Source of the DNA: Larkinella soli
Lineage (GTDB): Bacteria; Bacteroidota; Bacteroidia; Cytophagales; Spirosomataceae
NCBI RefSeq assembly: GCF_003703975.1
Contig: NZ_QTJY01000011.1
Span: 62,001-126,000, forward strand
Reading direction: 5' to 3'
Length of the DNA stretch: 64,000 nucleotides
The stretch's first letter is position 1. Each line of letters opens with the position of its first letter. Below are positions 1-64,000 of this stretch, one piece after another. The notes under the pieces are model-generated. The model had not been told where the DNA came from and did not search any database. It worked only from the letters and a program-made list of their open reading frames with translations. A program made the translations under genes and the position numbers.

Positions 1-47
1 CCCGAAAAACTCCTAAACTCCCCATCCCCTAAATTGCCAAACTCTAT

Positions 48-55
48 TAACTTTG
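48..55 (+). promoter_or_regulatory. Putative -7 promoter box of the bifunctional nuclease gene
   Basis: TAACTTTG matches the Bacteroidota -7 consensus TAnnTTTG exactly. It ends only 4 nt before the GTG start at 60, so the predicted transcript would begin about 2 nt upstream of the start codon. No convincing TTTG lies 19 nt further upstream, so this is tentative. Confidence 0.4.
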
Positions 56-59
56 CGTC

Positions 60-659
60 GTGGAGAAGATCAGACTTGAAATCTTAGGTTTATCACCCAG
101 CCAGTCGCAATCCGGCTCCTTTGCGCTGGTTCTGGGGGAGGAATACGGCAACCGACGGCTGCCGATCATCATCGGTATGTTCGAAGCACAGGCCATCGCC
201 ATCGAGATCGAGAAGATTGTGCCCAACCGCCCGATGACCCACGACCTTTTTAAATCCTTCGCCGAAAAATTCGGGTTTACCGTTCGGGAGATCGTCATTT
301 CCGACCTTCGCGAGGGAATCTTCTTCGCCCGCATCGTCTGCACCGACGGCACCCACGAAACCGTCGTCGACGCACGTCCCTCCGATGCCATCGCCATCGG
401 CATTCGCTTCGACGTTCCGATCTACACCTACGAAAGCATCCTATCCGAAGCGGGCATAACGGCCAGTGCGGCCGATGAAGCCGAAGAAGAACAGGAAGAA
501 CTGGTGCCCCAATCGTCCGGGCGCTCGTCCCGTTCCCTTTCCGATCAGCTGAAGGACATGACCTACGACGAACTCCAGCAGGCGCTCGACGAAGCGCTGA
601 AGAAAGAAGAATACGAAAAAGCCGCCAAGATTCGGGACGAAATGGGCCGTCGGAACTGA
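60..659 (+). CDS. Bifunctional nuclease family protein (DUF151) with C-terminal UVR motif
   Basis: 199 residues starting at GTG. Residues about 4-125 form a DUF151/BFN domain; the conserved stretch DARPSDAIAIGIR is at 104-116. Family members in plants and bacteria have been linked to RNase/DNase activity, but the function in Bacteroidota is not settled. After an acidic, Ser-rich linker (about 135-160), residues 165-198 form a UVR/UvrB-C-like helical hairpin (YDELQQALDEALKKEEYEKA), known as a protein-interaction motif in UvrB, UvrC and ClpC-associated proteins. DUF151 plus UVR is a common Bacteroidota architecture. The GTG is used because homology begins right after it and no ATG lies nearby. 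The function stated is family-level knowledge. Confidence 0.9.
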   Translation: MEKIRLEILGLSPSQSQSGSFALVLGEEYGNRRLPIIIGMFEAQAIAIEIEKIVPNRPMTHDLFKSFAEKFGFTVREIVISDLREGIFFARIVCTDGTHETVVDARPSDAIAIGIRFDVPIYTYESILSEAGITASAADEAEEEQEELVPQSSGRSSRSLSDQLKDMTYDELQQALDEALKKEEYEKAAKIRDEMGRRN

Positions 660-731
660 CCCGGTTCGGACGTCGTTTCCCGCTGCTTCCTGATTGTTGT
701 TCACTGAACGATTTATCGTCGGTCCTTAGCG

Positions 732-755
732 GATGCGGTTTGTCAAAGCCGCATC
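732..755 (+). terminator. Hairpin between DUF151 gene and glnS
   Basis: The arms gatgcggttt and aaagccgcatc pair over about 10 bp (one G-U) around a 3-nt loop. There is no clean T-run after it, so it could be a weak terminator or a structure in the glnS leader. Confidence 0.35.
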
Positions 756-796
756 AACCGCGTATTTTAGCATCCGTTACAACCTGACCGTTAGGT

Positions 797-2500
797 ATGA
801 CTGAAGCTCCCAGAGAAGCGGACAATCGAGTTCCGGAGGAACGTTCGCTCAACTTCATAGAACAAATAGTAGAAGATGATATTGCCGCCGGCCGGAACGA
901 AGGCCGGGTGCATACCCGCTTCCCGCCCGAGCCGAACGGCTATCTGCATATCGGACACGCCAAATCCATCTGTCTCAACTTCGGGCTGGCGGATAAATAC
1001 GGCGGAAAAACCAACCTTCGTTTCGACGATACCAACCCCGTCACGGAAGATACCGAATACGTCGAATCCATCAAGGCCGACGTTCGCTGGCTCGGATTCG
1101 ACTGGGAAAATGAATTCTACGCTTCCGACTATTTCGGGCGGCTGTACGAATTCGCCGAAAAACTGATTCTGAAGGGATTGGCCTACGTCGACGACTCCAG
1201 CGCGGAGGAGATTGCGGCCCAGAAGGGAACGCCCACCGAGCCCGGCCAGGAGAGCCCCTACCGCAACCGCTCCGTCGAGGAAAACCTCGACCTGTTCCGC
1301 CGGATGCGGGCGGGAGAGTTTCCTGACGGTGCCAAGGTCCTGCGGTCGAAGATCGATATGGCCTCCCCCAATATGCACCTGCGCGACCCGATCATGTACC
1401 GGATCAAGCACGCGCATCACCACCGGACCGGCGACGCCTGGTGCATCTACCCGATGTACGACTTCGCCCACGGCCAGTCGGACTCCATCGAGGGCATTAC
1501 GCATTCGCTCTGCACCCTGGAGTTCGAGGTGCACCGCCCGCTGTACGGCTGGTATATCGAAAAGCTGGAAATCTTCCCTTCCCGGCAAATCGAGTTTTCG
1601 CGGCTGAACCTGACCTATACGGTTATGAGCAAACGGAAACTCCTCCAGCTGGTGAATGAAGGGCACGTGCGCGGCTGGGACGACCCCCGCATGCCGACCA
1701 TCGCCGGTTTGCGCCGACGCGGTTATACCCCCGCCAGCATCCGGGATTTCGCGGACCGGATCGGGATTGCCCGTCGTGATAACCTGATCGATGTAGGTCT
1801 GCTGGAATTCTGCATCCGGGAGGAACTGAATAAAACCACCCACCGGGTGATGGCCGTCGTGGACGAAAGGCCGCTGAAGGTGGTTCTGACCAACTACCCC
1901 GAAGGCCAGGTGGAATCCGTCTCCATCGAGAACAACCCCGAAGACTCGGCCAGCGGGAACCGCCAGATGCCGTTCTCCCGGGAAGTATACATCGAGCGGG
2001 ACGATTTCATGGAGAACCCGCCGAAGAAATATTTCCGCCTGTCGCCGGGGGGAATGGTTCGTCTCAAAGCCGCCTATATCATAAAGTGCGAGGAGGTGGT
2101 GAAGGACGAAACCGGGGAGATCACCGAACTACGGTGCTCCTACATTCCCGAAAGCCGCAGCGGCTCGGACACCTCCGGCCTGAAGGTGCAGGGGACCATC
2201 CATTGGGTGTCGGTGGCCCACGCCCTCGAAGCGGAAGTTCGTTTGTACGACCGGCTGCTGACCGTAGAGGACCCCTCCGCCGAAGAGGGAGATTTTAAGG
2301 ATTTCATCAATCCGAAATCCCTGGAGGTGGTTCGGGCTTATGTGGAACCTTCCCTTCAGGAAGTGCACCCCGGCGAGCGGTTCCAGTTCATGCGGAAAGG
2401 TTACTTCTGCGTCGATCCGGATACTTCGGCCGACCGGATGGTTTTCAACCGCACGGTAACCCTGAAGGACACCTGGGCGAAAGAACAGAAAAAAGGATAG
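797..2500 (+). CDS. glnS: Glutaminyl-tRNA synthetase
   Basis: 567 residues, normal length for a bacterial class I GlnRS. It charges tRNA-Gln with glutamine in the cytoplasm. The Rossmann catalytic core carries the HIGH motif at 51-54, preceded by [10 protein letters not shown], and the second signature VMSKR at 276-280. The C-terminal part (from about 340) is the two-barrel anticodon-binding region seen in GlnRS. The sequence [18 protein letters not shown] is typical of GlnRS rather than of discriminating GluRS. The ATG at 797 is about 40 residues upstream of the first conserved block. Monocistronic, followed by a clear hairpin. Assignment is firm. Confidence 0.97.
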
Positions 2501-2511
2501 CCAATAAAACC

Positions 2512-2539
2512 GGAAAGGCCCGATCAAGCGGGCCTTTCC
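2512..2539 (+). terminator. Rho-independent-type terminator after glnS
   Basis: Perfect 10-bp inverted repeat ggaaaggccc / gggcctttcc with an 8-nt loop, starting 12 nt after the glnS stop. The downstream tract (aataatattt) is AT-rich rather than a pure T-run. Confidence 0.75.
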
Positions 2540-2553
2540 AATAATATTTGAAT

Positions 2554-2754
2554 ATGCTGAACCCGCAGGAAACCCTGAAGCAGGATGCGCAGGAAGTCAT
2601 CGACAAGCGCCTTCCCATCTCCCACAAGGAACGTCTTTCCATCTCGGTCGATTCCAACGCCCAGGAACTGACGATCAACGGTCTCAACTACGAGGAACAG
2701 GAGATCGTCAAGGAAATCCTGAGGAAGGAATACGGTTACCACGGGTTACGATAA
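2554..2754 (+). CDS. Small hypothetical protein, 66 aa
   Basis: Short charged protein (MLNPQETLKQDAQEVIDKRL at the start, ending EYGYHGLR) with no signal peptide or membrane segment. Predicted to be alpha/beta and soluble. An in-frame TTG lies 6 nt upstream at 2548, but the ATG at 2554 is the natural start. It sits just after the glnS terminator and converges with the YihY gene, which ends 18 nt away. No family recognised; base composition matches the neighbours, which supports a real gene. Confidence 0.6.
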   Translation: MLNPQETLKQDAQEVIDKRLPISHKERLSISVDSNAQELTINGLNYEEQEIVKEILRKEYGYHGLR

Positions 2755-2772
2755 CCGGCCTGATTTTGACCG

Positions 2773-3738
2773 TCAGCCGACTTTTTCGGTATTGCGCTGG
2801 GGAGGCAGTTCGCCTACCTGCTTCTCCTTCTCGGTCTGTTCGACGTACACCGCATAATCGGCCGGCTCGATCTTGATGCCGTAATGTTCGGCGTAGACCT
2901 GGGTAAACTCGGCACCGAAATAAAGGATGGCGGCCGTGTAATAGATCCAGACCAGAATCACGATCAGTGAACCGGCCGCTCCGTAGGCCGAGCCGGTGCT
3001 GGTGGTTTCGATGTACAGCCCGATCAGATACCGGCCGAGCATGAACAGCAGTGCGGTGAAGATGGCCCCCCAGCGAACGTCCTTCCAGGCGATCTTGGCG
3101 TCGGGCAGCACTTTGAAAATGACCCCGAACAGGATGGTGATCACCACGAAGCTGATGACGAGATTGAGAACCTGAGCCACGATGACCGCCACGTCCGGCA
3201 GGAATCGCGTCAGTGTGTCGCTCAGGGCCAGAACCACCCCGTTCACGATCAGCGAAACCAGCAGCAGGAAGCCGAGGCTAATGATCAGCGAAGAAGATAA
3301 CAAGCGGTCCTTGAGCATTTTAAGCCAGCCCCGCTTCGGTTTCGCCTTGACCCGCCAGATCATATTGATCGAATCCTGAATCTCGACGAAAATACTGGTT
3401 GCACCGATCAGCAGGGTGACGATCCCGGAAATCAGGGCGATGTTCGTCTTTCCTGAAAGCTGAACATTCTTGATCATATCCTGAATCTGTTTGGCGGCCT
3501 CATTCCCAACCAGCCCATTGATCTGGGAAAAAATCTGGCCCTGGATGGCCTCTTCCCCCAGAAAAATACTGGCCATCGAGATAACCAGAACCAGCAAAGG
3601 GGCCAGGGAAAAAACGGTATAATAGGCCAGCGAGGCACTCAGCTTCAGCCCCCGGTCATCCGTAAATCCATTGTACGAACCCACCAGAAGCGTCCAGATC
3701 GTTTTGAAAATATTCTCTTTCTTGTCTGCCTTTTCCAT
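2773..3738 (-). CDS. YihY/virulence factor BrkB family inner-membrane protein
   Basis: 321 residues. The family signature is near the N-terminus (DDRGLKLSASLAYYTVFSLA, about 27-46), followed by six hydrophobic segments at roughly 38-60, 101-120, 145-172, 183-210, 222-243 and 252-275. The C-terminal tail after about 290 is charged and cytoplasmic. The family was once misnamed as RNase BN; its true role (suggested transport or envelope function) is unknown. The gene stands alone, with about 120 nt before the neighbouring Uma2 gene. Family assignment is firm, function is not. Confidence 0.9.
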   Translation of the reverse strand: MEKADKKENIFKTIWTLLVGSYNGFTDDRGLKLSASLAYYTVFSLAPLLVLVISMASIFLGEEAIQGQIFSQINGLVGNEAAKQIQDMIKNVQLSGKTNIALISGIVTLLIGATSIFVEIQDSINMIWRVKAKPKRGWLKMLKDRLLSSSLIISLGFLLLVSLIVNGVVLALSDTLTRFLPDVAVIVAQVLNLVISFVVITILFGVIFKVLPDAKIAWKDVRWGAIFTALLFMLGRYLIGLYIETTSTGSAYGAAGSLIVILVWIYYTAAILYFGAEFTQVYAEHYGIKIEPADYAVYVEQTEKEKQVGELPPQRNTEKVG

Positions 3739-3857
3739 AACGTTTTCAGCACAATTGCCTGTTTCACAATTCTGCTTATGTAACCAAAACGCGGAAAGGA
3801 TGTTTGGCGAATACCGTTGAATGAAGCGGAAAACGGCAGGCGGAATTCCGGGATCGG

Positions 3858-4436
3858 TCAGACTTCCTCCTCCTGAAAGACGATATGGGCATACACCTCC
3901 GACAAGGAAAGTGTGAAGTCGAGGTGATCCAGCCGGATTAGCTGGTCCGGGTCCTCGAAGACCTCATATTTCCAGAAATCGCTGTTGCGGCTGAACAGCT
4001 CCGCCCGGACCTCCCGCTGCGAAATCAGCAGATAATGACGGAGGGAAGGAAGGGTCTGGTAGTGCTGCCATTTGAATCCACGGTCCACGTCCTCGGTCGA
4101 TTTGGAAAGCACCTCCACGATCAGGCTCGGCCGCGCAATGACGTATTCGGCCTGAACGTCCTCCGGGTGGCAGGTCAGCATCAGGTCGGGATAGGGGTAG
4201 TAGGCGGCCTTGATCACCTCCAGTTTGATGCTTTCCGACAAGACTCTGCATCCTTTGGGCGCGAAATGGTCTTTCACCCGGCGTTTTACATTTTCAACTA
4301 TATCATTGTGATTCAGTGTAGTACCGGCCATGGCGAAGATTTCGCCCCTGTAGTATTCGTGCCGGATATCACTGACTTCCTCCAGATCGAAATACTCCTG
4401 AACCGTGTACCGTTTTCCCGTGTGGTATTCCTCCAT
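3858..4436 (-). CDS. Uma2 family putative endonuclease (DUF820)
   Basis: 192 residues. The restriction-endonuclease-like (PD-D/ExK) fold of DUF820/Uma2 is indicated by YPYPDLMLTC (Pro83-Asp84) and PSLIVEVLSKST (Glu108-x-Leu110), which supply the expected acidic metal ligands. The N-terminal block (YTVQEYFDLEEVSDIRHEYY) is typical of this family, which is strongly expanded in cyanobacteria and some Bacteroidota. The biological role is unclear. Only one copy is seen here, with no transposase or methylase neighbour. It has its own consensus promoter immediately upstream. Confidence 0.88.
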   Translation of the reverse strand: MEEYHTGKRYTVQEYFDLEEVSDIRHEYYRGEIFAMAGTTLNHNDIVENVKRRVKDHFAPKGCRVLSESIKLEVIKAAYYPYPDLMLTCHPEDVQAEYVIARPSLIVEVLSKSTEDVDRGFKWQHYQTLPSLRHYLLISQREVRAELFSRNSDFWKYEVFEDPDQLIRLDHLDFTLSLSEVYAHIVFQEEEV

Positions 4437-4455
4437 GTCTTTATTTGTTTAGCCA

Positions 4456-4486
4456 CAAAACTATTTAAATACATCAGTTTCACAAA
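4456..4486 (-). promoter_or_regulatory. Consensus Bacteroidota promoter of the Uma2 gene
   Basis: Reading the minus strand: TTTG (4483-4486), exactly 19 nt, then TAGTTTTG (4456-4463). Both elements match the Bacteroidota primary-sigma consensus with no mismatch. The predicted start of transcription is about 17 nt upstream of the ATG. This is the cleanest promoter in the window. Confidence 0.7.
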
Positions 4487-4510
4487 CCCCTTTCGGCCTG
4501 GTTACCGGAA

Positions 4511-5062
4511 TTAGTCGATGTATTGGGGATAAGTGGATCGATACCCCAGCAGCCGGGCAAACGGAGACAGGATACCGAACACCACCTTCTGAACGCCGAA
4601 GGGCGGCTTCGCCGGCCGGAAGACGTGGTTAAACCGGTTTACCATCAGCGCCACCTGCAGCAGGCCCGGCGTTCCGGTCTCGTTCGTTTTCCCGTCGTTG
4701 ACCAGGCCGTTGGCCGTTTCGAGAAAATATTCGGTATCCAGCGCGGGCATGACCTTCCAGTTCAGGACGGTTCGGTTCCGGGTGTTGTTCCACATCGAAT
4801 GGACGGTTTTCGGAGCGATATGCAGCTGGTCGCCCGCCTTCAGCACCCGGAGACCGCCGGCCAGCCGGACCGTCACTTCCCCTTCCAGCACCTCAAAGTA
4901 TTCGTCCTGGGTGGGGTGATAATGTGGAACGGGTTCTTTGGAGACCGTCTCGTAGGTGGTGATCATTTCGAGAAGTTCACCGTTGGTATCCGCCTTCGTC
5001 CGGACGAAGCGGATGTTCTGCCCCGTTTTGGGGTTGCGTAGTTCTTTTCCTTTAAAGGCCAT
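4511..5062 (-). CDS. Cupin-domain protein
   Basis: 183 residues. A single small beta-barrel cupin covers about 30-115. Motif 1 is PHYHPTQDEYFEVLEG (His-x-His and the downstream Glu as likely metal ligands), and motif 2 includes the His of IAPKTVHSMWN. The C-terminal 60 residues (VNRFNHVFRPAKPPFGVQKV) form an extra region with a hydrophobic helix, often seen in Bacteroidota cupins of unknown function. No signal peptide. Substrate cannot be inferred. The gene is divergent from the LytS-type kinase gene that starts 54 nt away. Confidence 0.85.
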   Translation of the reverse strand: MAFKGKELRNPKTGQNIRFVRTKADTNGELLEMITTYETVSKEPVPHYHPTQDEYFEVLEGEVTVRLAGGLRVLKAGDQLHIAPKTVHSMWNNTRNRTVLNWKVMPALDTEYFLETANGLVNDGKTNETGTPGLLQVALMVNRFNHVFRPAKPPFGVQKVVFGILSPFARLLGYRSTYPQYID

Positions 5063-5116
5063 TCCTGTATTTGTTGTGTACGAACTTTCTATCTTTAGCC
5101 CGACTCCCGAGCCACC

Positions 5117-6235
5117 ATGACCTCCCAGCCTCTGACCGCCGGCGCCCCTGCCCTACCCGACCTGAACCGACCGCTGGTCCGGTGGCTGGTCGGCGGCTTC
5201 TGGCTGCTGGTGGCCGTCATCAATTTCAGCCAGTCGGCCGTTTCGGATTACATCAATTTCGATAAGATCGACTGGCCGCGCCATGTGATCCTGTCGGGCG
5301 GATGGCTGATCTGGTTTTTCCTAACCCCGCTGGTGGTCCGGATCGCCCGCTGCTGGTCGCTGGAACAGAATACCTGGTACCGAAGCCTGCTGTTTCACCT
5401 GGCCGCCGGGCTGGGCATTGCCACCATCCACTGGCTGACCGAAGCCGGACTGCTTCGCCTGATCTGGACGACGAATCCGATCCCGCTGGCCATCTGGCTC
5501 GTAAAATTATCCTATAAATTTCACGTCAACATTCTCATTTATTTTGCGGTCGCCGGGGCTTACTATGCGCTGGCTTACTACCACCAATACCGGACCTATC
5601 AGTATGAAGCCTCTCGGCTGGAGCTGAAAACCACCCAGTTGGAAGCGAGTCTGGCCCAGGCTCAGCTTCAGTCCCTGAAAATGCAACTGAACCCGCATTT
5701 TCTGTTCAACACCCATCACGCCATCATGTCGCTGGTGCTTCAGGACCGAAAGGAACAGGCCGTCCGGATGCTCAACCGCCTGAGCGACCTGCTCCGGATG
5801 ACGCTCGAAAGTACGCATGAACCTGAAATACCGCTCCGGCAGGAACTGGAAGTGGTTTCGCTGTACCTCGAAATTCAGCAGATCCGGTTTGAAAACCGGC
5901 TTCAGGTCCGGATGGAGGTGGACCCGGACTGCCTTCCGGCCCGGGTACCGAATATGTTCCTGCAACCGCTGGTCGAAAATGCCGTTCAGCACGGCATCGC
6001 CCCCTATGCCCGCAGCGGCACCATCCAACTGGGCGTCGCCCGTCGGGATTCACGGCTGGAACTGACGGTCTGCGACAGCGGTCCCGGCCTGAACGGCGAA
6101 GCCCGGGAAGGCACCGGCCTGCGCAACACGCTCCAGCGGCTGGAAACCATGTACGGCCCCGACCACCGCTTCACCCTCGAAAACCCGGCCTCGGGCGGGC
6201 TGCTGGTCACCATTCAGATTCCTTTCCGACCATGA
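5117..6235 (+). CDS. LytS-family membrane sensor histidine kinase
   Basis: 372 residues. The N-terminal part has about four membrane segments (roughly 22-40, 57-77, 88-110, 135-155), then a coiled-coil linker (160-188). The His_kinase domain (PF06580 type) has the phospho-acceptor His194 in LNPHFLFNTH. The ATPase part has the N-box PLVENAVQHG (284-293) and the G-box GTGLRNT (332-338). It phosphorylates the response regulator encoded directly downstream; the stop codon overlaps the regulator start by 4 nt. The signal sensed is unknown. A second, paralogous pair lies at 22.9-24.9 kb. Confidence 0.93.
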   Translation: MTSQPLTAGAPALPDLNRPLVRWLVGGFWLLVAVINFSQSAVSDYINFDKIDWPRHVILSGGWLIWFFLTPLVVRIARCWSLEQNTWYRSLLFHLAAGLGIATIHWLTEAGLLRLIWTTNPIPLAIWLVKLSYKFHVNILIYFAVAGAYYALAYYHQYRTYQYEASRLELKTTQLEASLAQAQLQSLKMQLNPHFLFNTHHAIMSLVLQDRKEQAVRMLNRLSDLLRMTLESTHEPEIPLRQELEVVSLYLEIQQIRFENRLQVRMEVDPDCLPARVPNMFLQPLVENAVQHGIAPYARSGTIQLGVARRDSRLELTVCDSGPGLNGEAREGTGLRNTLQRLETMYGPDHRFTLENPASGGLLVTIQIPFRP

Positions 6236-7014
6236 CCATTTCCGCCCTGATCATCGACGACGAATCCCTTGCCCGCGACGTCATCCGGCTGTTCCTGAAA
6301 TCGCATCCGGCCGTGCAGGTCGTCGGGGAATGTGAAAACGGCAGCCAGGCTGTCGAGGCCATCCGGAAGTGGCAGCCCGACCTGGTGTTTCTGGATGTCC
6401 AGATGCCGGAGAAAGACGGCTTCGAGGTGTTGAAGGAATTGGGCGGGCCGGTATCTTCGGTCTTTATTTTCGTGACGGCCTACGACCGGTATGCCCTGCG
6501 GGCCTTCGAGGTCCACGCGTTCGATTATCTGCTCAAGCCCTTCGAGCAGGCCCGGTTCGACGAGGCTCTGAAACGGGCCCTGAACCACCTGAGCGACCGA
6601 AAAGCCACGCAGATCAACCAACGGCTGCTCGACCTCCTGGCCGATTACGAACACCACCGTCCGTCCCCCCGACCGGCCTATCTCCAGCGGCTTCCCATCC
6701 GCGCTTCCGGTCGCATCCTGTTTCTGAAAACCCATGACATCGACTGGCTGGAAGCCGCCGGTGATTACCTCTGCCTGCACGCCGGCCCCGCCACCCACCT
6801 GCTCAGCGAAACCCTCACCGGCCTCGAACAGAAACTCGATCCAACCGCGTTCGTCCGGATACATCGCTCGGTGATGGTCAACGTCGACCGGATTGCGGAA
6901 CTGATCCCGCACTTTAACGGAGAGTACTTCGTCGTTCTGAAAAACGGCACCCGGCTGAAACTAAGCCGCACCTACCGCGAAAACCTCCAGAACCTGCTGG
7001 GCGGCAGCCTGTAA
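6232..7014 (+). CDS. LytTR-family response regulator
   Basis: 260 residues. The receiver domain (about 4-120) has the acidic pocket IIDDE (7-11), phospho-acceptor Asp55 in LVFLDVQMP and a conserved Lys in LLKPFE. The LytTR DNA-binding domain (about 150-258) carries FVRIHRSVMVNVDRI and ends KLSRTYRENLQ. It is the cognate partner of the upstream kinase (ATGA overlap at 6232). LytTR proteins bind direct repeats in promoters as dimers; no target site is proposed here. Firm family assignment. Confidence 0.95.
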   Translation: MTISALIIDDESLARDVIRLFLKSHPAVQVVGECENGSQAVEAIRKWQPDLVFLDVQMPEKDGFEVLKELGGPVSSVFIFVTAYDRYALRAFEVHAFDYLLKPFEQARFDEALKRALNHLSDRKATQINQRLLDLLADYEHHRPSPRPAYLQRLPIRASGRILFLKTHDIDWLEAAGDYLCLHAGPATHLLSETLTGLEQKLDPTAFVRIHRSVMVNVDRIAELIPHFNGEYFVVLKNGTRLKLSRTYRENLQNLLGGSL

Positions 7015-7163
7015 CGCCCCCCGGCAGCACCGGAACCTTTCGGGTGAACCGTCGAAGGACTCGCCTTACCCCCAAAGACCCTCGGGCCGTCGAATTGTCG
7101 TTGGGTTTGCCTTCGGCATTCGCTAAACTGGCGATGCATTATCCGTCTTCATTCAAACCATCT

Positions 7164-8306
7164 ATGAGAACTACTGAAATCATCCTGCCGGCCGTTCGGC
7201 GGGCCTGCCTCGCCCTCGGGCTGTTTCTTTCCGTCCAGCTCCGGGCCGACCATCCGGCCGGCGGGGTCGCTCCCATGAAAACCGGGGCCGTCAAGCTTCA
7301 GTCGGCCGGGGTCATGGCCTTCAGCCCCGACGGCATTCTGTTCCTGGCAGACCCCAAAGCCGGGTCCATTTACGCCCTCGACGTGAAAGACCGGGAAAAA
7401 ACCACCCTGAAAGAGGTGGAGATCACCGGCATCGACAAAAAAATCGGCGCCATGCTGGGCATCGCTGCCGATCAGGTGGTCATCGCCGATATGGCCGTCC
7501 ACCCCGTTTCCGGCAACATCTTCCTCTCGGTGTCCCGCGGACGGGGCAATGAAGCCAGTCCGATCCTGCTGAAAGTCAGCCCGAAAGGCGATCTGGAGGA
7601 GGTGGGACTGGGCCGTGTCGGTTTCTATCAGACGAACCTGTCGGCGTATCCCTCGGCCGAAACCAAAACGAAGTGGGGAGAGCCGGTCCGGACCTATGCC
7701 ATCACGGACCTGGCCTTTACCGACGGGGAACTGCTGGTGTCGGGCATCAACGGGGAAGAGTTCTCCTCCAAACTCCGGCGGATTGCCTACCCCTTCCGCA
7801 ACGAGGAAAAAATCACCAGCGTCGAGGTGTTCCATACCTCCCACAATCAGTATGAAACCAACTCGCCGATCGACACTTTCCTGCCCTACCAACTGAACGG
7901 CGAACCGATTCTGCTGGCCGGTTACGGCTGCGCCCCCTTCGCCAAATTCAGCATGAAGGACATCCGGGCGGGCAAACACGTCCGCGGAGCTACCCTCGCC
8001 GAACTGGGTGGAGGCAGCCGGCCGCTGGATATGGTCCCCTACAGCCGCAACGGAAAAAATTTCATTATGGTCGCCAACAGCCACCGAACCCTGATGCGTT
8101 TCTCGGCCGACGATATTGCGGGGGCTCCCTCGCTGACTCAGGGCGTAACCGAGGCTTACGTTTCCGCCGGTATTCCCTATGTATCGATTGCCGTCGTCGG
8201 GGTGCTTCATCTGGATAACCTGAACGATACGCACTTCGTGGCGGTCCAGAGAAGCATCGAGGACGGTTCGCTCAACCTCGTTTCCCTGTCGAAAAAATGG
8301 ATGTAA
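7164..8306 (+). CDS. Exported beta-propeller-like protein of unknown function
   Basis: 380 residues from the ATG at 7164. An in-frame GTG at 7044 would add 40 residues lacking any secretory character, whereas the chosen start gives MRTTEI followed by a hydrophobic helix and a probable cleavage after about residue 27. The mature part has repeated blade-like strands such as GVMAFSPDGILFLADPKAG and DMAVHPVSGNIFLSV, suggesting an NHL/SMP-30-type propeller. It overlaps the next gene by 10 nt and probably acts with it in the periplasm. No catalytic residues recognised. Confidence 0.75.
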   Translation: MRTTEIILPAVRRACLALGLFLSVQLRADHPAGGVAPMKTGAVKLQSAGVMAFSPDGILFLADPKAGSIYALDVKDREKTTLKEVEITGIDKKIGAMLGIAADQVVIADMAVHPVSGNIFLSVSRGRGNEASPILLKVSPKGDLEEVGLGRVGFYQTNLSAYPSAETKTKWGEPVRTYAITDLAFTDGELLVSGINGEEFSSKLRRIAYPFRNEEKITSVEVFHTSHNQYETNSPIDTFLPYQLNGEPILLAGYGCAPFAKFSMKDIRAGKHVRGATLAELGGGSRPLDMVPYSRNGKNFIMVANSHRTLMRFSADDIAGAPSLTQGVTEAYVSAGIPYVSIAVVGVLHLDNLNDTHFVAVQRSIEDGSLNLVSLSKKWM

Positions 8307-9481
8307 GGAAACGGTCCGGGCTGCTGCTGGGCACCCTCCTGCTTCTGGCCGGGGCCGGACTGGCCCAGAAACCGGCCATCCGACTGTCGGAGGCCGGGGC
8401 CGTCGAGGTGGTGGGCATCGAGCCCATCTACCTGACGGCCCTCCAGCGGCACCGGCTTTCCTTTCCGGAATGGACCTCCCTCCTGCTTGTCCGGACCGAA
8501 GAAAGTTACCGCGCCGGAGAATCCATTGCCGTCTGGGGCCAATATATCGTCGATGGGCAGGTACTGCGGTTCCTGCCCCGATTCCCGTTCCGGCCGGGCC
8601 AGAACTATCACGTTGACTTTCAATACGGTGATGTGGTGCAGATTCCTTCCGAAATTGCCCGGCAGCCCCTTTCCGAACAGGAACAACACCTTCAGTTTTC
8701 GTTTCAGATGCCCCGGCCCGACCGCCCTGCAACCCGGCTGACGGCCGTGTATCCTACCGCCGGGTTGCTGCCGGCCAATCAGCTCAAGCTGTACCTGACC
8801 TTCTCCTCGCCCATGAGTACCGGCGAATCGATCCGGCGGGTTCACCTGCTGGACGATACCGGAAAAGAGCTGGCCGGCGTCTTTCTCCGGCTCGATCAGG
8901 AACTTTGGGATTCTACCCGGACCCGGCTGACCCTCCTGTTCGATCCGGGCCGCATCAAAAGGGGCCTGAGAGCCAATGAGGAAGAAGGAGCCCCGCTGCT
9001 GGAAGGGAAAGACTATTGCCTGACCATCGATGGAAGCTGGTTGGACGGCGATGGGCGGCCGCTGGAGGCAGGATTCGAAAAGCGGTTTCGGGTGACCGCC
9101 CCGGACCGAACCCGGCCCGATGTTCGCCGGTGGCGCCTGGAACCGCCCTCGCCGGAAACCCGGGCCGCCCTGCAAATCCGGTTCGACGAACCGCTCGATT
9201 ATGCCCTGGCCGGGCGGTGTATCCGGGTGGTGAACCAGGCGGGTCGGCCGGTTGAAGGGCAGGTCGGGCTGGGGCCGGAAGAGGGTGCCTGGACCTTTAC
9301 GCCCACGGTGCCCTGGCAGGCCGGAACCTATTTCCTCCACATCGACCCGGTTCTGGAAGACCGTGCCGGCAATAACCTGTTCCGGTTGTTCGACCGGGAA
9401 AAGCCGGTCGACGGAGCGGTCGACGTGCCGGATTTCCTTCCGCTCCGTTTCGAGCTGAGGCAGGAGTGGGCCGGACGGTAA
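8297..9481 (+). CDS. Exported protein with Ig-like domains, unknown function
   Basis: 394 residues. Signal peptide MDVRKRSGLLLGTLLLLAGA with probable cleavage after AGLAQ. Two segments resemble SbsA/bacterial Ig-like domains: one around 150-215 (PTAGLLPANQLKLYLTFSSP) and one around 273-375 (RAALQIRFDEPLDYALAGRC; ending EDRAGNN). Its start lies inside the end of the upstream propeller gene, so the two are almost certainly co-translated. It converges on the hybrid kinase gene with a 9-nt gap. Function unknown. Confidence 0.75.
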   Translation: MDVRKRSGLLLGTLLLLAGAGLAQKPAIRLSEAGAVEVVGIEPIYLTALQRHRLSFPEWTSLLLVRTEESYRAGESIAVWGQYIVDGQVLRFLPRFPFRPGQNYHVDFQYGDVVQIPSEIARQPLSEQEQHLQFSFQMPRPDRPATRLTAVYPTAGLLPANQLKLYLTFSSPMSTGESIRRVHLLDDTGKELAGVFLRLDQELWDSTRTRLTLLFDPGRIKRGLRANEEEGAPLLEGKDYCLTIDGSWLDGDGRPLEAGFEKRFRVTAPDRTRPDVRRWRLEPPSPETRAALQIRFDEPLDYALAGRCIRVVNQAGRPVEGQVGLGPEEGAWTFTPTVPWQAGTYFLHIDPVLEDRAGNNLFRLFDREKPVDGAVDVPDFLPLRFELRQEWAGR

Positions 9482-9490
9482 AGCCTTCCG

Positions 9491-12400
9491 TCAGGCCAGG
9501 GGCAGGTGCAGGATGAACGTGGCCCCCCGCCCCAGTTCGCTGACGGCCGAAATGGCGCCCTGATGATTCTCGGCGATCTTCCGGCAGAGCGCCAGCCCGA
9601 TGCCCGTGCCGCTATAGGCGTTGCGTCCGTTCAGCCGGTGAAAGATCGTAAAAATCTGCTCGGCATACTGCTGGTCGAAGCCGATACCGTTGTCGCTGAA
9701 ACGAATTTCGGCATACCGCAGGTCCGGGTTGAGCCGGGCGTTTTGGGCCACTTCTTCCGGACCCAGGTTCCGGCCGGTGATGCTGATCCGGGTGTTGCCT
9801 TCCGAAAATTTCAGCGAGTTGCTGATCAGATTGGAAAACAACTGGTTGATCTGTAGCGGAACGGCCCGCAGGGGCGGCAGCGGTTCGGCCTCGATCCGGG
9901 CCTGTTTCTCGTCGATAAGCAGCTCGAAATCGGCCAGAATGGCAGCCAGCACCCGGTTGGGGTCGGTCACCTCGAACTGCTCGTCAGCCCGGGACAGTCG
10001 GGAATAGTTCAGCACATCCCGGATCAGGATGGACATCCGCTGGGCGGACGACCGGATTTTTTCGAGGTATTTCTGCGAAATCTCCTCCCCGTCGAGAGTT
10101 TCGGTCAGCAGTTCCGAGAACGTCTGGATTTTCCGGAGCGGTTCCTGAAGGTCGTGACTGGCGATGTAGGCAAACTGTTCCAGCTCATGGTTGGTCCGCA
10201 GGAGTTCACGGTTGACCTGTTTCAGGTTCTCCGTAGCCTCGATGATTTCGGTATGGTCGTGCCCGATGGCGAGCACCTGCAGAACCGCATCGCCCTCCCG
10301 CCTGAGGGGGATGTAGAAATTTTCGAAATGCCGGTTCAGCACGGCCGAGAAATACGCCGGGTCGTTCACGATGTGGCCTTCCAGCGCCCGACTCAGATTC
10401 TTCAGCATATTGGATTTCACCACCTGCGGAAAGACGTCGGTGATCTTCCGGCCGACCACCTCGGCTTCCTTCAGCTTATATAACTCCTCTCCTTTCCGGT
10501 TGAGGGATAAAAACCGAAACTCCCGGTCGAACACGGCGATGACGTCGACGGAGGAATCCAGAATGGTTTCGGCAAACTCCTTCTGGTCCTCCAGTTCCTC
10601 GTTTTTCGCAACCAGTTCGGCCGTTCGCTCCCGAACCCGCGTTTCCAGTTCTTCACGGCCGGTTTTCAGTTCATGGATATCCATGCAGGTGCCGATATAC
10701 CCCAGAAAATCGCCTTCCGGCCCAAAGCGCGGCAACCCGCGGTCGAATATCCAGCGATAAACGCCGTCGTGCCGCCGGAGCCGGTATTCCATTTCAAACT
10801 CCGTCCGGGCATCGAAAGCGGAATGATAAATGTCCAGGCACCGATCCATGTCGTCGGGGTGGACGCCCTCCGCCCACCCGTTTCCGAGTTCCTGCTCCAT
10901 GGTCCGACCCGTGAACCGAAGCCATCCGGCATTGAAGAAATCGCAGAGCCTGTCGGTTCCGGCCATCCAGATCAGAACGGGCGCCGAGTCGGCCACCGTC
11001 CGGAACCGGCGTTCACTTTCCCGCAGGGCCTGTTCGGTCCGCTTCAGGTCCGTAACATCGACCAGCATGCTGACGGCCCCCGTCATGCGGCCGTCCGGGT
11101 CGAACAGGGGTTGGGGATTGGCCAGAATATGCCGGCGCTCGCCGTCGGGGCGCTCGATGATCACTTCCTGCGGTCCGGGCGGCCGGGCCGTTTTCAGGGC
11201 GACGGCCATGGGACTTTGGTCGACCGGAAGCTCCGAACCGTCGGACCGGTAGCATTTCAGGGAACCACACCAGAATTCCCGGCGGATTTCCGGCTCCCGG
11301 CCCCACAACTCGACGGCTTTCCGGTTATAGAGCTGAATCCGGCCTTGGTGGTCACAGGTATACACGGCCGCCGGGAGGCTCTCGACCAGCTGCCGGTAAT
11401 ACGACCTGCTTTCCTCCACCTTCCGGCGAAGACGGATATGAGCGCCTACCCTCGCCAGCAACTCCTTGGCGGAAAACGGTTTGACGAGGTAATCGTCGGC
11501 CCCGGTTTCATACCCTTCGATGCGGGCCTCCTCCCCGGCCCGGGCCGATACCAGAATGACCGGAATCCGTTCGGTGTCGGGATGATTCTTCAGAATCCTG
11601 ACCAGCTCGACGCCGTCCATTACCGGCATCATGATGTCGCTGACGATCAGGTCGGGGCGCTGCCGGCGAACCCGTTCCAGGGCCGCCTGTCCGTTCGGGG
11701 CGGTTTCTACCTCATAGGGTTTACCCAGCAGCCGGCCGATATACTCCCGCATGTCGGCATTGTCGTCTACCACCAGCACCCGGTTTTTCCGGCCGGCCCC
11801 GGCGGTTTCCGCGGCAGCCGGGGGGGCGGCTGCTTTCGGTTCGGCCGGAGGGTCGGCGGCCTCGCCGATTCCGTCCGAAGCGAGGCTCAGGGCTTCGGTC
11901 AGGTAAAACTCCTTCAGCATCGAACTCAGGGCCGGATCGTCGGATTCGGTTACCTGCCCCTCCGGGAGGTGGGCTTTGCCGAACGGAATCCGGACGGTAA
12001 ATACACTGCCCCGGCCCTCTTCACTCCGTACCTCGATGGCGCCCTGATGCAGTTTCAGGAGTTCCATCACGAGCGAAAGCCCGATGCCGCTGCCCTCGTG
12101 GGTGCGGCCCGCCGAATTCTGGATGCGGTGAAACCGCTCGAACATCCGGGGCAGTTCGTGGGCCGGAATACCGACCCCGGTATCCTCCACCTCCAGAACC
12201 GCCTGCCGGTCTTCTTCCCGGAGATGTACCCCGATGCGGCCCTGAAGCGTGTATTTGAAGGCGTTGGAAAGAAGGTTCAGAACAATTTTTTCCCACATTT
12301 CAGGGTCCACAAAGACCGACCGGGACAGGCGCTCACACCGGACCTCGAACTGGAGGCCGGCGGTTTCGATGACCGACCGGAAGCTGCCGGCCAGGTCCAC

Positions 12401-13696
12401 GGTGGCGGCCGACAGGTCGACCGGGCTGAAGCGGGCCAGCGTCCTTCCGGCCTCGATCCGGCTAAAATCCAGCAGGTTGTTCACCAGCCTGAGCAGGCGC
12501 ATGGCGTTCCGGTGGGTGGCTTCGAGGTTCCGGCGCTGATCGTCGGACAGGTCGATGGTTTCCTCCCGGATCAGGTTTTCCAGGGGGCCGAGCATCAGGG
12601 TGAGCGGGGTCCGGAACTCGTGGCTGATGTTACTGAAAAAGGTGGTTTTAGCCCGGTCGATCTCGGCCAGTGCCTCGGCCCGTTCGCGTTCCTGCTCGTA
12701 AGCCAGCACGCTGGCAAGACCGGACGAAATCTGGTCGGCCACCAGTTGGAAAAAGCTCAGGTATTTTTCGTCCGGCAGGCGGAAGGGGTTCATGCCGACC
12801 TTCAGGACCGCCAGGGGCAGTTTCTGACCGCTGATCTGGATTGGAATCAGCAACGCCCGGTCCGGAGACTGAGGCCAGAAACCGGATGGCAGCCGGCCGA
12901 ACCGGTGGATCAGTCCGTCGATCTGAACCATTTTTCCCGACTGAACCACTTCGGAAAACAATCGGGGTACCTCGTCGGTGCCGGTCAGATCGATGTGGGG
13001 ACTGGCCACTTTCTCCGGAATTTCGACAGCGGTCGTACCTACCAGACGTGCCTGCCGGCCTTCGTTTTCGATCTGGTACAGGAAGGCGAACGGGAAATCC
13101 TGCGGGTTGGCTTTCAGAACCTGAATGATTTTCTGAAACACCTCGTCCAGGGCTTTGGCCTCCATCGCCTGTTTGCCGAGGTCCTTCAGGGTCCGGAGTT
13201 GCCGCTCCCCAATGATCCGCCCGGTATCGTCGGTGTTGGCGCAGAGGATACCGACCGCCCGGCCATCGTCGTCCGGGACGGGGCTGTAGGAAAACGTATA
13301 ATAGGTTTCTTCGGGATAGCCGTTGCGCTCCATGATGAGCAGGAGGGCTTCGTCATACGTGCCCTCGTTGGTGCGCAGGGCGGCTTCGGCCCGCGGGCCC
13401 ACCTGGTCCCAGATTTCGCGCCAGACCGCCGATGCCGGCTGACCGAGCGCTTCGGGGTGCTTACCGCCGACGATGGCCTTGTACGGATCGTTGTAGAGAT
13501 TGACCAGATCAGTTCCCCACCAGACGAACATCGGCTGGCGGGAGGTCAGAATGATGCGAACGCAGGTTTTCAGGCTCCGGGGCCAGTCGGCGGCCGGCCC
13601 GAGTGAAGTTGCCGACCAGTCGATGGAGCGCATGAGTTCCCCGGTTTCGCCCCCGCCCGATAAAAACTCCGGTATGTCCCGGTTCGTTACGATCAT
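9491..13696 (-). CDS. Very large hybrid sensor kinase with two kinase modules and an internal receiver
   Basis: 1,401 residues from the ATG at 13696. Order: PAS-like sensor (about 20-160), GAF-like region (180-330), HisKA with His359 (SHEFRTP), HATPase (460-573, N-box NLLSNAFKY 474-482), Pro/Ala-rich linker (610-635), receiver (638-755, phospho-acceptor Asp687 in VSDIMMP), three PAS domains (about 765-885, 890-1010, 1040-1150), second HisKA with His1181 (SHDLQEP) and second HATPase (1280-1400). There are no membrane segments, so it is probably a soluble sensor. An upstream extension to 13990 exists but runs into the divergent regulator gene and looks non-coding. Output partner unknown. Confidence 0.9.
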   Translation of the reverse strand: MIVTNRDIPEFLSGGGETGELMRSIDWSATSLGPAADWPRSLKTCVRIILTSRQPMFVWWGTDLVNLYNDPYKAIVGGKHPEALGQPASAVWREIWDQVGPRAEAALRTNEGTYDEALLLIMERNGYPEETYYTFSYSPVPDDDGRAVGILCANTDDTGRIIGERQLRTLKDLGKQAMEAKALDEVFQKIIQVLKANPQDFPFAFLYQIENEGRQARLVGTTAVEIPEKVASPHIDLTGTDEVPRLFSEVVQSGKMVQIDGLIHRFGRLPSGFWPQSPDRALLIPIQISGQKLPLAVLKVGMNPFRLPDEKYLSFFQLVADQISSGLASVLAYEQERERAEALAEIDRAKTTFFSNISHEFRTPLTLMLGPLENLIREETIDLSDDQRRNLEATHRNAMRLLRLVNNLLDFSRIEAGRTLARFSPVDLSAATVDLAGSFRSVIETAGLQFEVRCERLSRSVFVDPEMWEKIVLNLLSNAFKYTLQGRIGVHLREEDRQAVLEVEDTGVGIPAHELPRMFERFHRIQNSAGRTHEGSGIGLSLVMELLKLHQGAIEVRSEEGRGSVFTVRIPFGKAHLPEGQVTESDDPALSSMLKEFYLTEALSLASDGIGEAADPPAEPKAAAPPAAAETAGAGRKNRVLVVDDNADMREYIGRLLGKPYEVETAPNGQAALERVRRQRPDLIVSDIMMPVMDGVELVRILKNHPDTERIPVILVSARAGEEARIEGYETGADDYLVKPFSAKELLARVGAHIRLRRKVEESRSYYRQLVESLPAAVYTCDHQGRIQLYNRKAVELWGREPEIRREFWCGSLKCYRSDGSELPVDQSPMAVALKTARPPGPQEVIIERPDGERRHILANPQPLFDPDGRMTGAVSMLVDVTDLKRTEQALRESERRFRTVADSAPVLIWMAGTDRLCDFFNAGWLRFTGRTMEQELGNGWAEGVHPDDMDRCLDIYHSAFDARTEFEMEYRLRRHDGVYRWIFDRGLPRFGPEGDFLGYIGTCMDIHELKTGREELETRVRERTAELVAKNEELEDQKEFAETILDSSVDVIAVFDREFRFLSLNRKGEELYKLKEAEVVGRKITDVFPQVVKSNMLKNLSRALEGHIVNDPAYFSAVLNRHFENFYIPLRREGDAVLQVLAIGHDHTEIIEATENLKQVNRELLRTNHELEQFAYIASHDLQEPLRKIQTFSELLTETLDGEEISQKYLEKIRSSAQRMSILIRDVLNYSRLSRADEQFEVTDPNRVLAAILADFELLIDEKQARIEAEPLPPLRAVPLQINQLFSNLISNSLKFSEGNTRISITGRNLGPEEVAQNARLNPDLRYAEIRFSDNGIGFDQQYAEQIFTIFHRLNGRNAYSGTGIGLALCRKIAENHQGAISAVSELGRGATFILHLPLA

Positions 13697-13759
13697 AAAT
13701 ACAATTCCGGTTACGTTGAGGAAGAGAAAAGCCGATCGGTGGGTAAAAACCCTGAAAAG

Positions 13760-13790
13760 TAAACTTAGTTCATTTTTTGCCCTACCGAAA
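13760..13790 (-). promoter_or_regulatory. Putative promoter of the hybrid kinase
   Basis: On the minus strand TTTC (13787-13790), 19 nt, then TAAGTTTA (13760-13767): one mismatch in each element relative to TTTG / TAnnTTTG. It predicts a leader of about 61 nt before the ATG at 13696 and supports that start over the upstream extension. Confidence 0.35.
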
Positions 13791-13862
13791 AAATAACCCA
13801 TTTGGAGAGGAAGGTTATTTATTTTATGGGCGAAACCGCCGGCCCGACCGGTCCGATGATCC

Positions 13863-14732
13863 ATGCGCCGAACCTCACAACCCGAATTTTCGTACAAGGA
13901 TACCCCCGTTGCCGCCGTCGCCGTCCCGCTCATGGCCCTGGCGGTTGTCCACATCGGCAACGAAAACGCCTTCTCCCGGCTCCTTGTCAATCCGAGTTAT
14001 TATTCCGATCTGCTGCTGGCGCTCGTGCTGGGCGCCGTCAGCTGGGGGCTGATCCGGCGGGTGGTCCATCGGCTCGACCGGCGGCTTCCCTGGAAGAACG
14101 GCGTGTTCTTCCGGCTGGCGGTGCAGTTCCTGATTACGGCCGTCCTCTGCTGCGCGCTGGTGGGAGTCATTGAAATGATCTACCTCGAATTTTTTCTAGA
14201 TATCCGGGTTTCGGCCAGTTCGATGCTTCAACTTGAACTTCCGCTGACGCTGGTTTTCGTGCTGATCATCAACCTGATCTTCGCCGTCCTCTTTTTCACC
14301 CGACTGCGGACTCCCGAGCCGGACGGACCGAAACCCGGCCTTCCGGAGCCGGATTCCGACCTTTCGGTATTCGAACCGGCCGGCGCTCCCCGGCGGATTC
14401 TGGTCCAGTTCGGAAAATCGGTCGTTCCGGTGCCGCTTCAGGAGGTGGCTTTTTTTACCTCCGTCAGTGAGACGGTTTTCGTCCGCACCTTCGACAACCG
14501 GGAGTACACCTATCCGCACTCCCTCGACCGCATCAGCCGGGAGTTGCCCGCCGACGATTTTTTCCGGGCCAACCGGACGGTCATCGTCCATGCCCGGGCC
14601 ATCCGGAAATTCACCGTCGACGACACCCGGCGGGTGGTCCTGGAAACGAATCCCGCCGTCCGGGAGCCGGTGGTGGTCAGCAAAAACCGGGCGTCGGCGT
14701 TTAAAGTCTGGCTGAAAACCGCCGACAGGTAG
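13863..14732 (+). CDS. Membrane-anchored LytTR transcription regulator without receiver domain
   Basis: 289 residues. Four hydrophobic segments (about 17-33, 50-66, 84-112, 120-145) are followed by a Pro-rich linker and a LytTR DNA-binding domain (about 175-285) with FFRANRTVIVHARAI. There is no phospho-receiver, so it probably senses through the membrane part directly. LytTR proteins fused to membrane helices are common in Bacteroidota. It is divergent from the hybrid kinase (166-nt shared regulatory gap), which may or may not mean they act together. The ATG at 13863 is preceded by several in-frame alternatives; none adds recognisable sequence. Confidence 0.88.
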   Translation: MRRTSQPEFSYKDTPVAAVAVPLMALAVVHIGNENAFSRLLVNPSYYSDLLLALVLGAVSWGLIRRVVHRLDRRLPWKNGVFFRLAVQFLITAVLCCALVGVIEMIYLEFFLDIRVSASSMLQLELPLTLVFVLIINLIFAVLFFTRLRTPEPDGPKPGLPEPDSDLSVFEPAGAPRRILVQFGKSVVPVPLQEVAFFTSVSETVFVRTFDNREYTYPHSLDRISRELPADDFFRANRTVIVHARAIRKFTVDDTRRVVLETNPAVREPVVVSKNRASAFKVWLKTADR

Positions 14733-14805
14733 CGACCGGTGTCGGCTTCACCCCGGTTTCTTTCGCCCTCGCCCGGCGGTGCGTCCTTCCGGCCCCGTCC
14801 GCATT

Positions 14806-14835
14806 TTTGAAAAACCCGCCCGAGCCCCAGTTTTG
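14806..14835 (+). promoter_or_regulatory. Putative promoter of the 14.9-16.7 kb gene pair
   Basis: TTTG (14806-14809), 18 nt, then CAGTTTTG (14828-14835): one mismatch in the -7 box. It predicts a leader of about 22 nt before the ATG at 14860. Confidence 0.45.
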
Positions 14836-14859
14836 CCGAACCAACGACAACAGGTACGC

Positions 14860-15462
14860 ATGAACCGGCTCCTTCTTTTCCTTCGGATTCTAATTCCGGC
14901 AACGGCTTTATCTTCCCTCCCGACCTGCGCCCAGAAGCCCGGACCGGCGCTGAGTTTGGCGGTCTTTAACCAGGGAGTGGCGGTGCCTTACACCCGGCTT
15001 TTTACCAAACCGCTGCACCCCGGCGTCCAGATCGACCTCGAATGGACGTACGGGCGGGGTCGGCATTCACGGGTGCTGCAATCGGCCGGGATCGGCTATT
15101 ATTTTCACCGCCATCTGGCCCACGGCCTCTACGCCGGCACCGCCCTCGGCTATGAATACCGCACCGGCTCCGGCCTGAGCGCGTCGGCCCGGCTGGGGCT
15201 GGGCTACCTTCGCACCCTGTCGGCCGAAACCACCTACACCCTCGTCGACGGAACGTACCGACCGGGGCGAAATGCGGGAACGGGTCACCTGATGCCGTCG
15301 GTATCGGTGGATGCGGGCTGGTACCTACGCCCGAAAGACCCGGCTTCGGCCCGCCTTTTTCTGCGGTATCAGTCCTGGATCGAGTATCCGTTTGCGCCCG
15401 GTTTCATCCCCTTTCTGAGTCACGTCAACCTGATGGCCGGGCTGACTTTTCATCCTTTCTAA
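14860..15462 (+). CDS. Exported hypothetical protein, probably a small outer-membrane barrel
   Basis: 200 residues. Signal peptide MNRLLLFLRILIPATALSSL ending near CAQ. The mature part has alternating amphipathic strands rich in Tyr and Gly (GIGYYFHRHLAHGLYAGTAL, LSASARLGLGYLRTLSAETT) and ends in a strand with terminal Phe (MAGLTFHPF), the usual end of outer-membrane beta-barrels. An upstream alternative start at 14779 would destroy the signal peptide and is rejected. It is followed 13 nt later by a lipoprotein serine hydrolase, so the two form an operon. No named family recognised. Confidence 0.7.
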   Translation: MNRLLLFLRILIPATALSSLPTCAQKPGPALSLAVFNQGVAVPYTRLFTKPLHPGVQIDLEWTYGRGRHSRVLQSAGIGYYFHRHLAHGLYAGTALGYEYRTGSGLSASARLGLGYLRTLSAETTYTLVDGTYRPGRNAGTGHLMPSVSVDAGWYLRPKDPASARLFLRYQSWIEYPFAPGFIPFLSHVNLMAGLTFHPF

Positions 15463-15475
15463 AGTACTGAATACC

Positions 15476-16666
15476 ATGAAGCGATTATCTTATCTGCTGA
15501 TAGCAGGTTTGTCGGCCCTGGCGGCCTGTGAACCAACCCGGACCGTCGATCCGGTGGTGTATGAATGCCTTCCGGACGGGACACCGCCCCCGGCCATGAC
15601 CCCGGAAACCGACCGGTACCGGAAGCTGCTGGACGACCTGACCCGGCAGGGCGTTCCGGGCATGATAATGGCCGTCAAAAAACCGGGGCAGAACCTGTGG
15701 ACGGGGGCATCCGGCTTCGCCGACCTGAAGCGGAAGGTCCGGATGCAGCCCTGTCAGATCAGCCGGGCGGGCAGCACAGTCAAGATGATTACGGCCACGG
15801 CTCTTCTGATGCTTCAGGAAGAAGGCAAACTATCGCTCGACGACCGCGCCGGCCGCTACCTGCCGGCCTCGGTGACCCACGGGATTGCCCAGGCCGAAGG
15901 AGCCACCATCCGGCAACTGCTCAACCATACGGCCGGGATCTACAATTACATTCAGGACCTCCGGTTTCAGACGGCCTCCCTCAACGATCTGACGAAGGTC
16001 TGGCAGCCCGGCGAACTGCTGGATTACGCCCGGAACCGGAAGCCTTATTTTCCCGCCGGCGAGGGCGTCCGGTATTCCAACACGAGTTATATTTTGCTCG
16101 GCATGATCATCGAAAAAGTGTCCGGGATGCCGTTTTCGCGTTTTTTTACCGACCGCATCTTCCGGCCCCTGGGGCTGAAAAATACCGCCTTCAACCCCAA
16201 TGACCCGGTGCCGTCCGGTATCGCCCGGGGATATATCGACCTGCACAACAACGGGCGGCTGACCGAAAGTACCTTCTACAGCGGCTGGGACTATTACACC
16301 GCCGACGGAGGGCTGATTTCCAACCCGGCCGATCTGGTCCGGTTCCTGGAAGGTCTGTTCGGCGGAAAGCTGGTGAGCCGCCGGTCGCTGGAGGAGATGC
16401 AGCGGTGGGTGGTACGGGAGGCAGCCGGGGACTTCTTCCCGCTGGAATTCGGCCTGGGGATGTTCCGGCTGAAACTGCCGCAGGGGGTAGCCATCTACCA
16501 CAGCGGGGACGCCATCGGTTACTTTGCCAGCATGATGTATTTTCCGGAAAAAGGTATTTTCATCGTCTGGCAGACCAACGGCAATTACGGCCGGCTCGAC
16601 GCGCTGATTTCCGGCCGGGAAGCGTACCTGAAAATAGCCGAAACGGTCCTGACCGAAGGGCGATAG
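15476..16666 (+). CDS. Serine hydrolase of the class C beta-lactamase/D-alanyl-D-alanine carboxypeptidase fold, lipoprotein
   Basis: 396 residues. A lipoprotein signal peptide has the lipobox LAAC with Cys18. The three active-site motifs of the AmpC-like fold are present: Ser100-Thr-Val-Lys103 (SxxK nucleophile), Tyr200-Ser-Asn202 (YxN) and His342-Ser-Gly344 (replacing KTG, common in esterase-type members). Family members include EstB-type esterases, DD-peptidases and D-aminopeptidases. The HSG box and lipid anchor argue for a peptidase/esterase rather than a drug-inactivating enzyme. Co-transcribed with the preceding barrel protein. Confidence 0.9.
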   Translation: MKRLSYLLIAGLSALAACEPTRTVDPVVYECLPDGTPPPAMTPETDRYRKLLDDLTRQGVPGMIMAVKKPGQNLWTGASGFADLKRKVRMQPCQISRAGSTVKMITATALLMLQEEGKLSLDDRAGRYLPASVTHGIAQAEGATIRQLLNHTAGIYNYIQDLRFQTASLNDLTKVWQPGELLDYARNRKPYFPAGEGVRYSNTSYILLGMIIEKVSGMPFSRFFTDRIFRPLGLKNTAFNPNDPVPSGIARGYIDLHNNGRLTESTFYSGWDYYTADGGLISNPADLVRFLEGLFGGKLVSRRSLEEMQRWVVREAAGDFFPLEFGLGMFRLKLPQGVAIYHSGDAIGYFASMMYFPEKGIFIVWQTNGNYGRLDALISGREAYLKIAETVLTEGR

Positions 16667-16743
16667 GAATGATCTGCCGAAAATGATAATTTCAGACCCG
16701 ATTCCCTCCGGGGGCCTAACCTGTCAGATCCATTTTCCCGTCC

Positions 16744-17529
16744 ATGAAACCGTATTTCCCGATCCGTCGCCGGTCATACCTCCCTTCCGGTATGGCCTTG
16801 GCCTGGCTTTTACTGGCCCTGGCCGGAACCGCCCGGTCCCAGACCGTCCCCCATGCCCCGCTTCAACTGGCCGGGTACCATTACCGCGAAATCATCGAAA
16901 ACGCCGATTCCTCGGCCCGGAATCTGCCGGTGGTCATCGCCCTCCACTGGATGGGCGCCAGTCCGACCAGTTTTGCCCGGTACGTCACCGGCTTCTCCCG
17001 GCCGGTGCGGCTCCTGCTGGTGGAAGCCCCCTATCCTTATAAGCAAGGCTATACCTTTTATAGTCTTTCCCCGAAAAACTATTACGACCTGCCTGCCGAC
17101 GAAAAAATGGTTATCCTGCTGAAGGAGGGCGAACGGCTGAGCCGGTTCATCGAAGCCGCCACGAAAAAAAATGCGCCGGCCACGAAACCGGTGATCCTCG
17201 GAGCCTCCCAGGGTGGGGATTTAAGTTACGTCGTCGCCACCCGTTACGGCCACCTGATCAGCCGGGCCTGCCCCCTGCTGGCCACCATGGACAACCGGAT
17301 TGTGACCCAGGCCGGGAAAGCCGGGCCGACCTCTCCTCCCATCGACGCCTTCCACGGCACGGCCGATCCCATCGTTCCCATCGAAACGGCCCGCCGGCAC
17401 GTCCAGACCCTGAAAGAGCGGGGTTTCCAGGCCCGGCTGCACACCTACGAAGGCGTTAAACATGACATTCCCGACGCCATGAAGGCGGACTTCATTCAGT
17501 TGATAACCGGCCATCTGGCGAATCCTTAA
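16744..17529 (+). CDS. Exported alpha/beta-hydrolase of the phospholipase/carboxylesterase (dienelactone hydrolase-like) group
   Basis: 261 residues with a signal peptide (hydrophobic stretch MALAWLLLALAGTARSQ). Hydrolase core: oxyanion strand VVIALHWMGA, nucleophile Ser in the elbow GASQGG (about 159-164), Asp in HGTADPIVP and His in GVKHDIPDAM near the C-terminus complete the triad. The pattern resembles the YpfH/carboxylesterase group, which hydrolyses small esters. Substrate unknown. The following AraC-type regulator starts 24 nt downstream on the same strand. Confidence 0.85.
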   Translation: MKPYFPIRRRSYLPSGMALAWLLLALAGTARSQTVPHAPLQLAGYHYREIIENADSSARNLPVVIALHWMGASPTSFARYVTGFSRPVRLLLVEAPYPYKQGYTFYSLSPKNYYDLPADEKMVILLKEGERLSRFIEAATKKNAPATKPVILGASQGGDLSYVVATRYGHLISRACPLLATMDNRIVTQAGKAGPTSPPIDAFHGTADPIVPIETARRHVQTLKERGFQARLHTYEGVKHDIPDAMKADFIQLITGHLANP

Positions 17530-17553
17530 CCCCATTCAATCAGGCTCATTCCG

Positions 17554-18717
17554 GTGGAAGTCCTCGTCATCAGCAGCCTCAGCGTCGTAGGGTTCTGCAT
17601 GGCCCTCCTGCTCGGGAAGGCCCGCCCTGCCCCGGCCGACCGCGTACTGGCGATCTGGCTGGTGCTGATTGCGGTCAACCTGTCGGCCGTCTGGGTGGTG
17701 GAACGGGGCCTGGAAGCCCGGTTTACCCTGCTGCTGTCTCTGAGCGAATGCACCGGCCTGCTGCACGGGCCGGTGCTGTGGCACTACACCCTGGCGCTCA
17801 CCCGGCCCGGAACCCGTCTGAAAATCCCGGCAAACGGCCACCTGCTGCCCTTTGCGGTGGCCGGGCTGTGCCTGCCCCCGTTCGCCCACCGGCCCGAGGT
17901 GCACCAGGTTACGGCCGCGGCCGGCATTCTGAGCGTCGGCGGCTATGCGCTGGCCGTTCTGAAGGAGCTGAACCGCCATCGGCGGGCCACCGAACAGGTG
18001 TTCTCCTACGTGGAGACGGTGCGGCTGAACTGGCTGCGCCATACCATCTTTTACCTGCTCATCATGCTGATGATCGGGTTGGGCAGTCAGCTGGTTTTCG
18101 CCTTCACGCCGGTCCGGCTGGCCCATTACGGCAACTGGTATTCCGACCTCTTTCTGATCACGATGGTGTGGCTGATCAGCTTCCACGGCGTTCGGCAGCA
18201 CACCATTTTTTCGGCGGCCCTCCCGGTATCCGAACCGGCTGTCCCGTCCGAAGCCGAACCCGGAGAGACCCGCTATCAGAACTCCGGCCTGAAGGAAGAA
18301 GAAGCCCGCCGACTCATTGCCGAGGTCCGAAAAATCATGACCGACCGACGGCCCTACCTCGACCCTGAACTGACCCTGTTCAAACTGGCGGAGCTGACGG
18401 GGCTGCCGGCCCACCATCTCTCCCAGGTGATCAACTCCCAGACCGGCCGGAACTTCTTCGACTTCGTCAACCACTACCGGGTTCTGGCTCTGAAGGAAGC
18501 CCTCGCCCGGGGGGCTGCCCGGCAGTTCACTCTAACGGCCCTGGCCTTCGATGCCGGTTTCAATTCCAAGACCTCCTTCAACCGGGCGTTTAAAAAATTT
18601 ACGGGTAAAACCGCCCGCGAATACCTTCAGGAGCTGGAAACGCCGGCCCCGGATGCCGCAGAAACCACGGTTTTTGAGGGTTCATCCGATAAGGCGGGGC
18701 GACCGGAACGCGATTGA
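17554..18717 (+). CDS. AraC-family regulator with N-terminal membrane domain
   Basis: 387 residues starting at GTG. Seven probable membrane helices fill residues about 4-225 (VISSLSVVGFCMALLL, VLAIWLVLIAVNL, LLPFAVAGLCLPPF and others), then a linker and a C-terminal double helix-turn-helix AraC domain (about 270-370; LTLFKLAELTGLPAHHLSQV, ALAFDAGFNSKTSFNRAFKK). This polytopic AraC architecture is frequent in Bacteroidota and probably senses a membrane or periplasmic signal. The nearest candidate target is the hydrolase just upstream. No ATG gives the full first helix, so the GTG is used. Confidence 0.9.
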   Translation: MEVLVISSLSVVGFCMALLLGKARPAPADRVLAIWLVLIAVNLSAVWVVERGLEARFTLLLSLSECTGLLHGPVLWHYTLALTRPGTRLKIPANGHLLPFAVAGLCLPPFAHRPEVHQVTAAAGILSVGGYALAVLKELNRHRRATEQVFSYVETVRLNWLRHTIFYLLIMLMIGLGSQLVFAFTPVRLAHYGNWYSDLFLITMVWLISFHGVRQHTIFSAALPVSEPAVPSEAEPGETRYQNSGLKEEEARRLIAEVRKIMTDRRPYLDPELTLFKLAELTGLPAHHLSQVINSQTGRNFFDFVNHYRVLALKEALARGAARQFTLTALAFDAGFNSKTSFNRAFKKFTGKTAREYLQELETPAPDAAETTVFEGSSDKAGRPERD

Positions 18718-18762
18718 CGGCTCTTTTTGCGGCCATGTTTCACGCAAACCTGCCGCCATCGT

Positions 18763-19575
18763 ATGCCGTTTGTTTCCCTTCTCCGCCGGCTTTTCTTCCG
18801 GCCCGACGTTGTTTATTCCCGGTACGAAAATCAGTTTCAGGCCCGAACACCGGCCGGGCGCCGGTTTTACCTTTTCATGTACCTGCTGCCGGGTCTGGTG
18901 GTCTATGCCGCCATCAACATCCCATCGCTATACGAAGCCGGGGTGCGGGCCACGGGCCTGACCGGCCGGTACTACCAGTACGGCTGGATCGCCTTCATCA
19001 CCTTCGGCTGGCATATGGTTTTACCGTTCCTGATTTTACGGTACCATGACAAACTCAGCGTCCGACAAACCTTCGAGTACCTGGGCATGGACCGGTTCGA
19101 CTGGCGGGGCTGCTCCTACCTGCAGGTGATCGCCTTTCTGCTGTTCACGATCCTGACGCTTCCCTACATGGCTTACCTTCAGCGGCCGATGTACCAATGG
19201 CTCGATGCGGCCCCGCTGCTCCGGATTCCGGACTACAGTATTTTTAAAACCGCCGAATCCCTCTACGGTTTTCCGCCGGTACTCCTGCTACTGCTGTTCA
19301 TCGGCAATTTTGTGGGAGAAGAGCTTTACTTTCGCGGCTATTTGCAGAAAAAGACTGCTTTTCTGGGAAAACACAACGTCTGGGTGAACGGAGTCCTCTT
19401 TGCGGTCTACCATTTATTCCAGATACCGCAGACCTGGCCGCTGGTGATTCCGTCCATGGTTTTTCCGCTGCTGATGGCGGCCCGGAAAAATCTGTACGTG
19501 GTGATCCTGTTTCATCTGCTGGTCAACCTCGTCTGGGCACCGCTCATTCATTTTCTACTGCCGTTCATGCCCTGA
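18763..19575 (+). CDS. CPBP-family intramembrane glutamic protease (Abi/CAAX-like)
   Basis: 270 residues with about seven or eight membrane helices. The catalytic signature of the CPBP/Rce1 family is present: Glu186-Glu187-x-x-x-Arg191 (GEELYFRGYL), with conserved His in NGVLFAVYHLF and in VVILFHLLVN. A TTG 36 nt upstream is a weaker alternative start. Family members process prenylated or other membrane proteins, and in bacteria are sometimes linked to bacteriocin self-immunity. Nothing nearby supports that role here; the lanthipeptide operon is 29 kb away. Confidence 0.88.
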   Translation: MPFVSLLRRLFFRPDVVYSRYENQFQARTPAGRRFYLFMYLLPGLVVYAAINIPSLYEAGVRATGLTGRYYQYGWIAFITFGWHMVLPFLILRYHDKLSVRQTFEYLGMDRFDWRGCSYLQVIAFLLFTILTLPYMAYLQRPMYQWLDAAPLLRIPDYSIFKTAESLYGFPPVLLLLLFIGNFVGEELYFRGYLQKKTAFLGKHNVWVNGVLFAVYHLFQIPQTWPLVIPSMVFPLLMAARKNLYVVILFHLLVNLVWAPLIHFLLPFMP

Positions 19576-19621
19576 AACCGCAAGACCGTTTCCCAAAGCC
19601 GATTCGAAGATTCTGAAAACG

Positions 19622-19657
19622 AACGAAGCCACCGTCCATTCCGGCGGTGGCTTCGTT
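19622..19657. terminator. Bidirectional terminator between convergent genes
   Basis: Perfect 13-bp inverted repeat, arms aacgaagccaccg and cggtggcttcgtt, loop of 10 nt. It lies between the CPBP protease gene (plus) and the membrane protein gene (minus), so it can serve both. Confidence 0.75.
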
Positions 19658-19677
19658 TCGGGTAAATGAAAGCGGGA

Positions 19678-20577
19678 TCAGTGCGCCCGGGAGAGTTCGT
19701 CCCAACCGGGCCGGTAGGCAAACCGAACGAGGAAGAAAGACCATACGGCCATGGAGAGAACCATTTCCGGGATATGCGCCATCCGTACCGGAACCGGCAT
19801 CAGCGGATTGGGCAAAATGAGCGGAACGGAAATCAACACGCTGCAAACCAGCATCATGCTGATCAGAAAGGTCTGCCGGCGGCCGGCATACAGCAGCGCC
19901 ATCCCCATCGCTCCCAGCAGCCAGCCGATCCCGCGGCCATACTGAAACAGCAGGAAAGACGGTTTGATGCCCTCTATGTGGGTCAGGAACGGCAGCAGCC
20001 CGGTACTCCCCGAATAAAACTGCCTTACTTCCGGGGACTGCCAGGCCACGAAATAGCCAAACGAGAAATAAATGAGCACATAGAGCAGCGGGAGGGCGAA
20101 AAAGGCGGAGAGGTGGAAAACCGGCGGAGGCAGAACAGGGCGGCCGACGGCCGGTGCCTTGCCTTTTTTCAGCAGAAACACGGCCGCCGGGATGATCAGC
20201 ACTTTTTCGAGGAAACTGCTCAGGGCAATCAGGCCGACGTTCCGGGGCGTCAGGGCCGGGAAGGCGGTGTGGAACCACAGCGGCTCCAGCTGCAGCATGA
20301 AGGTTTCGAAATAAAACAGGACCGCCACCAGCAGGGCCGCCAGCCGCAGGCCGGAAGCCCCGGCGTTCAGAATCAGGAAGGTCAGTACCGCCGTTCGAAC
20401 GGCAAGATAAACCATCGACAAAACCGGCAGGCGGGCGGCTTCTTCCGGGGGCAGGGTACCGAGCGAGGGCGAAAATGCCGGCAGGACCGCGTTGACCCCG
20501 GCAAAAACCAGCACGTGCAGAACGAACAGGGCGAAAAACCGGCCGGCGAGTTGCGGCCGCGATACGAAAAGGCTCAT
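19678..20577 (-). CDS. Polytopic membrane protein of unknown function, co-transcribed with a TetR regulator
   Basis: 299 residues with about eight hydrophobic helices spread along the chain (for example LFVLHVLVFAGVNAVLP, AALLVAVLFYFETFMLQ, FFALPLLYVLIYFSFGYFV). No catalytic motif recognised. Its start lies 20 nt after the stop of the TetR gene on the same strand, so the two form an operon controlled by that repressor. This arrangement usually marks a regulated transport, resistance or envelope function, but the sequence does not show which. Confidence 0.75.
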   Translation of the reverse strand: MSLFVSRPQLAGRFFALFVLHVLVFAGVNAVLPAFSPSLGTLPPEEAARLPVLSMVYLAVRTAVLTFLILNAGASGLRLAALLVAVLFYFETFMLQLEPLWFHTAFPALTPRNVGLIALSSFLEKVLIIPAAVFLLKKGKAPAVGRPVLPPPVFHLSAFFALPLLYVLIYFSFGYFVAWQSPEVRQFYSGSTGLLPFLTHIEGIKPSFLLFQYGRGIGWLLGAMGMALLYAGRRQTFLISMMLVCSVLISVPLILPNPLMPVPVRMAHIPEMVLSMAVWSFFLVRFAYRPGWDELSRAH

Positions 20578-20597
20578 GGGCGTATGATGAAAGTTGG

Positions 20598-21191
20598 TTA
20601 GGTTTTCGGGGGAAGCAACTGCTCGACAAACAGCGTCCGGAACCGCTCCACCACCTCGTCCACCTCCAGACTGGCATTGATGAACAAATAACCCAGCGAG
20701 CCGGTCAGGGCGGAAAGCAGGACGATGGCCTGGCTTCGGGGGTCGTGCGGCCGGAAGCGTCCCTCGGCCGTGCCCTTCCGGTACACCTCCGTAACCATCC
20801 TGATCAGAGCGTTGGAAGCCTGCGTCTGATACTCCGACAGTTCCTCGACCTCCATCGTTTTGGTCATCGAAAGGGAAAAGAAGTACAGTTCTTTCCGGTG
20901 GGTGGCCCAGTATTCAAGGTAGTCTTTAATGAAGGACCTCAGCCCGGCCGGTTCGTCGGTGGCCGTCACGAGGGCCGTGACGATGCCGGCCAGCCCACCG
21001 CTGAAATGTTTGTTGGTTTCGAGCAGCAGGTGATCTTTGCTGCGGAAGTGATGGTAAATGCCGCCCTTGGTCAGGCCCGCCCGCTGACTGATCCGCTCCA
21101 TACTGGCCCCGGCATACCCCCGCTCCAGAAACTCATCGACGGCGGCCTGTAAGATTTCATTTACGCGCTCTTCTCTGGGTCGTTTCGCCAT
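20598..21191 (-). CDS. TetR/AcrR-family transcription repressor
   Basis: 197 residues. The N-terminal DNA-binding helix-turn-helix is at about 10-56 (EILQAAVDEFLERGYAGASM then ISQRAGLTKGGIYHHFRSKD). The C-terminal helical domain resembles TetR_C ligand pockets; the ligand is unknown. A 21-bp palindrome overlaps its own predicted transcription start, so it very probably represses itself and the downstream membrane protein. The ATG at 21191 is the only start preserving the first helix. Confidence 0.94.
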   Translation of the reverse strand: MAKRPREERVNEILQAAVDEFLERGYAGASMERISQRAGLTKGGIYHHFRSKDHLLLETNKHFSGGLAGIVTALVTATDEPAGLRSFIKDYLEYWATHRKELYFFSLSMTKTMEVEELSEYQTQASNALIRMVTEVYRKGTAEGRFRPHDPRSQAIVLLSALTGSLGYLFINASLEVDEVVERFRTLFVEQLLPPKT

Positions 21192-21211
21192 TTTTTCCTA
21201 CTGTCCAGTCT

Positions 21212-21232
21212 ACATACCGACCGTCGGTATGT
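21212..21232. promoter_or_regulatory. TetR-type operator palindrome
   Basis: Perfect inverted repeat with 10-nt arms acataccgac and gtcggtatgt around one central base. The core (taccgac-n-gtcggta) resembles known TetR-family operators. It lies 21 nt upstream of the TetR start codon, and the predicted transcription start (about 21232) falls on its edge, so a bound dimer would block initiation. Confidence 0.8.
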
Positions 21233-21234
21233 TA

Positions 21235-21266
21235 CAAACATAGTACTTTCAGCCGGACAAAACAAA
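21235..21266 (-). promoter_or_regulatory. Promoter of the TetR-membrane protein operon
   Basis: Minus strand: TTTG (21263-21266), 20 nt, then TATGTTTG (21235-21242), an exact match to both Bacteroidota elements. The predicted leader is about 41 nt and begins in the operator. Confidence 0.7.
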
Positions 21267-21314
21267 TTTCCCGGAACCCCTCCGCCAATTTTTCGACGGA
21301 ACCGGCCGAACGCT

Positions 21315-21322
21315 TATCTTGG
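21315..21322 (+). promoter_or_regulatory. Putative -7 box of the AraC-type regulator
   Basis: TATCTTGG, one mismatch to TAnnTTTG, about 16 nt of leader before the ATG at 21341. A TTTC about 20 nt upstream (21291-21294) is a weak -33 element. Confidence 0.35.
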
Positions 21323-21340
21323 GAACGAAATTCCGCCTTC

Positions 21341-22159
21341 ATGAAGCTTCAGGTCCTGACCCCCGAACCTCCTCTTCAGCCTTTTATTGCTGCTTTCTGG
21401 TACTTTGAAAGCGACTTTGGGGTGCCGGTGACCGACAACCGGGTGATTGCACCGAACGGCAAGGCCAAAATCATCATCCCCTTCCGCAACGCCCTGTTTA
21501 CCCACCTGGACGGCCGGGAAACCGAGTACCCGGAACAGTCGGTTTTCTTCATCGGCCTCTGGGACCGGCCGGTCACGCTCAGTTCGCGGTCCCGCTCCAC
21601 CGGAACCATCGGCCTGGAACTGACGCCGGAAGGAGCCTACCGCTTTACGGACCTTTCGATGTTCGAGCTGACCAACCGGATCATCCCGTTCGACGAACTG
21701 TACGGACCGGCGGGCCGTGCGCTGCAGGAGCGCATCGGCAATGCGGTGACGATGGACGAGCGGTTACAGCTGATCCAGTCCTTCCTGATCGCCCGGCTGG
21801 ATCGGCGGCCCCCCAACAGTCTGGTCGATCATACCGTCGGGCTGATCCGGGAGTCGATGGGGCTGGTGCCGGTTCAGGAACTGGAGCGCCGGACCGGTTA
21901 TTCGCGCCGGTACCTCGACCTGCTCTTCCGCGACCACCTCGGCCTTTCGCCCAAGACGCTGGCGACCATCGTGCGGTTTCAGCGGATGTACCGCATCTGG
22001 GCCACCGACGACCGCATGACCTTTTCCGAAGAATCCCTCTACGACCTCTATTACGACCAGGCACATTTCATCCGCGAATTCCGGCGCTATACCGGCTATT
22101 CACCCCGGCAGTATACCCGGATCAGGAACGAATTCGGAAAAATCTTCTACCGTCGGTAG
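21341..22159 (+). CDS. AraC-family transcription regulator
   Basis: 272 residues. The N-terminal half (MKLQVLTPEPPLQPFIAAFW) is of the DUF6597 kind that precedes many AraC domains. The C-terminal AraC helix-turn-helix pair lies at about 170-265 (VQELERRTGYSRRYLDLLFR; YDQAHFIREFRRYTGYSPRQ). The signature FxREFRRYTGYSPRQY is well preserved. Soluble, no signal peptide. It is divergent from the TetR gene and shares a 150-nt regulatory gap with it. The likely target is unknown; the small membrane protein gene downstream is a candidate. Confidence 0.93.
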   Translation: MKLQVLTPEPPLQPFIAAFWYFESDFGVPVTDNRVIAPNGKAKIIIPFRNALFTHLDGRETEYPEQSVFFIGLWDRPVTLSSRSRSTGTIGLELTPEGAYRFTDLSMFELTNRIIPFDELYGPAGRALQERIGNAVTMDERLQLIQSFLIARLDRRPPNSLVDHTVGLIRESMGLVPVQELERRTGYSRRYLDLLFRDHLGLSPKTLATIVRFQRMYRIWATDDRMTFSEESLYDLYYDQAHFIREFRRYTGYSPRQYTRIRNEFGKIFYRR

Positions 22160-22268
22160 CACTTCCCATTTTTACAATTTTTTCCGGACGCGCCGGATCA
22201 ACTTTGTGGGGTCGGTTTCCCCACGAACCGGGAGGAACCATTCATAATACCACTTAAAATCAAGTTTT

Positions 22269-22733
22269 ATGAATCCTAAACTTTCCCTTCGGCTGGCGTC
22301 CGGGTGCGCCCTTTTCTTTCTGGCCGGTCACAGCATCGGTCACCTGACCCGCAGGCAGATCGACGATCCGGCGGGGCAGTCGGTGCTGCGGCACATGGAA
22401 TCCTTCCGGTTTCCGATCGGCGGGCAGCTTCGCACCTACGACGAATTTTATACCGGCATGAGCCTCAACCTGATCATCAGTCTGGCGATGCTCGCGGTTC
22501 TGCTCTGGCTGCTTTCCTCCCTGACCGTCTCCCAGGCCGCCGTCGTCCGGAAGCTGCTCTGGCCGGTGATGGGCTGCCTGTTCCTGTTTTCCGTCACGAG
22601 TTTCCTGTTTTTCTTCCCCCTGCCCGGGATTTCCTGCGCTCTGGCGGTCGGCTTCATCGGCTGGGCAATCCGCGGGCTGGACGACCGCGGCCGCCAACAG
22701 TCTGAACGGTTTTTCACACAACCCGGAAGATAA
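22269..22733 (+). CDS. Small four-helix membrane protein, unknown function
   Basis: 154 residues. Four hydrophobic segments at about 8-26, 64-85, 96-116 and 118-136, separated by short loops, with a basic C-terminus. The spacing and the conserved-looking HSIGHLT and YTGMSLNLIISLAM resemble small integral membrane proteins annotated only as hypothetical in Bacteroidota. A CAACTTTG box lies about 60 nt upstream. It follows the AraC regulator on the same strand by 109 nt and could be its target. Confidence 0.75.
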   Translation: MNPKLSLRLASGCALFFLAGHSIGHLTRRQIDDPAGQSVLRHMESFRFPIGGQLRTYDEFYTGMSLNLIISLAMLAVLLWLLSSLTVSQAAVVRKLLWPVMGCLFLFSVTSFLFFFPLPGISCALAVGFIGWAIRGLDDRGRQQSERFFTQPGR

Positions 22734-22850
22734 ATGGAGCGGGGTTGCCGGGTCCGGGCCACCTTTGTTCGGCTGCGTCACTGCGGCCGGGGCGGTTTTC
22801 GGGACACCGACACCAGTCGAAGCGCTCCTGTGCCGTTCAGCACCAGATTG

Positions 22851-22918
22851 GTCGGAGACGAGCCCCTTTCCGGTTACATTTAGTGAGCCGGTTCTGCGCC
22901 GGCGGCTTCGTCTCCGAC
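22851..22918. repeat. Long interrupted inverted repeat upstream of the second LytS gene
   Basis: Arms gtcggagacgagcc (22851-22864) and ggcttcgtctccgac (22904-22918) pair with a single 1-nt bulge. A promoter-like TACATTTA (22875-22882) lies between them, and the 3' arm ends 10 nt before the ATG of the LytS gene. It could be an operator flanking the promoter or an RNA hairpin covering the ribosome-loading region. Confidence 0.6.
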
Positions 22919-22928
22919 CCGAAATTTT

Positions 22929-24077
22929 ATGAAGACCCTGATCAACCCCTCGGCCCTTCCCCTCAGCGAGCGCGTCATCCGCCGGTATACGTTCGGCTTT
23001 TTCGTAGGGTTCCTGATTGTTTCGCTGGTCGAGATTTTCGCTTCCTACGCCTTACGGAAGGATTTTCGGTATCCGGCCCTCGAAATCGCCTACTTCGCCG
23101 TTCAGTGGTCGATCTGGACCCTCCTCAGCCCCATCATCGTCCACCTCGCCTTCCGGTATCCGTTGAACGGCCGGCCGCTGGTCCGCTGGGTCGGGACGCA
23201 TCTGGTGCTGGGCACGCTGTTCATTACGCTGGAGTTTCTGGTCGAGATTCCCACCGCTCGGCTGTTGAAAACCTGGATCTGTCACAGTCCGGTTGACACC
23301 GTGGCGCAGTATCTGGCCCAGTATGTGACGCGGTTCAACTATTTCCTCCTGATCTATCTGTTCGTGGTGGTCTGCATCAACGTGTATCTGTACGTGGTCC
23401 GGTATCACCAGGCGACCATCAACCGGCAGGAGGTCGAACTGAAGGCGGAGCAGCTGCGGACCCAGCTGGCCGATGCCCGGCTCCAGGCGCTGAAAATGCA
23501 GCTCGACCCGCACTTCCTGTTCAACACGCACAACGCCGTGACGGCCCTGATGCTGACGGGCGACAATGAGCGGGCCATCCGCATGATCAACGGCCTGAGC
23601 AGCCTGTTGCGGGCCATGCTGCAACGCCGGGAAGATCAATTGGTTACGCTGGAAGAAGAACTTCATTTTTCGGGAATGTACCTCGATCTTCAGCAAATCC
23701 GCTTCCGCGACCGGCTTCGCATCCGCATCGACCGGGAACCGGAAGCCGGGCGCTGTTTAGTGCCTCATTTTATTCTACAGCCGCTGATCGAGAACGCCGT
23801 CATTCACGGGGTGGAAGCTTCACTGGGCGAGAAGTTCATTCGGGTGACGGCGCAGGCGTCGGGCGACCGGCTCGAACTGACGGTCACCAACAGCTACAAC
23901 CCGCACGCCGGCCACCGGCACGGGACCGGCATCGGCCTGACCAACACCCGCCGGAGGCTGGAATATCTGTACGGTTCCCGAGCCGATCTGAGTTTCAGCC
24001 CCGGCCCGACCTCCGTGACGGTCCGGGTGACGTTTCCCCTCCGGTTTGCCGACCAGCCTCTGACCGTCGAAGCCTGA
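22929..24077 (+). CDS. LytS-family membrane sensor histidine kinase (second copy)
   Basis: 382 residues. Four membrane helices (about 20-40, 53-73, 88-106, 138-158), a coiled-coil linker (160-188), then the His_kinase domain with His195 in LDPHFLFNTH and an ATPase with N-box PLIENAVIHG and G-box GTGIGLTNTRRRLE. It has the same architecture as the kinase at 5.1 kb and is clearly paralogous. Asp replaces Asn before the PHFLFN motif. Its partner regulator begins 3 nt after the stop. Signal unknown. Confidence 0.93.
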   Translation: MKTLINPSALPLSERVIRRYTFGFFVGFLIVSLVEIFASYALRKDFRYPALEIAYFAVQWSIWTLLSPIIVHLAFRYPLNGRPLVRWVGTHLVLGTLFITLEFLVEIPTARLLKTWICHSPVDTVAQYLAQYVTRFNYFLLIYLFVVVCINVYLYVVRYHQATINRQEVELKAEQLRTQLADARLQALKMQLDPHFLFNTHNAVTALMLTGDNERAIRMINGLSSLLRAMLQRREDQLVTLEEELHFSGMYLDLQQIRFRDRLRIRIDREPEAGRCLVPHFILQPLIENAVIHGVEASLGEKFIRVTAQASGDRLELTVTNSYNPHAGHRHGTGIGLTNTRRRLEYLYGSRADLSFSPGPTSVTVRVTFPLRFADQPLTVEA

Positions 24078-24080
24078 GCC

Positions 24081-24866
24081 ATGACCACCTTCCGAACCCT
24101 GCTGATCGACGACGAGGAACTGTCTCGGGAAGTACTGAAATCGTTCCTGTACGAGCGGCCGGAGATCACCGTCGTCTGTGAATGTGCGGACGGCTATTCG
24201 GCCGTCGAGCAGATTACCACCCTCCGGCCGGATTTTATCTTCCTGGATGTGCAGATGCCCGAAATGGACGGTTTCGAGGTGGTGCGGCAGGTGCAGCCGG
24301 TCTATCTGCCGTACATTATTTTCGCGACGGCCTACGACCAGTATGCCCTGAAAGCCTTCGAGCTGAAAGCCCTGGATTACCTGCTCAAACCGTTCGACCG
24401 GCGCCGGTTCGGGCAGGCCGTGGCGCGGGCCGTCGAACAGCTGACCCTCCGGCGGGCCTCCGACTTCCACACCCGCATCGAGTCTCTGCTCACCCACGAG
24501 GAAACGGAACGCCCCACCCGGAAGCCGGAGTACCTGCCCCGGCTGATGATCCGGGATCACCGGCGGATTTTCTTCGTTCCGGTGGAGGAAGTCGACTATC
24601 TGGAAGCGGACGGCAATTACCTCTGGGTTCATACCGAGGGCCGGCGCCACCTGATGAACGAATCCATCAGCCGGCTGGAGCAGAGCCTGTCACCGGAGCG
24701 GTTTATCCGGATCAACCGCTCCTACATCATCAACCAGTACGCCATCCAGGAAATGGAGCCCTATTTCAACGGGGAATATAATGTAAAGCTGAAGACCGGG
24801 GCCGTCCTGCGCTGGAGCCGCTCCTACCGCGACCGGTTGACGCAGCTCGCCGGGTGGACACCGTGA
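24081..24866 (+). CDS. LytTR-family response regulator (second copy)
   Basis: 261 residues. Receiver domain about 5-120 with acidic residues in LLIDDEE and phospho-acceptor Asp56 in FIFLDVQMP; LytTR DNA-binding domain about 155-258 with FIRINRSYIINQYAI and WSRSYRDRLTQLAG. Partner of the kinase directly upstream. Converges with the next gene, leaving only 4 nt between stop codons. Confidence 0.95.
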   Translation: MTTFRTLLIDDEELSREVLKSFLYERPEITVVCECADGYSAVEQITTLRPDFIFLDVQMPEMDGFEVVRQVQPVYLPYIIFATAYDQYALKAFELKALDYLLKPFDRRRFGQAVARAVEQLTLRRASDFHTRIESLLTHEETERPTRKPEYLPRLMIRDHRRIFFVPVEEVDYLEADGNYLWVHTEGRRHLMNESISRLEQSLSPERFIRINRSYIINQYAIQEMEPYFNGEYNVKLKTGAVLRWSRSYRDRLTQLAGWTP

Positions 24867-24870
24867 ATTC

Positions 24871-25323
24871 CTATTTGGCAAACTCCTGCCGGTAGGTGAT
24901 TTTGCTGACGATCTTCCACTCGCCGTCGATCTTCAGCAGGTTGAAAAAGTCGATGAACCGGAAGGTGGGGTAATCGATCTCGACCCGAGCCTGCCCGGCC
25001 GTTCCGGCGTATTCATACCGCACGATGCGGGTGGTCCGGTCGGCTTTTTTGCCCGCGCCCTTCTTTGCGTTGTTCAGATACTCGGCGATCGGCACGTCGC
25101 GGAACCGGCCGTTGGTGAAGTCCACCAGTTTCATGGAGGCCGAAGGGTGAAAGGCCCTGTTCAGCCGGGTCGTATCGCCGAAGGTGCCGCCGTCGAGGTA
25201 GTTCATCAGCGTTTCCCTGATCCGGTCGTCTTCCGCCGGGGTGGTCTGGGCAAGAACCCCGGTCGGCAGGAAGGGCAACAGAAGAAGGGCGGAGAACAGG
25301 AGGCCGTGTTTCAGTGCGTTCAT
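24871..25323 (-). CDS. Exported NTF2-like (putative lumazine-binding) family protein
   Basis: 150 residues from the ATG at 25323; a longer reading to 25443 would bury the signal peptide. Signal peptide MNALKHGLLFSALLLLPFLP with cleavage near VLAQ. The mature 125 residues have the cone-shaped NTF2-like fold pattern: helix DDRIRETLMNYLDGGTFGDT, then FHPSASM, and strands ending DGEWKIVSKITYRQE. Such proteins bind small molecules or act as accessory domains; no catalytic residues can be assigned. Confidence 0.85.
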   Translation of the reverse strand: MNALKHGLLFSALLLLPFLPTGVLAQTTPAEDDRIRETLMNYLDGGTFGDTTRLNRAFHPSASMKLVDFTNGRFRDVPIAEYLNNAKKGAGKKADRTTRIVRYEYAGTAGQARVEIDYPTFRFIDFFNLLKIDGEWKIVSKITYRQEFAK

Positions 25324-25341
25324 CGGTTTTGCGTTTTTCAC

Positions 25342-25349
25342 CAAACCTA
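25342..25349 (-). promoter_or_regulatory. Putative -7 box of the NTF2-like gene
   Basis: Minus-strand TAGGTTTG, exact match to TAnnTTTG, giving a leader of about 16 nt. No clear TTTG at the expected -33 distance. Confidence 0.4.
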
Positions 25350-25444
25350 ACAACCCGTCGCGCTTCCCGGCCGGTTTTTCATCCGGCCTGTTTTCCTGAC
25401 AGGGTAAGCTGAACGAATCCGCCCTCCGGCTGAAAACCGCCATC

Positions 25445-27301
25445 TCAATTCAGCACGCGGACCTTCAGCAGACTCCCGGCGTGGACGCGGTGGGTGGCTT
25501 TTCGAAAATCCTTTTCGTCGGCTTCGTGAATGTTGGGTACGAACGTCTGCGGGTTGCGGTCGTAGAGCGGGAACATCGTGCTCTGCACCTGCACCATGAT
25601 CCGGTGGCCTTTCCGGAACGTATGCAGCACGTCGATCAGCTCGTAGTTGACGGCGGTCACCTCGCCGGGCCGGAACGGTTTCGGGTGGAGCTTATCGTCC
25701 CGGAATTTCCCCCGGAACGCGTCGTGCCGCACCAGCTGCTGGAAGTCGCTCATCTTCTCATTTTTGGCGGTGGTGGGGTTGTCTTTGGCCTCGCCCGGGT
25801 ACACGTCGATCAGCTTCACGATCCAGTCGGCGTCGGTGCCGGTGGTGGAGACTTTCAGGTTCGCCAGCAGGTTTCCGGCCAGGGTAACGTCCTCCGTCAG
25901 CACCTCCGACTGATACACCAGCACATCCGGCCGCCGGGCGGCAAACCGCTGGTCCTCCACCATGTAATCCGGGTTCATCTCCAGGCCGATCGTCTCGGAA
26001 AACGGAACCGGTTTGGCCGGGTCGGAGACGAATTCGTCAAAGCCGCCGGATCCGGTCGGAGCCTGAAAGGAAAGCTTCCCACCCGGCAGCAGGTACAGCG
26101 CCTTCTCGACGGCGGCTTTGGGCGGCCAGGCGTCGAACGACCGCCACCGGTTGGAACCGGTTTCGAACAGGTGAGCTTCCGGGAAGTCGGCGGTGCCCTC
26201 CCCTTTCAGGAAATGGGCGAAGAATTTCCGTTCGATGTTCTCCTGAAAATAGGGGCCGGTTTTCGATCCGAAACTGACGCTGCCCAGCGACTCGCCGGAG
26301 TCGTTCCAGCCCCCGTGCGTCCACGGCCCGGCCACCAGCACATTGAAAATGCCGGGGTTCTGTTTTTCGATGGCCGCGTAGGTCTTGAAAATCCCGTGCA
26401 GGTCCTCCGCATCGTACCAGCCGCCCACGATCATCACCGCGTGCCGGATGCCTTTCAGGTGCGGCAGAATATTCCGCGACTGCCAGAAGGAATCATAATT
26501 CGGGTGCGCCAGATTGGCCGTCCAGTAGGGGTCTTTGCCGCCGTAATAGTCGGGTTTCTGGGAGTTTTTCATCGGGCCGAGGTTCAGAAAAAACTGATAG
26601 CCGTCTTCGGTCCCGTAATGGAATTCGGTTCTGGAAGGCTCTTGGGTCGGCTTGCCGTCGGTGCGGTTCGTGAAGTACGGGTAAAAATTAAAATTGTGGG
26701 GGATCAGGAACACCCCGTTGTGGTAGCTGTCGTCCCGCCAGAGGTCGGCCATCGGGGCCTGCGGGGAGGATGCCACCAGGGCCGGGTGGCCGCTGAGCGT
26801 CCCGGCCGACACATAGAAGCCGGGGTAGCTGATGCCCCACTGCCCGACCTTGCCGTTGTGGTTCGGGATGTTTTTGAGCAGCCAGTCGATGGTGTCATAC
26901 GTGTCCGTGCTTTCGTCGACGTCCCTTTTCGCTTTCTTTACGTCGATATGGGGCGTCATTTCCTGAAAGATTCCCTCGCTCATCCACCGGCCCCGGACGT
27001 CCTGATAGACGAAGATGTATTTGTCCCGGGCGATCACCTCCGACGGTCCGACGCGCCGGGGGAAGTTTTCGGTTCCGTAGGGCCGGCACGAATACGGCGT
27101 CCGCTGCATCAGAATCGGGTATTTGCGATCCGGTCCGGCATCTTTCGGCACATAAACAGCCGTAAAGAGTTTAATTCCGTCACGCACCGGAACCTGGTAC
27201 TCGTACTTGGTATAGTTTTCCGGATAAAACGGGTTGACCGGGGGATTCTGGCCGAAGGCGGTCAGGGAGAGCAGGAGCAGGCAGACAATTCGCAGTTTCA
27301 T
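25445..27301 (-). CDS. CocE/NonD family exported hydrolase (X-Pro dipeptidyl-peptidase S15 fold)
   Basis: 618 residues from the ATG at 27301 (MKLRIVCLLLLSLTAFGQ, signal peptide). An earlier start at 27346 adds 15 unneeded residues. The alpha/beta-hydrolase core (about 35-330) has the nucleophile Ser in GQWGISYPGFY, and the C-terminal half is the jelly-roll domain of the family. Members include cocaine esterase, glutaryl-7-ACA acylase and alpha-amino-acid ester hydrolases, all acting on esters or amides. The substrate is unknown. In the short leader, ccattca and tgaatgg (27302-27321) can form a small hairpin just upstream of the start. Confidence 0.92.
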   Translation of the reverse strand: MKLRIVCLLLLSLTAFGQNPPVNPFYPENYTKYEYQVPVRDGIKLFTAVYVPKDAGPDRKYPILMQRTPYSCRPYGTENFPRRVGPSEVIARDKYIFVYQDVRGRWMSEGIFQEMTPHIDVKKAKRDVDESTDTYDTIDWLLKNIPNHNGKVGQWGISYPGFYVSAGTLSGHPALVASSPQAPMADLWRDDSYHNGVFLIPHNFNFYPYFTNRTDGKPTQEPSRTEFHYGTEDGYQFFLNLGPMKNSQKPDYYGGKDPYWTANLAHPNYDSFWQSRNILPHLKGIRHAVMIVGGWYDAEDLHGIFKTYAAIEKQNPGIFNVLVAGPWTHGGWNDSGESLGSVSFGSKTGPYFQENIERKFFAHFLKGEGTADFPEAHLFETGSNRWRSFDAWPPKAAVEKALYLLPGGKLSFQAPTGSGGFDEFVSDPAKPVPFSETIGLEMNPDYMVEDQRFAARRPDVLVYQSEVLTEDVTLAGNLLANLKVSTTGTDADWIVKLIDVYPGEAKDNPTTAKNEKMSDFQQLVRHDAFRGKFRDDKLHPKPFRPGEVTAVNYELIDVLHTFRKGHRIMVQVQSTMFPLYDRNPQTFVPNIHEADEKDFRKATHRVHAGSLLKVRVLN

Positions 27302-27342
27302 CCATTCATGAAGTTGAATGGTAAAAGTAAGCCGAAATTTTG

Positions 27343-28203
27343 TCACCGGCCCGTGACCCGTCCGGAAAGATATTCCCGAAGCGTGGTCTGCCCCCGCACC
27401 GGCTCCGACGGTTTCTCGTAAGCCTCCTCCCGGGTCACTTTAGTCATGGCGGCCATCGATTCGGCGCTTTTTTCCGAGAAGCCCGCGCCCCGGAGCCAGT
27501 CCATCCACCCACGTTCCGGAATTTCCACGGCCTCCACCGGCCGTTGCAGCAGGCCGGTCAAAACGACGGCCACGTCCGCAGCCGAATAGGTTTCCGGCCC
27601 TTCAGCAAATACCGGCCGGACGCCCCCGTCGGGTTCGCTCAGCAACTGCGCCCCGGCCCGGCCGAGGTCGCCGGGGGCCACCATCGGCAGCCGGAAGTCC
27701 GGCGGGTACAGCGTGTAGACCTTTCCCTCCTGCCGCGCGGTTTCCAGCGAAAAATTCCAGTTGCTCATGAAGTAGGCGGCCCGCAGGATGCGGGTCGGAA
27801 TGCCCGTCGCCCGGCAGCCCTGCTCCAGTTCGTAGAGGACGCCCAGATCGCCCAGCCGGTCGCCGGGCTGGGCGCCGTAGGTCGACTGAACCACCACGTT
27901 TTGCAGGCCGGACTCTTCGAGGGCCTTCAGAATCAGCTGCACGGTCCGGCGTTCCTCCCGGGCCGAATCCGAGGCCGGGTTGGCCGCCGGATTGATCAGA
28001 TAAGCCCGGTCGCCCTGCCGGAAAACGGCTCGAAGCCGTTCGGTATCTTCTATAGCGACCACGGCCACGCGGGCCCCTTTCCGCTCCCAATCCCCGGCTT
28101 TGGCGGGGTCGCGGGTGAGAATCGTGACGGGCCTGCCCCCGTCGAGCAGCGTTTGCGCTACGACCGATCCTACCTGACCGGTTCCTCCAAGAATGATGTT
28201 CAT
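27343..28203 (-). CDS. NmrA-like NAD(P)H-binding protein
   Basis: 286 residues. The N-terminal Rossmann motif GGTGQVG (6-12) and VTILTRDPAK mark an atypical short-chain dehydrogenase of the NmrA/HSCARG type, which bind NADP and may act as redox sensors or quinone reductases. The YxxxK catalytic pair of true dehydrogenases is not evident. No signal peptide, cytoplasmic. Its -7 promoter box lies only 4 nt from the ATG. Confidence 0.88.
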   Translation of the reverse strand: MNIILGGTGQVGSVVAQTLLDGGRPVTILTRDPAKAGDWERKGARVAVVAIEDTERLRAVFRQGDRAYLINPAANPASDSAREERRTVQLILKALEESGLQNVVVQSTYGAQPGDRLGDLGVLYELEQGCRATGIPTRILRAAYFMSNWNFSLETARQEGKVYTLYPPDFRLPMVAPGDLGRAGAQLLSEPDGGVRPVFAEGPETYSAADVAVVLTGLLQRPVEAVEIPERGWMDWLRGAGFSEKSAESMAAMTKVTREEAYEKPSEPVRGQTTLREYLSGRVTGR

Positions 28204-28207
28204 GGCG

Positions 28208-28215
28208 CAAAATTA
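28208..28215 (-). promoter_or_regulatory. Putative -7 box of the NmrA-like gene, implying a leaderless transcript
   Basis: Minus-strand TAATTTTG, exact TAnnTTTG match. It ends 4 nt before the ATG at 28203, so the predicted transcript starts about 2 nt before the start codon. No clear -33 element. Confidence 0.4.
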
Positions 28216-28274
28216 CCCCGTGCGGGTGACAGCGGTATGTCAGGGGTTTCGAATAAAATCGTTCCGGGCCGGTT

Positions 28275-30695
28275 TTACTCGCTGCGTAAAATCCGGGTGG
28301 GGTTGGCCAGGGCGGCTCGCAGGCTCAGGTAGCTGATGGTGAGCAGGGCGATACCGGCCAGGGCGGCCATCGGAAGCAGCCAGTGGGCCGGAGTCAGACC
28401 GATGCGAAAGGCGTAGCTCTGCAACCACTGGTCGACCAGATACCAGGACAGCGGGACGGCCAGCAAACCCGCCAGCAGCACCAGCCGGAGGGTGTCCCAG
28501 GCCAGCAGCCGCAGAATGGAGGGCACCGAAGCGCCCAGCGCCTTCCGGACGCCGATCTCCCGCGCCCGCCGGGCCGTGCTGTAGGACGTCAGCCCGAACA
28601 GGCCCATGCAGGCAATGAAAATCGCCAGCGAGGAGAACAGCAGGAACGTCCGCCCGAACTGGCGGTCCTGTCGGTATTGCCGGTCGAAAAAATCGTCCAG
28701 GAAAAAGTAATCCATCGACGATTCGGGGAAGAAGCGGTTCCAGACGGCCTGCACTTTCCGCACCACTCCTTCCATGTCCGGGCTGCTGATTTTGAGGGAA
28801 TAGTAGTCGATGGGGATCCAGCGGTAGTCCGGGTCCATGAACAGGATGGTCGGCGAAAAGCGCTTCTGGAGCGACTGCTGGTGATAATCCCGGACCACAC
28901 CGATGACCTCGTTGGGCCGATCGTGGGTCACTTCCAGCAGCACCTTCTGCCCGATGGCCTGCTCGCTGGAAGCAAAGCCGAACTGTTTCACCGCCGACTC
29001 GTTCAGCACGAGGCCGTACTGGTCCGCCGGACGGCCCCGGTCGAACCCCCGCCCGGCCACCAGCTTCAGGTCGTAGGTGCGGATGAAGTCGTAGTCGACC
29101 GACAGCATTTCGTACAGCCGGTCGTCTTCGGGCCGGTCGTGGAGTTTGCGGTTTGCCAGGTTCTGGCCCACTTCTTTGCCCGGTATGGCCCCCGAGCCGG
29201 TCACCTCCGTCACTTCCGGGAAGGTTTTCAGCTCGTTGCGGAAGCTCTCGGTTTTCTGCTCGTAATTTTCGGTTTTGACCGGCACCTTCACCACCAGAAT
29301 CTGGTCGATCACCACGCCGGGGTCCTGCGAGGTCATGTAGGACAACTGCCGGTAAGCCACGAACGTGCCCACGATCAGCACCATCGAGGCCGTGAACTGC
29401 ACCACCACCAGCCCTTTCCGCAGCACCACCCCGCCCGGCGAGAACAGGTATTTTCCTTTCAGGGCCAGGGCCGGCCGGACCCGCGACAGGATGAAAGCCG
29501 GGTACAGCCCGCAGACGATGACCCCGATCCCGAAAATCAGGATAAACTCCCCGACGGCACGTGGCTCCGTCCAGCCGGCGAAAGCCGCCTGAAGGCCGAG
29601 GAAGTCGGGCAGGAACGTCAGAGCCAGCCCGACCAGCCCGAGGGCCGGAACCAGCGCCAGCAAGTTGAACAGGACGGATTCGAACAGCAGCTGGCCGATC
29701 AGCACCCGCTGGTGCGACCCGACGGCCTTGCGGATGCCGATCTCCCGCGCGCGGTCCATCGCCCGGGCCGTGGAGAGGTTGATCGCGTTGACCCAGCTGA
29801 TGATCAGGATGACGAAAGCCATTGCCGACAGGAACTGAACCGCCCGCCGGTTGCCCTTCACCTCGATCTCGTTCTGCCGCGCCGGGTTCAGGTGAATGTC
29901 ATGCAGCGGCACCAGATCGACCGCCCAGACGTGATCCCGCATCGTTTCGGCGGTTTTGTATTTCTCGGCCATCGCCGGAAACTTAGCCTCCACCTGCTCG
30001 GCCGTCGCCTGCGGGCGGAGCCGGACGAAGGTGTAGCTTTCGTGCTGGTACCAGAAATCCCAGGTCCGCCGGGGCGAGGTCGTCCAGGACATCAGCATAT
30101 CGAACTGCATGGTGGAGTTGGCCGGCAGGGCCGCAAACACCCCGGTGACGCGGCAATGGTACGAATCCGAGCGGGTGGCGACGTCCAGATACTTGTTGAG
30201 CGGGTCCGTGTGGCCGAAATACCGCCGGGCCGCGGCCTCCGAAATCACTACGGTATTGGGTTCTTTCAGGAACGTTCGTTTATCGCCTTTCAGGATCGGG
30301 TAGCCGAAGAAGGTGAAGAAATTGGAATCGGCGAAACAGACGTGCGTTTCCCGGAAGCGCGTCTGTTCATACCGGACGACCCGCGTCGCGTTGCGCCAGG
30401 CGATACGGGTATAGTCCTCCACTTCCGGAAAGGCCGCCTTCATGGCCGGCGCATAGCCGTTGGTGCTGGTAGGCCAGTGGTCGGTTTCCTGACCGTTCCT
30501 GAAAAAAAGGCTCTCTACCCGGAAAATCCGCTCCCCGTCCGGGTGAATCCGGTCGTAACTTTCCTCAAACCGCACGTAGGCCGTAATCAGGAGAAATGCC
30601 GACAGCCCAAGGGCCAGGCCGGAAATGATAATGCCGGAAAATAACCGGTTGCGGGTCAGATTCCGGAGAAAGACGAGAAAATAATGTCGAAGCAT
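28275..30695 (-). CDS. FtsX/MacB-type ABC transporter permease
   Basis: 806 residues with the duplicated layout common in Bacteroidota: helix 1 at about 20-42, a MacB periplasmic core domain (about 50-245), three helices of the first FtsX domain (about 285-400), a further helix near 430, a second periplasmic domain (about 455-640) and the last FtsX domain (about 680-800; ARREIGVRKALGAS motif). Such permeases form efflux or mechanotransmission complexes with an ATPase of the MacB/LolD type. No ATPase gene adjoins it, so it must borrow one encoded elsewhere or stand alone. Substrate unknown. Confidence 0.92.
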   Translation of the reverse strand: MLRHYFLVFLRNLTRNRLFSGIIISGLALGLSAFLLITAYVRFEESYDRIHPDGERIFRVESLFFRNGQETDHWPTSTNGYAPAMKAAFPEVEDYTRIAWRNATRVVRYEQTRFRETHVCFADSNFFTFFGYPILKGDKRTFLKEPNTVVISEAAARRYFGHTDPLNKYLDVATRSDSYHCRVTGVFAALPANSTMQFDMLMSWTTSPRRTWDFWYQHESYTFVRLRPQATAEQVEAKFPAMAEKYKTAETMRDHVWAVDLVPLHDIHLNPARQNEIEVKGNRRAVQFLSAMAFVILIISWVNAINLSTARAMDRAREIGIRKAVGSHQRVLIGQLLFESVLFNLLALVPALGLVGLALTFLPDFLGLQAAFAGWTEPRAVGEFILIFGIGVIVCGLYPAFILSRVRPALALKGKYLFSPGGVVLRKGLVVVQFTASMVLIVGTFVAYRQLSYMTSQDPGVVIDQILVVKVPVKTENYEQKTESFRNELKTFPEVTEVTGSGAIPGKEVGQNLANRKLHDRPEDDRLYEMLSVDYDFIRTYDLKLVAGRGFDRGRPADQYGLVLNESAVKQFGFASSEQAIGQKVLLEVTHDRPNEVIGVVRDYHQQSLQKRFSPTILFMDPDYRWIPIDYYSLKISSPDMEGVVRKVQAVWNRFFPESSMDYFFLDDFFDRQYRQDRQFGRTFLLFSSLAIFIACMGLFGLTSYSTARRAREIGVRKALGASVPSILRLLAWDTLRLVLLAGLLAVPLSWYLVDQWLQSYAFRIGLTPAHWLLPMAALAGIALLTISYLSLRAALANPTRILRSE

Positions 30696-30806
30696 CGGGG
30701 TCAGGATCTGGCAGGAAGGAGATTGCTAAAAGTAAAAGTTTTCCGGTAAACCAGGGGCCGAAATGCCGGCCGGTTTTGGTTAATTTTACCAAAAAGCGAA
30801 ACGACC

Positions 30807-31205
30807 ATGACCATCTCCGCTACCGTGAACAACCGCCGGAACGTTCACGACGTCACCGTCCGGACCAACGACGATCCTAAAACCGTGTCGATTCCGCCGA
30901 AAGCGGGCGGTTTTGGCTCCTCCCTCAACGGCGGTGAGCTGCTGATGCTGGCGCTGGCTACCTGTTACTGCAATGACCTCTACCGGGAAGCCCCAAAGCT
31001 GGGCATTACCCTGACGGAGGTGGAAGTGGAATGCACCGGCCGGTTCGGCGGGGTGGGCGAACCCGGCAGCGGGTTTCAGTACCGGGCGCGGGTAGTGGCC
31101 GACGCTCCACCGGAAAAGATCGCCGAACTGCTCCGCCATACCGACCGGGTCGCCGAAATCCAGAACACCCTTCGTCAGGGCCTTCCGATCACGCTCGTCA
31201 TCTGA
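30807..31205 (+). CDS. OsmC family protein
   Basis: 132 residues, close to the usual OsmC/Ohr length. The family pattern GGELLMLALATCYCNDLYRE holds the first conserved Cys region, and VEVECTGRF carries the second Cys, consistent with a thiol-dependent peroxidase active site. The family reduces organic hydroperoxides in the cytoplasm. A short N-terminal strand set precedes the central helix, as expected. It converges with the quinone oxidoreductase gene with a 3-nt gap. Confidence 0.9.
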   Translation: MTISATVNNRRNVHDVTVRTNDDPKTVSIPPKAGGFGSSLNGGELLMLALATCYCNDLYREAPKLGITLTEVEVECTGRFGGVGEPGSGFQYRARVVADAPPEKIAELLRHTDRVAEIQNTLRQGLPITLVI

Positions 31206-31208
31206 TGG

Positions 31209-32180
31209 TCAATTATTAATGCGCAGCAGGATTTTGCCGATGTGCCGGCTGCTTTCCATGAGCCGATGGGCGTCGGCGGCCTCGTCGAGCGAAAAAATCC
31301 CGTGGACCACCGGCTTTAATTTTCCCTTTTCGATCAGGGGCCAGACCCGCTGCTCCACTTCGGCCGCCAGGGCCGCCTTGAAGCCGGCCGAACGCGGTTT
31401 CAGCGTACTGCCCGAGATGACGATGCGTTTGTTCATGACCTCCAGCGCGTTGATCTCCGTTTTGGCCCCCTGCATGGCGTTGATAAACGTCAGGCGGCCT
31501 TCGGGGTTCAGAATCCGGAGGTTTTTGGGCGTGTAGGGTCCGCCCACCATGTCCAGAATCACGTCGATGCCGACGGGTTTCAGAACTTCCTCAAAGTCTT
31601 CCGTGCGGTAATTGATGCAGCGAACCGCTCCGATTTCTTCACAAAAGGCGCATTTTTCGGCGCTGCCGGCCGTCGCGTAGGCGTTTGCGCCCATCGCCCC
31701 GGCAAGCTGAATGGCCGTGATGCCGATGCCGCTGCTGCCGCCGTGCACCAGAAAATTCTCCCCGGCCTTCAGCCCCGGCTGCTGAAACACGTTGTACCAG
31801 ACCGTAAAGACCGCTTCGGGCAGGGAGGCCGCATCCTCCACCGAAAGCCCGGCCGGAACCGGCAGGCAGTGCCGCGCGTCGACGGCCGCGTATTCGGCGT
31901 AGCCGCCCCCGGCAAGGAGGGCGCAGACGGCATCACCCCGCTGCCACCTCTGCACCTCCAGCCCGACGGCTTCCACCGTTCCGGCCACCTCCAGGCCCGG
32001 AATCTGGCCGGCGGGGTCGGTGCCTCCGTAACGGCCCTGCCGCTGGAGCACGTCGCTGCGGTTCAGGCCGGCGGCCGCCACCCGGATCAGCACCTGACCC
32101 GGCTGCGGTTCCGGGGCGGGAACCTCCCGGAGTTGAAGAACATCGGCCTCCCCGGCCCGGGTAATGACAATGGCTTTCAT
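31209..32180 (-). CDS. NAD(P)H-quinone oxidoreductase, PIG3/zeta-crystallin type
   Basis: 323 residues of the medium-chain dehydrogenase superfamily without zinc ligands. N-terminal GroES-like domain (about 1-120; GLNRSDVLQRQGRYGGTDPA is the PIG3 signature), nucleotide-binding domain with VHGGSSGIGITAIQLAGAMG (about 142-161) and the NADP-specific region near AGSAEKC. It likely reduces quinones with NADPH in the cytoplasm. Next upstream gene on the same strand is the CPA1 antiporter (20-nt gap), so the two are probably co-transcribed. Confidence 0.93.
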   Translation of the reverse strand: MKAIVITRAGEADVLQLREVPAPEPQPGQVLIRVAAAGLNRSDVLQRQGRYGGTDPAGQIPGLEVAGTVEAVGLEVQRWQRGDAVCALLAGGGYAEYAAVDARHCLPVPAGLSVEDAASLPEAVFTVWYNVFQQPGLKAGENFLVHGGSSGIGITAIQLAGAMGANAYATAGSAEKCAFCEEIGAVRCINYRTEDFEEVLKPVGIDVILDMVGGPYTPKNLRILNPEGRLTFINAMQGAKTEINALEVMNKRIVISGSTLKPRSAGFKAALAAEVEQRVWPLIEKGKLKPVVHGIFSLDEAADAHRLMESSRHIGKILLRINN

Positions 32181-32200
32181 CGTTTGACGGTCAATGCGGT

Positions 32201-33838
32201 TTATTTGGTTTCGGGAAGAGTTAGCGGAACGCTGTCGAGCTGGGTCTGAAGGCCGAGGCTGCGGATGTCGAGTTCCTCGGTGACCCGCCGGATGGTTTCA
32301 TCACTGAAAGCCCCTTCCTTATGCCACTGGGCTACCTTGTTTCGCTGGTGGTGGAGAATGTCCAGTTCCGCTTCGAGGTATTGCCGGAACAAGCCGTGCG
32401 AACTGTGATCCACCCGCTCCGGCCCCGGTCCGGGAGGCCGCGTCAGCCCCCGCAGGAAGTAAACCTGCTGCTCGAAATTTTCCTTGAGTTCGTCCAGCAC
32501 CTGCGGTTGCAGCCGGAGCGAAAGTTCCCCTTCGATGAAGGCAATCGAGTCGGTGGACATCGAAAGCCGGAGTTTTTTCTCTTCGTCGGCGGTCTTTTCC
32601 GGCGGCTCCTGCACGTTCAGGATGCGGACGAAAAAGGGCAGTGTCAGCCCCTGAAGCACCAGCGTCACGAAAATGACCATGAAGGTAAAAAAGAGAATGA
32701 CGTTTCGGAGGGGGAACGGTTGGCCGTTCTGAAGGGTAAGCGGCAGCGCCAGGGCGGTGGCCAGCGAAACCACCCCCCGCATCCCGGCCCAGGAAATGAT
32801 GAACAGTTCCTTCGGGTCCACCTGCCCGGGTTTTCCCTTCATCCGGTTGAACAGGGCCGAAATATAGGCCAGCGGGAAAATCCAGATGATCCGGGCCGCA
32901 ATGGCGACCGCACTGATCAGCAGACCGTAGCCCACCAGGACCGGCAGCGAAAACCGGGTGAGACCCTTCAGCACGATAGGCAGCTGAGAACCGATCAGGA
33001 TGAAGACGAAGCCGTTGAGCAGGAAGACGAAGATGTTCCAGAATCCGTTGATCTGAATGCGGGTCCGGAAGGAATACAGTTCGAACGTGCGCCAGGAAAT
33101 GTACAGGCCGGTCGCCACGACCGCCAGCACCCCCGACATGTGGAAATGTTCGGCCAGCAGGTAGGAAACGAACGGCACCAGCAGCGTCAGCGTCGTTTCG
33201 ATGGTCGGATTATCGATCAGATAAATGTGAATCCGGCTGAAAATATACCCGATGGCGATGCCGACGGCTACTCCGCCCACCGCCACGACCAGAAACTGGA
33301 CACCGGCCTGCCAAACGACAAAGCTGCCGCTGGTGACGGCCCCGACGGCATACCGGTAGGCGGTCAGCGCGGAGGCATCGTTGACCAGACTCTCCCCTTC
33401 CAGAATGGCGATCAGGCGCTTGGGCAAACCGAGGCCTTTGGTGGCGCTGGTCGCGGCCACGGCATCGGGCGGACTGATGATGGCCCCCAGCACGAAGGCC
33501 AGCGGCCAGGTGAAGCCCGGAATGAACTCATGGGCCACCACCGCGACGGCCACCGTGGAAAAGAACACCAGCCAGATGGCCAGGGTGGAGATCGGCCGCC
33601 TGAACTCTCTGAAATCATGCCAGGAGATGTTGCCGGCGGCTTCGTAGAGCAGGGCGGGAAGGAAGATCAGAAAAACCACATCAGGCTCCAGGTGAATGTC
33701 GGGGATACTCGGAATGAAGCCGATGATCAGGCCGCCGATGACCAGCAGAATCGGGTAGGGAATTCGATATTTCTGGGCTACGGAGGCCAGTCCGGCCAGC
33801 AGCGCCATCAGTAACAGAACGATTTCAAGGTTGGTCAT
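32201..33838 (-). CDS. Na+/H+ antiporter, CPA1 family
   Basis: 545 residues with about 12 membrane helices in the first 400 residues and a hydrophilic C-terminal tail (about 410-545), as in bacterial NhaP/YjcE-type antiporters. The core motif ISPPDAVAATS (about 121-131) has the ion-binding Asp expected in the family, and GESLVNDASALTAYR is the second conserved block. It exchanges Na+ (or K+) for H+ across the inner membrane. Precedes the quinone oxidoreductase on the same strand. Confidence 0.94.
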   Translation of the reverse strand: MTNLEIVLLLMALLAGLASVAQKYRIPYPILLVIGGLIIGFIPSIPDIHLEPDVVFLIFLPALLYEAAGNISWHDFREFRRPISTLAIWLVFFSTVAVAVVAHEFIPGFTWPLAFVLGAIISPPDAVAATSATKGLGLPKRLIAILEGESLVNDASALTAYRYAVGAVTSGSFVVWQAGVQFLVVAVGGVAVGIAIGYIFSRIHIYLIDNPTIETTLTLLVPFVSYLLAEHFHMSGVLAVVATGLYISWRTFELYSFRTRIQINGFWNIFVFLLNGFVFILIGSQLPIVLKGLTRFSLPVLVGYGLLISAVAIAARIIWIFPLAYISALFNRMKGKPGQVDPKELFIISWAGMRGVVSLATALALPLTLQNGQPFPLRNVILFFTFMVIFVTLVLQGLTLPFFVRILNVQEPPEKTADEEKKLRLSMSTDSIAFIEGELSLRLQPQVLDELKENFEQQVYFLRGLTRPPGPGPERVDHSSHGLFRQYLEAELDILHHQRNKVAQWHKEGAFSDETIRRVTEELDIRSLGLQTQLDSVPLTLPETK

Positions 33839-33904
33839 TCACGACGATCTTTGGTTTCTTCCGGTTCCAGGCTTAATTTCATAAAAAGTCCCCGAACCGT
33901 TTCT

Positions 33905-34810
33905 ATGCATAACCACCGAACCCGCCTAACCCTCCTTGCAATCTTATCCTCCGTGTTCGCGGCCCTGATTCCGGTTTCCCGGCCCGGACCGACGGAACGG
34001 CTCCGCGAAGCAGTGATCCGGGAGCTGGAAAACGTGCCGGGGACCTTCGCCGTCGCCTTTCGGGATCTCCGGACCGGTGAGGAACTGCTCCTGCGGGATC
34101 GGGAGGTCTTTCACGCGGCCAGCATGATGAAACTGCCCGTCATGATCGAGGTGTATCGGCAGGCCGCCGAAAAACGGCTCTCCCTTTCCGACTCCCTCCT
34201 GATCGATAATGCGTTCGAGAGCATCGTCGACGGCAGTCCGTTCCGGCTTGGGCCGGAGTCCGACAGCGACACGGCCATTTACGGCCGGATCGGCGGTAAA
34301 CGAACCCTCTCTTCGCTGGTGTACGACATGATCATTCTAAGCAGCAACCTGGCGACCAACCTCGTCATCGAGCGCGTGGGCGCCCGGAACGTGACGGCCA
34401 CCGCCCGTCGGCTGGGGGCGCGGGATCTCCAGGTCCTGCGCGGGGTGGAAGACGGCAAAGCGTTTGCAAAGGGGCTCAACAATACCGTCACCGCCTTCGA
34501 CCTGATGCAGTTGCTGACCGTCATCGCGGAGGGCCGGGCCGTGGGGCCGGAAGCCTCCCGGGCCATGATCGACATCCTGCTCGACCAGCGGTTCAACACC
34601 ATCCTTCCGGCCAACCTGCCGAAAGACGTTCGGGTGGCCCACAAAACCGGCTGGATCACGGGCGTTCTCCACGACGGCGGCATCGTTTTCCTGCCCGACG
34701 GCCGCCGGTACGTGCTGGTTCTCCTGTCCAAAAACGTGAAGGACGAACCGGCCGCCCGGCAAACGCTGGCGAAGGTTTCCGAACTGGTCTACCGGCACAT
34801 GGTCCGGTAA
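33905..34810 (+). CDS. Class A beta-lactamase-like exported serine hydrolase (Beta-lactamase2 family)
   Basis: 301 residues from the ATG at 33905; the upstream ATG at 33851 lengthens the N-terminus without need. Signal peptide about 1-25. Motifs: Ser73-Met-Met-Lys76 (SxxK), Ser146-Ser-Asn148 in place of SDN, and Lys247-Thr-Gly249 (KTG). The omega-loop consensus ExxLN is not seen: the best aligned stretch is RGVEDGKAF, where the Glu is possible but the Asn is missing. It therefore belongs to the penicillin-recognising class A fold, but may be a peptidoglycan or ester hydrolase rather than a true beta-lactamase. Confidence 0.88.
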   Translation: MHNHRTRLTLLAILSSVFAALIPVSRPGPTERLREAVIRELENVPGTFAVAFRDLRTGEELLLRDREVFHAASMMKLPVMIEVYRQAAEKRLSLSDSLLIDNAFESIVDGSPFRLGPESDSDTAIYGRIGGKRTLSSLVYDMIILSSNLATNLVIERVGARNVTATARRLGARDLQVLRGVEDGKAFAKGLNNTVTAFDLMQLLTVIAEGRAVGPEASRAMIDILLDQRFNTILPANLPKDVRVAHKTGWITGVLHDGGIVFLPDGRRYVLVLLSKNVKDEPAARQTLAKVSELVYRHMVR

Positions 34811-34820
34811 CCCGCCCGGC

Positions 34821-35057
34821 TTACCAGGCATAGTGCGGTCTGACCGGATTCCGGGCCGAACGGTGCAGGGCCCGGTAGCGGTCCAGACCCCGTTCCGGGC
34901 GCCCGGAACGATTCGGGGCGGCCGCCGGACGACGCATCAGGGGGCGGTCCGGCGGGTGGTTCGGTCCGGCGGCCTCTTCCCGCAGCCGGTCGATCCGGCC
35001 GGAAAGCAGTTCAATCTGATTCTGAAGTTCGTTGATGCGGTTTTCTATCGTATTCAT
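34821..35057 (-). CDS. Small coiled-coil protein, 78 aa, unknown function
   Basis: The N-terminal 30 residues are a heptad-rich coiled coil (NRINELQNQIELLSGRIDRL), followed by a Pro/Arg-rich tail (RPERGLDRYRALHRSARNPV). No signal peptide. It converges on the class A hydrolase gene with 10 nt between them. Codon composition matches the neighbours, and an AT-rich upstream region is consistent with a promoter. No family recognised. Confidence 0.5.
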   Translation of the reverse strand: MNTIENRINELQNQIELLSGRIDRLREEAAGPNHPPDRPLMRRPAAAPNRSGRPERGLDRYRALHRSARNPVRPHYAW

Positions 35058-35371
35058 GATAAGTTCAAGTTAGTATATCGGCTCCTGCTCTCTAAAATCC
35101 AAAAACGCTTATCCCACAAAAAGGCCGAGCAGGAAAGTCGGTTATTTGAATAAATATACAACCTATTGATTTAAAAGGTTTTAATAAAACGCCCTTAATC
35201 CGAATTTTCTTCTTTCCTCCCAACGAATTTCTTCCTATAGTACAATACTTCTAAAATAGCTTAAACTAATCCCTTCCAAAATCCCATCGGGGGAAGGAAA
35301 TGAATCCGCATGTCAGGAAAAACCGGGAATTTCGGCGGCTTTCGCTATCTTTAAGGTCTGTTTCCTCCTCT
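35058..35371. other. AT-rich intergenic region (314 nt) without a gene
   Basis: Divergent gap between the coiled-coil gene and the TolB-amidohydrolase gene. It is clearly lower in GC than the flanks, especially 35140-35275. A TATCTTTA box (35346-35353, one mismatch to TAnnTTTG) lies about 16 nt upstream of the ATG at 35372. The ATG at 35300 in frame with the amidohydrolase looks non-coding. No RNA gene or clear hairpin seen. Confidence 0.6.
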
Positions 35372-38300
35372 ATGAACCGTAACCTGACCCTGGCCCTCGC
35401 CTTGTCGGCCGCGCTGACCGCTGCGGCCCAGAAACCCGCCGGCCCCTGGGACGTCTCCACCCCCAGAGGCCCGTTCAGGGAAGTATCTTTCCGAACGAAT
35501 GAAGGCACCTGGATGAACCTGGACATCAGCCCCGATGGCCGCGAAATCGTCTTCGATCTGCTCGGCGACCTGTACACCATACCCATTGCGGGCGGAGAAG
35601 CGCGGCTGCTGTCGGGCGGCCCGGCCCTGGAAGTGCAGCCGCGCTACAGCCCCGACGGCAAACGCATCTCGTTCACCAGCGACCGGGGCGGGGGCGACAA
35701 CATCTGGACCATGAACCGCGACGGTTCGGGCCTTCGCCAGATCACCAACGAGGATTTCCGGCTGCTGAACAACGCCGTCTGGACGCCCGACGGGCAGTAT
35801 CTGGTCGCGCGGAAGCACTTCACCAGCCGCCGGTCGCTGGGCGCGGGGGAACTGTGGCTCTATCACGCGGGCGGCCCCTCGGCGGGTTTGCAGCTGACCA
35901 AACGCAAAAACGACCAGCAGGATGCCGGGGAGCCCTGCGTTTCACCCGACGGCCGGTACGTTTACTTCAGCGAGGACGTCAGTCCCGGCCCGATTTTTCA
36001 GTACAACAAAGACCCGAACGGGCAGATTTACGCCATCCGGCGCGTCGACCGCCAGACCGGCGAAATAAAGAACATCGTGACCGGCCCCGGCGGAGCCACC
36101 CGCCCGCAGATTTCGCCGGACGGAAACCGGCTGGCCTTCGTGCGCCGGGTGCGGACGCAGTCGGTGCTGTATATTCACGACCTGAAAACCGGCGAGGAAT
36201 ATCCGGTATTCGACCAGCTCAACAAGGACCAGCAGGAAGCCTGGGCGATCATGGGCCTGTATCCGAATTACAACTGGACGCCCGACGGCCGCGAGATCGT
36301 CATCTGGGCCAAGGGCAAGTTCTTCCGGGTCGGCGTGCAGTCTGCCAAAGCCGTCGAGATCCCGTTCACCGTGGACGCCAAACTGGTGGTGCAGGATGCG
36401 GTGCGGTTCCGGCAGCAGGTCTTTTCGCCCACGTTCGAATCCCGAATGATCCGGCAGGCCCGCACCTCGCCCGACGAAAAAACCGTCGTGTTCCACGCGG
36501 CCGGATACCTCTACCTGAAAACCCTCCCGAACGGCAAACCTGAGCGGCTGACGAAGGAAACCGGCGTATTCGAATACGAACCGGCCTTCAGCCCCGACGG
36601 CAAAACGCTGCTCTACACCACCTGGAACGACTCCCTGACGGGCAGCATCCGGAAGATCCATCTCCCGACCCGCCGGGTGGAGACGCTGACGAAGGAGAAA
36701 GGCTTCTACCACGGCCCGGTGTTTTCGCCCGACGGCTCCCAGATCGTGTACCGCAAGGGAACGGGCAACGGGTTCATGGGCTTTGCCTACGGCGTCGAAC
36801 CCGGCCTGTATGTGATGCCGGCCAACGGGGGCACGCCCCGGTTCATTCGGGAAGACGGCGAGGAGCCGATGTTCAGCGCCAAAGGCGACCGGATTTATTT
36901 CATGGAAGACGGCGCGACGAAGTCGTTCAGGAGCGTGACGCTGAACAATACCGACGAGCAGACCCACTTCACCTCCCAATACGCCACCCGCTTCGTGCCC
37001 AGTCCCGACAACCGCTGGATCGCGTTTCAGGAGCTTTTTCAGCTGTATATCGCCCCTTTCCCGGCCGCCGGCAAAGCCGCCGACCTCTCGGGTTCCACGA
37101 AGGCGTTCCCGGTTTACAAAGTCACCCGCGACGCCGGGGATTATCTCCACTGGTCGGCCGACAGCCGGAACCTGCACTGGATGATCGGGCCGGAATATTT
37201 CACCCGGGCGGTGAAGAACAGCTTTTCGTTCGTCGAGGGCGCCCCGGAAAAACTGCCCGCCGTCGATACGACGGGGATCCCGATGGGTCTGAGCCTGACC
37301 ACCGACGTTCCGAAGGGCGTAGTGGCCTTCCGGGGAGGCACCCTTGTGACGATGAAAGGCGACGAGGTGATCGAAAACGGGACGCTCGTGGTGCAGGACA
37401 ACCGGATTCTGGCGGTCGGTCCGGCGGATCGGGTCAGTATCCCGGCCGGGGCCAGGATCATCGACGTTACGGGCAAAACGCTCATGCCCGGCCTGATCGA
37501 CTCCCACGCCCACATCGGTACCGGCGACGGCAAGTCGCCCCAGCAGCAGTGGTCGTATTTCGCCAATCTGGCCTACGGCGTCACGACGGTTCACGACCCC
37601 TCGTCCAATACCGAGATGGTGTTCAGCCAGGCCGAGATGGTGCGGTCGGGCCGAATGGTGGGGCCGCGTATCTACTCCACCGGTACCATCCTGTACGGGG
37701 CCGACGGCGATTTCAGGACCGTCATCAACAGCCTCGACGACGCCCGCTCCCACCTGCGCCGGATGAAGGCCGTGGGCGCTTTTTCCGTCAAGAGTTACAA
37801 CCAGCCCCGCCGGAACCAGCGCCAGCAGATCATCCAGGCGGCCCGCGAGCTGGGCATGATGGTGGTGCCGGAGGGCGGCTCGTTCTTCAATCACAATATG
37901 ACGATGATTATGGACGGCCACACGACCATCGAACACAACCTGCCCGTCTGCCCGGTGTATCGGGATGTGGTGTCGCTCTGGAGTCAGAGTAAAACCGCCT
38001 ACACGCCGACCCTGATCGTCAGTTTCGGCAGTGTGTCGGGCGAATATTACTGGTATCAGAAAACCAACGTCTGGGAGCAGGAGCGGCTGCTGCGGTTTAC
38101 GCCCCGCGCCCTGATCGACAGCCGGTCGCGCCGTCGGCAGATGCTGCCGGACGACGATTTCGGCCACATCGGTAATTCGCAGACGGCCAGGCAGCTGGCC
38201 GATGCCGGAGTGAGCGTGCAGCTGGGGGCGCATGGGCAGTTACAGGGTCTGGGGGCCCACTGGGAACTCTGGATGCTGGGCCAGGGCGGGATTTCCAACC

Positions 38301-38626
38301 ATCAGGCGCTGAAGCAGGCCACGATTCTACCGGCCAGGAACCTTGGACTGGATCAGGAGATCGGCTCGCTGGAAACCGGAAAGCTGGCCGACCTGCTCGT
38401 GCTGGACAAAAACCCGCTTCAGGACCTGCGCAACAGCGAAACCGTCCGCTACGTCATGGTCAACGGCCGCCTGTACGATGCCGAAACCATGACCGAAACC
38501 GGAAACTATAACCGGCCGCGGGGAAAATTTTTCTGGGAGAACCACCGTTACAACGACAGCTTCCAGTGGCACGCCGAAACGCAGAGCTTCGGTCATATCC
38601 ACTGTATTTGCCAGGGACTGCACTGA
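35372..38626 (+). CDS. Exported TolB-like propeller fused to amidohydrolase
   Basis: 1,084 residues from the ATG at 35372, which starts a signal peptide (MNRNLTLALALSAALTAAAQ); the in-frame ATG at 35300 would put 24 charged residues before it. Residues about 45-640 contain repeated PD40/WD40-like blades (ISPDGREIVFDLLGDLYTIP, YSPDGKRISFTSDRGG, FSPDGKTLLYTTWND). Residues about 660-1065 are an amidohydrolase domain with metal-binding His712-x-His714 (SHAHIG) and the closing motif IGSLETGKLADLLVLDKNP. The family (imidazolonepropionase-like) is presumed periplasmic; substrate unknown, possibly peptides or cyclic amides. Confidence 0.92.
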   Translation: MNRNLTLALALSAALTAAAQKPAGPWDVSTPRGPFREVSFRTNEGTWMNLDISPDGREIVFDLLGDLYTIPIAGGEARLLSGGPALEVQPRYSPDGKRISFTSDRGGGDNIWTMNRDGSGLRQITNEDFRLLNNAVWTPDGQYLVARKHFTSRRSLGAGELWLYHAGGPSAGLQLTKRKNDQQDAGEPCVSPDGRYVYFSEDVSPGPIFQYNKDPNGQIYAIRRVDRQTGEIKNIVTGPGGATRPQISPDGNRLAFVRRVRTQSVLYIHDLKTGEEYPVFDQLNKDQQEAWAIMGLYPNYNWTPDGREIVIWAKGKFFRVGVQSAKAVEIPFTVDAKLVVQDAVRFRQQVFSPTFESRMIRQARTSPDEKTVVFHAAGYLYLKTLPNGKPERLTKETGVFEYEPAFSPDGKTLLYTTWNDSLTGSIRKIHLPTRRVETLTKEKGFYHGPVFSPDGSQIVYRKGTGNGFMGFAYGVEPGLYVMPANGGTPRFIREDGEEPMFSAKGDRIYFMEDGATKSFRSVTLNNTDEQTHFTSQYATRFVPSPDNRWIAFQELFQLYIAPFPAAGKAADLSGSTKAFPVYKVTRDAGDYLHWSADSRNLHWMIGPEYFTRAVKNSFSFVEGAPEKLPAVDTTGIPMGLSLTTDVPKGVVAFRGGTLVTMKGDEVIENGTLVVQDNRILAVGPADRVSIPAGARIIDVTGKTLMPGLIDSHAHIGTGDGKSPQQQWSYFANLAYGVTTVHDPSSNTEMVFSQAEMVRSGRMVGPRIYSTGTILYGADGDFRTVINSLDDARSHLRRMKAVGAFSVKSYNQPRRNQRQQIIQAARELGMMVVPEGGSFFNHNMTMIMDGHTTIEHNLPVCPVYRDVVSLWSQSKTAYTPTLIVSFGSVSGEYYWYQKTNVWEQERLLRFTPRALIDSRSRRRQMLPDDDFGHIGNSQTARQLADAGVSVQLGAHGQLQGLGAHWELWMLGQGGISNHQALKQATILPARNLGLDQEIGSLETGKLADLLVLDKNPLQDLRNSETVRYVMVNGRLYDAETMTETGNYNRPRGKFFWENHRYNDSFQWHAETQSFGHIHCICQGLH

Positions 38627-38633
38627 TCGGTTC

Positions 38634-38663
38634 TTGAATTGCCGGACCATTTTGATAACTTGG
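38634..38663 (+). promoter_or_regulatory. Putative promoter of the tandem lipoprotein pair
   Basis: TTG (38634-38636), exactly 19 nt, then TAACTTGG (38656-38663; one mismatch in the -7 box). Predicted leader about 65 nt before the ATG at 38731. Confidence 0.5.
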
Positions 38664-38730
38664 CGGCCGGTTCCGTCTCCGGCGACGGACGGCGCCACCC
38701 ATCCAATCACCTTCTTCGTTTCACTCAATC

Positions 38731-39240
38731 ATGAAAAAATCCCTTTTATTTCTGTTGCTTGGCGTATCCTTCCTCTGGAGCTGCAAAAAAGACGATGATG
38801 GCACCCAGCCCGCGGCCCAGACCAAAACCCAGCTGGTAGCCAGAACCTGGGAGGTGCAGTCCGGACAAGCCACCGTCGGAGCCCTGCCGACCCTGAACAT
38901 CTACACCAAAGGAGCCGCCCAGAACCCAGCCGACCTGAGCAAATTCCGGCTGGCCTTCAACAGCAACGGGCAGGTAACGCAGACCAACATCGACGGCAGC
39001 AACCAGACCGGCACCTGGAAACTGGGCGAAAACGACACTAAAATCACCATTTCCGGCAGCCAGATTACGGACACCTGGACCATCGACAACCTGACGGACA
39101 AGAATCTTGACATCAGCCGGACCGTCCAGGAAAACTCGACCAACCCGGCCGACCAGAACTGGATTCAGCTCGCGAAAACCTACGGTGTTCCGACCACAGG
39201 CGGTATCAAACTGGCCGTGAAGCTGACTCCGGTTCCGTAA
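38731..39240 (+). CDS. Lipoprotein of unknown function, first of a tandem pair
   Basis: 169 residues. Lipoprotein signal MKKSLLFLLLGVSFLWSC with lipidation at Cys18, followed by acidic residues (KKDDDG), which in Bacteroidota fits export to the outer-membrane surface. The mature part has the small beta-barrel pattern of lipocalin-like/DUF domains: ARTWEVQSG, then FNSNGQVTQ, TGTWKLGENDTKITISG, WTIDNLTDKNLDISR. The next gene encodes a clear paralogue. No binding residues can be assigned. Confidence 0.8.
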   Translation: MKKSLLFLLLGVSFLWSCKKDDDGTQPAAQTKTQLVARTWEVQSGQATVGALPTLNIYTKGAAQNPADLSKFRLAFNSNGQVTQTNIDGSNQTGTWKLGENDTKITISGSQITDTWTIDNLTDKNLDISRTVQENSTNPADQNWIQLAKTYGVPTTGGIKLAVKLTPVP

Positions 39241-39276
39241 AATCCTGAAATCGAACCACCCGAACGCTTCGACGCC

Positions 39277-39780
39277 ATGAAAAAAGCCGTATGGATGCTG
39301 TGGACCGGAAGTGTGCTTTTCTTCGGCTGTCGAAGCGGAAGGGACGACGAGGCTCAGCCTAAATCCCGGGCCGAACTGATCACCCGGGTGTGGGAGATCC
39401 GGACGAGCGAAATGGCCCTCGGCACGGTCGATGCCACGGTGTATACCAAAGGCGGCACCCAGAATGCGCTGGATATGACGCGGTTCCGGCTCGATTTCAA
39501 ACCCGACGGCAAAGTCATCCAGACCGGCCTCGACGGAACGGCGAAAACCTATTCCTGGCAACTGCTGGAAAACGATACGAAATGGGTGATTTCGGACGCG
39601 ACATCGGAAGACCGCTGGGACATCGACTCCCTGACCGAAAACCGCTTCCATTACCACCGCCGGATTTCGGGTTCCTCCAAAGACCCCGGCGACCTCGAAT
39701 GGCTACGACTCCTTCAGAATTACGGCCTCCCGACGGCCCAGGGCGTCAAACTCACGGTAAAAATGATTCCGGCCCCGTAA
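39277..39780 (+). CDS. Lipoprotein of unknown function, second of a tandem pair
   Basis: 167 residues. Lipobox LFFGC, Cys18, then SGRDDE. Shares the layout of the gene 36 nt upstream throughout (TRVWEIRTS, YTKGGTQN, DFKPDGKVIQTGLDGT, LLENDTKWVIS, LQNYGLPTAQGVKLTVKM), so the pair arose by tandem duplication. The sequences have diverged well, which suggests different ligands or old duplication. A terminator overlaps its stop codon. Confidence 0.8.
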   Translation: MKKAVWMLWTGSVLFFGCRSGRDDEAQPKSRAELITRVWEIRTSEMALGTVDATVYTKGGTQNALDMTRFRLDFKPDGKVIQTGLDGTAKTYSWQLLENDTKWVISDATSEDRWDIDSLTENRFHYHRRISGSSKDPGDLEWLRLLQNYGLPTAQGVKLTVKMIPAP

Positions 39781-39802
39781 CCTGCGGGGCCTTTTCTTTT
39801 TC
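39771..39802 (+). terminator. Intrinsic terminator of the lipoprotein pair
   Basis: Stem ggccccg / cggggcc (7 bp, 7-nt loop) followed by ttttctttttc. It overlaps the last codons and the stop of the second lipoprotein gene. A real T-run makes this the most classical terminator in the window. Confidence 0.75.
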
Positions 39803-39885
39803 ACTCCATCCGGAGAATTGATTCTTTCAGTCAGGTAATCCGGCGATTGAATCCGATTCCTTCTGCGCCTTTGCGAACGGCGGTC

Positions 39886-39893
39886 CATCTTTG
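39886..39893 (+). promoter_or_regulatory. Putative -7 box before the 39.9 kb gene
   Basis: CATCTTTG, one mismatch to TAnnTTTG. Predicted transcription start about 39896, which leaves about 42 nt before the ATG at 39938 but only 6 nt before the ATG at 39902, so it favours the later start. Confidence 0.35.
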
Positions 39894-39937
39894 TAAAACC
39901 GATGTACCGACACTTCGTCCTTTTCGCTTTGCGTTTC

Positions 39938-41113
39938 ATGAATCGAATCCCTTTCGGCCGTTTTCCCCGCCTGGCGGTGGCCATTCTCCTGACGACCCTC
40001 CTCACCGCCCATACCGGCCCGGGAGATGACCCCGCCTGCACCGAACAGGCCCGACAGTTTCCCCGGGAATGGCAGTATAAACCCGAATGGCTGACCGACC
40101 CGGCCAAAAGCATCCCGAAACAGAGTCTTCAGCCGGTGTTTGAACGGCAGGATAAAATCATCCGGCTGTTCCGGCAGGCTTACCCCTCCCCCAGAGGTCT
40201 GGAAGCGCGGGCCTACCGCGGGGCCGGCTATGACCCCGACCAATACTACGCCCTCGAACCCGCCGGCGGCCCGCTTCGGTATTCGACCACGACCTATTTC
40301 AAGCATTACTGGTGTTTTCGGGGGAAGATCGAGCTTTCGGGTGAAACCGGCACCTGGCTGGAGTGCTACGTCAATCACCTGAAGCAGTTTATGGAACCCG
40401 TCGGGCTGGACCTGACCAACGGGCAGGAAGCCTTTTACATGCCTTACAAGGTCGGTGAACTGAAAGGCTACCCGGTGTACAGCATTCGTCAGAACGAAAA
40501 AGGCAACAAACGGGAGTCGATCGTGATTACTGCCGACGGACGGCTGCCGGTGCGGCCCATCAGCCGGGAGGAACTGGTCCGGGCGATGCAGAAGGTGGCG
40601 GAAAACCATCAGAAGGAGTTCGAGGAAACGAACCGCCAGCTGGAAGCGGCCCTGAAGGAGTCCAATGCCTACGCCGACAAGATCGCCTTCAAGTCCGAAG
40701 CCGAACGGGAGAAATACAAGCGCGACAACCAGCGCAGCATGGAAGACGGGTATAAGAAACGCCTGAAGACCGCTCAGGAATACCGCGACGGCGCCAAACG
40801 GCTGGAGGGCTTCCTTCAGGCCATGACGCCCCAGCAGCGGGCCGCCCAGGCCATCCTGACCGACCCGACCGAACTGCTGCTCAACTACCGCGGCAAGGGG
40901 ACCTTCGAGGAACAGGAAAAAACCGGCCGGCCCCTGGTGACGCACGACTTCAGCTTTGCCGACCGCCGGCTGCCCCGGCACGCCGTTCAGTCGATCCAGC
41001 TCTACCTGCGCTATGAGGAAGCGGCCGACATGGTTGCCAAGCGGGAACTGATGCGCCAATTCAGGGAAACGATCGACCTCGACGGCTTCCGGGCGATGCT
41101 GGAACGGAAATAG
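39938..41113 (+). CDS. Exported hypothetical protein with a long coiled-coil segment
   Basis: 391 residues from the ATG at 39938; an upstream ATG at 39902 adds 12 residues. Signal peptide MNRIPFGRFPRLAVAILLTT with cleavage near TAHTG. The mature part starts with a Cys-containing domain (two or three Cys, including YWCFRGK and TWLECYVNHL, perhaps disulphide-linked), then a strongly charged helical/coiled-coil region at about 215-300 (KEFEETNRQLEAALKESNAY). It ends with a hydrophilic domain. No family recognised. It converges on the T9SS substrate gene with a 2-nt gap. Confidence 0.75.
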   Translation: MNRIPFGRFPRLAVAILLTTLLTAHTGPGDDPACTEQARQFPREWQYKPEWLTDPAKSIPKQSLQPVFERQDKIIRLFRQAYPSPRGLEARAYRGAGYDPDQYYALEPAGGPLRYSTTTYFKHYWCFRGKIELSGETGTWLECYVNHLKQFMEPVGLDLTNGQEAFYMPYKVGELKGYPVYSIRQNEKGNKRESIVITADGRLPVRPISREELVRAMQKVAENHQKEFEETNRQLEAALKESNAYADKIAFKSEAEREKYKRDNQRSMEDGYKKRLKTAQEYRDGAKRLEGFLQAMTPQQRAAQAILTDPTELLLNYRGKGTFEEQEKTGRPLVTHDFSFADRRLPRHAVQSIQLYLRYEEAADMVAKRELMRQFRETIDLDGFRAMLERK

Positions 41114-41115
41114 CC

Positions 41116-43503
41116 TTAGCGCAGGAGCATCAGCGAACCCCGCAGCAGGGGTTTACCGGGAGCGTACCGGATCGTCCAGGCATACCCGCCGACCGTCAGG
41201 GCCTGCCCCTTCATCGTGCCGTCGAAAGGATGGGCGTAGCGGTCTTTGGAGTGGTACACCACCTCGCCCCAGCGGTTGAACACCGTCACCTCCACCTCCG
41301 GAAAAGCCTCGACGCCCTTCAGTTCCCAGAGGTCATTTTGGCCGTCGCCGTTCGGGCTGAAGGCGGCCGGAACCCAGATGCGTTCATACACCGTCACGAC
41401 TACCGAAGCTTCCGCCAGGCAGCCCGTTGCGTTGCGGACCTGGAGCGTATAGGTCATATCGTCCTCAATCCCGACGACGTTCGCGTTGGCCTCGGTCGGG
41501 TTAGAGATGTACAGGGGCGGACTCCATTCGAAGGTGACCGGATTGCCCGTCAGCACCGGGCTGATGGTGATCGAACTGCCGGAGGAGGTGATGATATTTT
41601 CGGAAAAACCGATGGTCGGGATGGGGGCGACTACCGCCGTCCGGCGGGCCACCGCTCCGGGACATTCGGGAGAAAAATTAACCGTGTACGTCAATTCGTG
41701 TTCACCGATCCCGGCGGCTTTCGGGTTGAACTGGTTGCCCGTGACGCCCGGCCCGCTAAAGGTACCACCGGCCGGGCTGCCGCTCAGCGTCATGGCCGGC
41801 GCGTCGGTGCCGCAGACGCCCGGCAGGGGAACGAGCGAAACCTGGATGCCGGGAATCGCTTCCAGCACCAGCGGACCCGAGGTGCCCGTGCAGCCGTTCT
41901 CGGCCGTGGCCGTCACGACGTAGCTACCGGGAGCCTGCGTATTATAGACCGGTTCGGGTGATGACCCGAGCGTCTGGCCGTCGCGCTGCCAGCTGTAACT
42001 CACCCCGCCGGAGGCCTGAAGGGTGACCGTGGCACCGGGACAGATATTGGTCTTTTCGGCCCGCAATACCGCCCGCACCGCCGGGGCGCGGTCCACCGGG
42101 ATGGTTTCGGCCCGGTAGGTGCAGCCCACCTTTGCCTGCTTCAGGACCACCTGATACTGACCGGGTTGCGTGATGACCAGTTCATTGCCGGTTTGCCCGC
42201 TCACCGGCTGGTTGTTTCGAAACCATTCATACGTTCGGTCCGTGCCGGCCGGGACACCCAGCCGGACGGTGCCGTCGGTGGCGCATAGCTGTCCGCTCAC
42301 GGAGACCGGAGCGCTCAGATCCAGAAAGTTCACCCGGACGCTCTGCGAACCGCTGGCCTTGCCGCATTCGGTTTTCAGGGAAACTACCACCGAATAATCG
42401 CCGGGTTCGTCGACGGCCAGGGTGGTGCCGGTGGCGTTGTCGAGGTTGATGCCGTCGCGTCGCCACTGGTAGTTCCAGTTTGCGTTGGCGGTGGTTTGAA
42501 GCGTCAGCCGGTTGCCTTTGCACACGGTAAATTCCCTGCCGGCGGGCTGGCTGACGGCCCAGACGTCGGGCGTCGGGGCCTGCACGGGCGGGCAATCGAT
42601 GACCAGCAGCTGAAATTCCCGGCGCACCTCCCCGATCTTCTGCCCGTTGCGAAACTCCTCCACCCTGACGGCAAAGACGAACAGCCCCAGCTGCGTAGCC
42701 GTCACCGAAAGCCGGCCCGACTGCGGATCGACCGACAGGGCCGGACTGCCCGGAATGGCCCGACCGGCGCTGAATCCCGACGCCCACCGGACCTCCGGAT
42801 ACGGCCCGGCCGAGACCGCCTGATTGCCCGGGCCGTTGCCGTTTCCGTTCCCATTGCCGGAGTTTAACTGATCGAGGGGCGTTACCATCGAATACCGCAG
42901 TTCGTCGCCGTCGGGGTCCTTTCCGCCGAAGGGAAAGGTGAACGGTTCGCCCACGCAGATGTATTCCCCGTTGATGTTGCCGAAATGAGGAGACGAGTTA
43001 TTGAACAGCTGACCGTTTCGCTGAAGGGGCGGAAATTCCAGGTAGAAGGTAAATCCCGTCCGGGCCGGGTTCTCGATGTTGTTGATTCCGTTGTTGCGGA
43101 ACTGGGTCTGGTAGGAAATGTAATAGCCCTGTGAATCGGTGTATTCGGCCGGGTCGAGCTGAACGTCGGCTTCGAAAACGGCCACCACCACCCGCTGGTT
43201 GCGGGCCGTGGCGCAGGCTTCGTTCGTGAATACCACCCGCGACCGGGTGCCGGTTTCCTCGACGTAGAATACCAGCATCCGCTGGTTGTCGCGCTTGCGG
43301 AAGATCCCCAGCCCACCGCCCCGCTGGTTGGCCCCCCGGGCGTTGTCTTCCAGATAGTTGGTTACGATGATCCGGAAATGTCCCGGCACGTCGCCGACGG
43401 CCCGCATCTCCAGCTGACCGCCCACCTGGTGCGTAGCAAGGCAGGGAAGAGAAATGCCCAGCAGCAAAAGCCGCAGTACGGCTCGGAAAACGGGCGATGA
43501 CAT
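41116..43503 (-). CDS. Type IX-secreted protein with Ig/PKD-like repeats and gliding-motility C-terminal domain
   Basis: 795 residues. Signal peptide about 1-24 (ending LATHQVGG). A long N-terminal region (to about 300) and then repeated Ig/PKD-like modules, each with the pattern WNYQWRRDG, YEWFRNNQPVSGQ, YSWQRDGQTLGS. The C-terminal 90 residues are the gliding-motility-associated sorting domain: WVPAAFSPNGDGQNDLWELK, then VFNRWGEVVYHSKD and FDGTMKGQALTVGGYAWTI. That domain targets the protein to the type IX secretion system, which anchors or releases adhesins at the surface. The ligand is unknown; the T9SS machinery is outside this window. Confidence 0.92.
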   Translation of the reverse strand: MSSPVFRAVLRLLLLGISLPCLATHQVGGQLEMRAVGDVPGHFRIIVTNYLEDNARGANQRGGGLGIFRKRDNQRMLVFYVEETGTRSRVVFTNEACATARNQRVVVAVFEADVQLDPAEYTDSQGYYISYQTQFRNNGINNIENPARTGFTFYLEFPPLQRNGQLFNNSSPHFGNINGEYICVGEPFTFPFGGKDPDGDELRYSMVTPLDQLNSGNGNGNGNGPGNQAVSAGPYPEVRWASGFSAGRAIPGSPALSVDPQSGRLSVTATQLGLFVFAVRVEEFRNGQKIGEVRREFQLLVIDCPPVQAPTPDVWAVSQPAGREFTVCKGNRLTLQTTANANWNYQWRRDGINLDNATGTTLAVDEPGDYSVVVSLKTECGKASGSQSVRVNFLDLSAPVSVSGQLCATDGTVRLGVPAGTDRTYEWFRNNQPVSGQTGNELVITQPGQYQVVLKQAKVGCTYRAETIPVDRAPAVRAVLRAEKTNICPGATVTLQASGGVSYSWQRDGQTLGSSPEPVYNTQAPGSYVVTATAENGCTGTSGPLVLEAIPGIQVSLVPLPGVCGTDAPAMTLSGSPAGGTFSGPGVTGNQFNPKAAGIGEHELTYTVNFSPECPGAVARRTAVVAPIPTIGFSENIITSSGSSITISPVLTGNPVTFEWSPPLYISNPTEANANVVGIEDDMTYTLQVRNATGCLAEASVVVTVYERIWVPAAFSPNGDGQNDLWELKGVEAFPEVEVTVFNRWGEVVYHSKDRYAHPFDGTMKGQALTVGGYAWTIRYAPGKPLLRGSLMLLR

Positions 43504-43648
43504 GGTCAGTTCGGTAAAGGTTTTACGATAGAAAAGGTCCGTTTAAATGATTGGAAAATTCCTGTTGCATGACGGAGAAGTTAAAAATAATGGAAAATCG
43601 GTAACGACAAGAAACCGGGATGAACAAATTAGTTAATGAAGCTTTCCA

Positions 43649-44500
43649 CTACTTTTTCAGGTCCCGGTAACCGATCAGCCGGATTCCCCTGGACTGGATC
43701 AGCGCTTTGATTTCGGGATTCGTCCAGGTATCGGTGACGCCCTGGCGGTCCATGGCCACCTGCTCGTAGCCGATGTGATGGATGGCCCGCAGTTCGGGGG
43801 TGTCGAGGCCGGGATGGTCGACGAAGAGATACGTTTTACCCGGTTCGAGGCTTTCGAGCATTTTCCGGAAGCTCTGGAGTTTTTCGGCCGGGGTGGCATG
43901 CGGCCCGACATAGCCGACTCCCACCACGCCCAGCCCGGCCGGGTCGATGTCGAGGTTATATTCCTTCGTCAGTCGTTTGACCAGTTCCTTCACCTCCGTT
44001 CCCATATTGGTACAGCCCATATGCCCGGAGATGTGCGAAATGCGGGGTATCTTCTTGAGGGCGAGTTCAATCTGGGCGCGAAATTCCTTCTCGATGTCCG
44101 CCAGCTTCCAGTCGTTTTCCACGATGGACCGTTTGGGGTAATTTTTGTTCGGGTACACCATCGGGTAGAAATAGCCGTCGGGGTCGCGAAGGCTGGGACA
44201 GTCCGAAACCGGTCGCCACTTGACGTTGTCCCACTCGCTGGTGAGGGCCAGGTGTATGCCGACGTCCACGTTGGGAATTGTTTCGAGCATCTTGACGGCT
44301 TCGGGAAACCAGGGGGAGGGCACGATCACCTCGATGGACGTCTGGACGCCTTCCCGGAAGCATTTGACGAGGGCTTCGTTGCCGGAGTGGGCGTACCCCA
44401 TATCGTCTCCGCGGACGATCAGCCGGGGCGGGTTGTTCTGGGCAAACAGGGTCGGGCAACCCGCTCCGAGGAGAGCCAGGGCAAGGAATAATTTCTTCAT
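43649..44500 (-). CDS. Exported ChbG/YdjC-family carbohydrate deacetylase
   Basis: 283 residues. Signal peptide MKKLFLALALLGAGCPTLFA with cleavage before QNN. The YdjC fold (a (beta/alpha)7 barrel) is shown by RLIVRGDDMGYAHSGNEAL (Asp-Asp metal ligands), VGIHLALTSEW (metal His) and SHISGHMGC. Known members remove acetyl groups from chito-oligosaccharides or related sugars. Secretion suggests action on outside glycans. The gene lacks a chitinase neighbour. Confidence 0.88.
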   Translation of the reverse strand: MKKLFLALALLGAGCPTLFAQNNPPRLIVRGDDMGYAHSGNEALVKCFREGVQTSIEVIVPSPWFPEAVKMLETIPNVDVGIHLALTSEWDNVKWRPVSDCPSLRDPDGYFYPMVYPNKNYPKRSIVENDWKLADIEKEFRAQIELALKKIPRISHISGHMGCTNMGTEVKELVKRLTKEYNLDIDPAGLGVVGVGYVGPHATPAEKLQSFRKMLESLEPGKTYLFVDHPGLDTPELRAIHHIGYEQVAMDRQGVTDTWTNPEIKALIQSRGIRLIGYRDLKK

Positions 44501-44526
44501 CAGGGTTTGGAACAGCAGGTCGATGC

Positions 44527-44557
44527 TAAATGTACGACCGGGTCGTTACATCTCAAA
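44527..44557 (-). promoter_or_regulatory. Promoter of the YdjC-type deacetylase gene
   Basis: Minus strand: TTTG (44554-44557), exactly 19 nt, then TACATTTA (44527-44534; one mismatch). Predicted leader about 24 nt. Confidence 0.55.
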
Positions 44558-44660
44558 GAACGGCCGGTTACAGGACCGGTTTCGGCCGGGTCGTTCCGGA
44601 TAAATATGCCGGAAAATCCTTAATATCGCCGGTTCCCCATTAATGATAAGCAAGAACCCC

Positions 44661-45383
44661 ATGATCCAGCGACTTTTTGTCCTTTTCTCTGCCCTCTGCC
44701 TGCCCGCTCTCGCCTTGGCGCAGCAGGGAACCGTCGAATACCAGGTGACCCTGCCCGGAAACAGCCGGCCCTCGACCAGCCTCGTGTATTTTTCCAACGG
44801 CAATGTCCGCACCGACATGACGGTGTCCATCCCGGGAGCCGGAGCGCCTATGAAACAGTCGATGCTGATGCGGGCCGAAAACCCGAATACGATCTATATG
44901 CTGAACCCTGCCAACCGGACTTATTCCGAAACCACCTCCAGTCCGGGAACGGCCCCGACCGCCGGGAAAGCGACCGTGAAGGTGATCGGGAAGGAAAAAA
45001 TCCGCAACCTGAATACGACCCACGCCAGGGTGACTTTCCAGCAGGGGAGCATGGACATCTGGACCACCCGCGACATTCCGGGTTACGACAAGCTGCTGTC
45101 CTACTGGCGGGCCAACAAAAGTTTCGGAGGGGATATCCTGTACAGTGAACTGAAAAAAGCCGGTGCCGACGGTTTTTTCGTCCGGATGAAAAACGGCAAC
45201 GACCGGGGCGGCATGACGATGGAGCTGGTCCGGTACGACAGCAAACCGGTACCGGCCTCCCTCTTCGAACTCCCGAAAGACTATAAAAAAGGCCCTTCTT
45301 ACGAAGCCTCCGGCATCCGGGGCCTCAGCCCGGCCCAGCGAAAGAAGATGATGGACGCGATTCAGAAACAGAAGGGGAATTAA
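44661..45383 (+). CDS. Exported DUF4412-type protein
   Basis: 240 residues from the ATG at 44661 (MIQRLFVLFSALCLPALALA, signal peptide); another ATG at 44643 adds six residues. The mature protein begins QQGTVEYQVTLPGNSRPSTS and has the beta-rich pattern of DUF4412 (YFSNGNVRTDMTV, NTIYMLNPANRTYSE, LVRYDSKPVPASLFELPKDY). DUF4412 proteins are exported proteins of unknown function, common in Bacteroidota. Divergent from the YdjC gene and convergent with the SASA esterase, with a GC-rich palindrome between. Confidence 0.85.
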   Translation: MIQRLFVLFSALCLPALALAQQGTVEYQVTLPGNSRPSTSLVYFSNGNVRTDMTVSIPGAGAPMKQSMLMRAENPNTIYMLNPANRTYSETTSSPGTAPTAGKATVKVIGKEKIRNLNTTHARVTFQQGSMDIWTTRDIPGYDKLLSYWRANKSFGGDILYSELKKAGADGFFVRMKNGNDRGGMTMELVRYDSKPVPASLFELPKDYKKGPSYEASGIRGLSPAQRKKMMDAIQKQKGN

Positions 45384-45389
45384 AACACC

Positions 45390-45428
45390 ACCCCCCGCCC
45401 CCTCCTCAGCAAGGAGGGGGTTGGGGGT
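45390..45428. terminator. Strong GC-rich palindrome between convergent genes
   Basis: Inner stem ccccctcct / aggaggggg (9 bp, 5-nt loop) extended by an outer accccc / gggggt pairing, with a 2-nt internal mismatch. It lies between the DUF4412 and SASA stop codons and can terminate both strands. The sequence type resembles small intergenic palindromes dispersed in some genomes, but only one copy is seen here. Confidence 0.65.
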
Positions 45429-45429
45429 A

Positions 45430-46839
45430 TCACGGATTCCGGTCCGTTTTCAGGCCCAGTTCCCAGTCGTCGGTGCGGAAGGGGATCACGGGCAGGCCCT
45501 CCCTGCTGAACAGGTTCGGTTCGGGGGCATCGCGGAAGGCAAAGCGGACGGCCGCCGGGTTGCGGACCTGATCCGACCAAACTTCCAGCGTATTGCCTTT
45601 GATACGGCCCTGAGCCTTCACGAACACCTTATCGCCACCGGCAATTTCCAGTTCGCCGACCTCAGTCCCCCCCTTTACCAGCAGCCCACCGGGGACGTGG
45701 TCGAAGGTGATCCGGATTTTATTTCCGTCGACCTCCATCGAGCGGTATTGAGGGCTTTTGTACGGACCCGCATTCCGGCCGTAGGTTTCGGCCAGCGCCC
45801 AGTTCGCCAGCCGGTTGCCGACCTCCTTCTTGTAGGCCGGGTGAATGTCTTTCAGGTTATCGACCAGGTCGGTCGTAACGATCATGCCGGATTTGGGAAT
45901 GTCCATCGCCCGGGTCTGGCTCTCCCGAACCGCAGCCGTCTGGTACTGCCCTCCGTAGGTGAAGGGCGCAATCTGAACGTAGTAGAACGGCAATTCCTTC
46001 CCCCACAGCCCCCGCCAGGTATCGACCAGCAGGTGCGTCATTTTGTAATAGGCCGCCGGGTCGTGGCGGTTCGATTCGCCCTGGTACCAGATGACCCCGG
46101 CCAGCGGGAACGTCGTCAGCGGAGCCACCATCCCGTTGTACAGGACACCCGGTTTGTTCGGCGCCCAGGGCGCTTTCGGCATCGTCTGCGCCGACCGCCG
46201 GGTTTCGGGGTAGAGCCGGACGAGTTCTTCCGGAATCCAGCTGTCCATGAACGACCCGCCCCAGCTCATGTCGATCAGGCCGATCGGAACGTTCAGGGTG
46301 TTCTGTAGTTTCTTTCCGAAAAAATATCCGACCGCGCTGAAGTGCTTCAGGGTGACGGAATCGCAGACCATCCAGTTGCCCTTCACGTCGATCTGCGGGG
46401 CGTCGGCGGCCCGGCGCGGAACTTTGAAAAACCGGATATTGGGGTTGTAGGCCGTCGGCAGTTCGGCCCGGGCGTCCTTCACTCCCCCGCCCGCCGTCAT
46501 CTCCATGTTCGACTGGCCGGAGCAAAGCCACACCTCACCGATCAGCAGATTGGTCAGTTCGACCCGGTTGCGGCCCTGGATAGTGATCGTGTAGGGACCA
46601 CCGGCTTTCGGGGTGCGGAGCTTCACGCTCCAGGTGGCCAGGTCGCTGCCGGTGGCGGTGAGGGGCTGGTTGTCCCAGCCGGCGGTCACGGTGATCTTTT
46701 CGGTCGGGTCGGCCCAGCCCCAGATCGTCACTTCCGTCTCCTGCTGAAGCACCATATTGGAATTGAGTATGGCCGGCAGCGAAACGTTCGCCCGGGCCAC
46801 GGACGACAGCAGGAGCAGCGCCAAAAGTATTTTTTTCAT
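45430..46839 (-). CDS. Exported sialate O-acetylesterase (SASA family)
   Basis: 469 residues. Signal peptide MKKILLALLLLSSVARA. The first conserved block has the nucleophile in WLCSGQSNMEM (GQSN, about 103-113), and the second has GVIWYQGESNRHDP. The C-terminal part contains the family's closing region with LPVIPFRTDDWEL. Members release acetyl groups from sialic acid or other sugars. Presence next to other esterases suggests handling of acetylated plant or host glycans. It has its own promoter-like box. Confidence 0.93.
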   Translation of the reverse strand: MKKILLALLLLSSVARANVSLPAILNSNMVLQQETEVTIWGWADPTEKITVTAGWDNQPLTATGSDLATWSVKLRTPKAGGPYTITIQGRNRVELTNLLIGEVWLCSGQSNMEMTAGGGVKDARAELPTAYNPNIRFFKVPRRAADAPQIDVKGNWMVCDSVTLKHFSAVGYFFGKKLQNTLNVPIGLIDMSWGGSFMDSWIPEELVRLYPETRRSAQTMPKAPWAPNKPGVLYNGMVAPLTTFPLAGVIWYQGESNRHDPAAYYKMTHLLVDTWRGLWGKELPFYYVQIAPFTYGGQYQTAAVRESQTRAMDIPKSGMIVTTDLVDNLKDIHPAYKKEVGNRLANWALAETYGRNAGPYKSPQYRSMEVDGNKIRITFDHVPGGLLVKGGTEVGELEIAGGDKVFVKAQGRIKGNTLEVWSDQVRNPAAVRFAFRDAPEPNLFSREGLPVIPFRTDDWELGLKTDRNP

Positions 46840-46880
46840 AAAGCGGTAGAAGATGTCCGGGTTTCCTTTTAAAGAATTGA

Positions 46881-46909
46881 CAAAAATAAGCAGATTTGAG
46901 TATCCTAAA
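46881..46909 (-). promoter_or_regulatory. Putative promoter of the SASA esterase gene
   Basis: Minus strand: TATTTTTG (46881-46888), exact TAnnTTTG match, with TTTA (46906-46909) 17 nt upstream as a weak -33 element. Predicted leader about 39 nt. Confidence 0.4.
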
Positions 46910-46920
46910 CCCCGTCCGTC

Positions 46921-48090
46921 ATGCGATCTTCTCTCCTTCTTCTCGGCTTATGCGCGTTTTCCGTCTATCCCCTTCTTGCCCAGCCGAATCCGGATCGCCC
47001 CGACCTGCGCCAGGGCGCCTATTTTTCGGAAGCCGACGGCGCGAAAACCCTGGCCGAATACGGTAAACTTCATCAGGACCGCGCGGGTTGGGAAAAACGG
47101 GCCGCCCTGATCCGCCAGGGCATCCGCGACGGCCTGCGGCTGCCCGAAAAACCGGCCTTCGCGCCCCTGAAACCCATCCGGCACAGCCTGCGTACCCTCG
47201 ACGGATACACGGTAGAGAACGTAGCCTTCGAGAGCGTTCCCGGCTTTTACGTCACCGGAAACCTCTATCGGCCCGTGAGCCTGAAGGGAAAAACGGCGGC
47301 CGTTCTCTGCCCGCACGGTCACACCGCCAAACAGGATGCCCGCTTCGTGGAGCAGACCCAGCAGCGCTGTGCCACGATGGCCCGCCTGGGAGCGGTGGTG
47401 TTCGTCTACGACATGCTCGGCTACGGCGACTCCAGACAGTGCGATCACAAGATTGCGGAGGCCCCGCGCCTTCAGACCCTCAACAGCATCCGGGCGCTCG
47501 ATTTCCTCACCAGCCTGCCCGAAGTGGACCGGGAGCGGGTGGCGGTTTCGGGCGAATCGGGGGGCGGCACCCAGACGTTCCTGCTGACGGCCCTCGACCC
47601 GCGGGTGAAGGTGTCGGTGCCGGTAGTGATGGTGTCGGCTCACTTCTTCGGCGGGTGCGTCTGCGAGAGCGGAATGCCCATTCATAAACGCCCCACCCAC
47701 GAAACCGACAACGTAGAGATTGCCGCCCTGGCGGCTCCCCGGCCCATGCTGATGGTGTCGGACGGAAAAGACTGGACCAAAAACACGCCCAATGTGGAGT
47801 TTCCCTACGTGCAGCGGATTTACGGCTATTACAACGCGAAGGACCGGGTCGAAAACCTTCATCTGGCCGCAGAAGGGCATGATTACGGCCCCTCCAAACG
47901 GGCGGCTGCCTACCGCTTCCTGGCGAAACACCTGAAGCTGGACCTGAACCGCATCCTGAAGGACGGCCAGATCGACGAAAGCACCAACACCCTGCTCACC
48001 CCCGCCGACCTGGCGGTATTCAATGACGCCTATCCCCGACCGGCCAATGCCGTGATGGGCGACGAGGCCGTGATGAGCCTTCTAAAATAG
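46921..48090 (+). CDS. Exported alpha/beta-hydrolase related to acetylxylan esterases
   Basis: 389 residues with signal peptide MRSSLLLLGLCAFSVYPLLA. Hydrolase core: oxyanion strand AVLCPHGH, nucleophile Ser213 in SGESGGGTQT, Asp in MVSDGKDWT and His in AAEGHDYGPS complete the triad. The N-terminal helix-rich part (about 30-100) and the size match the acetylxylan-esterase-like / DUF-abhydrolase_7 group of Bacteroidota, which deacetylate plant glycans. Divergent from the SASA gene, 81 nt apart. It is the last gene before the lanthipeptide operon. Confidence 0.87.
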   Translation: MRSSLLLLGLCAFSVYPLLAQPNPDRPDLRQGAYFSEADGAKTLAEYGKLHQDRAGWEKRAALIRQGIRDGLRLPEKPAFAPLKPIRHSLRTLDGYTVENVAFESVPGFYVTGNLYRPVSLKGKTAAVLCPHGHTAKQDARFVEQTQQRCATMARLGAVVFVYDMLGYGDSRQCDHKIAEAPRLQTLNSIRALDFLTSLPEVDRERVAVSGESGGGTQTFLLTALDPRVKVSVPVVMVSAHFFGGCVCESGMPIHKRPTHETDNVEIAALAAPRPMLMVSDGKDWTKNTPNVEFPYVQRIYGYYNAKDRVENLHLAAEGHDYGPSKRAAAYRFLAKHLKLDLNRILKDGQIDESTNTLLTPADLAVFNDAYPRPANAVMGDEAVMSLLK

Positions 48091-48122
48091 ATTATTGAAA
48101 TACAGGCTTTTAGCTTACTCCA

Positions 48123-48159
48123 AATGAGGGAACGGCGGTTTTTTCGCCGTTCCCTCATT
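48123..48159. terminator. Strong terminator upstream of the lanthipeptide operon
   Basis: Perfect 15-bp stem (aatgagggaacggcg / cgccgttccctcatt) with a 7-nt T-rich loop, followed by cgtctttt. It insulates the lanthipeptide operon from the esterase gene upstream. Confidence 0.8.
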
Positions 48160-48246
48160 CGTCTTTTACCCCCTCCCTTTCGCGCTTTCCGCCGGGTCTT
48201 TCGTCGCAGGGGCTAATCCGCTTTCGCCCAGGTTCCGGCGCCGGCG

Positions 48247-48254
48247 CATCTTTA
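48247..48254 (+). promoter_or_regulatory. Weak -7-like box upstream of the lanthipeptide precursor
   Basis: CATCTTTA differs from TAnnTTTG at two positions; TTTC lies 21 nt upstream (48222-48225). Predicted leader about 75 nt. A promoter must lie in 48160-48331 since a strong terminator precedes it, but the exact site is uncertain. Confidence 0.3.
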
Positions 48255-48331
48255 CATCGTGATCACGACGGGGATGCCGAAAACCGGACCAGAGTAGGCG
48301 CTAAAAACAACACACCAAACACTTTTCAATC

Positions 48332-48484
48332 ATGAAAAAGCAAATTGCCAAACTGTCACTGAAAACCGATCAGATCGTTTCTCTCTCCAAAGCGCAGGCT
48401 CAAAACGTGCTGGGCGGTATGCGCCCGGTGAAGATTTCGGACACCAACTGTTCGACGCACCAGGGTTGCCCGGTTAAGTTTTAA
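48332..48484 (+). CDS. Class I lanthipeptide precursor with double-glycine leader
   Basis: 50 residues. The leader runs from 1 to Gly28-Gly29 and reads MKKQIAKLSLKTDQIVSLSK in its first part, then AQAQNVLGG. The LSLKTDxIVSLS pattern resembles leaders of Bacteroidota class I lanthipeptides, and the GG end fits the C39 peptidase of the exporter in the operon. The core (30-50) holds Ser36, Thr38, Cys40, Ser41, Thr42 and Cys46: two Cys and four possible dehydration sites, no Cys at the end. Likely rings are Ser36-Cys40 (or Thr38-Cys40) and Ser41 or Thr42-Cys46 (inference). The gene is short enough to be missed by automatic gene callers. Start by ATG; followed by a hairpin. Confidence 0.9.
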   Translation: MKKQIAKLSLKTDQIVSLSKAQAQNVLGGMRPVKISDTNCSTHQGCPVKF

Positions 48485-48542
48485 TCCGCCGGGCCAGGCC
48501 CTTTCCTTGCAGAAAGGCGCTCTTTCCCTTCTCCGATGCCAA

Positions 48543-48581
48543 AGGCCCGGGCAGCCGCTCCCGCAGGGGCTGCCCGGGCCT
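48543..48581 (+). promoter_or_regulatory. GC-rich hairpin between precursor and modification genes
   Basis: Perfect 14-bp stem, arms aggcccgggcagcc and ggctgcccgggcct, loop of 11 nt, with no T-run after it. It lies 58 nt after the precursor stop and 37 nt before the LLM gene. Such hairpins in RiPP operons act as partial terminators or protect the short precursor mRNA, so that precursor outnumbers the enzymes. Confidence 0.7.
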
Positions 48582-48618
48582 GATTCCCGACACACCTCCA
48601 CTATACTGCCTACACCCC

Positions 48619-49551
48619 ATGAAATTAGGTCTTCTCGAATTCGGGACCGGCTGCATCAGTCCGCTCGACATTGTTGAAAACGTCTTGATTTACGCCGAAA
48701 AAGCGGAAACACTCGGGTTTACCCGATTCTGGCTGGCCGAACATTACGGGGCCTCCCCGGCCTACTGCAACCCGGAGGCTCTGGTGCCCATCATCGCGGG
48801 CCTGACCAGCCGCATCAAGGTGGGGGTGGCCGGGCTGCTGATGGCCTACCACAACCCGTTCCGGGTGGCTTCCGCCTTCAAACTGCTCAACAATCTCTTT
48901 CCCGGCCGCATCGACCTCGGCCTGGCAAAGGGCCGGGTTCCCGGCGAAATCGGGGCCTACCTTTCGCCGGATCTGGACGTCTCCGACCCGGCGGTTTGGT
49001 CCGACACACTCCGCCGGAACCTGAATGATCTCGTCGCCTACCTGACGGCCGACGGACACGCCGGGCTGATCACCCCCCGGACGGGCTACACGCCCGAACT
49101 CTGGACGCTGGCCTCCGGCCTGAACAATATCGAAGCGGCCGTTCAGCTGGATACCGCCCTCTGCAAGTCGCTGTTCCACCATCGCATCGACGACCCGATC
49201 CGGGAAGCCGAAACGCTTCTCCAATACCGGGAAGCGTATTATCAAAAGCATAAAAAACGGCCGGTGGTCAATCTGGCCGTGGCCGGCATCTGCGCCGAAA
49301 GCGGCCGGGAGGCCCGCCGGATCCGGGAGTCGCTGAGCCGACCGGCCGCCACCTACAACGAACTGATCGGCCCTCCTGAATTCATTCGGGACGAACTTTT
49401 CAAACTCGGCGAACTCTATGGCGTCGATGAGTTCATCTTTCTGAATCTGGCCGAAAAAACCAGCCAGAAGCTGAAGGGAATAACGCTGCTGGCCCGCACC
49501 TTTTCCACCGCCGTCAATCCGGTTTTCACCCCCCTCACCGAAGCCGTATGA
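48619..49551 (+). CDS. Luciferase-like (LLM) flavin-dependent oxidoreductase in the lanthipeptide operon
   Basis: 310 residues. The TIM-barrel of the bacterial luciferase-like family is shown by MKLGLLEFGTGCISPLDIVE, FTRFWLAEHYGASPAYCNPE and the strand-loop LFPGRIDLGLAKGRVPGE, as in group 1 luciferase family oxidoreductases. Binding of FMN (or F420 in some families) is expected. In actinobacterial lanthipeptide pathways, LLM-fold LanJC enzymes reduce dehydroalanine/dehydrobutyrine to D-residues using F420H2. Bacteroidota are not known for F420, so FMN is likelier here. Reduction of leftover dehydro-residues is an inference; an oxidation of the peptide is the alternative. The stop overlaps the LanC start (ATGA). 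Confidence 0.88.
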   Translation: MKLGLLEFGTGCISPLDIVENVLIYAEKAETLGFTRFWLAEHYGASPAYCNPEALVPIIAGLTSRIKVGVAGLLMAYHNPFRVASAFKLLNNLFPGRIDLGLAKGRVPGEIGAYLSPDLDVSDPAVWSDTLRRNLNDLVAYLTADGHAGLITPRTGYTPELWTLASGLNNIEAAVQLDTALCKSLFHHRIDDPIREAETLLQYREAYYQKHKKRPVVNLAVAGICAESGREARRIRESLSRPAATYNELIGPPEFIRDELFKLGELYGVDEFIFLNLAEKTSQKLKGITLLARTFSTAVNPVFTPLTEAV

Positions 49552-50759
49552 TGCTCACCGTTACCTCCGGAACTCCAGCGACGGCCCAGCTGGTCGGTCG
49601 CCTTGCCGCCCGCATTTCCCGGCAGCCGGTGGAAGGGAACGTCTCCCTCCTGACCGGGCAGACGGGTTTCGCCCTGGTGGAAGCCTATAGCCGGATCCTC
49701 GACCCGGCATTCGGGTCGGATCGGACGCTGGACCGGCTGCTGGCCGGCCTGTCCGCCATTCAGCAGGGCGAACTGACGCATCATTTTGCCTCGGGTATGG
49801 CCGGGGTGGCCTGGGGCTTCCTGCACCTGAGCCGCCGGGGCCTGATCGATGTGGAGCCTGCCGAAGCCCAGGCCATCGTGGCCGATCTCGACGAACCGCT
49901 GTTCGAACTATCGCTGGACGACCTCCGCCACGGGAATTTCGACTACCTGTACGGCGGGCTGGGTGCCGGTCTGTACTTCCTCGAACGGAAACCGACTCCG
50001 ACGATCAGCCGGTACATGGAACTGCTGGTTGAAGAGCTGGCGGCCCTCGCGGTCCGGTATCCCAACGGCGATATCACCTGGCCGTTCCTGGACCTGGGCC
50101 GCCGGAGTCTTTCGGACCCTCCGCTGTACAATCTGGGGCTGGCCCACGGAACGGCCGGGGTGGTGGTGCTGCTGGCGCTGTTCCGGAAATACGGCTTCGC
50201 CGGTGTCCGCTGCGCCGAACTGATGCAGGGCGGATTGCAGTGGCTCTGGAACCAGCGCAACACGGCGGGCCGGTCGCGGTTTCCGAATAGGGTCGGAGAA
50301 AACCGGGAGAATCAGGAAAGCCGCCTGGGCTGGTGTTACGGCGACCTCGGGGTGGCCCATGCCTTCTGGATGGGGAGCCGGGCGCTGAACCATGCCGACT
50401 GGAAGGCCGTAGCCCTACAGACGACCCTGCACGCAGCCCGTCGCCGGGACCTGTCGACGGGGCCTGTTCACGACGCGGGCCTATGCCACGGTTCGGCCGG
50501 TTTGGCGCACCTGTTCCGGTGGGCGGCCCGGCGGATGGCCCACCCCTATCTGGCTGAAACTGCCGACTACTGGCTGGAACAGACCCTTCGCTTCGCCCGG
50601 GCGGAGACGGACGACGACGTTTTCCGGGCGTTCAACCACGAAACCGGCCACTACGAATCTCACCCCGGCCTGCTCCAGGGAGAAGCCGGGGTGGCGCTGG
50701 CCCTGCTCGGGGCGCTCGACCAACCGATTGGCTGGGACCGACTGATGCTTCTCTCCTGA
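49548..50759 (+). CDS. lanC: LanC-type lanthionine cyclase
   Basis: 403 residues, normal for LanC. The zinc-binding residues of NisC-type cyclases are all present: Cys263 in GWCYGDLG, and Cys313-His314 in GLCHGSAG. The helper His200 in NLGLAHGTAG fits NisC His212. The double alpha-barrel pattern with repeated G-x-x-G loops is clear (YLYGGLGAGLYFL, LLQGEAGVALAL). It adds Cys thiols to dehydrated Ser/Thr to form lanthionine rings in the cytoplasm. Overlaps the upstream oxidoreductase stop by 4 nt and is followed 6 nt later by LanB. Confidence 0.95.
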   Translation: MMLTVTSGTPATAQLVGRLAARISRQPVEGNVSLLTGQTGFALVEAYSRILDPAFGSDRTLDRLLAGLSAIQQGELTHHFASGMAGVAWGFLHLSRRGLIDVEPAEAQAIVADLDEPLFELSLDDLRHGNFDYLYGGLGAGLYFLERKPTPTISRYMELLVEELAALAVRYPNGDITWPFLDLGRRSLSDPPLYNLGLAHGTAGVVVLLALFRKYGFAGVRCAELMQGGLQWLWNQRNTAGRSRFPNRVGENRENQESRLGWCYGDLGVAHAFWMGSRALNHADWKAVALQTTLHAARRRDLSTGPVHDAGLCHGSAGLAHLFRWAARRMAHPYLAETADYWLEQTLRFARAETDDDVFRAFNHETGHYESHPGLLQGEAGVALALLGALDQPIGWDRLMLLS

Positions 50760-50765
50760 CCGAAG

Positions 50766-53700
50766 ATGGCAACGACTCCGTTTCAAACCGCCTTTGTCCG
50801 GGTGCCGCTGGCGCCCTGGTCCCGGCTGGAGGCTCTGGACCTGACCACGCTCGCCGACCGGCTCCGCGACCCGGCCTTTCGGGAAGCCCTGTACATAGCC
50901 TCACCGGCCTTATACGCCGAGGCCGTCGCGCTGGATTTCAGCCGGGAGCCGGACGAAAAAAGCCGCCGGGTAGTGTATGCGCTGGTGAAATACCTGTCCC
51001 GGTATTCGGCCCGCTGCACCCCGTTCGGGCGTTTCAGCGGCTTCTCGACCCTGCCCATCGCGCCGGGGCCGACGCAGGTCCGGTTGACCACGGACGGAAC
51101 CGTCCGAAAGGTGACCCGGCTCGATATGAATTACCTCTGCGCGTTGGCTCAGGACCTCGAAAAACACCCGGCCATTCGGCCTTTCCTGCGGTTTTATCCC
51201 AACTCCAGCCTGTACGCCGTCCGTGACCATTATCGGTACATCGCCTACCGGTATGATTCGGCGGGGCTGCGGAAACACCACCTGTTGCGGGCCGACCGGA
51301 CCGACTACCTCGATGGGGTGCTGGACAAGGCAAAACCGGGGGCCACCGTTGTCCAGCTGGCCGAATCGCTGGTGGATGCGGAGATCACCCGGGAGGAGGC
51401 CGACGCCTTTGTGGGTCAGTTACTGGACGCCCAGCTGCTGGTGAGCGAACTGGAACCGGCCCTGACCGGCGACGATTTTCTGCTTCAGATTCTAACTACC
51501 CTCAAAACCGTTCAGGAAAATCATCCTTCGGACGAGCTGGGCAGCCTCCTGAATCTGATGAAGGAAATCCGGACCGACCTGAAGGCCCTGGAAACGGCGG
51601 ACCCGTCGGAATGTCCGGGTAATTACCGGAACATCGAGGAAAAGCTCCGTCGGATGACGACGCCTTTCGACCGGAAGGTGCTGTTTCAGATCGACACCTG
51701 GCTGCCCGGCACCGAAGGCGGGTTGAGCCAGGGGCTGATCAACAAGCTCATTTCGAAAATACCGGCGCTAATGAAGCTGGTTCCTGCCGGAAATGCGGTA
51801 ATGGAGGCCTTCAAGGCCCGGTTTCTGGATCGGTACGAACAGGAAGAAATCCCGCTGGTGGTGGCGCTGGACCCGGAGCTCGGCATCGGCTACCCGGCCG
51901 GACAACCGGGCAGCGATCTGTCTCCGCTCGTGGAGGGACTCGAAACCGGAACCCCCGAACTGACGGACACCTTTACCGTCCCGGCCGAACACCGGCTTTT
52001 GTTCCAAAAGATAGCGGAGGCTCAGGTTCCCGGGGAATATGAAATCTGCCTCCGGGAAGATGACCTCCGAACCCTTGAACCGGCCCCCGTCGACCTGCCT
52101 CCCACCCACTCGGCTATGTTTTCCGTCTTTCGGGAAGGGGGCCGGGAGAAGCTGATTCTGAACGCCTTTGGAGGGCAGAACGGCAGTTACCTGCTGGGCC
52201 GTTTCGGCCATACCGACCCCTCGGTGCCGGCGCTGTTGCAGGAAATCAGCCGGGCCGAAGACGAAGAAAACCCTGGCGTCCTTTTTGCCGACCTCGTTCA
52301 CCTGCCGGAAGCCCGAACCGGCAACGTCATCATCCGGCCCCGCCTGAAAACCTACCAGATTCCATTCCTCGGAAAAGCCTCGGCGGAGCCGGAGCATCAG
52401 ATTCCGGTGACGGACCTGATGGTGAGCGTCCGGGCCAATACCGTCCGGCTGCGGTCGCGGTCGCTGAACCGGATCATCGTGCCGAGGCTGTCGAACGCCC
52501 ATCATTTTTCGCAGGCCAACGCGCTGGATATCTACCATTTCCTTTGCGACCTTCAGGCCCAGCACCAGCGAACGTCGCTCAGCTACCTGCTGGGTCCGGC
52601 CGTGGAGATATTCAGCTTCATTCCCCGCATTTCACTGGACACCCTCCTGCTGTCGGAAGCCCGCTGGAATTTTCGGGATACGCAGGTAAAAGACCTTGTG
52701 GCTGCCTTTAAAACCGGTTCCTGGTCCGGGCTGCGGGAGGAAATCGACCGCTGGCGCAGTCGGTTCCGCATCCCCCGGCACCTCTGTCTGGTCGAAGGCG
52801 ACAACGAACTGTACGTCGATCTGGAAAACCGCCTTCTGGCCGAAACGTTTGTTCATGAAATCAAATCCCGGCCCCGCTTCACCGTCCGGGAGTTCCTGTA
52901 CCGGGACGAAACCGCCGTGGTGGAATCCGGGGCCGGTCGCCACCTGAACCAGTTTGTGGTTGCTTTCCGCAATGGGCAGGAGCCTGCCGGAACGGAACGC
53001 GCCCGGCCTGAGATCCAAACCGTTCCGACGGTGACCCGGAAGTTTATGCCCGGTTCGGAATGGCTGTATGTCAAGCTGTATTCCGGCATCAAAACCGCCG
53101 ACACGCTGCTGACGGACGTCCTGCTGCCGCTGACCGAACAGCTGGAAGCCGAGGGCCGGATCACCCGGTATTTCTTCATCCGGTATGCCGATCCCGATGC
53201 CCACCTCCGGTTCCGCTTCCATCTCACCGACCCGGCCGAAACCGGCCCCGTGATGAGCCGGCTGTATACGGCCCTGAACCCGCTCCTGGCCGAGCGGACG
53301 GTCACCTCCGTTCAGACCGACACCTATCACCGCGAGGTGGAGCGCTACGGCGAAACCGCCATGGAAATCGCCGAGTCGTTTTTCCACATCGACAGCCGGA
53401 CCATCCTGCATTTCCTGACCCGGATCGAGGGAGCGGAAGGGGAAGAATACCGCTGGCGGTTCGGGCTGAAGCTGATCCACGACCTCCTCGATCGGATGGA
53501 TATGTCTTTGAAAGACCGCATCGAACTGACGGGACAGCAGGCCAGGTTCTTCGGCAAGGAGTTTGGGTACAATGCCGACCGGAAGAAACAGCTCGACCAC
53601 CGTTTCAAAGCCGTCGAAGGGGTTATTCAGGACCTGCTGGACGAAACCGGGGAGGAGCACCAGTTCCTGTACGACCTCAGCCGGGCCCGTTCCGAACACC

Positions 53701-53948
53701 TGCGCCGACCGGCCGAAGCCGTCCAGTCGCTCCGGCGATCCGGACGGTTCGGGCTTTCGCTGGAGGACTGGCTGGCGAGTCAGATTCACATGACCGTCAA
53801 CCGCCTGTTTCGGACCCGCCAGCGGGTGGTGGAATATGCGCTCTACTATCATCTCCACAAAGCTTACCGCATCCGGTACGGACGGCAGGTTCTGTCGCAG
53901 CCCCCGGCCGAAGAAACCGTTTTCTCGATTTCCCTATCCAACCCATGA
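50766..53948 (+). CDS. lanB: Full-length LanB-type lanthipeptide dehydratase
   Basis: 1,060 residues, so the glutamylation and elimination domains sit on one chain. Glutamylation domain (Lant_dehydr_N, about 50-640) carries SRYSARCTPFGRFSGF at 78-93, the characteristic tRNA-Glu/peptide-binding block. Elimination domain (SpaB_C, about 760-1045) has WLYVKLYSG at 766 and RYADPDAHLRFRF (806-818; Arg815, Arg817), TYHREVERYG (Glu857, Arg860) and IHMTVNRL (His1008). By comparison with NisB from memory, these match R784, R786, E823, R826 and H961, so the enzyme looks active. It glutamylates Ser/Thr from glutamyl-tRNA and eliminates glutamate. The stop overlaps the exporter start (ATGA). Confidence 0.95.
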   Translation: MATTPFQTAFVRVPLAPWSRLEALDLTTLADRLRDPAFREALYIASPALYAEAVALDFSREPDEKSRRVVYALVKYLSRYSARCTPFGRFSGFSTLPIAPGPTQVRLTTDGTVRKVTRLDMNYLCALAQDLEKHPAIRPFLRFYPNSSLYAVRDHYRYIAYRYDSAGLRKHHLLRADRTDYLDGVLDKAKPGATVVQLAESLVDAEITREEADAFVGQLLDAQLLVSELEPALTGDDFLLQILTTLKTVQENHPSDELGSLLNLMKEIRTDLKALETADPSECPGNYRNIEEKLRRMTTPFDRKVLFQIDTWLPGTEGGLSQGLINKLISKIPALMKLVPAGNAVMEAFKARFLDRYEQEEIPLVVALDPELGIGYPAGQPGSDLSPLVEGLETGTPELTDTFTVPAEHRLLFQKIAEAQVPGEYEICLREDDLRTLEPAPVDLPPTHSAMFSVFREGGREKLILNAFGGQNGSYLLGRFGHTDPSVPALLQEISRAEDEENPGVLFADLVHLPEARTGNVIIRPRLKTYQIPFLGKASAEPEHQIPVTDLMVSVRANTVRLRSRSLNRIIVPRLSNAHHFSQANALDIYHFLCDLQAQHQRTSLSYLLGPAVEIFSFIPRISLDTLLLSEARWNFRDTQVKDLVAAFKTGSWSGLREEIDRWRSRFRIPRHLCLVEGDNELYVDLENRLLAETFVHEIKSRPRFTVREFLYRDETAVVESGAGRHLNQFVVAFRNGQEPAGTERARPEIQTVPTVTRKFMPGSEWLYVKLYSGIKTADTLLTDVLLPLTEQLEAEGRITRYFFIRYADPDAHLRFRFHLTDPAETGPVMSRLYTALNPLLAERTVTSVQTDTYHREVERYGETAMEIAESFFHIDSRTILHFLTRIEGAEGEEYRWRFGLKLIHDLLDRMDMSLKDRIELTGQQARFFGKEFGYNADRKKQLDHRFKAVEGVIQDLLDETGEEHQFLYDLSRARSEHLRRPAEAVQSLRRSGRFGLSLEDWLASQIHMTVNRLFRTRQRVVEYALYYHLHKAYRIRYGRQVLSQPPAEETVFSISLSNP

Positions 53949-56182
53949 AAACTCTGCTCAAAACGGTAGTCGGCGGAAAACGCAGTTCCTACGGTCTGGT
54001 CGACCGGTTTCCTTACGTCGGGCAGGGCGGGCTGATGGACTGCGGACCGACCTGTCTGGCGATGATCCTCCAGCACTACGGTCTGGCCGACGCCCGCGCG
54101 CTCCTGACCCGGCTTTCCGGCATCACCCTCGAAGGCACGAGCCTGTACACGCTCATGGAAGTGGCCGAAAGTTTCGGCTTCAGGGCGGAGGGATACGAGC
54201 TGGACTACCACCAACTCAGCCGGATTCAGCTGCCCTGCATCGCCCACTACGAGGGGCAGCATTTCGTGGTGGTATACGAGGCCACCGACACGCACGTGCG
54301 GGTGGCCGACCCGGCTTTCGGCAAAACGCGCTATACGAAGGAGGAATTTACCAACAAGTGGAGCGGCATCGTGCTGGAACTGAAACCGACGGAAGCTTTT
54401 TACCGGAACGAGGACCTGGTAGCCTCCGTCCGGCAGGTGAAGGCAGAGAAAAAAAGCGTGTTCCGGCAGCTCTACCGGCCTCTTCTGAAGGAGAACCGGC
54501 GGGTAATCGGTGAAATATTTTTCTTCTCCCTCCTGCTCGAACTGGTTGGGCTGGCGCTGCCGCTGTTTACCCAGACCATGCTGGATAACGTGCTGGTCAA
54601 CCAGAACCGGCGGCTGCTGGTGGGTATTCTGGTCGGGCTGATGCTGGTGTTCGTAGTACAGGTCGTGCTGACCTACACCCGGAGCATGCTGATGGTGCAT
54701 TCCCGGTTCCGGATCGAGATGGACTTCATGTCCGCCTTTTTCGAGCGGTTCATTTCCCTGAAACAAAGCTATTACGACCGCCGGAAGCGGGAGGAGTTCA
54801 TGGCCCGGTTTCAGGAGGGCGTCGGCATCCGGCAGTTCACCAACCCGGTCATCCTCCAGAACTTTCTGGACATCGCCTTCATGCTGATCTACTTTCCGGT
54901 GCTGTTTTTCTTCAATACCGCCCTGGCCGGCATCGCTCTCTCCTGCTTTCTGGCTTACGGGCTGACGACGGTATACTTCATCCCGATCGTGCGAAACCTG
55001 CGCTCGAAGGTGTACTACAAAAACCAGGCGTCGATGGGCGGTTTTCTGGACGCGGTGCTGGGCATCAAAACCGTCAAACTGCTGTCGCTCGAAAAATACC
55101 GGCTGACCCGCTGGAAGCAGGTACACCGGGAGTCGATCAACTCGGTGATGCAGGACGAACAGAAGCAGATTCTGATCAACTCCCTCCAGAAACTGATCTT
55201 CATTTTCAGCCAGGTAGCCGTTTTCTGGGTAGGAGCCTATGAGGTATTTACCGGATCGCTCAGTATCGGTCAATACATGGCGTTTACCTCCATTTTCATG
55301 ACGGTCATGAACGCGGTAAACAGTGTTAGCGCCCTCTGGATGATGGTAACGCAGGTCAGCGTCAGCTTCGACAAGATCAACGAGCTGTTTCTGGAAGAGC
55401 CGGAAAACCGCGATTTCCAGACAAAAACAAGTCAGTTTTCGACCGAACTCATCCGGTTCGATAACGTCTCCTTCCGGTATGGTACGCGGGATGAAAACTA
55501 CATCCTGAAAGACCTGAACCTGGACATCCGGCAAGGCGAACGTATCGGCATCGTCGGACGGAACGGCACCGGCAAAACGACCTTCGTGAAGCTGCTGGTC
55601 AACCTCTACCCCGACTATGAAGGCCGCATCCTCTTCGGGTCGCAGGAACTGCGGAACCTCCATCCGGGGGCGCTTCGGAAACGGGTGTTTCTCTTCCCCC
55701 AGGAAACCTATGTCTTCAATGAAACCATCCGGGAAAATATCCGCTGCGCCAACCTGTCGGCCACGACCGAGCAGGTGGTGGAAGCCGCCCGGCTGGCCGA
55801 CCTGCACGATTTCGTAAAAAGCCATGCCCTCGGATATAACCAGATGGTGGGCAGCGGGGGCAGCAACCTCTCGGGCGGGCAGGTGCTCAAAATCGGCTTT
55901 GCCCGCCTGTTCGTGACCGACCCCGCCCCGGACGTCATCATACTCGACGAAGCCGGCAGCGCCCTCGACGTGGAAACCGAGCGCCGGATTCTGAATAACC
56001 TCTACAAACGGTTTCCGAAAACCACCATCCTTTCCATCGCCCACCGGCTCCACACCCTCCGCAACGCCGACCGGATTCTGGTCTTCGACGGCGGCACCAT
56101 CACCGAGCAAGGCTCGCACCCGGAACTCATGAGCCGCCGAAACCTCTATTACGACTTTATGAAAACCTACATAGATTATTGA
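53945..56182 (+). CDS. C39 peptidase-containing ABC exporter of the lanthipeptide
   Basis: 745 residues from the ATG at 53945. N-terminal C39 peptidase (about 20-150): Cys33 in LMDCGPTCL, His106 in EGQHFVVVYE and Asp122 in RVADPAFG form the catalytic triad that cleaves after Gly-Gly leaders. The membrane domain (about 185-475) has six helices. The ATPase has Walker A GRNGTGKTT (538-546), signature LSGGQ (642-646) and Walker B VIILDE ending Asp668-Glu669. It trims and exports the product through the inner membrane, with the HlyD protein encoded next. An upstream in-frame extension is a shadow of the LanB reading frame. Confidence 0.96.
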   Translation: MKTLLKTVVGGKRSSYGLVDRFPYVGQGGLMDCGPTCLAMILQHYGLADARALLTRLSGITLEGTSLYTLMEVAESFGFRAEGYELDYHQLSRIQLPCIAHYEGQHFVVVYEATDTHVRVADPAFGKTRYTKEEFTNKWSGIVLELKPTEAFYRNEDLVASVRQVKAEKKSVFRQLYRPLLKENRRVIGEIFFFSLLLELVGLALPLFTQTMLDNVLVNQNRRLLVGILVGLMLVFVVQVVLTYTRSMLMVHSRFRIEMDFMSAFFERFISLKQSYYDRRKREEFMARFQEGVGIRQFTNPVILQNFLDIAFMLIYFPVLFFFNTALAGIALSCFLAYGLTTVYFIPIVRNLRSKVYYKNQASMGGFLDAVLGIKTVKLLSLEKYRLTRWKQVHRESINSVMQDEQKQILINSLQKLIFIFSQVAVFWVGAYEVFTGSLSIGQYMAFTSIFMTVMNAVNSVSALWMMVTQVSVSFDKINELFLEEPENRDFQTKTSQFSTELIRFDNVSFRYGTRDENYILKDLNLDIRQGERIGIVGRNGTGKTTFVKLLVNLYPDYEGRILFGSQELRNLHPGALRKRVFLFPQETYVFNETIRENIRCANLSATTEQVVEAARLADLHDFVKSHALGYNQMVGSGGSNLSGGQVLKIGFARLFVTDPAPDVIILDEAGSALDVETERRILNNLYKRFPKTTILSIAHRLHTLRNADRILVFDGGTITEQGSHPELMSRRNLYYDFMKTYIDY

Positions 56183-56184
56183 TA

Positions 56185-57456
56185 ATGAATACAGTACTAA
56201 AAGACCTGACGGAGGCTCAGTATGCCGACCTCTACCATGTGGACGACGCTCCCCTGCCCGATCTCCGGCTGAAGGCTCTGCAACGGCTGGGCTGGTGGGC
56301 GGTGCTGCTGGTGGCGGCCGGATTTGCGGCCGGGTTCCTGATCGTGCTGCCGGACACCATCCCGACGGGGTTCGTCTTCAAGTCCGAGCAGGCGGAAGCC
56401 GTCTTTCGGTTTCCGGCACCGGTGTACATCGAACGGCAGATGGTGCGGAACGGACAGACCGTAAAAGCCGGGGACGACCTGCTGGAACTCAGCTCCCCGG
56501 ACATAGCCGCGCTGGCCCACGACCTGGAAGCCGCCCGGTCGAACCTGGACCGTTTCCGTCGATTCCGGACGGCATCGGCGGCCAGCGAGCAGGACGGCAT
56601 CCGGCTGACCATCCGACGCATCCGGGAAACGCTTGCCCTGAAGGAATCCCGGCGCGTCATGGTGGAAACGAAATGGGCTTCCGAATCCAAACGGCTGGAG
56701 TACGAGCGGGAAGAAGCCGGGCGGCTGCTGAAGCTGAACCGTGACCTGTTTACCCAGTCGGTCATCAGCCGCAACGATCTTCACCAGTTCGAGGCCGCAG
56801 CCCTGAAAACCCAAAGCGCTTTCGATCTGGCTTACCAGACGTATCTGGACCAGCGAAGCACCCTTACCCGGGAAATCACGTCCGGGAAGCTGGAAATCAA
56901 TACCCTCGAAACACAGATCACGAAGAATACCGGCGACCTGCTCGGGGAAGAAAACCGGCTGGAAGCGGCCCTGAGAACAGCCCGCATCCGCATCGAGAGC
57001 CTGTACGGCCCCTTCGAGCTGACCGGTCATCACCACCTTCGGCTGAAAGCCGCCCGTGCCGGGACGGTTTCCTTCCTGTTTGAAGGCGAAAAGCAGGTAC
57101 CGGCCGGGACTACCCTGCTCAAACTGATGCACCGGGAGGCTCCCCTCTACGGCCATGCGCGGGTTACGTCGTCCCAGATCGGAAAAATCCGGGCGGGCCA
57201 GCGGGTGGTTCTGAAAGTAGACGCCTACCCGGTGTATGAATTCGGGCCGGTATACGGCGACATCTCGGCCGTCTCGCTCACCCCCGACGAAAAAGGGCTG
57301 TTCAACGTCCGGCTGCGGGTGACCCATGAAAATGCGCTGGAAAACCGCCTGAGAATCGGCCTGCGGGGACAGGCCGACATCATTACCGATGAACGAACGA
57401 TCTTCGGCCACCTGACCCGCAGTTTCCGGAAGGCGGCATCCGACCTGACGGATTAG
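56185..57456 (+). CDS. HlyD-family membrane fusion (adaptor) protein of the exporter
   Basis: 423 residues from the ATG at 56185; a TTG six nt earlier overlaps the exporter stop. Short cytoplasmic N-tail, one membrane helix (about 35-57), then the lipoyl/hairpin architecture: split lipoyl halves around 70-105 and 285-310, a long coiled coil (about 120-270) and a C-terminal beta-barrel (315-400). It bridges the ABC exporter and an outer-membrane TolC channel in Gram-negatives. No TolC gene lies in the window, so a housekeeping channel must be used. It is the last clear gene of the operon. Confidence 0.93.
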   Translation: MNTVLKDLTEAQYADLYHVDDAPLPDLRLKALQRLGWWAVLLVAAGFAAGFLIVLPDTIPTGFVFKSEQAEAVFRFPAPVYIERQMVRNGQTVKAGDDLLELSSPDIAALAHDLEAARSNLDRFRRFRTASAASEQDGIRLTIRRIRETLALKESRRVMVETKWASESKRLEYEREEAGRLLKLNRDLFTQSVISRNDLHQFEAAALKTQSAFDLAYQTYLDQRSTLTREITSGKLEINTLETQITKNTGDLLGEENRLEAALRTARIRIESLYGPFELTGHHHLRLKAARAGTVSFLFEGEKQVPAGTTLLKLMHREAPLYGHARVTSSQIGKIRAGQRVVLKVDAYPVYEFGPVYGDISAVSLTPDEKGLFNVRLRVTHENALENRLRIGLRGQADIITDERTIFGHLTRSFRKAASDLTD

Positions 57457-57596
57457 TCCCGTCGTGATCTGCCTCATCGGGACACCCCCGCCCAAACGCG
57501 AATACACCGAAAAGTTCGTTTCCATAAATCAGCAGGTGAGGGATGAAATACCGGCCTGAAGCCTTTACTTTGCTTTTTTAACCCCAATTGCCTTTT

Positions 57597-58118
57597 ATGA
57601 AAACACTTTCCGTTCTGACCACCGCCCTGTTTTTTGCCCTGACCATCACCGCCCGCGCCCAGGCTCCCGAGGCCAAACTGAAAGAAATGGGCATTACCCT
57701 GGCCGCCCCCTCCCCTTCCTTAGCCAATTACGTCAAAGCCGTCCGGACCGGCAGCCTGGTCTATCTCTCCGGCCACGTATCGAATCGGGCCGACGGCACC
57801 GGCATCAAGGGCAAGGTGGGCAAAGACCTGAGCGTCGAGCAGGGGTACGAAGCCGCCAAACTCTGCGCCCTCGGTCTGCTGTCTTCGCTGAAGGCCGAAG
57901 TCGGAGATCTCGGTAAGGTGAAGCGAGTGGTAAAGGTACTCGGCATGGTCAACTCCGCCCCCGAGTTCGCCGACCATCCGAAGGTCGTCAACGGCTGCTC
58001 CGACCTGTTGGTGGCGGTTTTCGGCGACCGGGGCAAACACGCCCGTTCCGCCGTCGGCGTGGCCGCCCTGCCCTCGGATTACGCAGTCGAGGTGGAGATG
58101 ATCGTGGAGGTGGAATGA
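57597..58118 (+). CDS. Secreted RidA/YjgF-like protein
   Basis: 173 residues from the ATG at 57597. RidA domains are normally cytoplasmic and about 130 residues long; this one has an added signal peptide (MKTLSVLTTALFFALTITAR, cleavage near ARAQ). The RidA core follows (LVYLSGHVSNRADGTG, KVLGMVNSAPEFADHPKVVN, HARSAVGVAALPSDYAVEVE); the Arg that lines the active site in imine deaminases is retained (HARSAVG). Cytoplasmic RidA hydrolyses reactive enamines; the periplasmic role is unknown. It follows the lanthipeptide operon by 140 nt and is probably separate. Confidence 0.88.
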   Translation: MKTLSVLTTALFFALTITARAQAPEAKLKEMGITLAAPSPSLANYVKAVRTGSLVYLSGHVSNRADGTGIKGKVGKDLSVEQGYEAAKLCALGLLSSLKAEVGDLGKVKRVVKVLGMVNSAPEFADHPKVVNGCSDLLVAVFGDRGKHARSAVGVAALPSDYAVEVEMIVEVE

Positions 58119-58185
58119 CGGCCGCCTTTGTCCTCCCGACGCAGGGGCCTGGGCAAAGCAGGGGAAGAAATCGCCCATCTTTTCA

Positions 58186-58193
58186 TAGCTTTG
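58186..58193 (+). promoter_or_regulatory. Putative -7 box of the alpha-galactosidase gene
   Basis: TAGCTTTG, exact TAnnTTTG match, about 23 nt of leader before the ATG at 58219. No clear -33 element. Confidence 0.4.
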
Positions 58194-58218
58194 CCGGGTC
58201 TATGCAACCGCAATCTCC

Positions 58219-60411
58219 ATGAAAGTTCTCCTGTGGGTCCTAACCCTGCTTTTCACGACTTTTTTTCCTGCCGGAGCAGCGCCCGGCGACCGGCACATCG
58301 TCATCGAAACCCAGCGGACCGCGCTGGTGATCCGGGTCGATCAGGCCGGTGACCCGACCATCGTCCACCTCGGCCCCCGGCTCCAGCGAACCGACGAATA
58401 CGCCGGAGTTCCGGAAAACGGCAAACGCGGAGAAGATTATACGACCATTTATAACTCCGCCTATACGCCGGCCGGCGGGCGCAACCTCCTCGAACCGGCC
58501 ATCCAGGCCATCCATGCCGACGGTAACCCCTCACTTGATCTGAAGTATGTCCGGCACGAAACCCGGAACGAGGCCGACGGGGTAGTGCTGACTACGGTGT
58601 TCCTGAAAGACCCGCAGTATCCGTTCGAAGTGAGCCTGTTTTATAAGGCGTACCAGAAGGAGGACGTGATCGAGCAGTGGTCGAGCATCCGGCATTCCGA
58701 GAAAAAGCCGGTGCGGCTTCAGAAATATGCCTCGGCCAACCTGTACCTGCCCGCCCAGCGGTATTACCTGACCAATTTCTCGGGCGACTGGGCGCGGGAA
58801 ATGAATCCGCAGGAAGTGGAGCTGACGGCCGGTCTGAAGGTGCTGGACACGAAGCTGGGCACCCGGGCGCACCTGTTTCAGCCGCCCTCCTTCCTGTTGT
58901 CGCTGAACCGGCCGGCGGAAGAAGAAACCGGCGAAGTGGTGGCCGGCACGCTGGCCTGGTCGGGAAACTTTCAGTTGCAGTTCGAGGTCGATCCGCTGAA
59001 AAATCTGCGGGTCATTGCGGGCATCAACCCGTATGCCTCCGAGTATACGCTGGCGCCCGGGAAGGAGCTGGTTACCCCGGCGCTGATCTTTTCCTACTCG
59101 AACATGGGCAAGGGCGCCGTGAGCCGGAACCTGCACCGCTGGGCCCGCAAACACCGCATTCCGCAGGGCGAGGGCAACCGGTTAACGCTGTTAAACAACT
59201 GGGAAGCCACCTATTTCGACTTCAACGAAGAGAAACTTTCGGCCCTTTTCAAGGACGGGAAAAAGCTGGGCGTGGACCTTTTCCTGTTAGATGACGGCTG
59301 GTTCGGGAACAAATATCCGCGCAACGACGACCATACCTCACTGGGCGACTGGGAGGAAAACAAACAGAAGCTACCGCACGGCATCGGTTATCTGGTAAAG
59401 GAAGCCGAAAGCGCGGGCATCCGCTTCGGCATCTGGCTGGAGCCGGAGATGGTCAGCCCCAAAAGCGAGCTGTACGAGAAACACCCCGACTGGGTGCTGA
59501 AACTGCCGAACCGGCCCGAGTATTACTTCCGCAATCAATTGGTGCTGGACCTCACCAACCCGAAGGTGCAGGATTTTGTGTACGGCGTCGTGGATAACCT
59601 CCTGACGAAGAATCCGACGCTAAGCTACATCAAGTGGGACTGCAACGCGGTCATTTACAATGCCTTCTCGGCCACCAACCCCAACCAGCAGCACCTGTAT
59701 GTCGAGTATGTGCAGGGCCTTTACAAGGTGCTGGAGCGGGTCCGGGCCAAATACCCGACGCTGCCGCTGATGCTCTGCTCCGGGGGCGGGGGCCGCGTCG
59801 ACTACGGGGCGCTGAAATACTTTACGGAGTTCTGGCCCTCCGACAATACCGACGGGCTGGAGCGGGTGTTCATTCAGTGGAATTACAGCTACTTTTTCCC
59901 GGCCATCGCCACCTGTAATCACGTCACCGACTGGGGCAAACAGCCGATCAAATTCCGCACGGACGTCGCCATGATGGGCAAGATGGGGTATGACATCGTG
60001 GTGAGCAAGCTGGAGGAGAAAGAACTGGCGTTCAGCCAGGAAGCGCTGAAAACCTACGCCCGGCTGAAGGACGTCATCTGGAAGGGGGACCTGTTCCGGC
60101 TGGCCTCTCCCCTGACCGGCGACGTGGCCTCCCTGCTGTACGTGACCGAGCAGCAGGACCGGGCGGTGTGGTTCAGCTACCTCGTCGGCAACCGGTACCG
60201 GGAAGGCAGCCAGGCTCCGATCCGGCTGAAGGGCCTGAGCCCCGCCAAACGCTATAAAGTGCAGGAACTAAACATCTTCCCCGGCACCAACTCCCCGATC
60301 AACCGCAACCCGGTGGTCCTTTCCGGCGACTACCTCATGACGGTCGGCTTCAACCCGATGGTCGACGCCCGTCGAGCGAGCGTGGTGCTGGAAGTGACGG
60401 AGGAGCGGTAA
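58219..60411 (+). CDS. Exported GH36 alpha-galactosidase
   Basis: 730 residues, typical of bacterial GH36. Signal peptide about 1-22 (VLTLLFTTFFPAGAAPGD). N-terminal beta-sandwich about 30-290, then the (beta/alpha)8 catalytic barrel and a C-terminal sheet. The barrel shows LLDDGWFGN, FGIWLEPEMVS, and the nucleophile Asp474 in YIKWDCNAVI; the acid/base lies in the WPSDNTDGL motif (Asp542 or its neighbour). It releases alpha-1,6- or terminal alpha-galactose from raffinose-type or galactomannan sugars, probably in the periplasm. Ends in a strong terminator. Confidence 0.95.
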   Translation: MKVLLWVLTLLFTTFFPAGAAPGDRHIVIETQRTALVIRVDQAGDPTIVHLGPRLQRTDEYAGVPENGKRGEDYTTIYNSAYTPAGGRNLLEPAIQAIHADGNPSLDLKYVRHETRNEADGVVLTTVFLKDPQYPFEVSLFYKAYQKEDVIEQWSSIRHSEKKPVRLQKYASANLYLPAQRYYLTNFSGDWAREMNPQEVELTAGLKVLDTKLGTRAHLFQPPSFLLSLNRPAEEETGEVVAGTLAWSGNFQLQFEVDPLKNLRVIAGINPYASEYTLAPGKELVTPALIFSYSNMGKGAVSRNLHRWARKHRIPQGEGNRLTLLNNWEATYFDFNEEKLSALFKDGKKLGVDLFLLDDGWFGNKYPRNDDHTSLGDWEENKQKLPHGIGYLVKEAESAGIRFGIWLEPEMVSPKSELYEKHPDWVLKLPNRPEYYFRNQLVLDLTNPKVQDFVYGVVDNLLTKNPTLSYIKWDCNAVIYNAFSATNPNQQHLYVEYVQGLYKVLERVRAKYPTLPLMLCSGGGGRVDYGALKYFTEFWPSDNTDGLERVFIQWNYSYFFPAIATCNHVTDWGKQPIKFRTDVAMMGKMGYDIVVSKLEEKELAFSQEALKTYARLKDVIWKGDLFRLASPLTGDVASLLYVTEQQDRAVWFSYLVGNRYREGSQAPIRLKGLSPAKRYKVQELNIFPGTNSPINRNPVVLSGDYLMTVGFNPMVDARRASVVLEVTEER

Positions 60412-60426
60412 GGTTTTATAACTTAG

Positions 60427-60466
60427 AAAGCAGAACGGCGAAGGTTATCCTTCGCCGTTCTGCTTT
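60427..60466. terminator. Strong terminator after the alpha-galactosidase
   Basis: Perfect 18-bp stem (aaagcagaacggcgaagg / ccttcgccgttctgcttt) with a 4-nt loop. It lies between the convergent GH36 and small XRE genes and can stop both. Confidence 0.85.
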
Positions 60467-60481
60467 TAATGGTACTGTAGT

Positions 60482-60691
60482 CTATTTTCTCGTCGAAACC
60501 AGCAACTCCCGAATATCTACCTCCAGAAATTGAGCAATCTCGTACAGCGTCTCGATCGACGGTTGAACTTCATTCGTACACCAGCGGGACACGGCGGATT
60601 CTGTCTTCCCGAGGTATCGCGCTAAATCTTTATTGCTTTTATTCCTATCAGCCAATACCGCTTTTATTCGATTGAGAAACAACTTTGCCAC
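60482..60691 (-). CDS. Small XRE (Cro/C1-type) helix-turn-helix regulator
   Basis: 69 residues made of one HTH_3 domain: RIKAVLADRNKSNKDLARYL, recognition part KTESAVSRWCTNEVQPSIET, closing IAQFLEVDIRELLVSTRK. No other domain. It stands divergent from the SymE-like gene across a 152-nt, very AT-rich gap, which is the standard position of a regulator of a small toxin or accessory gene. Base composition of the patch is lower in GC than the surroundings. Confidence 0.92.
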   Translation of the reverse strand: MAKLFLNRIKAVLADRNKSNKDLARYLGKTESAVSRWCTNEVQPSIETLYEIAQFLEVDIRELLVSTRK

Positions 60692-60843
60692 AAGAGGTTA
60701 ATTAATTGCGCTTCCATGCAAATATTATAAGTTTCTTCAAACTTGATTTTTAGTCAAAACTCTAAATAATTATAGTTTAAAATAAATTATTTTTACTATT
60801 ACGTATTTTTATCAAAGTTACAGCGGTTTGATTTAAAATAGTT

Positions 60844-61065
60844 ATGAAGAAAAAAATCTTAAAAACCGGAAGAAGGCAGTTGAAAGTGTACGAAAAATCC
60901 CAGCCCAGGTCAGCTTTTCGCTATGTCGTTCTCCCCGAAATACGGCTTTGCGGTCAGTGGCTCCGGGAGACCGGTTTTGAATGCGGTCAGGCCGTGCAGG
61001 TGCATCACGAGCCTCACCGGATTACCATCACGGTTCAGCCTGGGCCAGAACCAGAGTCTCGGTAA
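60844..61065 (+). CDS. SymE-family type I toxin-like protein
   Basis: 73 residues with the SymE (PF08845) pattern: PEIRLCGQWLRETGFECGQAV (here about 31-51), then VQVHHEPHRITITV. SymE proteins have an AbrB-like fold and, in Escherichia coli, are SOS-induced toxins whose translation is blocked by an antisense RNA (SymR). The basic N-terminus (MKKKILKTGRRQLKVYEKSQ) fits nucleic-acid binding. An antisense RNA cannot be shown by eye. The upstream region is AT-rich and shared with the divergent XRE gene. Confidence 0.85.
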   Translation: MKKKILKTGRRQLKVYEKSQPRSAFRYVVLPEIRLCGQWLRETGFECGQAVQVHHEPHRITITVQPGPEPESR

Positions 61066-61102
61066 AAGGAGTACTTTAAACTGTTCATAATTGAAACAGA
61101 CG

Positions 61103-61834
61103 ATGCACCTCGGCTTGCTTGTTAGTCTGCTCAGTCTTCTGGTTGGGCTTTGGTCGGAAAATCAGGTTCACGACCAGAAAAGGCCGGAGAGTGCCCTCAT
61201 GGAGTCTGATACGGACGCAACAGGGATTTTGCTCCAGCACCGATTTAAATACATTAAGGGGGATGCGAAACGATCTGCGGCTTTAGAGGAGGAGCAAAAA
61301 CGGTTTTTAAGGCAATATGGACTGCCTACCGGCGCTTTTGCCCGCCTGGAAGATCATCGGATGAGGGAACTGGACCGGCTTTATTCGCTAACACTTAAAA
61401 AGCTGGAGAACCACCCTTACCGCGACTTATACCGCCAGATCGGTGCCCAGGTTCTGGTTTTGTATTATTGCACCTCCTCCTCTGCTCAGGAAGCCTCTTT
61501 ACGGGGGCCGCACAACAAACTGATCATATACCTGAAAGAATTCAAGGCCGCCCAGGGTGTAAATCTCGGCCTGATCTATACCTGCTTTTCCAGGTTTCGA
61601 TACCACAATTCTCCTCAGGAGGTATGTAAACATCTAAAGGAATTCCTGCCGTATTGTGAACGCCTGCTGGCCGAAGAAAAGGCAAGCTTTATGGATACCT
61701 CGGAAAAGGCGGTTTTAGGCGCAAATGAGTCAGATAAATCCGTCTCAGAATTAATCAATATAACCCTGAACAGGGATCAGGACTATTTAAACAAACTCAG
61801 GACTATGGGGAGAGCGTTGAATTGTTCTAACTAA
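61103..61834 (+). CDS. Exported or membrane-anchored protein of unknown function
   Basis: 243 residues from the ATG at 61103 (an in-frame TTG at 61091 adds four). A hydrophobic N-terminus (MHLGLLVSLLSLLVGLWSEN) acts as a signal or anchor; the rest is mostly helical and charged (RFKYIKGDAKRSAALEEEQK, YSLTLKKLENHPYRDLYRQI) with several Cys residues. It follows the SymE-like gene by 37 nt and shares its lower GC, so it may belong to the same accessory patch. No family recognised. Confidence 0.65.
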   Translation: MHLGLLVSLLSLLVGLWSENQVHDQKRPESALMESDTDATGILLQHRFKYIKGDAKRSAALEEEQKRFLRQYGLPTGAFARLEDHRMRELDRLYSLTLKKLENHPYRDLYRQIGAQVLVLYYCTSSSAQEASLRGPHNKLIIYLKEFKAAQGVNLGLIYTCFSRFRYHNSPQEVCKHLKEFLPYCERLLAEEKASFMDTSEKAVLGANESDKSVSELINITLNRDQDYLNKLRTMGRALNCSN

Positions 61835-61947
61835 ATGCCGGCCTGACGGCACCGGTTTTTGTGGGATTTCCGGCCTTTCTGCCGGCTTCCGCCCAAATGC
61901 CGCAGAAATGCCGCCGGAAAACCGCAATGAGTTGTGGTTGAGAATCC

Positions 61948-61955
61948 TACCTTTG
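61948..61955 (+). promoter_or_regulatory. Putative -7 box of the membrane XRE gene
   Basis: TACCTTTG, exact TAnnTTTG match, about 15 nt of leader before the ATG at 61973. No convincing -33 element. Confidence 0.4.
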
Positions 61956-61972
61956 CTTCAAAACACACCGAC

Positions 61973-62575
61973 ATGGACACGCTCACAACAGCTGACAAAA
62001 TTCTCAACTACCGGAAACGCCAGGGCCTTTCGCAGGAAGAACTGGCCGACAAGGCTTCCATCAATCTCCGGACGCTGCAACGGATCGAACAGGGACAGAC
62101 CGAACCGCGTGGGCAAACGCTGCGCCTGCTCGCCGAGGCCCTCGGCGTCACGCCCGAGGAACTGGTCGAAGTTCGGGCGGAGGTTCGGAGAGATCAGGCC
62201 ACGCTTCAGATTCTCAACCTGTCGGCGCTGTCTTTCTGGCTCATTCCCTTCGGCAACCTGATCGCTCCGGCCCTGCTCTGGTGGCTGAAACGGGACTCGG
62301 TGGCCGAGGTGCGGGAGCTGGGCATCCGGATTCTGAATTTTCAGCTGACCTGGACCGTCCTCTGCTTCGCCTTCGTCGGAACGGCCCTGTTCCTGATCTT
62401 TTACCAGCCGCAGGGGATGAACCCCTTTCTTCCCTTCTACCTATTGGCCGGGGTGGGCGTCCTCTACGTAATCAATTCGGTGCTGATCCTTCTGGCCTCG
62501 GTCCAGTTGAGAAGGGGCCGGATGCCCCTGTTTTTAGCGGCACCGGCCCTTTTCCGGAAACCGGCCGCTTCCTGA
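61973..62575 (+). CDS. XRE regulator with C-terminal membrane helices
   Basis: 200 residues from the ATG at 61973. Residues about 5-62 form an HTH_3 domain (ILNYRKRQGLSQEELADKAS, INLRTLQRIEQGQTEPRGQT). The remaining part has three or four hydrophobic segments (LSALSFWLIPFGNLIAPALL, TWTVLCFAFVGTALFLIFYQ, YLLAGVGVLYVINSVLILLA). A DNA-binding XRE head on a small membrane domain is a recurring Bacteroidota architecture of unknown signal. Its promoter box lies just upstream. An upstream GTG at 61934 would add 13 residues and lies on that box. Confidence 0.88.
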   Translation: MDTLTTADKILNYRKRQGLSQEELADKASINLRTLQRIEQGQTEPRGQTLRLLAEALGVTPEELVEVRAEVRRDQATLQILNLSALSFWLIPFGNLIAPALLWWLKRDSVAEVRELGIRILNFQLTWTVLCFAFVGTALFLIFYQPQGMNPFLPFYLLAGVGVLYVINSVLILLASVQLRRGRMPLFLAAPALFRKPAAS

Positions 62576-62610
62576 TGTCCCGGCAGAGTTAGCATTTAAC
62601 CCATCTGTTT

Positions 62611-62641
62611 TTTGGGAATCGACCGTTTTTGGTTAGGTTTC
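62611..62641 (+). promoter_or_regulatory. Putative promoter of the GNAT gene
   Basis: TTTG (62611-62614), exactly 19 nt, then TAGGTTTC (62634-62641; one mismatch). The ATG at 62647 comes only 5 nt after the box, so the transcript would be nearly leaderless. Confidence 0.5.
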
Positions 62642-62646
62642 CCGCC

Positions 62647-63141
62647 ATGAAGACCCAACCTGAATTTCGTCCGGCTACCTCCTCCGACCACGATGCCCTC
62701 TGGGCCATTATTCACGAGGTCATCTCCGGGGGCGACACCTACGTTTTCGACCCGCAAACCCCCCGTGACCAGATGCTGGCCTACTGGTGCGGACCCGACA
62801 AACATACCTACGTCGCCACCCTCGACGGCCGAATCGTCGGCACGTTTATGCTGAAAGACAATCAACCCGGTTTGGGGTCGCACGTCGCCAACGCGGGCTA
62901 CATGGTCGCATCGGACGCCGGCGGTCGGGGCATCGGGCAGGCCATGTGCGCATTCTCCCTCGAAGAAGCCCGGCGGCTGGGCTACCGGTCCATGCAGTTC
63001 AACATCGTGGTCAGTACCAACGAGCGGGCCGTGCGGCTCTGGCGGAAAATGGGCTTTGAAATCATCGGGGAAATCCCCGAAGCCTTCCGGCACCGCAACC
63101 TGGGACTGGTGAGTGCTTATGTGATGTACCGGAAGCTTTGA
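62647..63141 (+). CDS. GNAT-family N-acetyltransferase
   Basis: 164 residues from the ATG at 62647; an upstream GTG at 62629 adds six residues and lies in the promoter. GNAT fold: helix 1 SDHDALWAIIHEVISGGDTY, strand VATLDGRIVGTFMLKDN, and the acetyl-CoA motif A around SDAGGRGIGQAMCAFSLEEA (Gly-rich R/QxxGxG/A), then the last helix with NERAVRLWRKMGFEIIGEIP. Transfers an acetyl group from acetyl-CoA to an unknown amine; RimJ/MarR-type substrate cannot be told. It converges with the DUF1080 gene. Confidence 0.92.
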   Translation: MKTQPEFRPATSSDHDALWAIIHEVISGGDTYVFDPQTPRDQMLAYWCGPDKHTYVATLDGRIVGTFMLKDNQPGLGSHVANAGYMVASDAGGRGIGQAMCAFSLEEARRLGYRSMQFNIVVSTNERAVRLWRKMGFEIIGEIPEAFRHRNLGLVSAYVMYRKL

Positions 63142-63154
63142 ACCACCCCCGGCC

Positions 63155-64000
63155 CTACCGATACCGGCAGCTTTCCCGGTCGTTCACCTTGTAATATGCC
63201 TTGTAATTCAGCGCCTTCCGGTCCATGCAGCCTTTCAGGTTCAGCAGTTCGACCTTTCGGAAATCGATGGCGTGGCTTTCCGACTGAAGGGCGATAAAGC
63301 CTTCCCGAAGCGGGGTATTGTCCTTTTTCATCCACTCCTCCGGATTGGCGACTTTGCCGGAAGCGAAGTCGTACTGCCTGCTGACATACCCTCCGCCGAC
63401 CTTCGGTTTTTCGTAGGTCAGGACGGTGTCGCCCTCGATGATGTGGTGAATGATGGAATCGCCCAGGACGACGGCCGTGACCGTAACCCACTGATCACCG
63501 TCGTAGGTTTTGGACTGCGAATCGATGCAGTGGGCCGGGTTTACCTTGCCGTTCATCTCCACGATGGTGCCGGGGGTGCAGAGATTGGCCGTATGACGGA
63601 CCCCCTTGCCCAGCCCGCCCAGCGTCTGGATTTCGAGCGAGATCGGAAAGTCCTGATCCCGGCCCAGACTCCGGGCCGACTGTGAGTGAATCATGACCCC
63701 GCTGTTGCGGACGTTCCAGTTGGCCCCGCCGGGCACCTGTTCCCCCAGAAACCGGTATTCGAACCGCAGGATGTAATAGGAAAACGGCTTTTCGTAGTAG
63801 ATATGGCCGTATTTGTTATCGAAAGTTTTGTACTGGTCGTAGGCGATGCGCAGCATGCCGTTCTCGACCCGGAAGGTATTTTTGTAGTTATCGTTCACCT
63901 CGTGGCCGGCAATCTTGATGTCCCAGCCCTTGAGGTCTTTGCCGTTGAACAACTGAACCCATTCCTCCTTTCCGGGATCGCTCTGGGCCAAAGCCGACAG
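63155..64000 (-). CDS. DUF1080 (3-keto-disaccharide hydrolase family) protein, 5' end beyond window
   Basis: Partial: about 281 residues are visible and the N-terminus runs off the window at 64000. The first visible residues LSALAQ look like the end of a signal peptide with cleavage before SDPGK. The DUF1080/PF06439 beta-sandwich fills most of the protein (LFNGKDLKGWDI, YYILRFEYRFLGEQVPGGAN, NSGVMIHSQSARSLGRDQDF, IVEMNGKVNPAHCID, GFIALQSESHAIDFRKVELL), and a C-terminal tail with Cys residues (GCMDRKALNYKAYYKVNDRE) follows. The family includes 3-keto-glycoside hydrolases; substrate unknown. A TTG at 63991 is not the true start. Confidence 0.88.
   Translation of the reverse strand: MSALAQSDPGKEEWVQLFNGKDLKGWDIKIAGHEVNDNYKNTFRVENGMLRIAYDQYKTFDNKYGHIYYEKPFSYYILRFEYRFLGEQVPGGANWNVRNSGVMIHSQSARSLGRDQDFPISLEIQTLGGLGKGVRHTANLCTPGTIVEMNGKVNPAHCIDSQSKTYDGDQWVTVTAVVLGDSIIHHIIEGDTVLTYEKPKVGGGYVSRQYDFASGKVANPEEWMKKDNTPLREGFIALQSESHAIDFRKVELLNLKGCMDRKALNYKAYYKVNDRESCRYR

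Follow-up and report, generated by a model that had tools for sequence, protein, structure and literature searches.

Pinensins are class I lanthipeptides of Bacteroidetes, and in Actinobacteria a GarO/ActO-type LLM monooxygenase makes actagardine sulfoxide, a class II product. The LanJC reductases (LxmJ, Cao12 and the birimositide LLM) are likewise LLM-class enzymes that belong to lanthipeptide clusters. Bacteroidetes hold nearly one-quarter of class I LanCs, and their class I precursors carry an LxLxKx5L leader, many being GG-ended and often accompanied by a C39 protease; the pinensin LanB is described in the same source as split (Walker et al. 2020, PMC7268733). In E. coli, LanI-101, a Runella limosa cluster of this class, gave four to six dehydrations and three (methyl)lanthionines (Ayikpoe et al. 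2022, PMC9576775); according to the same source, efficiently modified peptides were obtained from none of its class I clusters. On the Spirosoma oryzicola plasmid NZ_CP089546, RefSeq annotates six class I lanthipeptides, two LanCs, an LLM, a peptidase-domain ABC transporter, a lantibiotic dehydratase and an HlyD.

The locus compared here with these systems lies in a window of 64,000 nucleotides from Larkinella soli (the whole stretch of DNA that was analysed). Like the Bacteroidetes clusters of Walker et al. 2020 (PMC7268733), it combines LanB, LanC, a GG leader with a leucine/lysine motif (by eye, [LI]xLK in Larkinella versus LxLxK in those clusters) and a C39 peptidase, but it also has an LLM, which is not mentioned in that paper's passages on Bacteroidetes class I clusters. 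Its LanB is a single chain of 1060 aa, whereas that of the pinensin type is split. R. limosa, of the same GTDB family, has a LanB 56% identical to that of Larkinella, yet its locus (L019, L121) has other cores and no LLM was found there; a second LanB place exists in that genome (G097:C1), and either may be that of LanI-101. The S. oryzicola plasmid differs in its two LanCs (one without zinc ligands), its SCC/SC-rich cores and an LLM that is ~40% identical. GarO/ActO, an LLM monooxygenase that likewise stands in a lanthipeptide cluster, comes from a class II system of Actinobacteria. LxmJ and Cao12, two of the LanJC reductases, contain the F420 MSMEG_4879 domain, to which the Larkinella LLM has no match, and it is from these two only that it is set apart.

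Gene content and catalytic residues of the Larkinella soli locus

Six closely packed and intact ORFs, each with the expected family match, were found on the + strand between 48332 and 57456, in agreement with the first-pass annotation, which had described an apparently complete six-gene operon in one direction. Together with a stem-loop, they are as follows:

48332..48484, + strand: precursor, 50 aa, leader 1-29 with GG end, core 30-50 (NF038158)
48543..48581, + strand: stem-loop between the precursor and the enzyme genes (fold z −3.35)
48619..49551, + strand: LLM-class flavoenzyme, 310 aa (PF00296)
49548..50759, + strand: LanC cyclase, 403 aa (PF05147)
50766..53948, + strand: single-chain LanB dehydratase, 1060 aa (PF04738 and PF14028)
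53945..56182, + strand: C39 peptidase-containing ABC exporter, 745 aa (PF03412, PF00664, PF00005)
56185..57456, + strand: HlyD-type periplasmic adaptor (PF13437), its start taken from comparison with relatives

The tight junctions reported earlier were also recovered, with ATGA overlaps between LLM and LanC and between LanB and the C39 exporter, 6 nt between LanC and LanB, and 2 nt between the exporter and HlyD if the latter starts at ATG 56185. The mechanical ORF of HlyD opens at TTG 56179 and the proteins of relatives begin at ATG 56185; judged from the sequences, the ATG is the likelier start.

The precursor scored 56 bits (cut-off 27) against NF038158 (lant_leader_L1b), the NCBI curated leader model for class I lanthipeptides, and is the sole leader match above cut-off in the whole genome. 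Its 21-residue core holds two Cys and four Ser/Thr, thus joining a leader to the Ser/Thr/Cys core looked for in a class I precursor. This leader and the Ser/Thr-Cys layout are kept in 14 precursors from six Larkinella relatives: inspected by eye, all 15 precursors (the 14 plus that of the window) have a Ser/Thr four residues ahead of the core's first Cys, with [ST][ST] directly after this Cys, and Ser/Thr exceed Cys by 1-3 in 14/14 Larkinella cores and by 2 in the core of the window.

The stem-loop, which had passed unmentioned in the first-pass annotation, lies in the 134-nt gap 3′ of the precursor. A stem-loop of differing sequence occupies the same spot in five of the five relatives read, and it is probably an RNA stabiliser or a partial terminator that favours precursor mRNA.

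LanB, the only PF04738 match of the genome, carries both the glutamylation and the elimination domain (PF04738, 457 bits; PF14028, 223 bits), and its catalytic residues are intact, with R815, R817, E857, R860 and H1008 invariant in 31 of 31 aligned LanBs (33 sequences were taken and two short reads dropped). LanC is encoded separately and retains its zinc ligands (C263, C313 and H314); these, together with D132, H200 and R259, align with NisC and are kept in 7/7 Larkinella LanCs. The exporter has the N-terminal C39 Cys/His/Asp (C33, H106 and D122) fused to an ABC transporter, with a GG substrate, as expected of a PCAT, and the best solved relative of its residues 22-740 is 4ry2, an ABC-type bacteriocin transporter. 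For all three proteins, the residues named in the first-pass annotation sit where it had numbered them.

The LanB C-terminus also matches TIGR03891 (thiopep_ocin), as might be seen if the operon used LanB to make a peptide that lacks thioethers, such as one built by glutamyl-tRNA-driven additions. Thiopeptides and pearlins are kinds with such additions. However, LanB keeps its two domains and its elimination residues, the LanC beside it retains the zinc ligands and the cores of 15/15 precursors pair Ser/Thr with Cys, so that a thioether-free product is extremely improbable.

The leader model, the LanB and LanC domain matches and the catalytic residues therefore agree with the earlier proposal of a class I lanthipeptide operon in Bacteroidota, and the six-gene locus is almost certainly a lanthipeptide operon. 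Every gene kind here is already covered by public annotation, and the pathway is standard. Neither the six genes nor the scanned flanking genes included a recognisable immunity gene, regulator or outer membrane channel. A downstream RidA-like gene was rejected as an operon member, being unmatched in the stretches of six relatives.

Distribution of LanB and association of the LLM with it

LanB was found in seven of nine genomes of the genus Larkinella, and six relatives of the window's genome have the same gene set, with one to four precursors each. Across a sample of 150 Spirosomataceae genomes, 77 have a LanB match, and 113 of the 121 LanB matches listed fall in open frames of ~960 aa or more. 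These counts do not support the idea, raised in the first pass, that a single-chain LanB is unusual in Bacteroidota; nor is LanB with C39 a less described subtype, as had been suggested, since Walker et al. 2020 (PMC7268733) already has this combination for Bacteroidetes.

The companion proposal that the LLM may mark a subtype was strengthened. Two genome samples, one of 150 and one of 395, supplied the homologues. For the 150 family genomes, 79 LLMs of 74.2 bits or more were considered, weaker ones being left out, and among the matches listed 18/18 close homologues are located 6 kb or less from a LanB match, versus 0/61 distant ones; the 18 correspond to 15 clusters, because three clusters carry tandem pairs. 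The phylum sample added three further close homologues, likewise all near LanB (3/3), so that 21 of 21 sampled members of the branch stand beside LanB, or 22 counting a metagenome locus (L033). Moreover, in a tree that took 17 of the distant LLMs (those with loci returned), the close homologues all fall on the same side of a 100/100 branch.

Since some LLM match occurs in 98 of the 150 genomes (among the matches listed), such genes are common, and the LLM might be a housekeeping oxidoreductase that sits in the operon by chance. Against this, it overlaps LanC by ATGA, its genome carries a separate, distant LLM (G000:C13), and only the close homologues, among the matches listed, lie beside LanB; a bystander role is contradicted by these co-location counts and by the tree split, and is very unlikely. 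As the branch was seen only beside lanthipeptide genes in the sampled genomes, the LLM probably adds a chemical change, and we are confident that the peptide is what it acts on. None of the literature titles and abstract openings listed deals with LLM-bearing class I clusters of this kind.

In Runella, Spirosoma and Rhodocytophaga, no LLM turned up in the stretches read near close LanBs. One of these stretches is from Spirosoma arboris (L024), whose precursor is laid out like that of the window; the LLM therefore appears dispensable for ring formation.

A zinc-less LanC first looked exclusive to LLM clusters, but a wider search found four LLM-free clusters with one, and it was rejected as an LLM-specific partner. 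The motif [ST]Cx3[ST]C was found in 32/47 cores (6/10 clusters) of the distant LLM clusters versus 6/50 cores (5/24 clusters) of the LLM-free ones, and in 0/14 Larkinella cores. This association is a lead only, given the relatedness of the clusters, the chance that some HMM rows are spurious, the manual omission of duplicate loci and the lack of a precursor from L114.

Cofactor and chemistry of the LLM

The strongest family model for the LLM is that of MsnO8 (TIGR03558), which it matches at 143 bits, below the curated cut-off of 166.95, and which is matched by 19/19 members of its branch. MsnO8 is also its nearest solved structure, and structural ranks 1-24 are all luciferases or monooxygenases. 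Against the F420 MSMEG_4879 model (TIGR03564), the LLM scored 17.7 bits (cut-off 234), and 0/19 branch members reached E 1e-5. Host F420 synthesis was judged by cofH only: the genome has none over the cut-off (28.7 bits versus 374), and three of 14 control genomes passed. A LanJC of the LxmJ/Cao12 kind was ruled out by these family scores and by the lack of a cofH over cut-off, and the LLM is best read, from its sequence, as an FMN type that resembles FMN monooxygenases. Among the F420 enzymes of the fold list, KvPepI, from pepstatin biosynthesis, comes first.

For the step itself, oxygenation is given roughly even odds on the sequence evidence, and reduction is a possible but distinctly less likely alternative. 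A reducing LLM would be a LanJ in function, with FMN replacing F420, and would yield D-Ala/D-Abu from the Dha/Dhb remaining at T38 and at one of S41/T42, a role that is likewise possible but not favoured. For lexapeptide (PMC8068269) and birimositide (PMC7268733), LLMs have been reported or proposed as the enzymes that reduce Dha, and the Ser/Thr surplus in 14/14 Larkinella cores would fit a reductase equally. Furthermore, glutathione became attached to dehydro residues in the peptide made from the Runella cluster (PMC9576775), so the removal of such residues could be useful. However, LxmJ and Cao12 have the F420 domain that the window's LLM and its branch fail to match, no cofH over cut-off is present in the genome, and in 10/47 cores from the distant LLM clusters Ser/Thr do not outnumber Cys.

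Proposed maturation pathway and its implication

As a whole, the locus is likely to specify class I lanthipeptide maturation and export plus an FMN-type tailoring. The sequence shows that the genes are present, intact, conserved and located together, and all the chemistry is predicted. LanB would read the GG-leader precursor, glutamylate Ser/Thr with glutamyl-tRNA and eliminate glutamate to leave dehydro residues, to which the zinc LanC would add both Cys and so close two small rings; the likeliest pairings are S36-C40 for one and S41 or T42 with C46 for the other. As a dedicated tailoring enzyme, the LLM would act once the peptide is dehydrated or cyclised, with oxygenation (for example to a thioether sulfoxide) as the most likely change and reduction of a left-over dehydro residue as a less likely one. 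The C39 domain would cut behind the GG that ends at residue 29, and the peptide would then leave through the ABC transporter and HlyD, presumably via an outer membrane channel encoded elsewhere.

The chances appear about equal for and against the LLM branch being a lanthipeptide tailoring enzyme of its own in Bacteroidota class I clusters, FMN-dependent, outside the LxmJ/Cao12 lineage, and introducing a modification not yet reported for class I, such as a thioether sulfoxide for which the cluster has its own LLM, some other oxygenation or a reduction that needs no F420. The useful part of the finding is a defined enzyme branch without assigned chemistry. With a two-Cys core of 21 residues and one LanB, one LanC and one LLM, the Larkinella locus is a small system in which mass could tell oxygenation (+16 Da) from reduction (+2 Da).

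Operon genes and their intactness

Six open reading frames, all on the + strand, occupy 48332-57456 of the window and were named by family scan:

Precursor, +, NF038158 'class I lanthipeptide' (56 bits; cut-off 27)
48619-49551, +, LLM, a luciferase-like flavoenzyme (PF00296)
49548-50759, +, LanC cyclase (PF05147)
50766-53948, +, LanB dehydratase (PF04738 and PF14028)
C39-ABC exporter gene, +
HlyD gene, +

Re-reading of the sequence reproduced the gene junctions described in the first-pass annotation, and the catalytic residues listed there were found at the numbers given. The five catalytic residues of LanB were invariant in all 31 aligned LanBs (33 taken, two dropped as short), and LanC carries the NisC-like D, H and R plus the Cys-Cys-His triad. 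The window's genome holds one PF04738 match and one precursor leader match over the cut-off. A second LANC_like match (192.8 bits) lies apart from the operon, at G000:C2:477428-478510 (G000 being the window's own genome). Following the operon, 57588-58118 encodes a RidA-like protein whose N-terminus resembles a signal sequence; in six Larkinella relatives, nothing close to the cluster matches this protein. LanB uses glutamyl-tRNA; the class I Glu/Gln-type tRNA synthetase gene at 797-2500 is probably housekeeping, as it lies 46 kb from the operon.

Inside the 134-nt gap 3′ of the precursor, a stem-loop with 14 consecutive pairs was found at 48543-48581 (z −3.35; shuffle test on the window sequence only), and in all five relatives that could be read this precursor-LLM gap also forms a stem-loop, though its sequence differs. 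The stem-loop is probably a device yielding more precursor than enzyme mRNA.

Probable chemistry and distribution of the LLM

The strongest family for the window LLM is MsnO8, at 143 bits (below the cut-off of 167), and this model matches 19 of 19 members of the LLM's branch. Its predicted structure (mean pLDDT 86.7) resembles apo-MsnO8 best (TM 0.80, 26% identity); structural ranks 1-24 are luciferases or monooxygenases, with the first F420 enzyme at rank 25. LxmJ and Cao12, two lanthipeptide LLMs, carry the F420 MSMEG_4879 domain, according to PMC8068269. Against that domain model the window LLM scored 17.7 bits. F420 synthesis requires cofH, for which the best match in the window's genome reached 28.7 bits against a cut-off of 374. 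Given the family, the fold ranks, the low MSMEG_4879 score and cofH under its cut-off, the LLM looks FMN-type by descent, as judged from sequence and a predicted model.

Oxygenation is the usual reaction among the MsnO8, luciferase and monooxygenase relatives, and reduction has precedent for LLMs in lanthipeptides. Surplus Ser/Thr is present in 14 of 14 Larkinella cores and absent from 10 of 47 cores of distant LLM clusters, counts that point both ways. The balance leans, tentatively, towards oxygenation over reduction.

Among the matches listed for 150 Spirosomataceae genomes, counted from 74 bits upwards, 18 close LLMs scored at least 129 bits and fell into 15 clusters, each at most 6 kb from a LanB match, while all 61 distant LLMs (74-94 bits) lay more than 15 kb away from any LanB match listed. 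Across 395 Bacteroidota genomes, all three further LLMs at 140 bits or more adjoin LanB, as do none of the two at 98-103 bits. In a tree of 22 cluster LLMs (including that of the metagenome locus L033) and 17 others, one branch with 100/100 support splits the two sets. The LLM gene overlaps the LanC gene in the window, and in eight of eight distant family clusters it immediately follows a LanC. LLM presence is not bound to one core layout, since the stretch read in Spirosoma arboris encodes a Larkinella-like core but contains no LLM. Among the titles and abstract openings listed by searches of open-access literature, none dealt with LLMs from class I lanthipeptide clusters of Bacteroidota.

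LanC paralogues without the zinc triad occur at loci L111-L118, L131, L132 and L136-L139. Such a paralogue adjoins an intact LanC in eight of eight distant family LLM clusters; in six comparison genomes (G233, G436, G046, G010, G045 and G065), every LANC_like match found lacks the triad.

Precursors and gene order in Larkinella

The operon's LanB is present in seven of nine genus genomes, the window's included. The six relatives compared (Larkinella terrae, humicola, rosea, knui, punicea and sp. C7; loci L009-L014) each carry LLM, C39, HlyD, LanC and one to four precursors within the stretch read, that of L013 stopping at a contig edge. By eye, all 15 precursors share the leader MKKQ..K[LI].L[KQ]TD..I..LSK.Q...GG or a close variant, and in all 15 the core's first Cys is preceded, at a distance of four residues, by Ser/Thr and followed by [ST][ST]. 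From this conserved layout, the window core would pair S36-C40 and S41/T42-C46, with T38 and one more residue left over.

The position of LanC has shifted within the genus: it precedes LanB in the window and in L009, and follows HlyD in L010-L014. Since identity to the window LanC is 52% in L009 versus 42-44% in L010-L014, the two positions seem, from sequence, to hold different LanC lineages. Upstream of the precursor, translations in three relatives gave two ORFs, one resembling a response regulator and the other a sensor kinase; in the window an esterase-like gene stands in their place.

L009 4735-7360, putative response regulator and sensor kinase
L012 11605-14183, putative response regulator and sensor kinase
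L014 6086-8610, putative response regulator and sensor kinase

Spread of such clusters

A LanB match was found in 77 of the 150 family genomes. Named genomes, when scanned, contributed 40 LanB loci; these belong to Larkinella, Runella, Spirosoma and Rhodocytophaga, to remoter Bacteroidota and to a handful of others, and LanC, C39 and HlyD genes lie close to many of them. Bacteroidetes class I clusters linking a GG leader with C39 were already reported by Walker et al. 2020 (PMC7268733), and a Runella limosa class I cluster was expressed and its product modified, inefficiently (PMC9576775). An LLM-bearing relative cluster is annotated gene by gene in RefSeq on a 98.5-kb Spirosoma oryzicola plasmid (NZ_CP089546.1 25160-54077); it includes six precursors as well as a pair of histidine kinase and response regulator genes. 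A 2023 survey reported no LanB in Bacteroidales (PMC10352776), although LanB genes were seen here in MAG contigs labelled Bacteroidales, a putative assignment (L028, L035, L037, L038, L043-L045, L051 and others). The operon finding is sound and mostly of a known kind.
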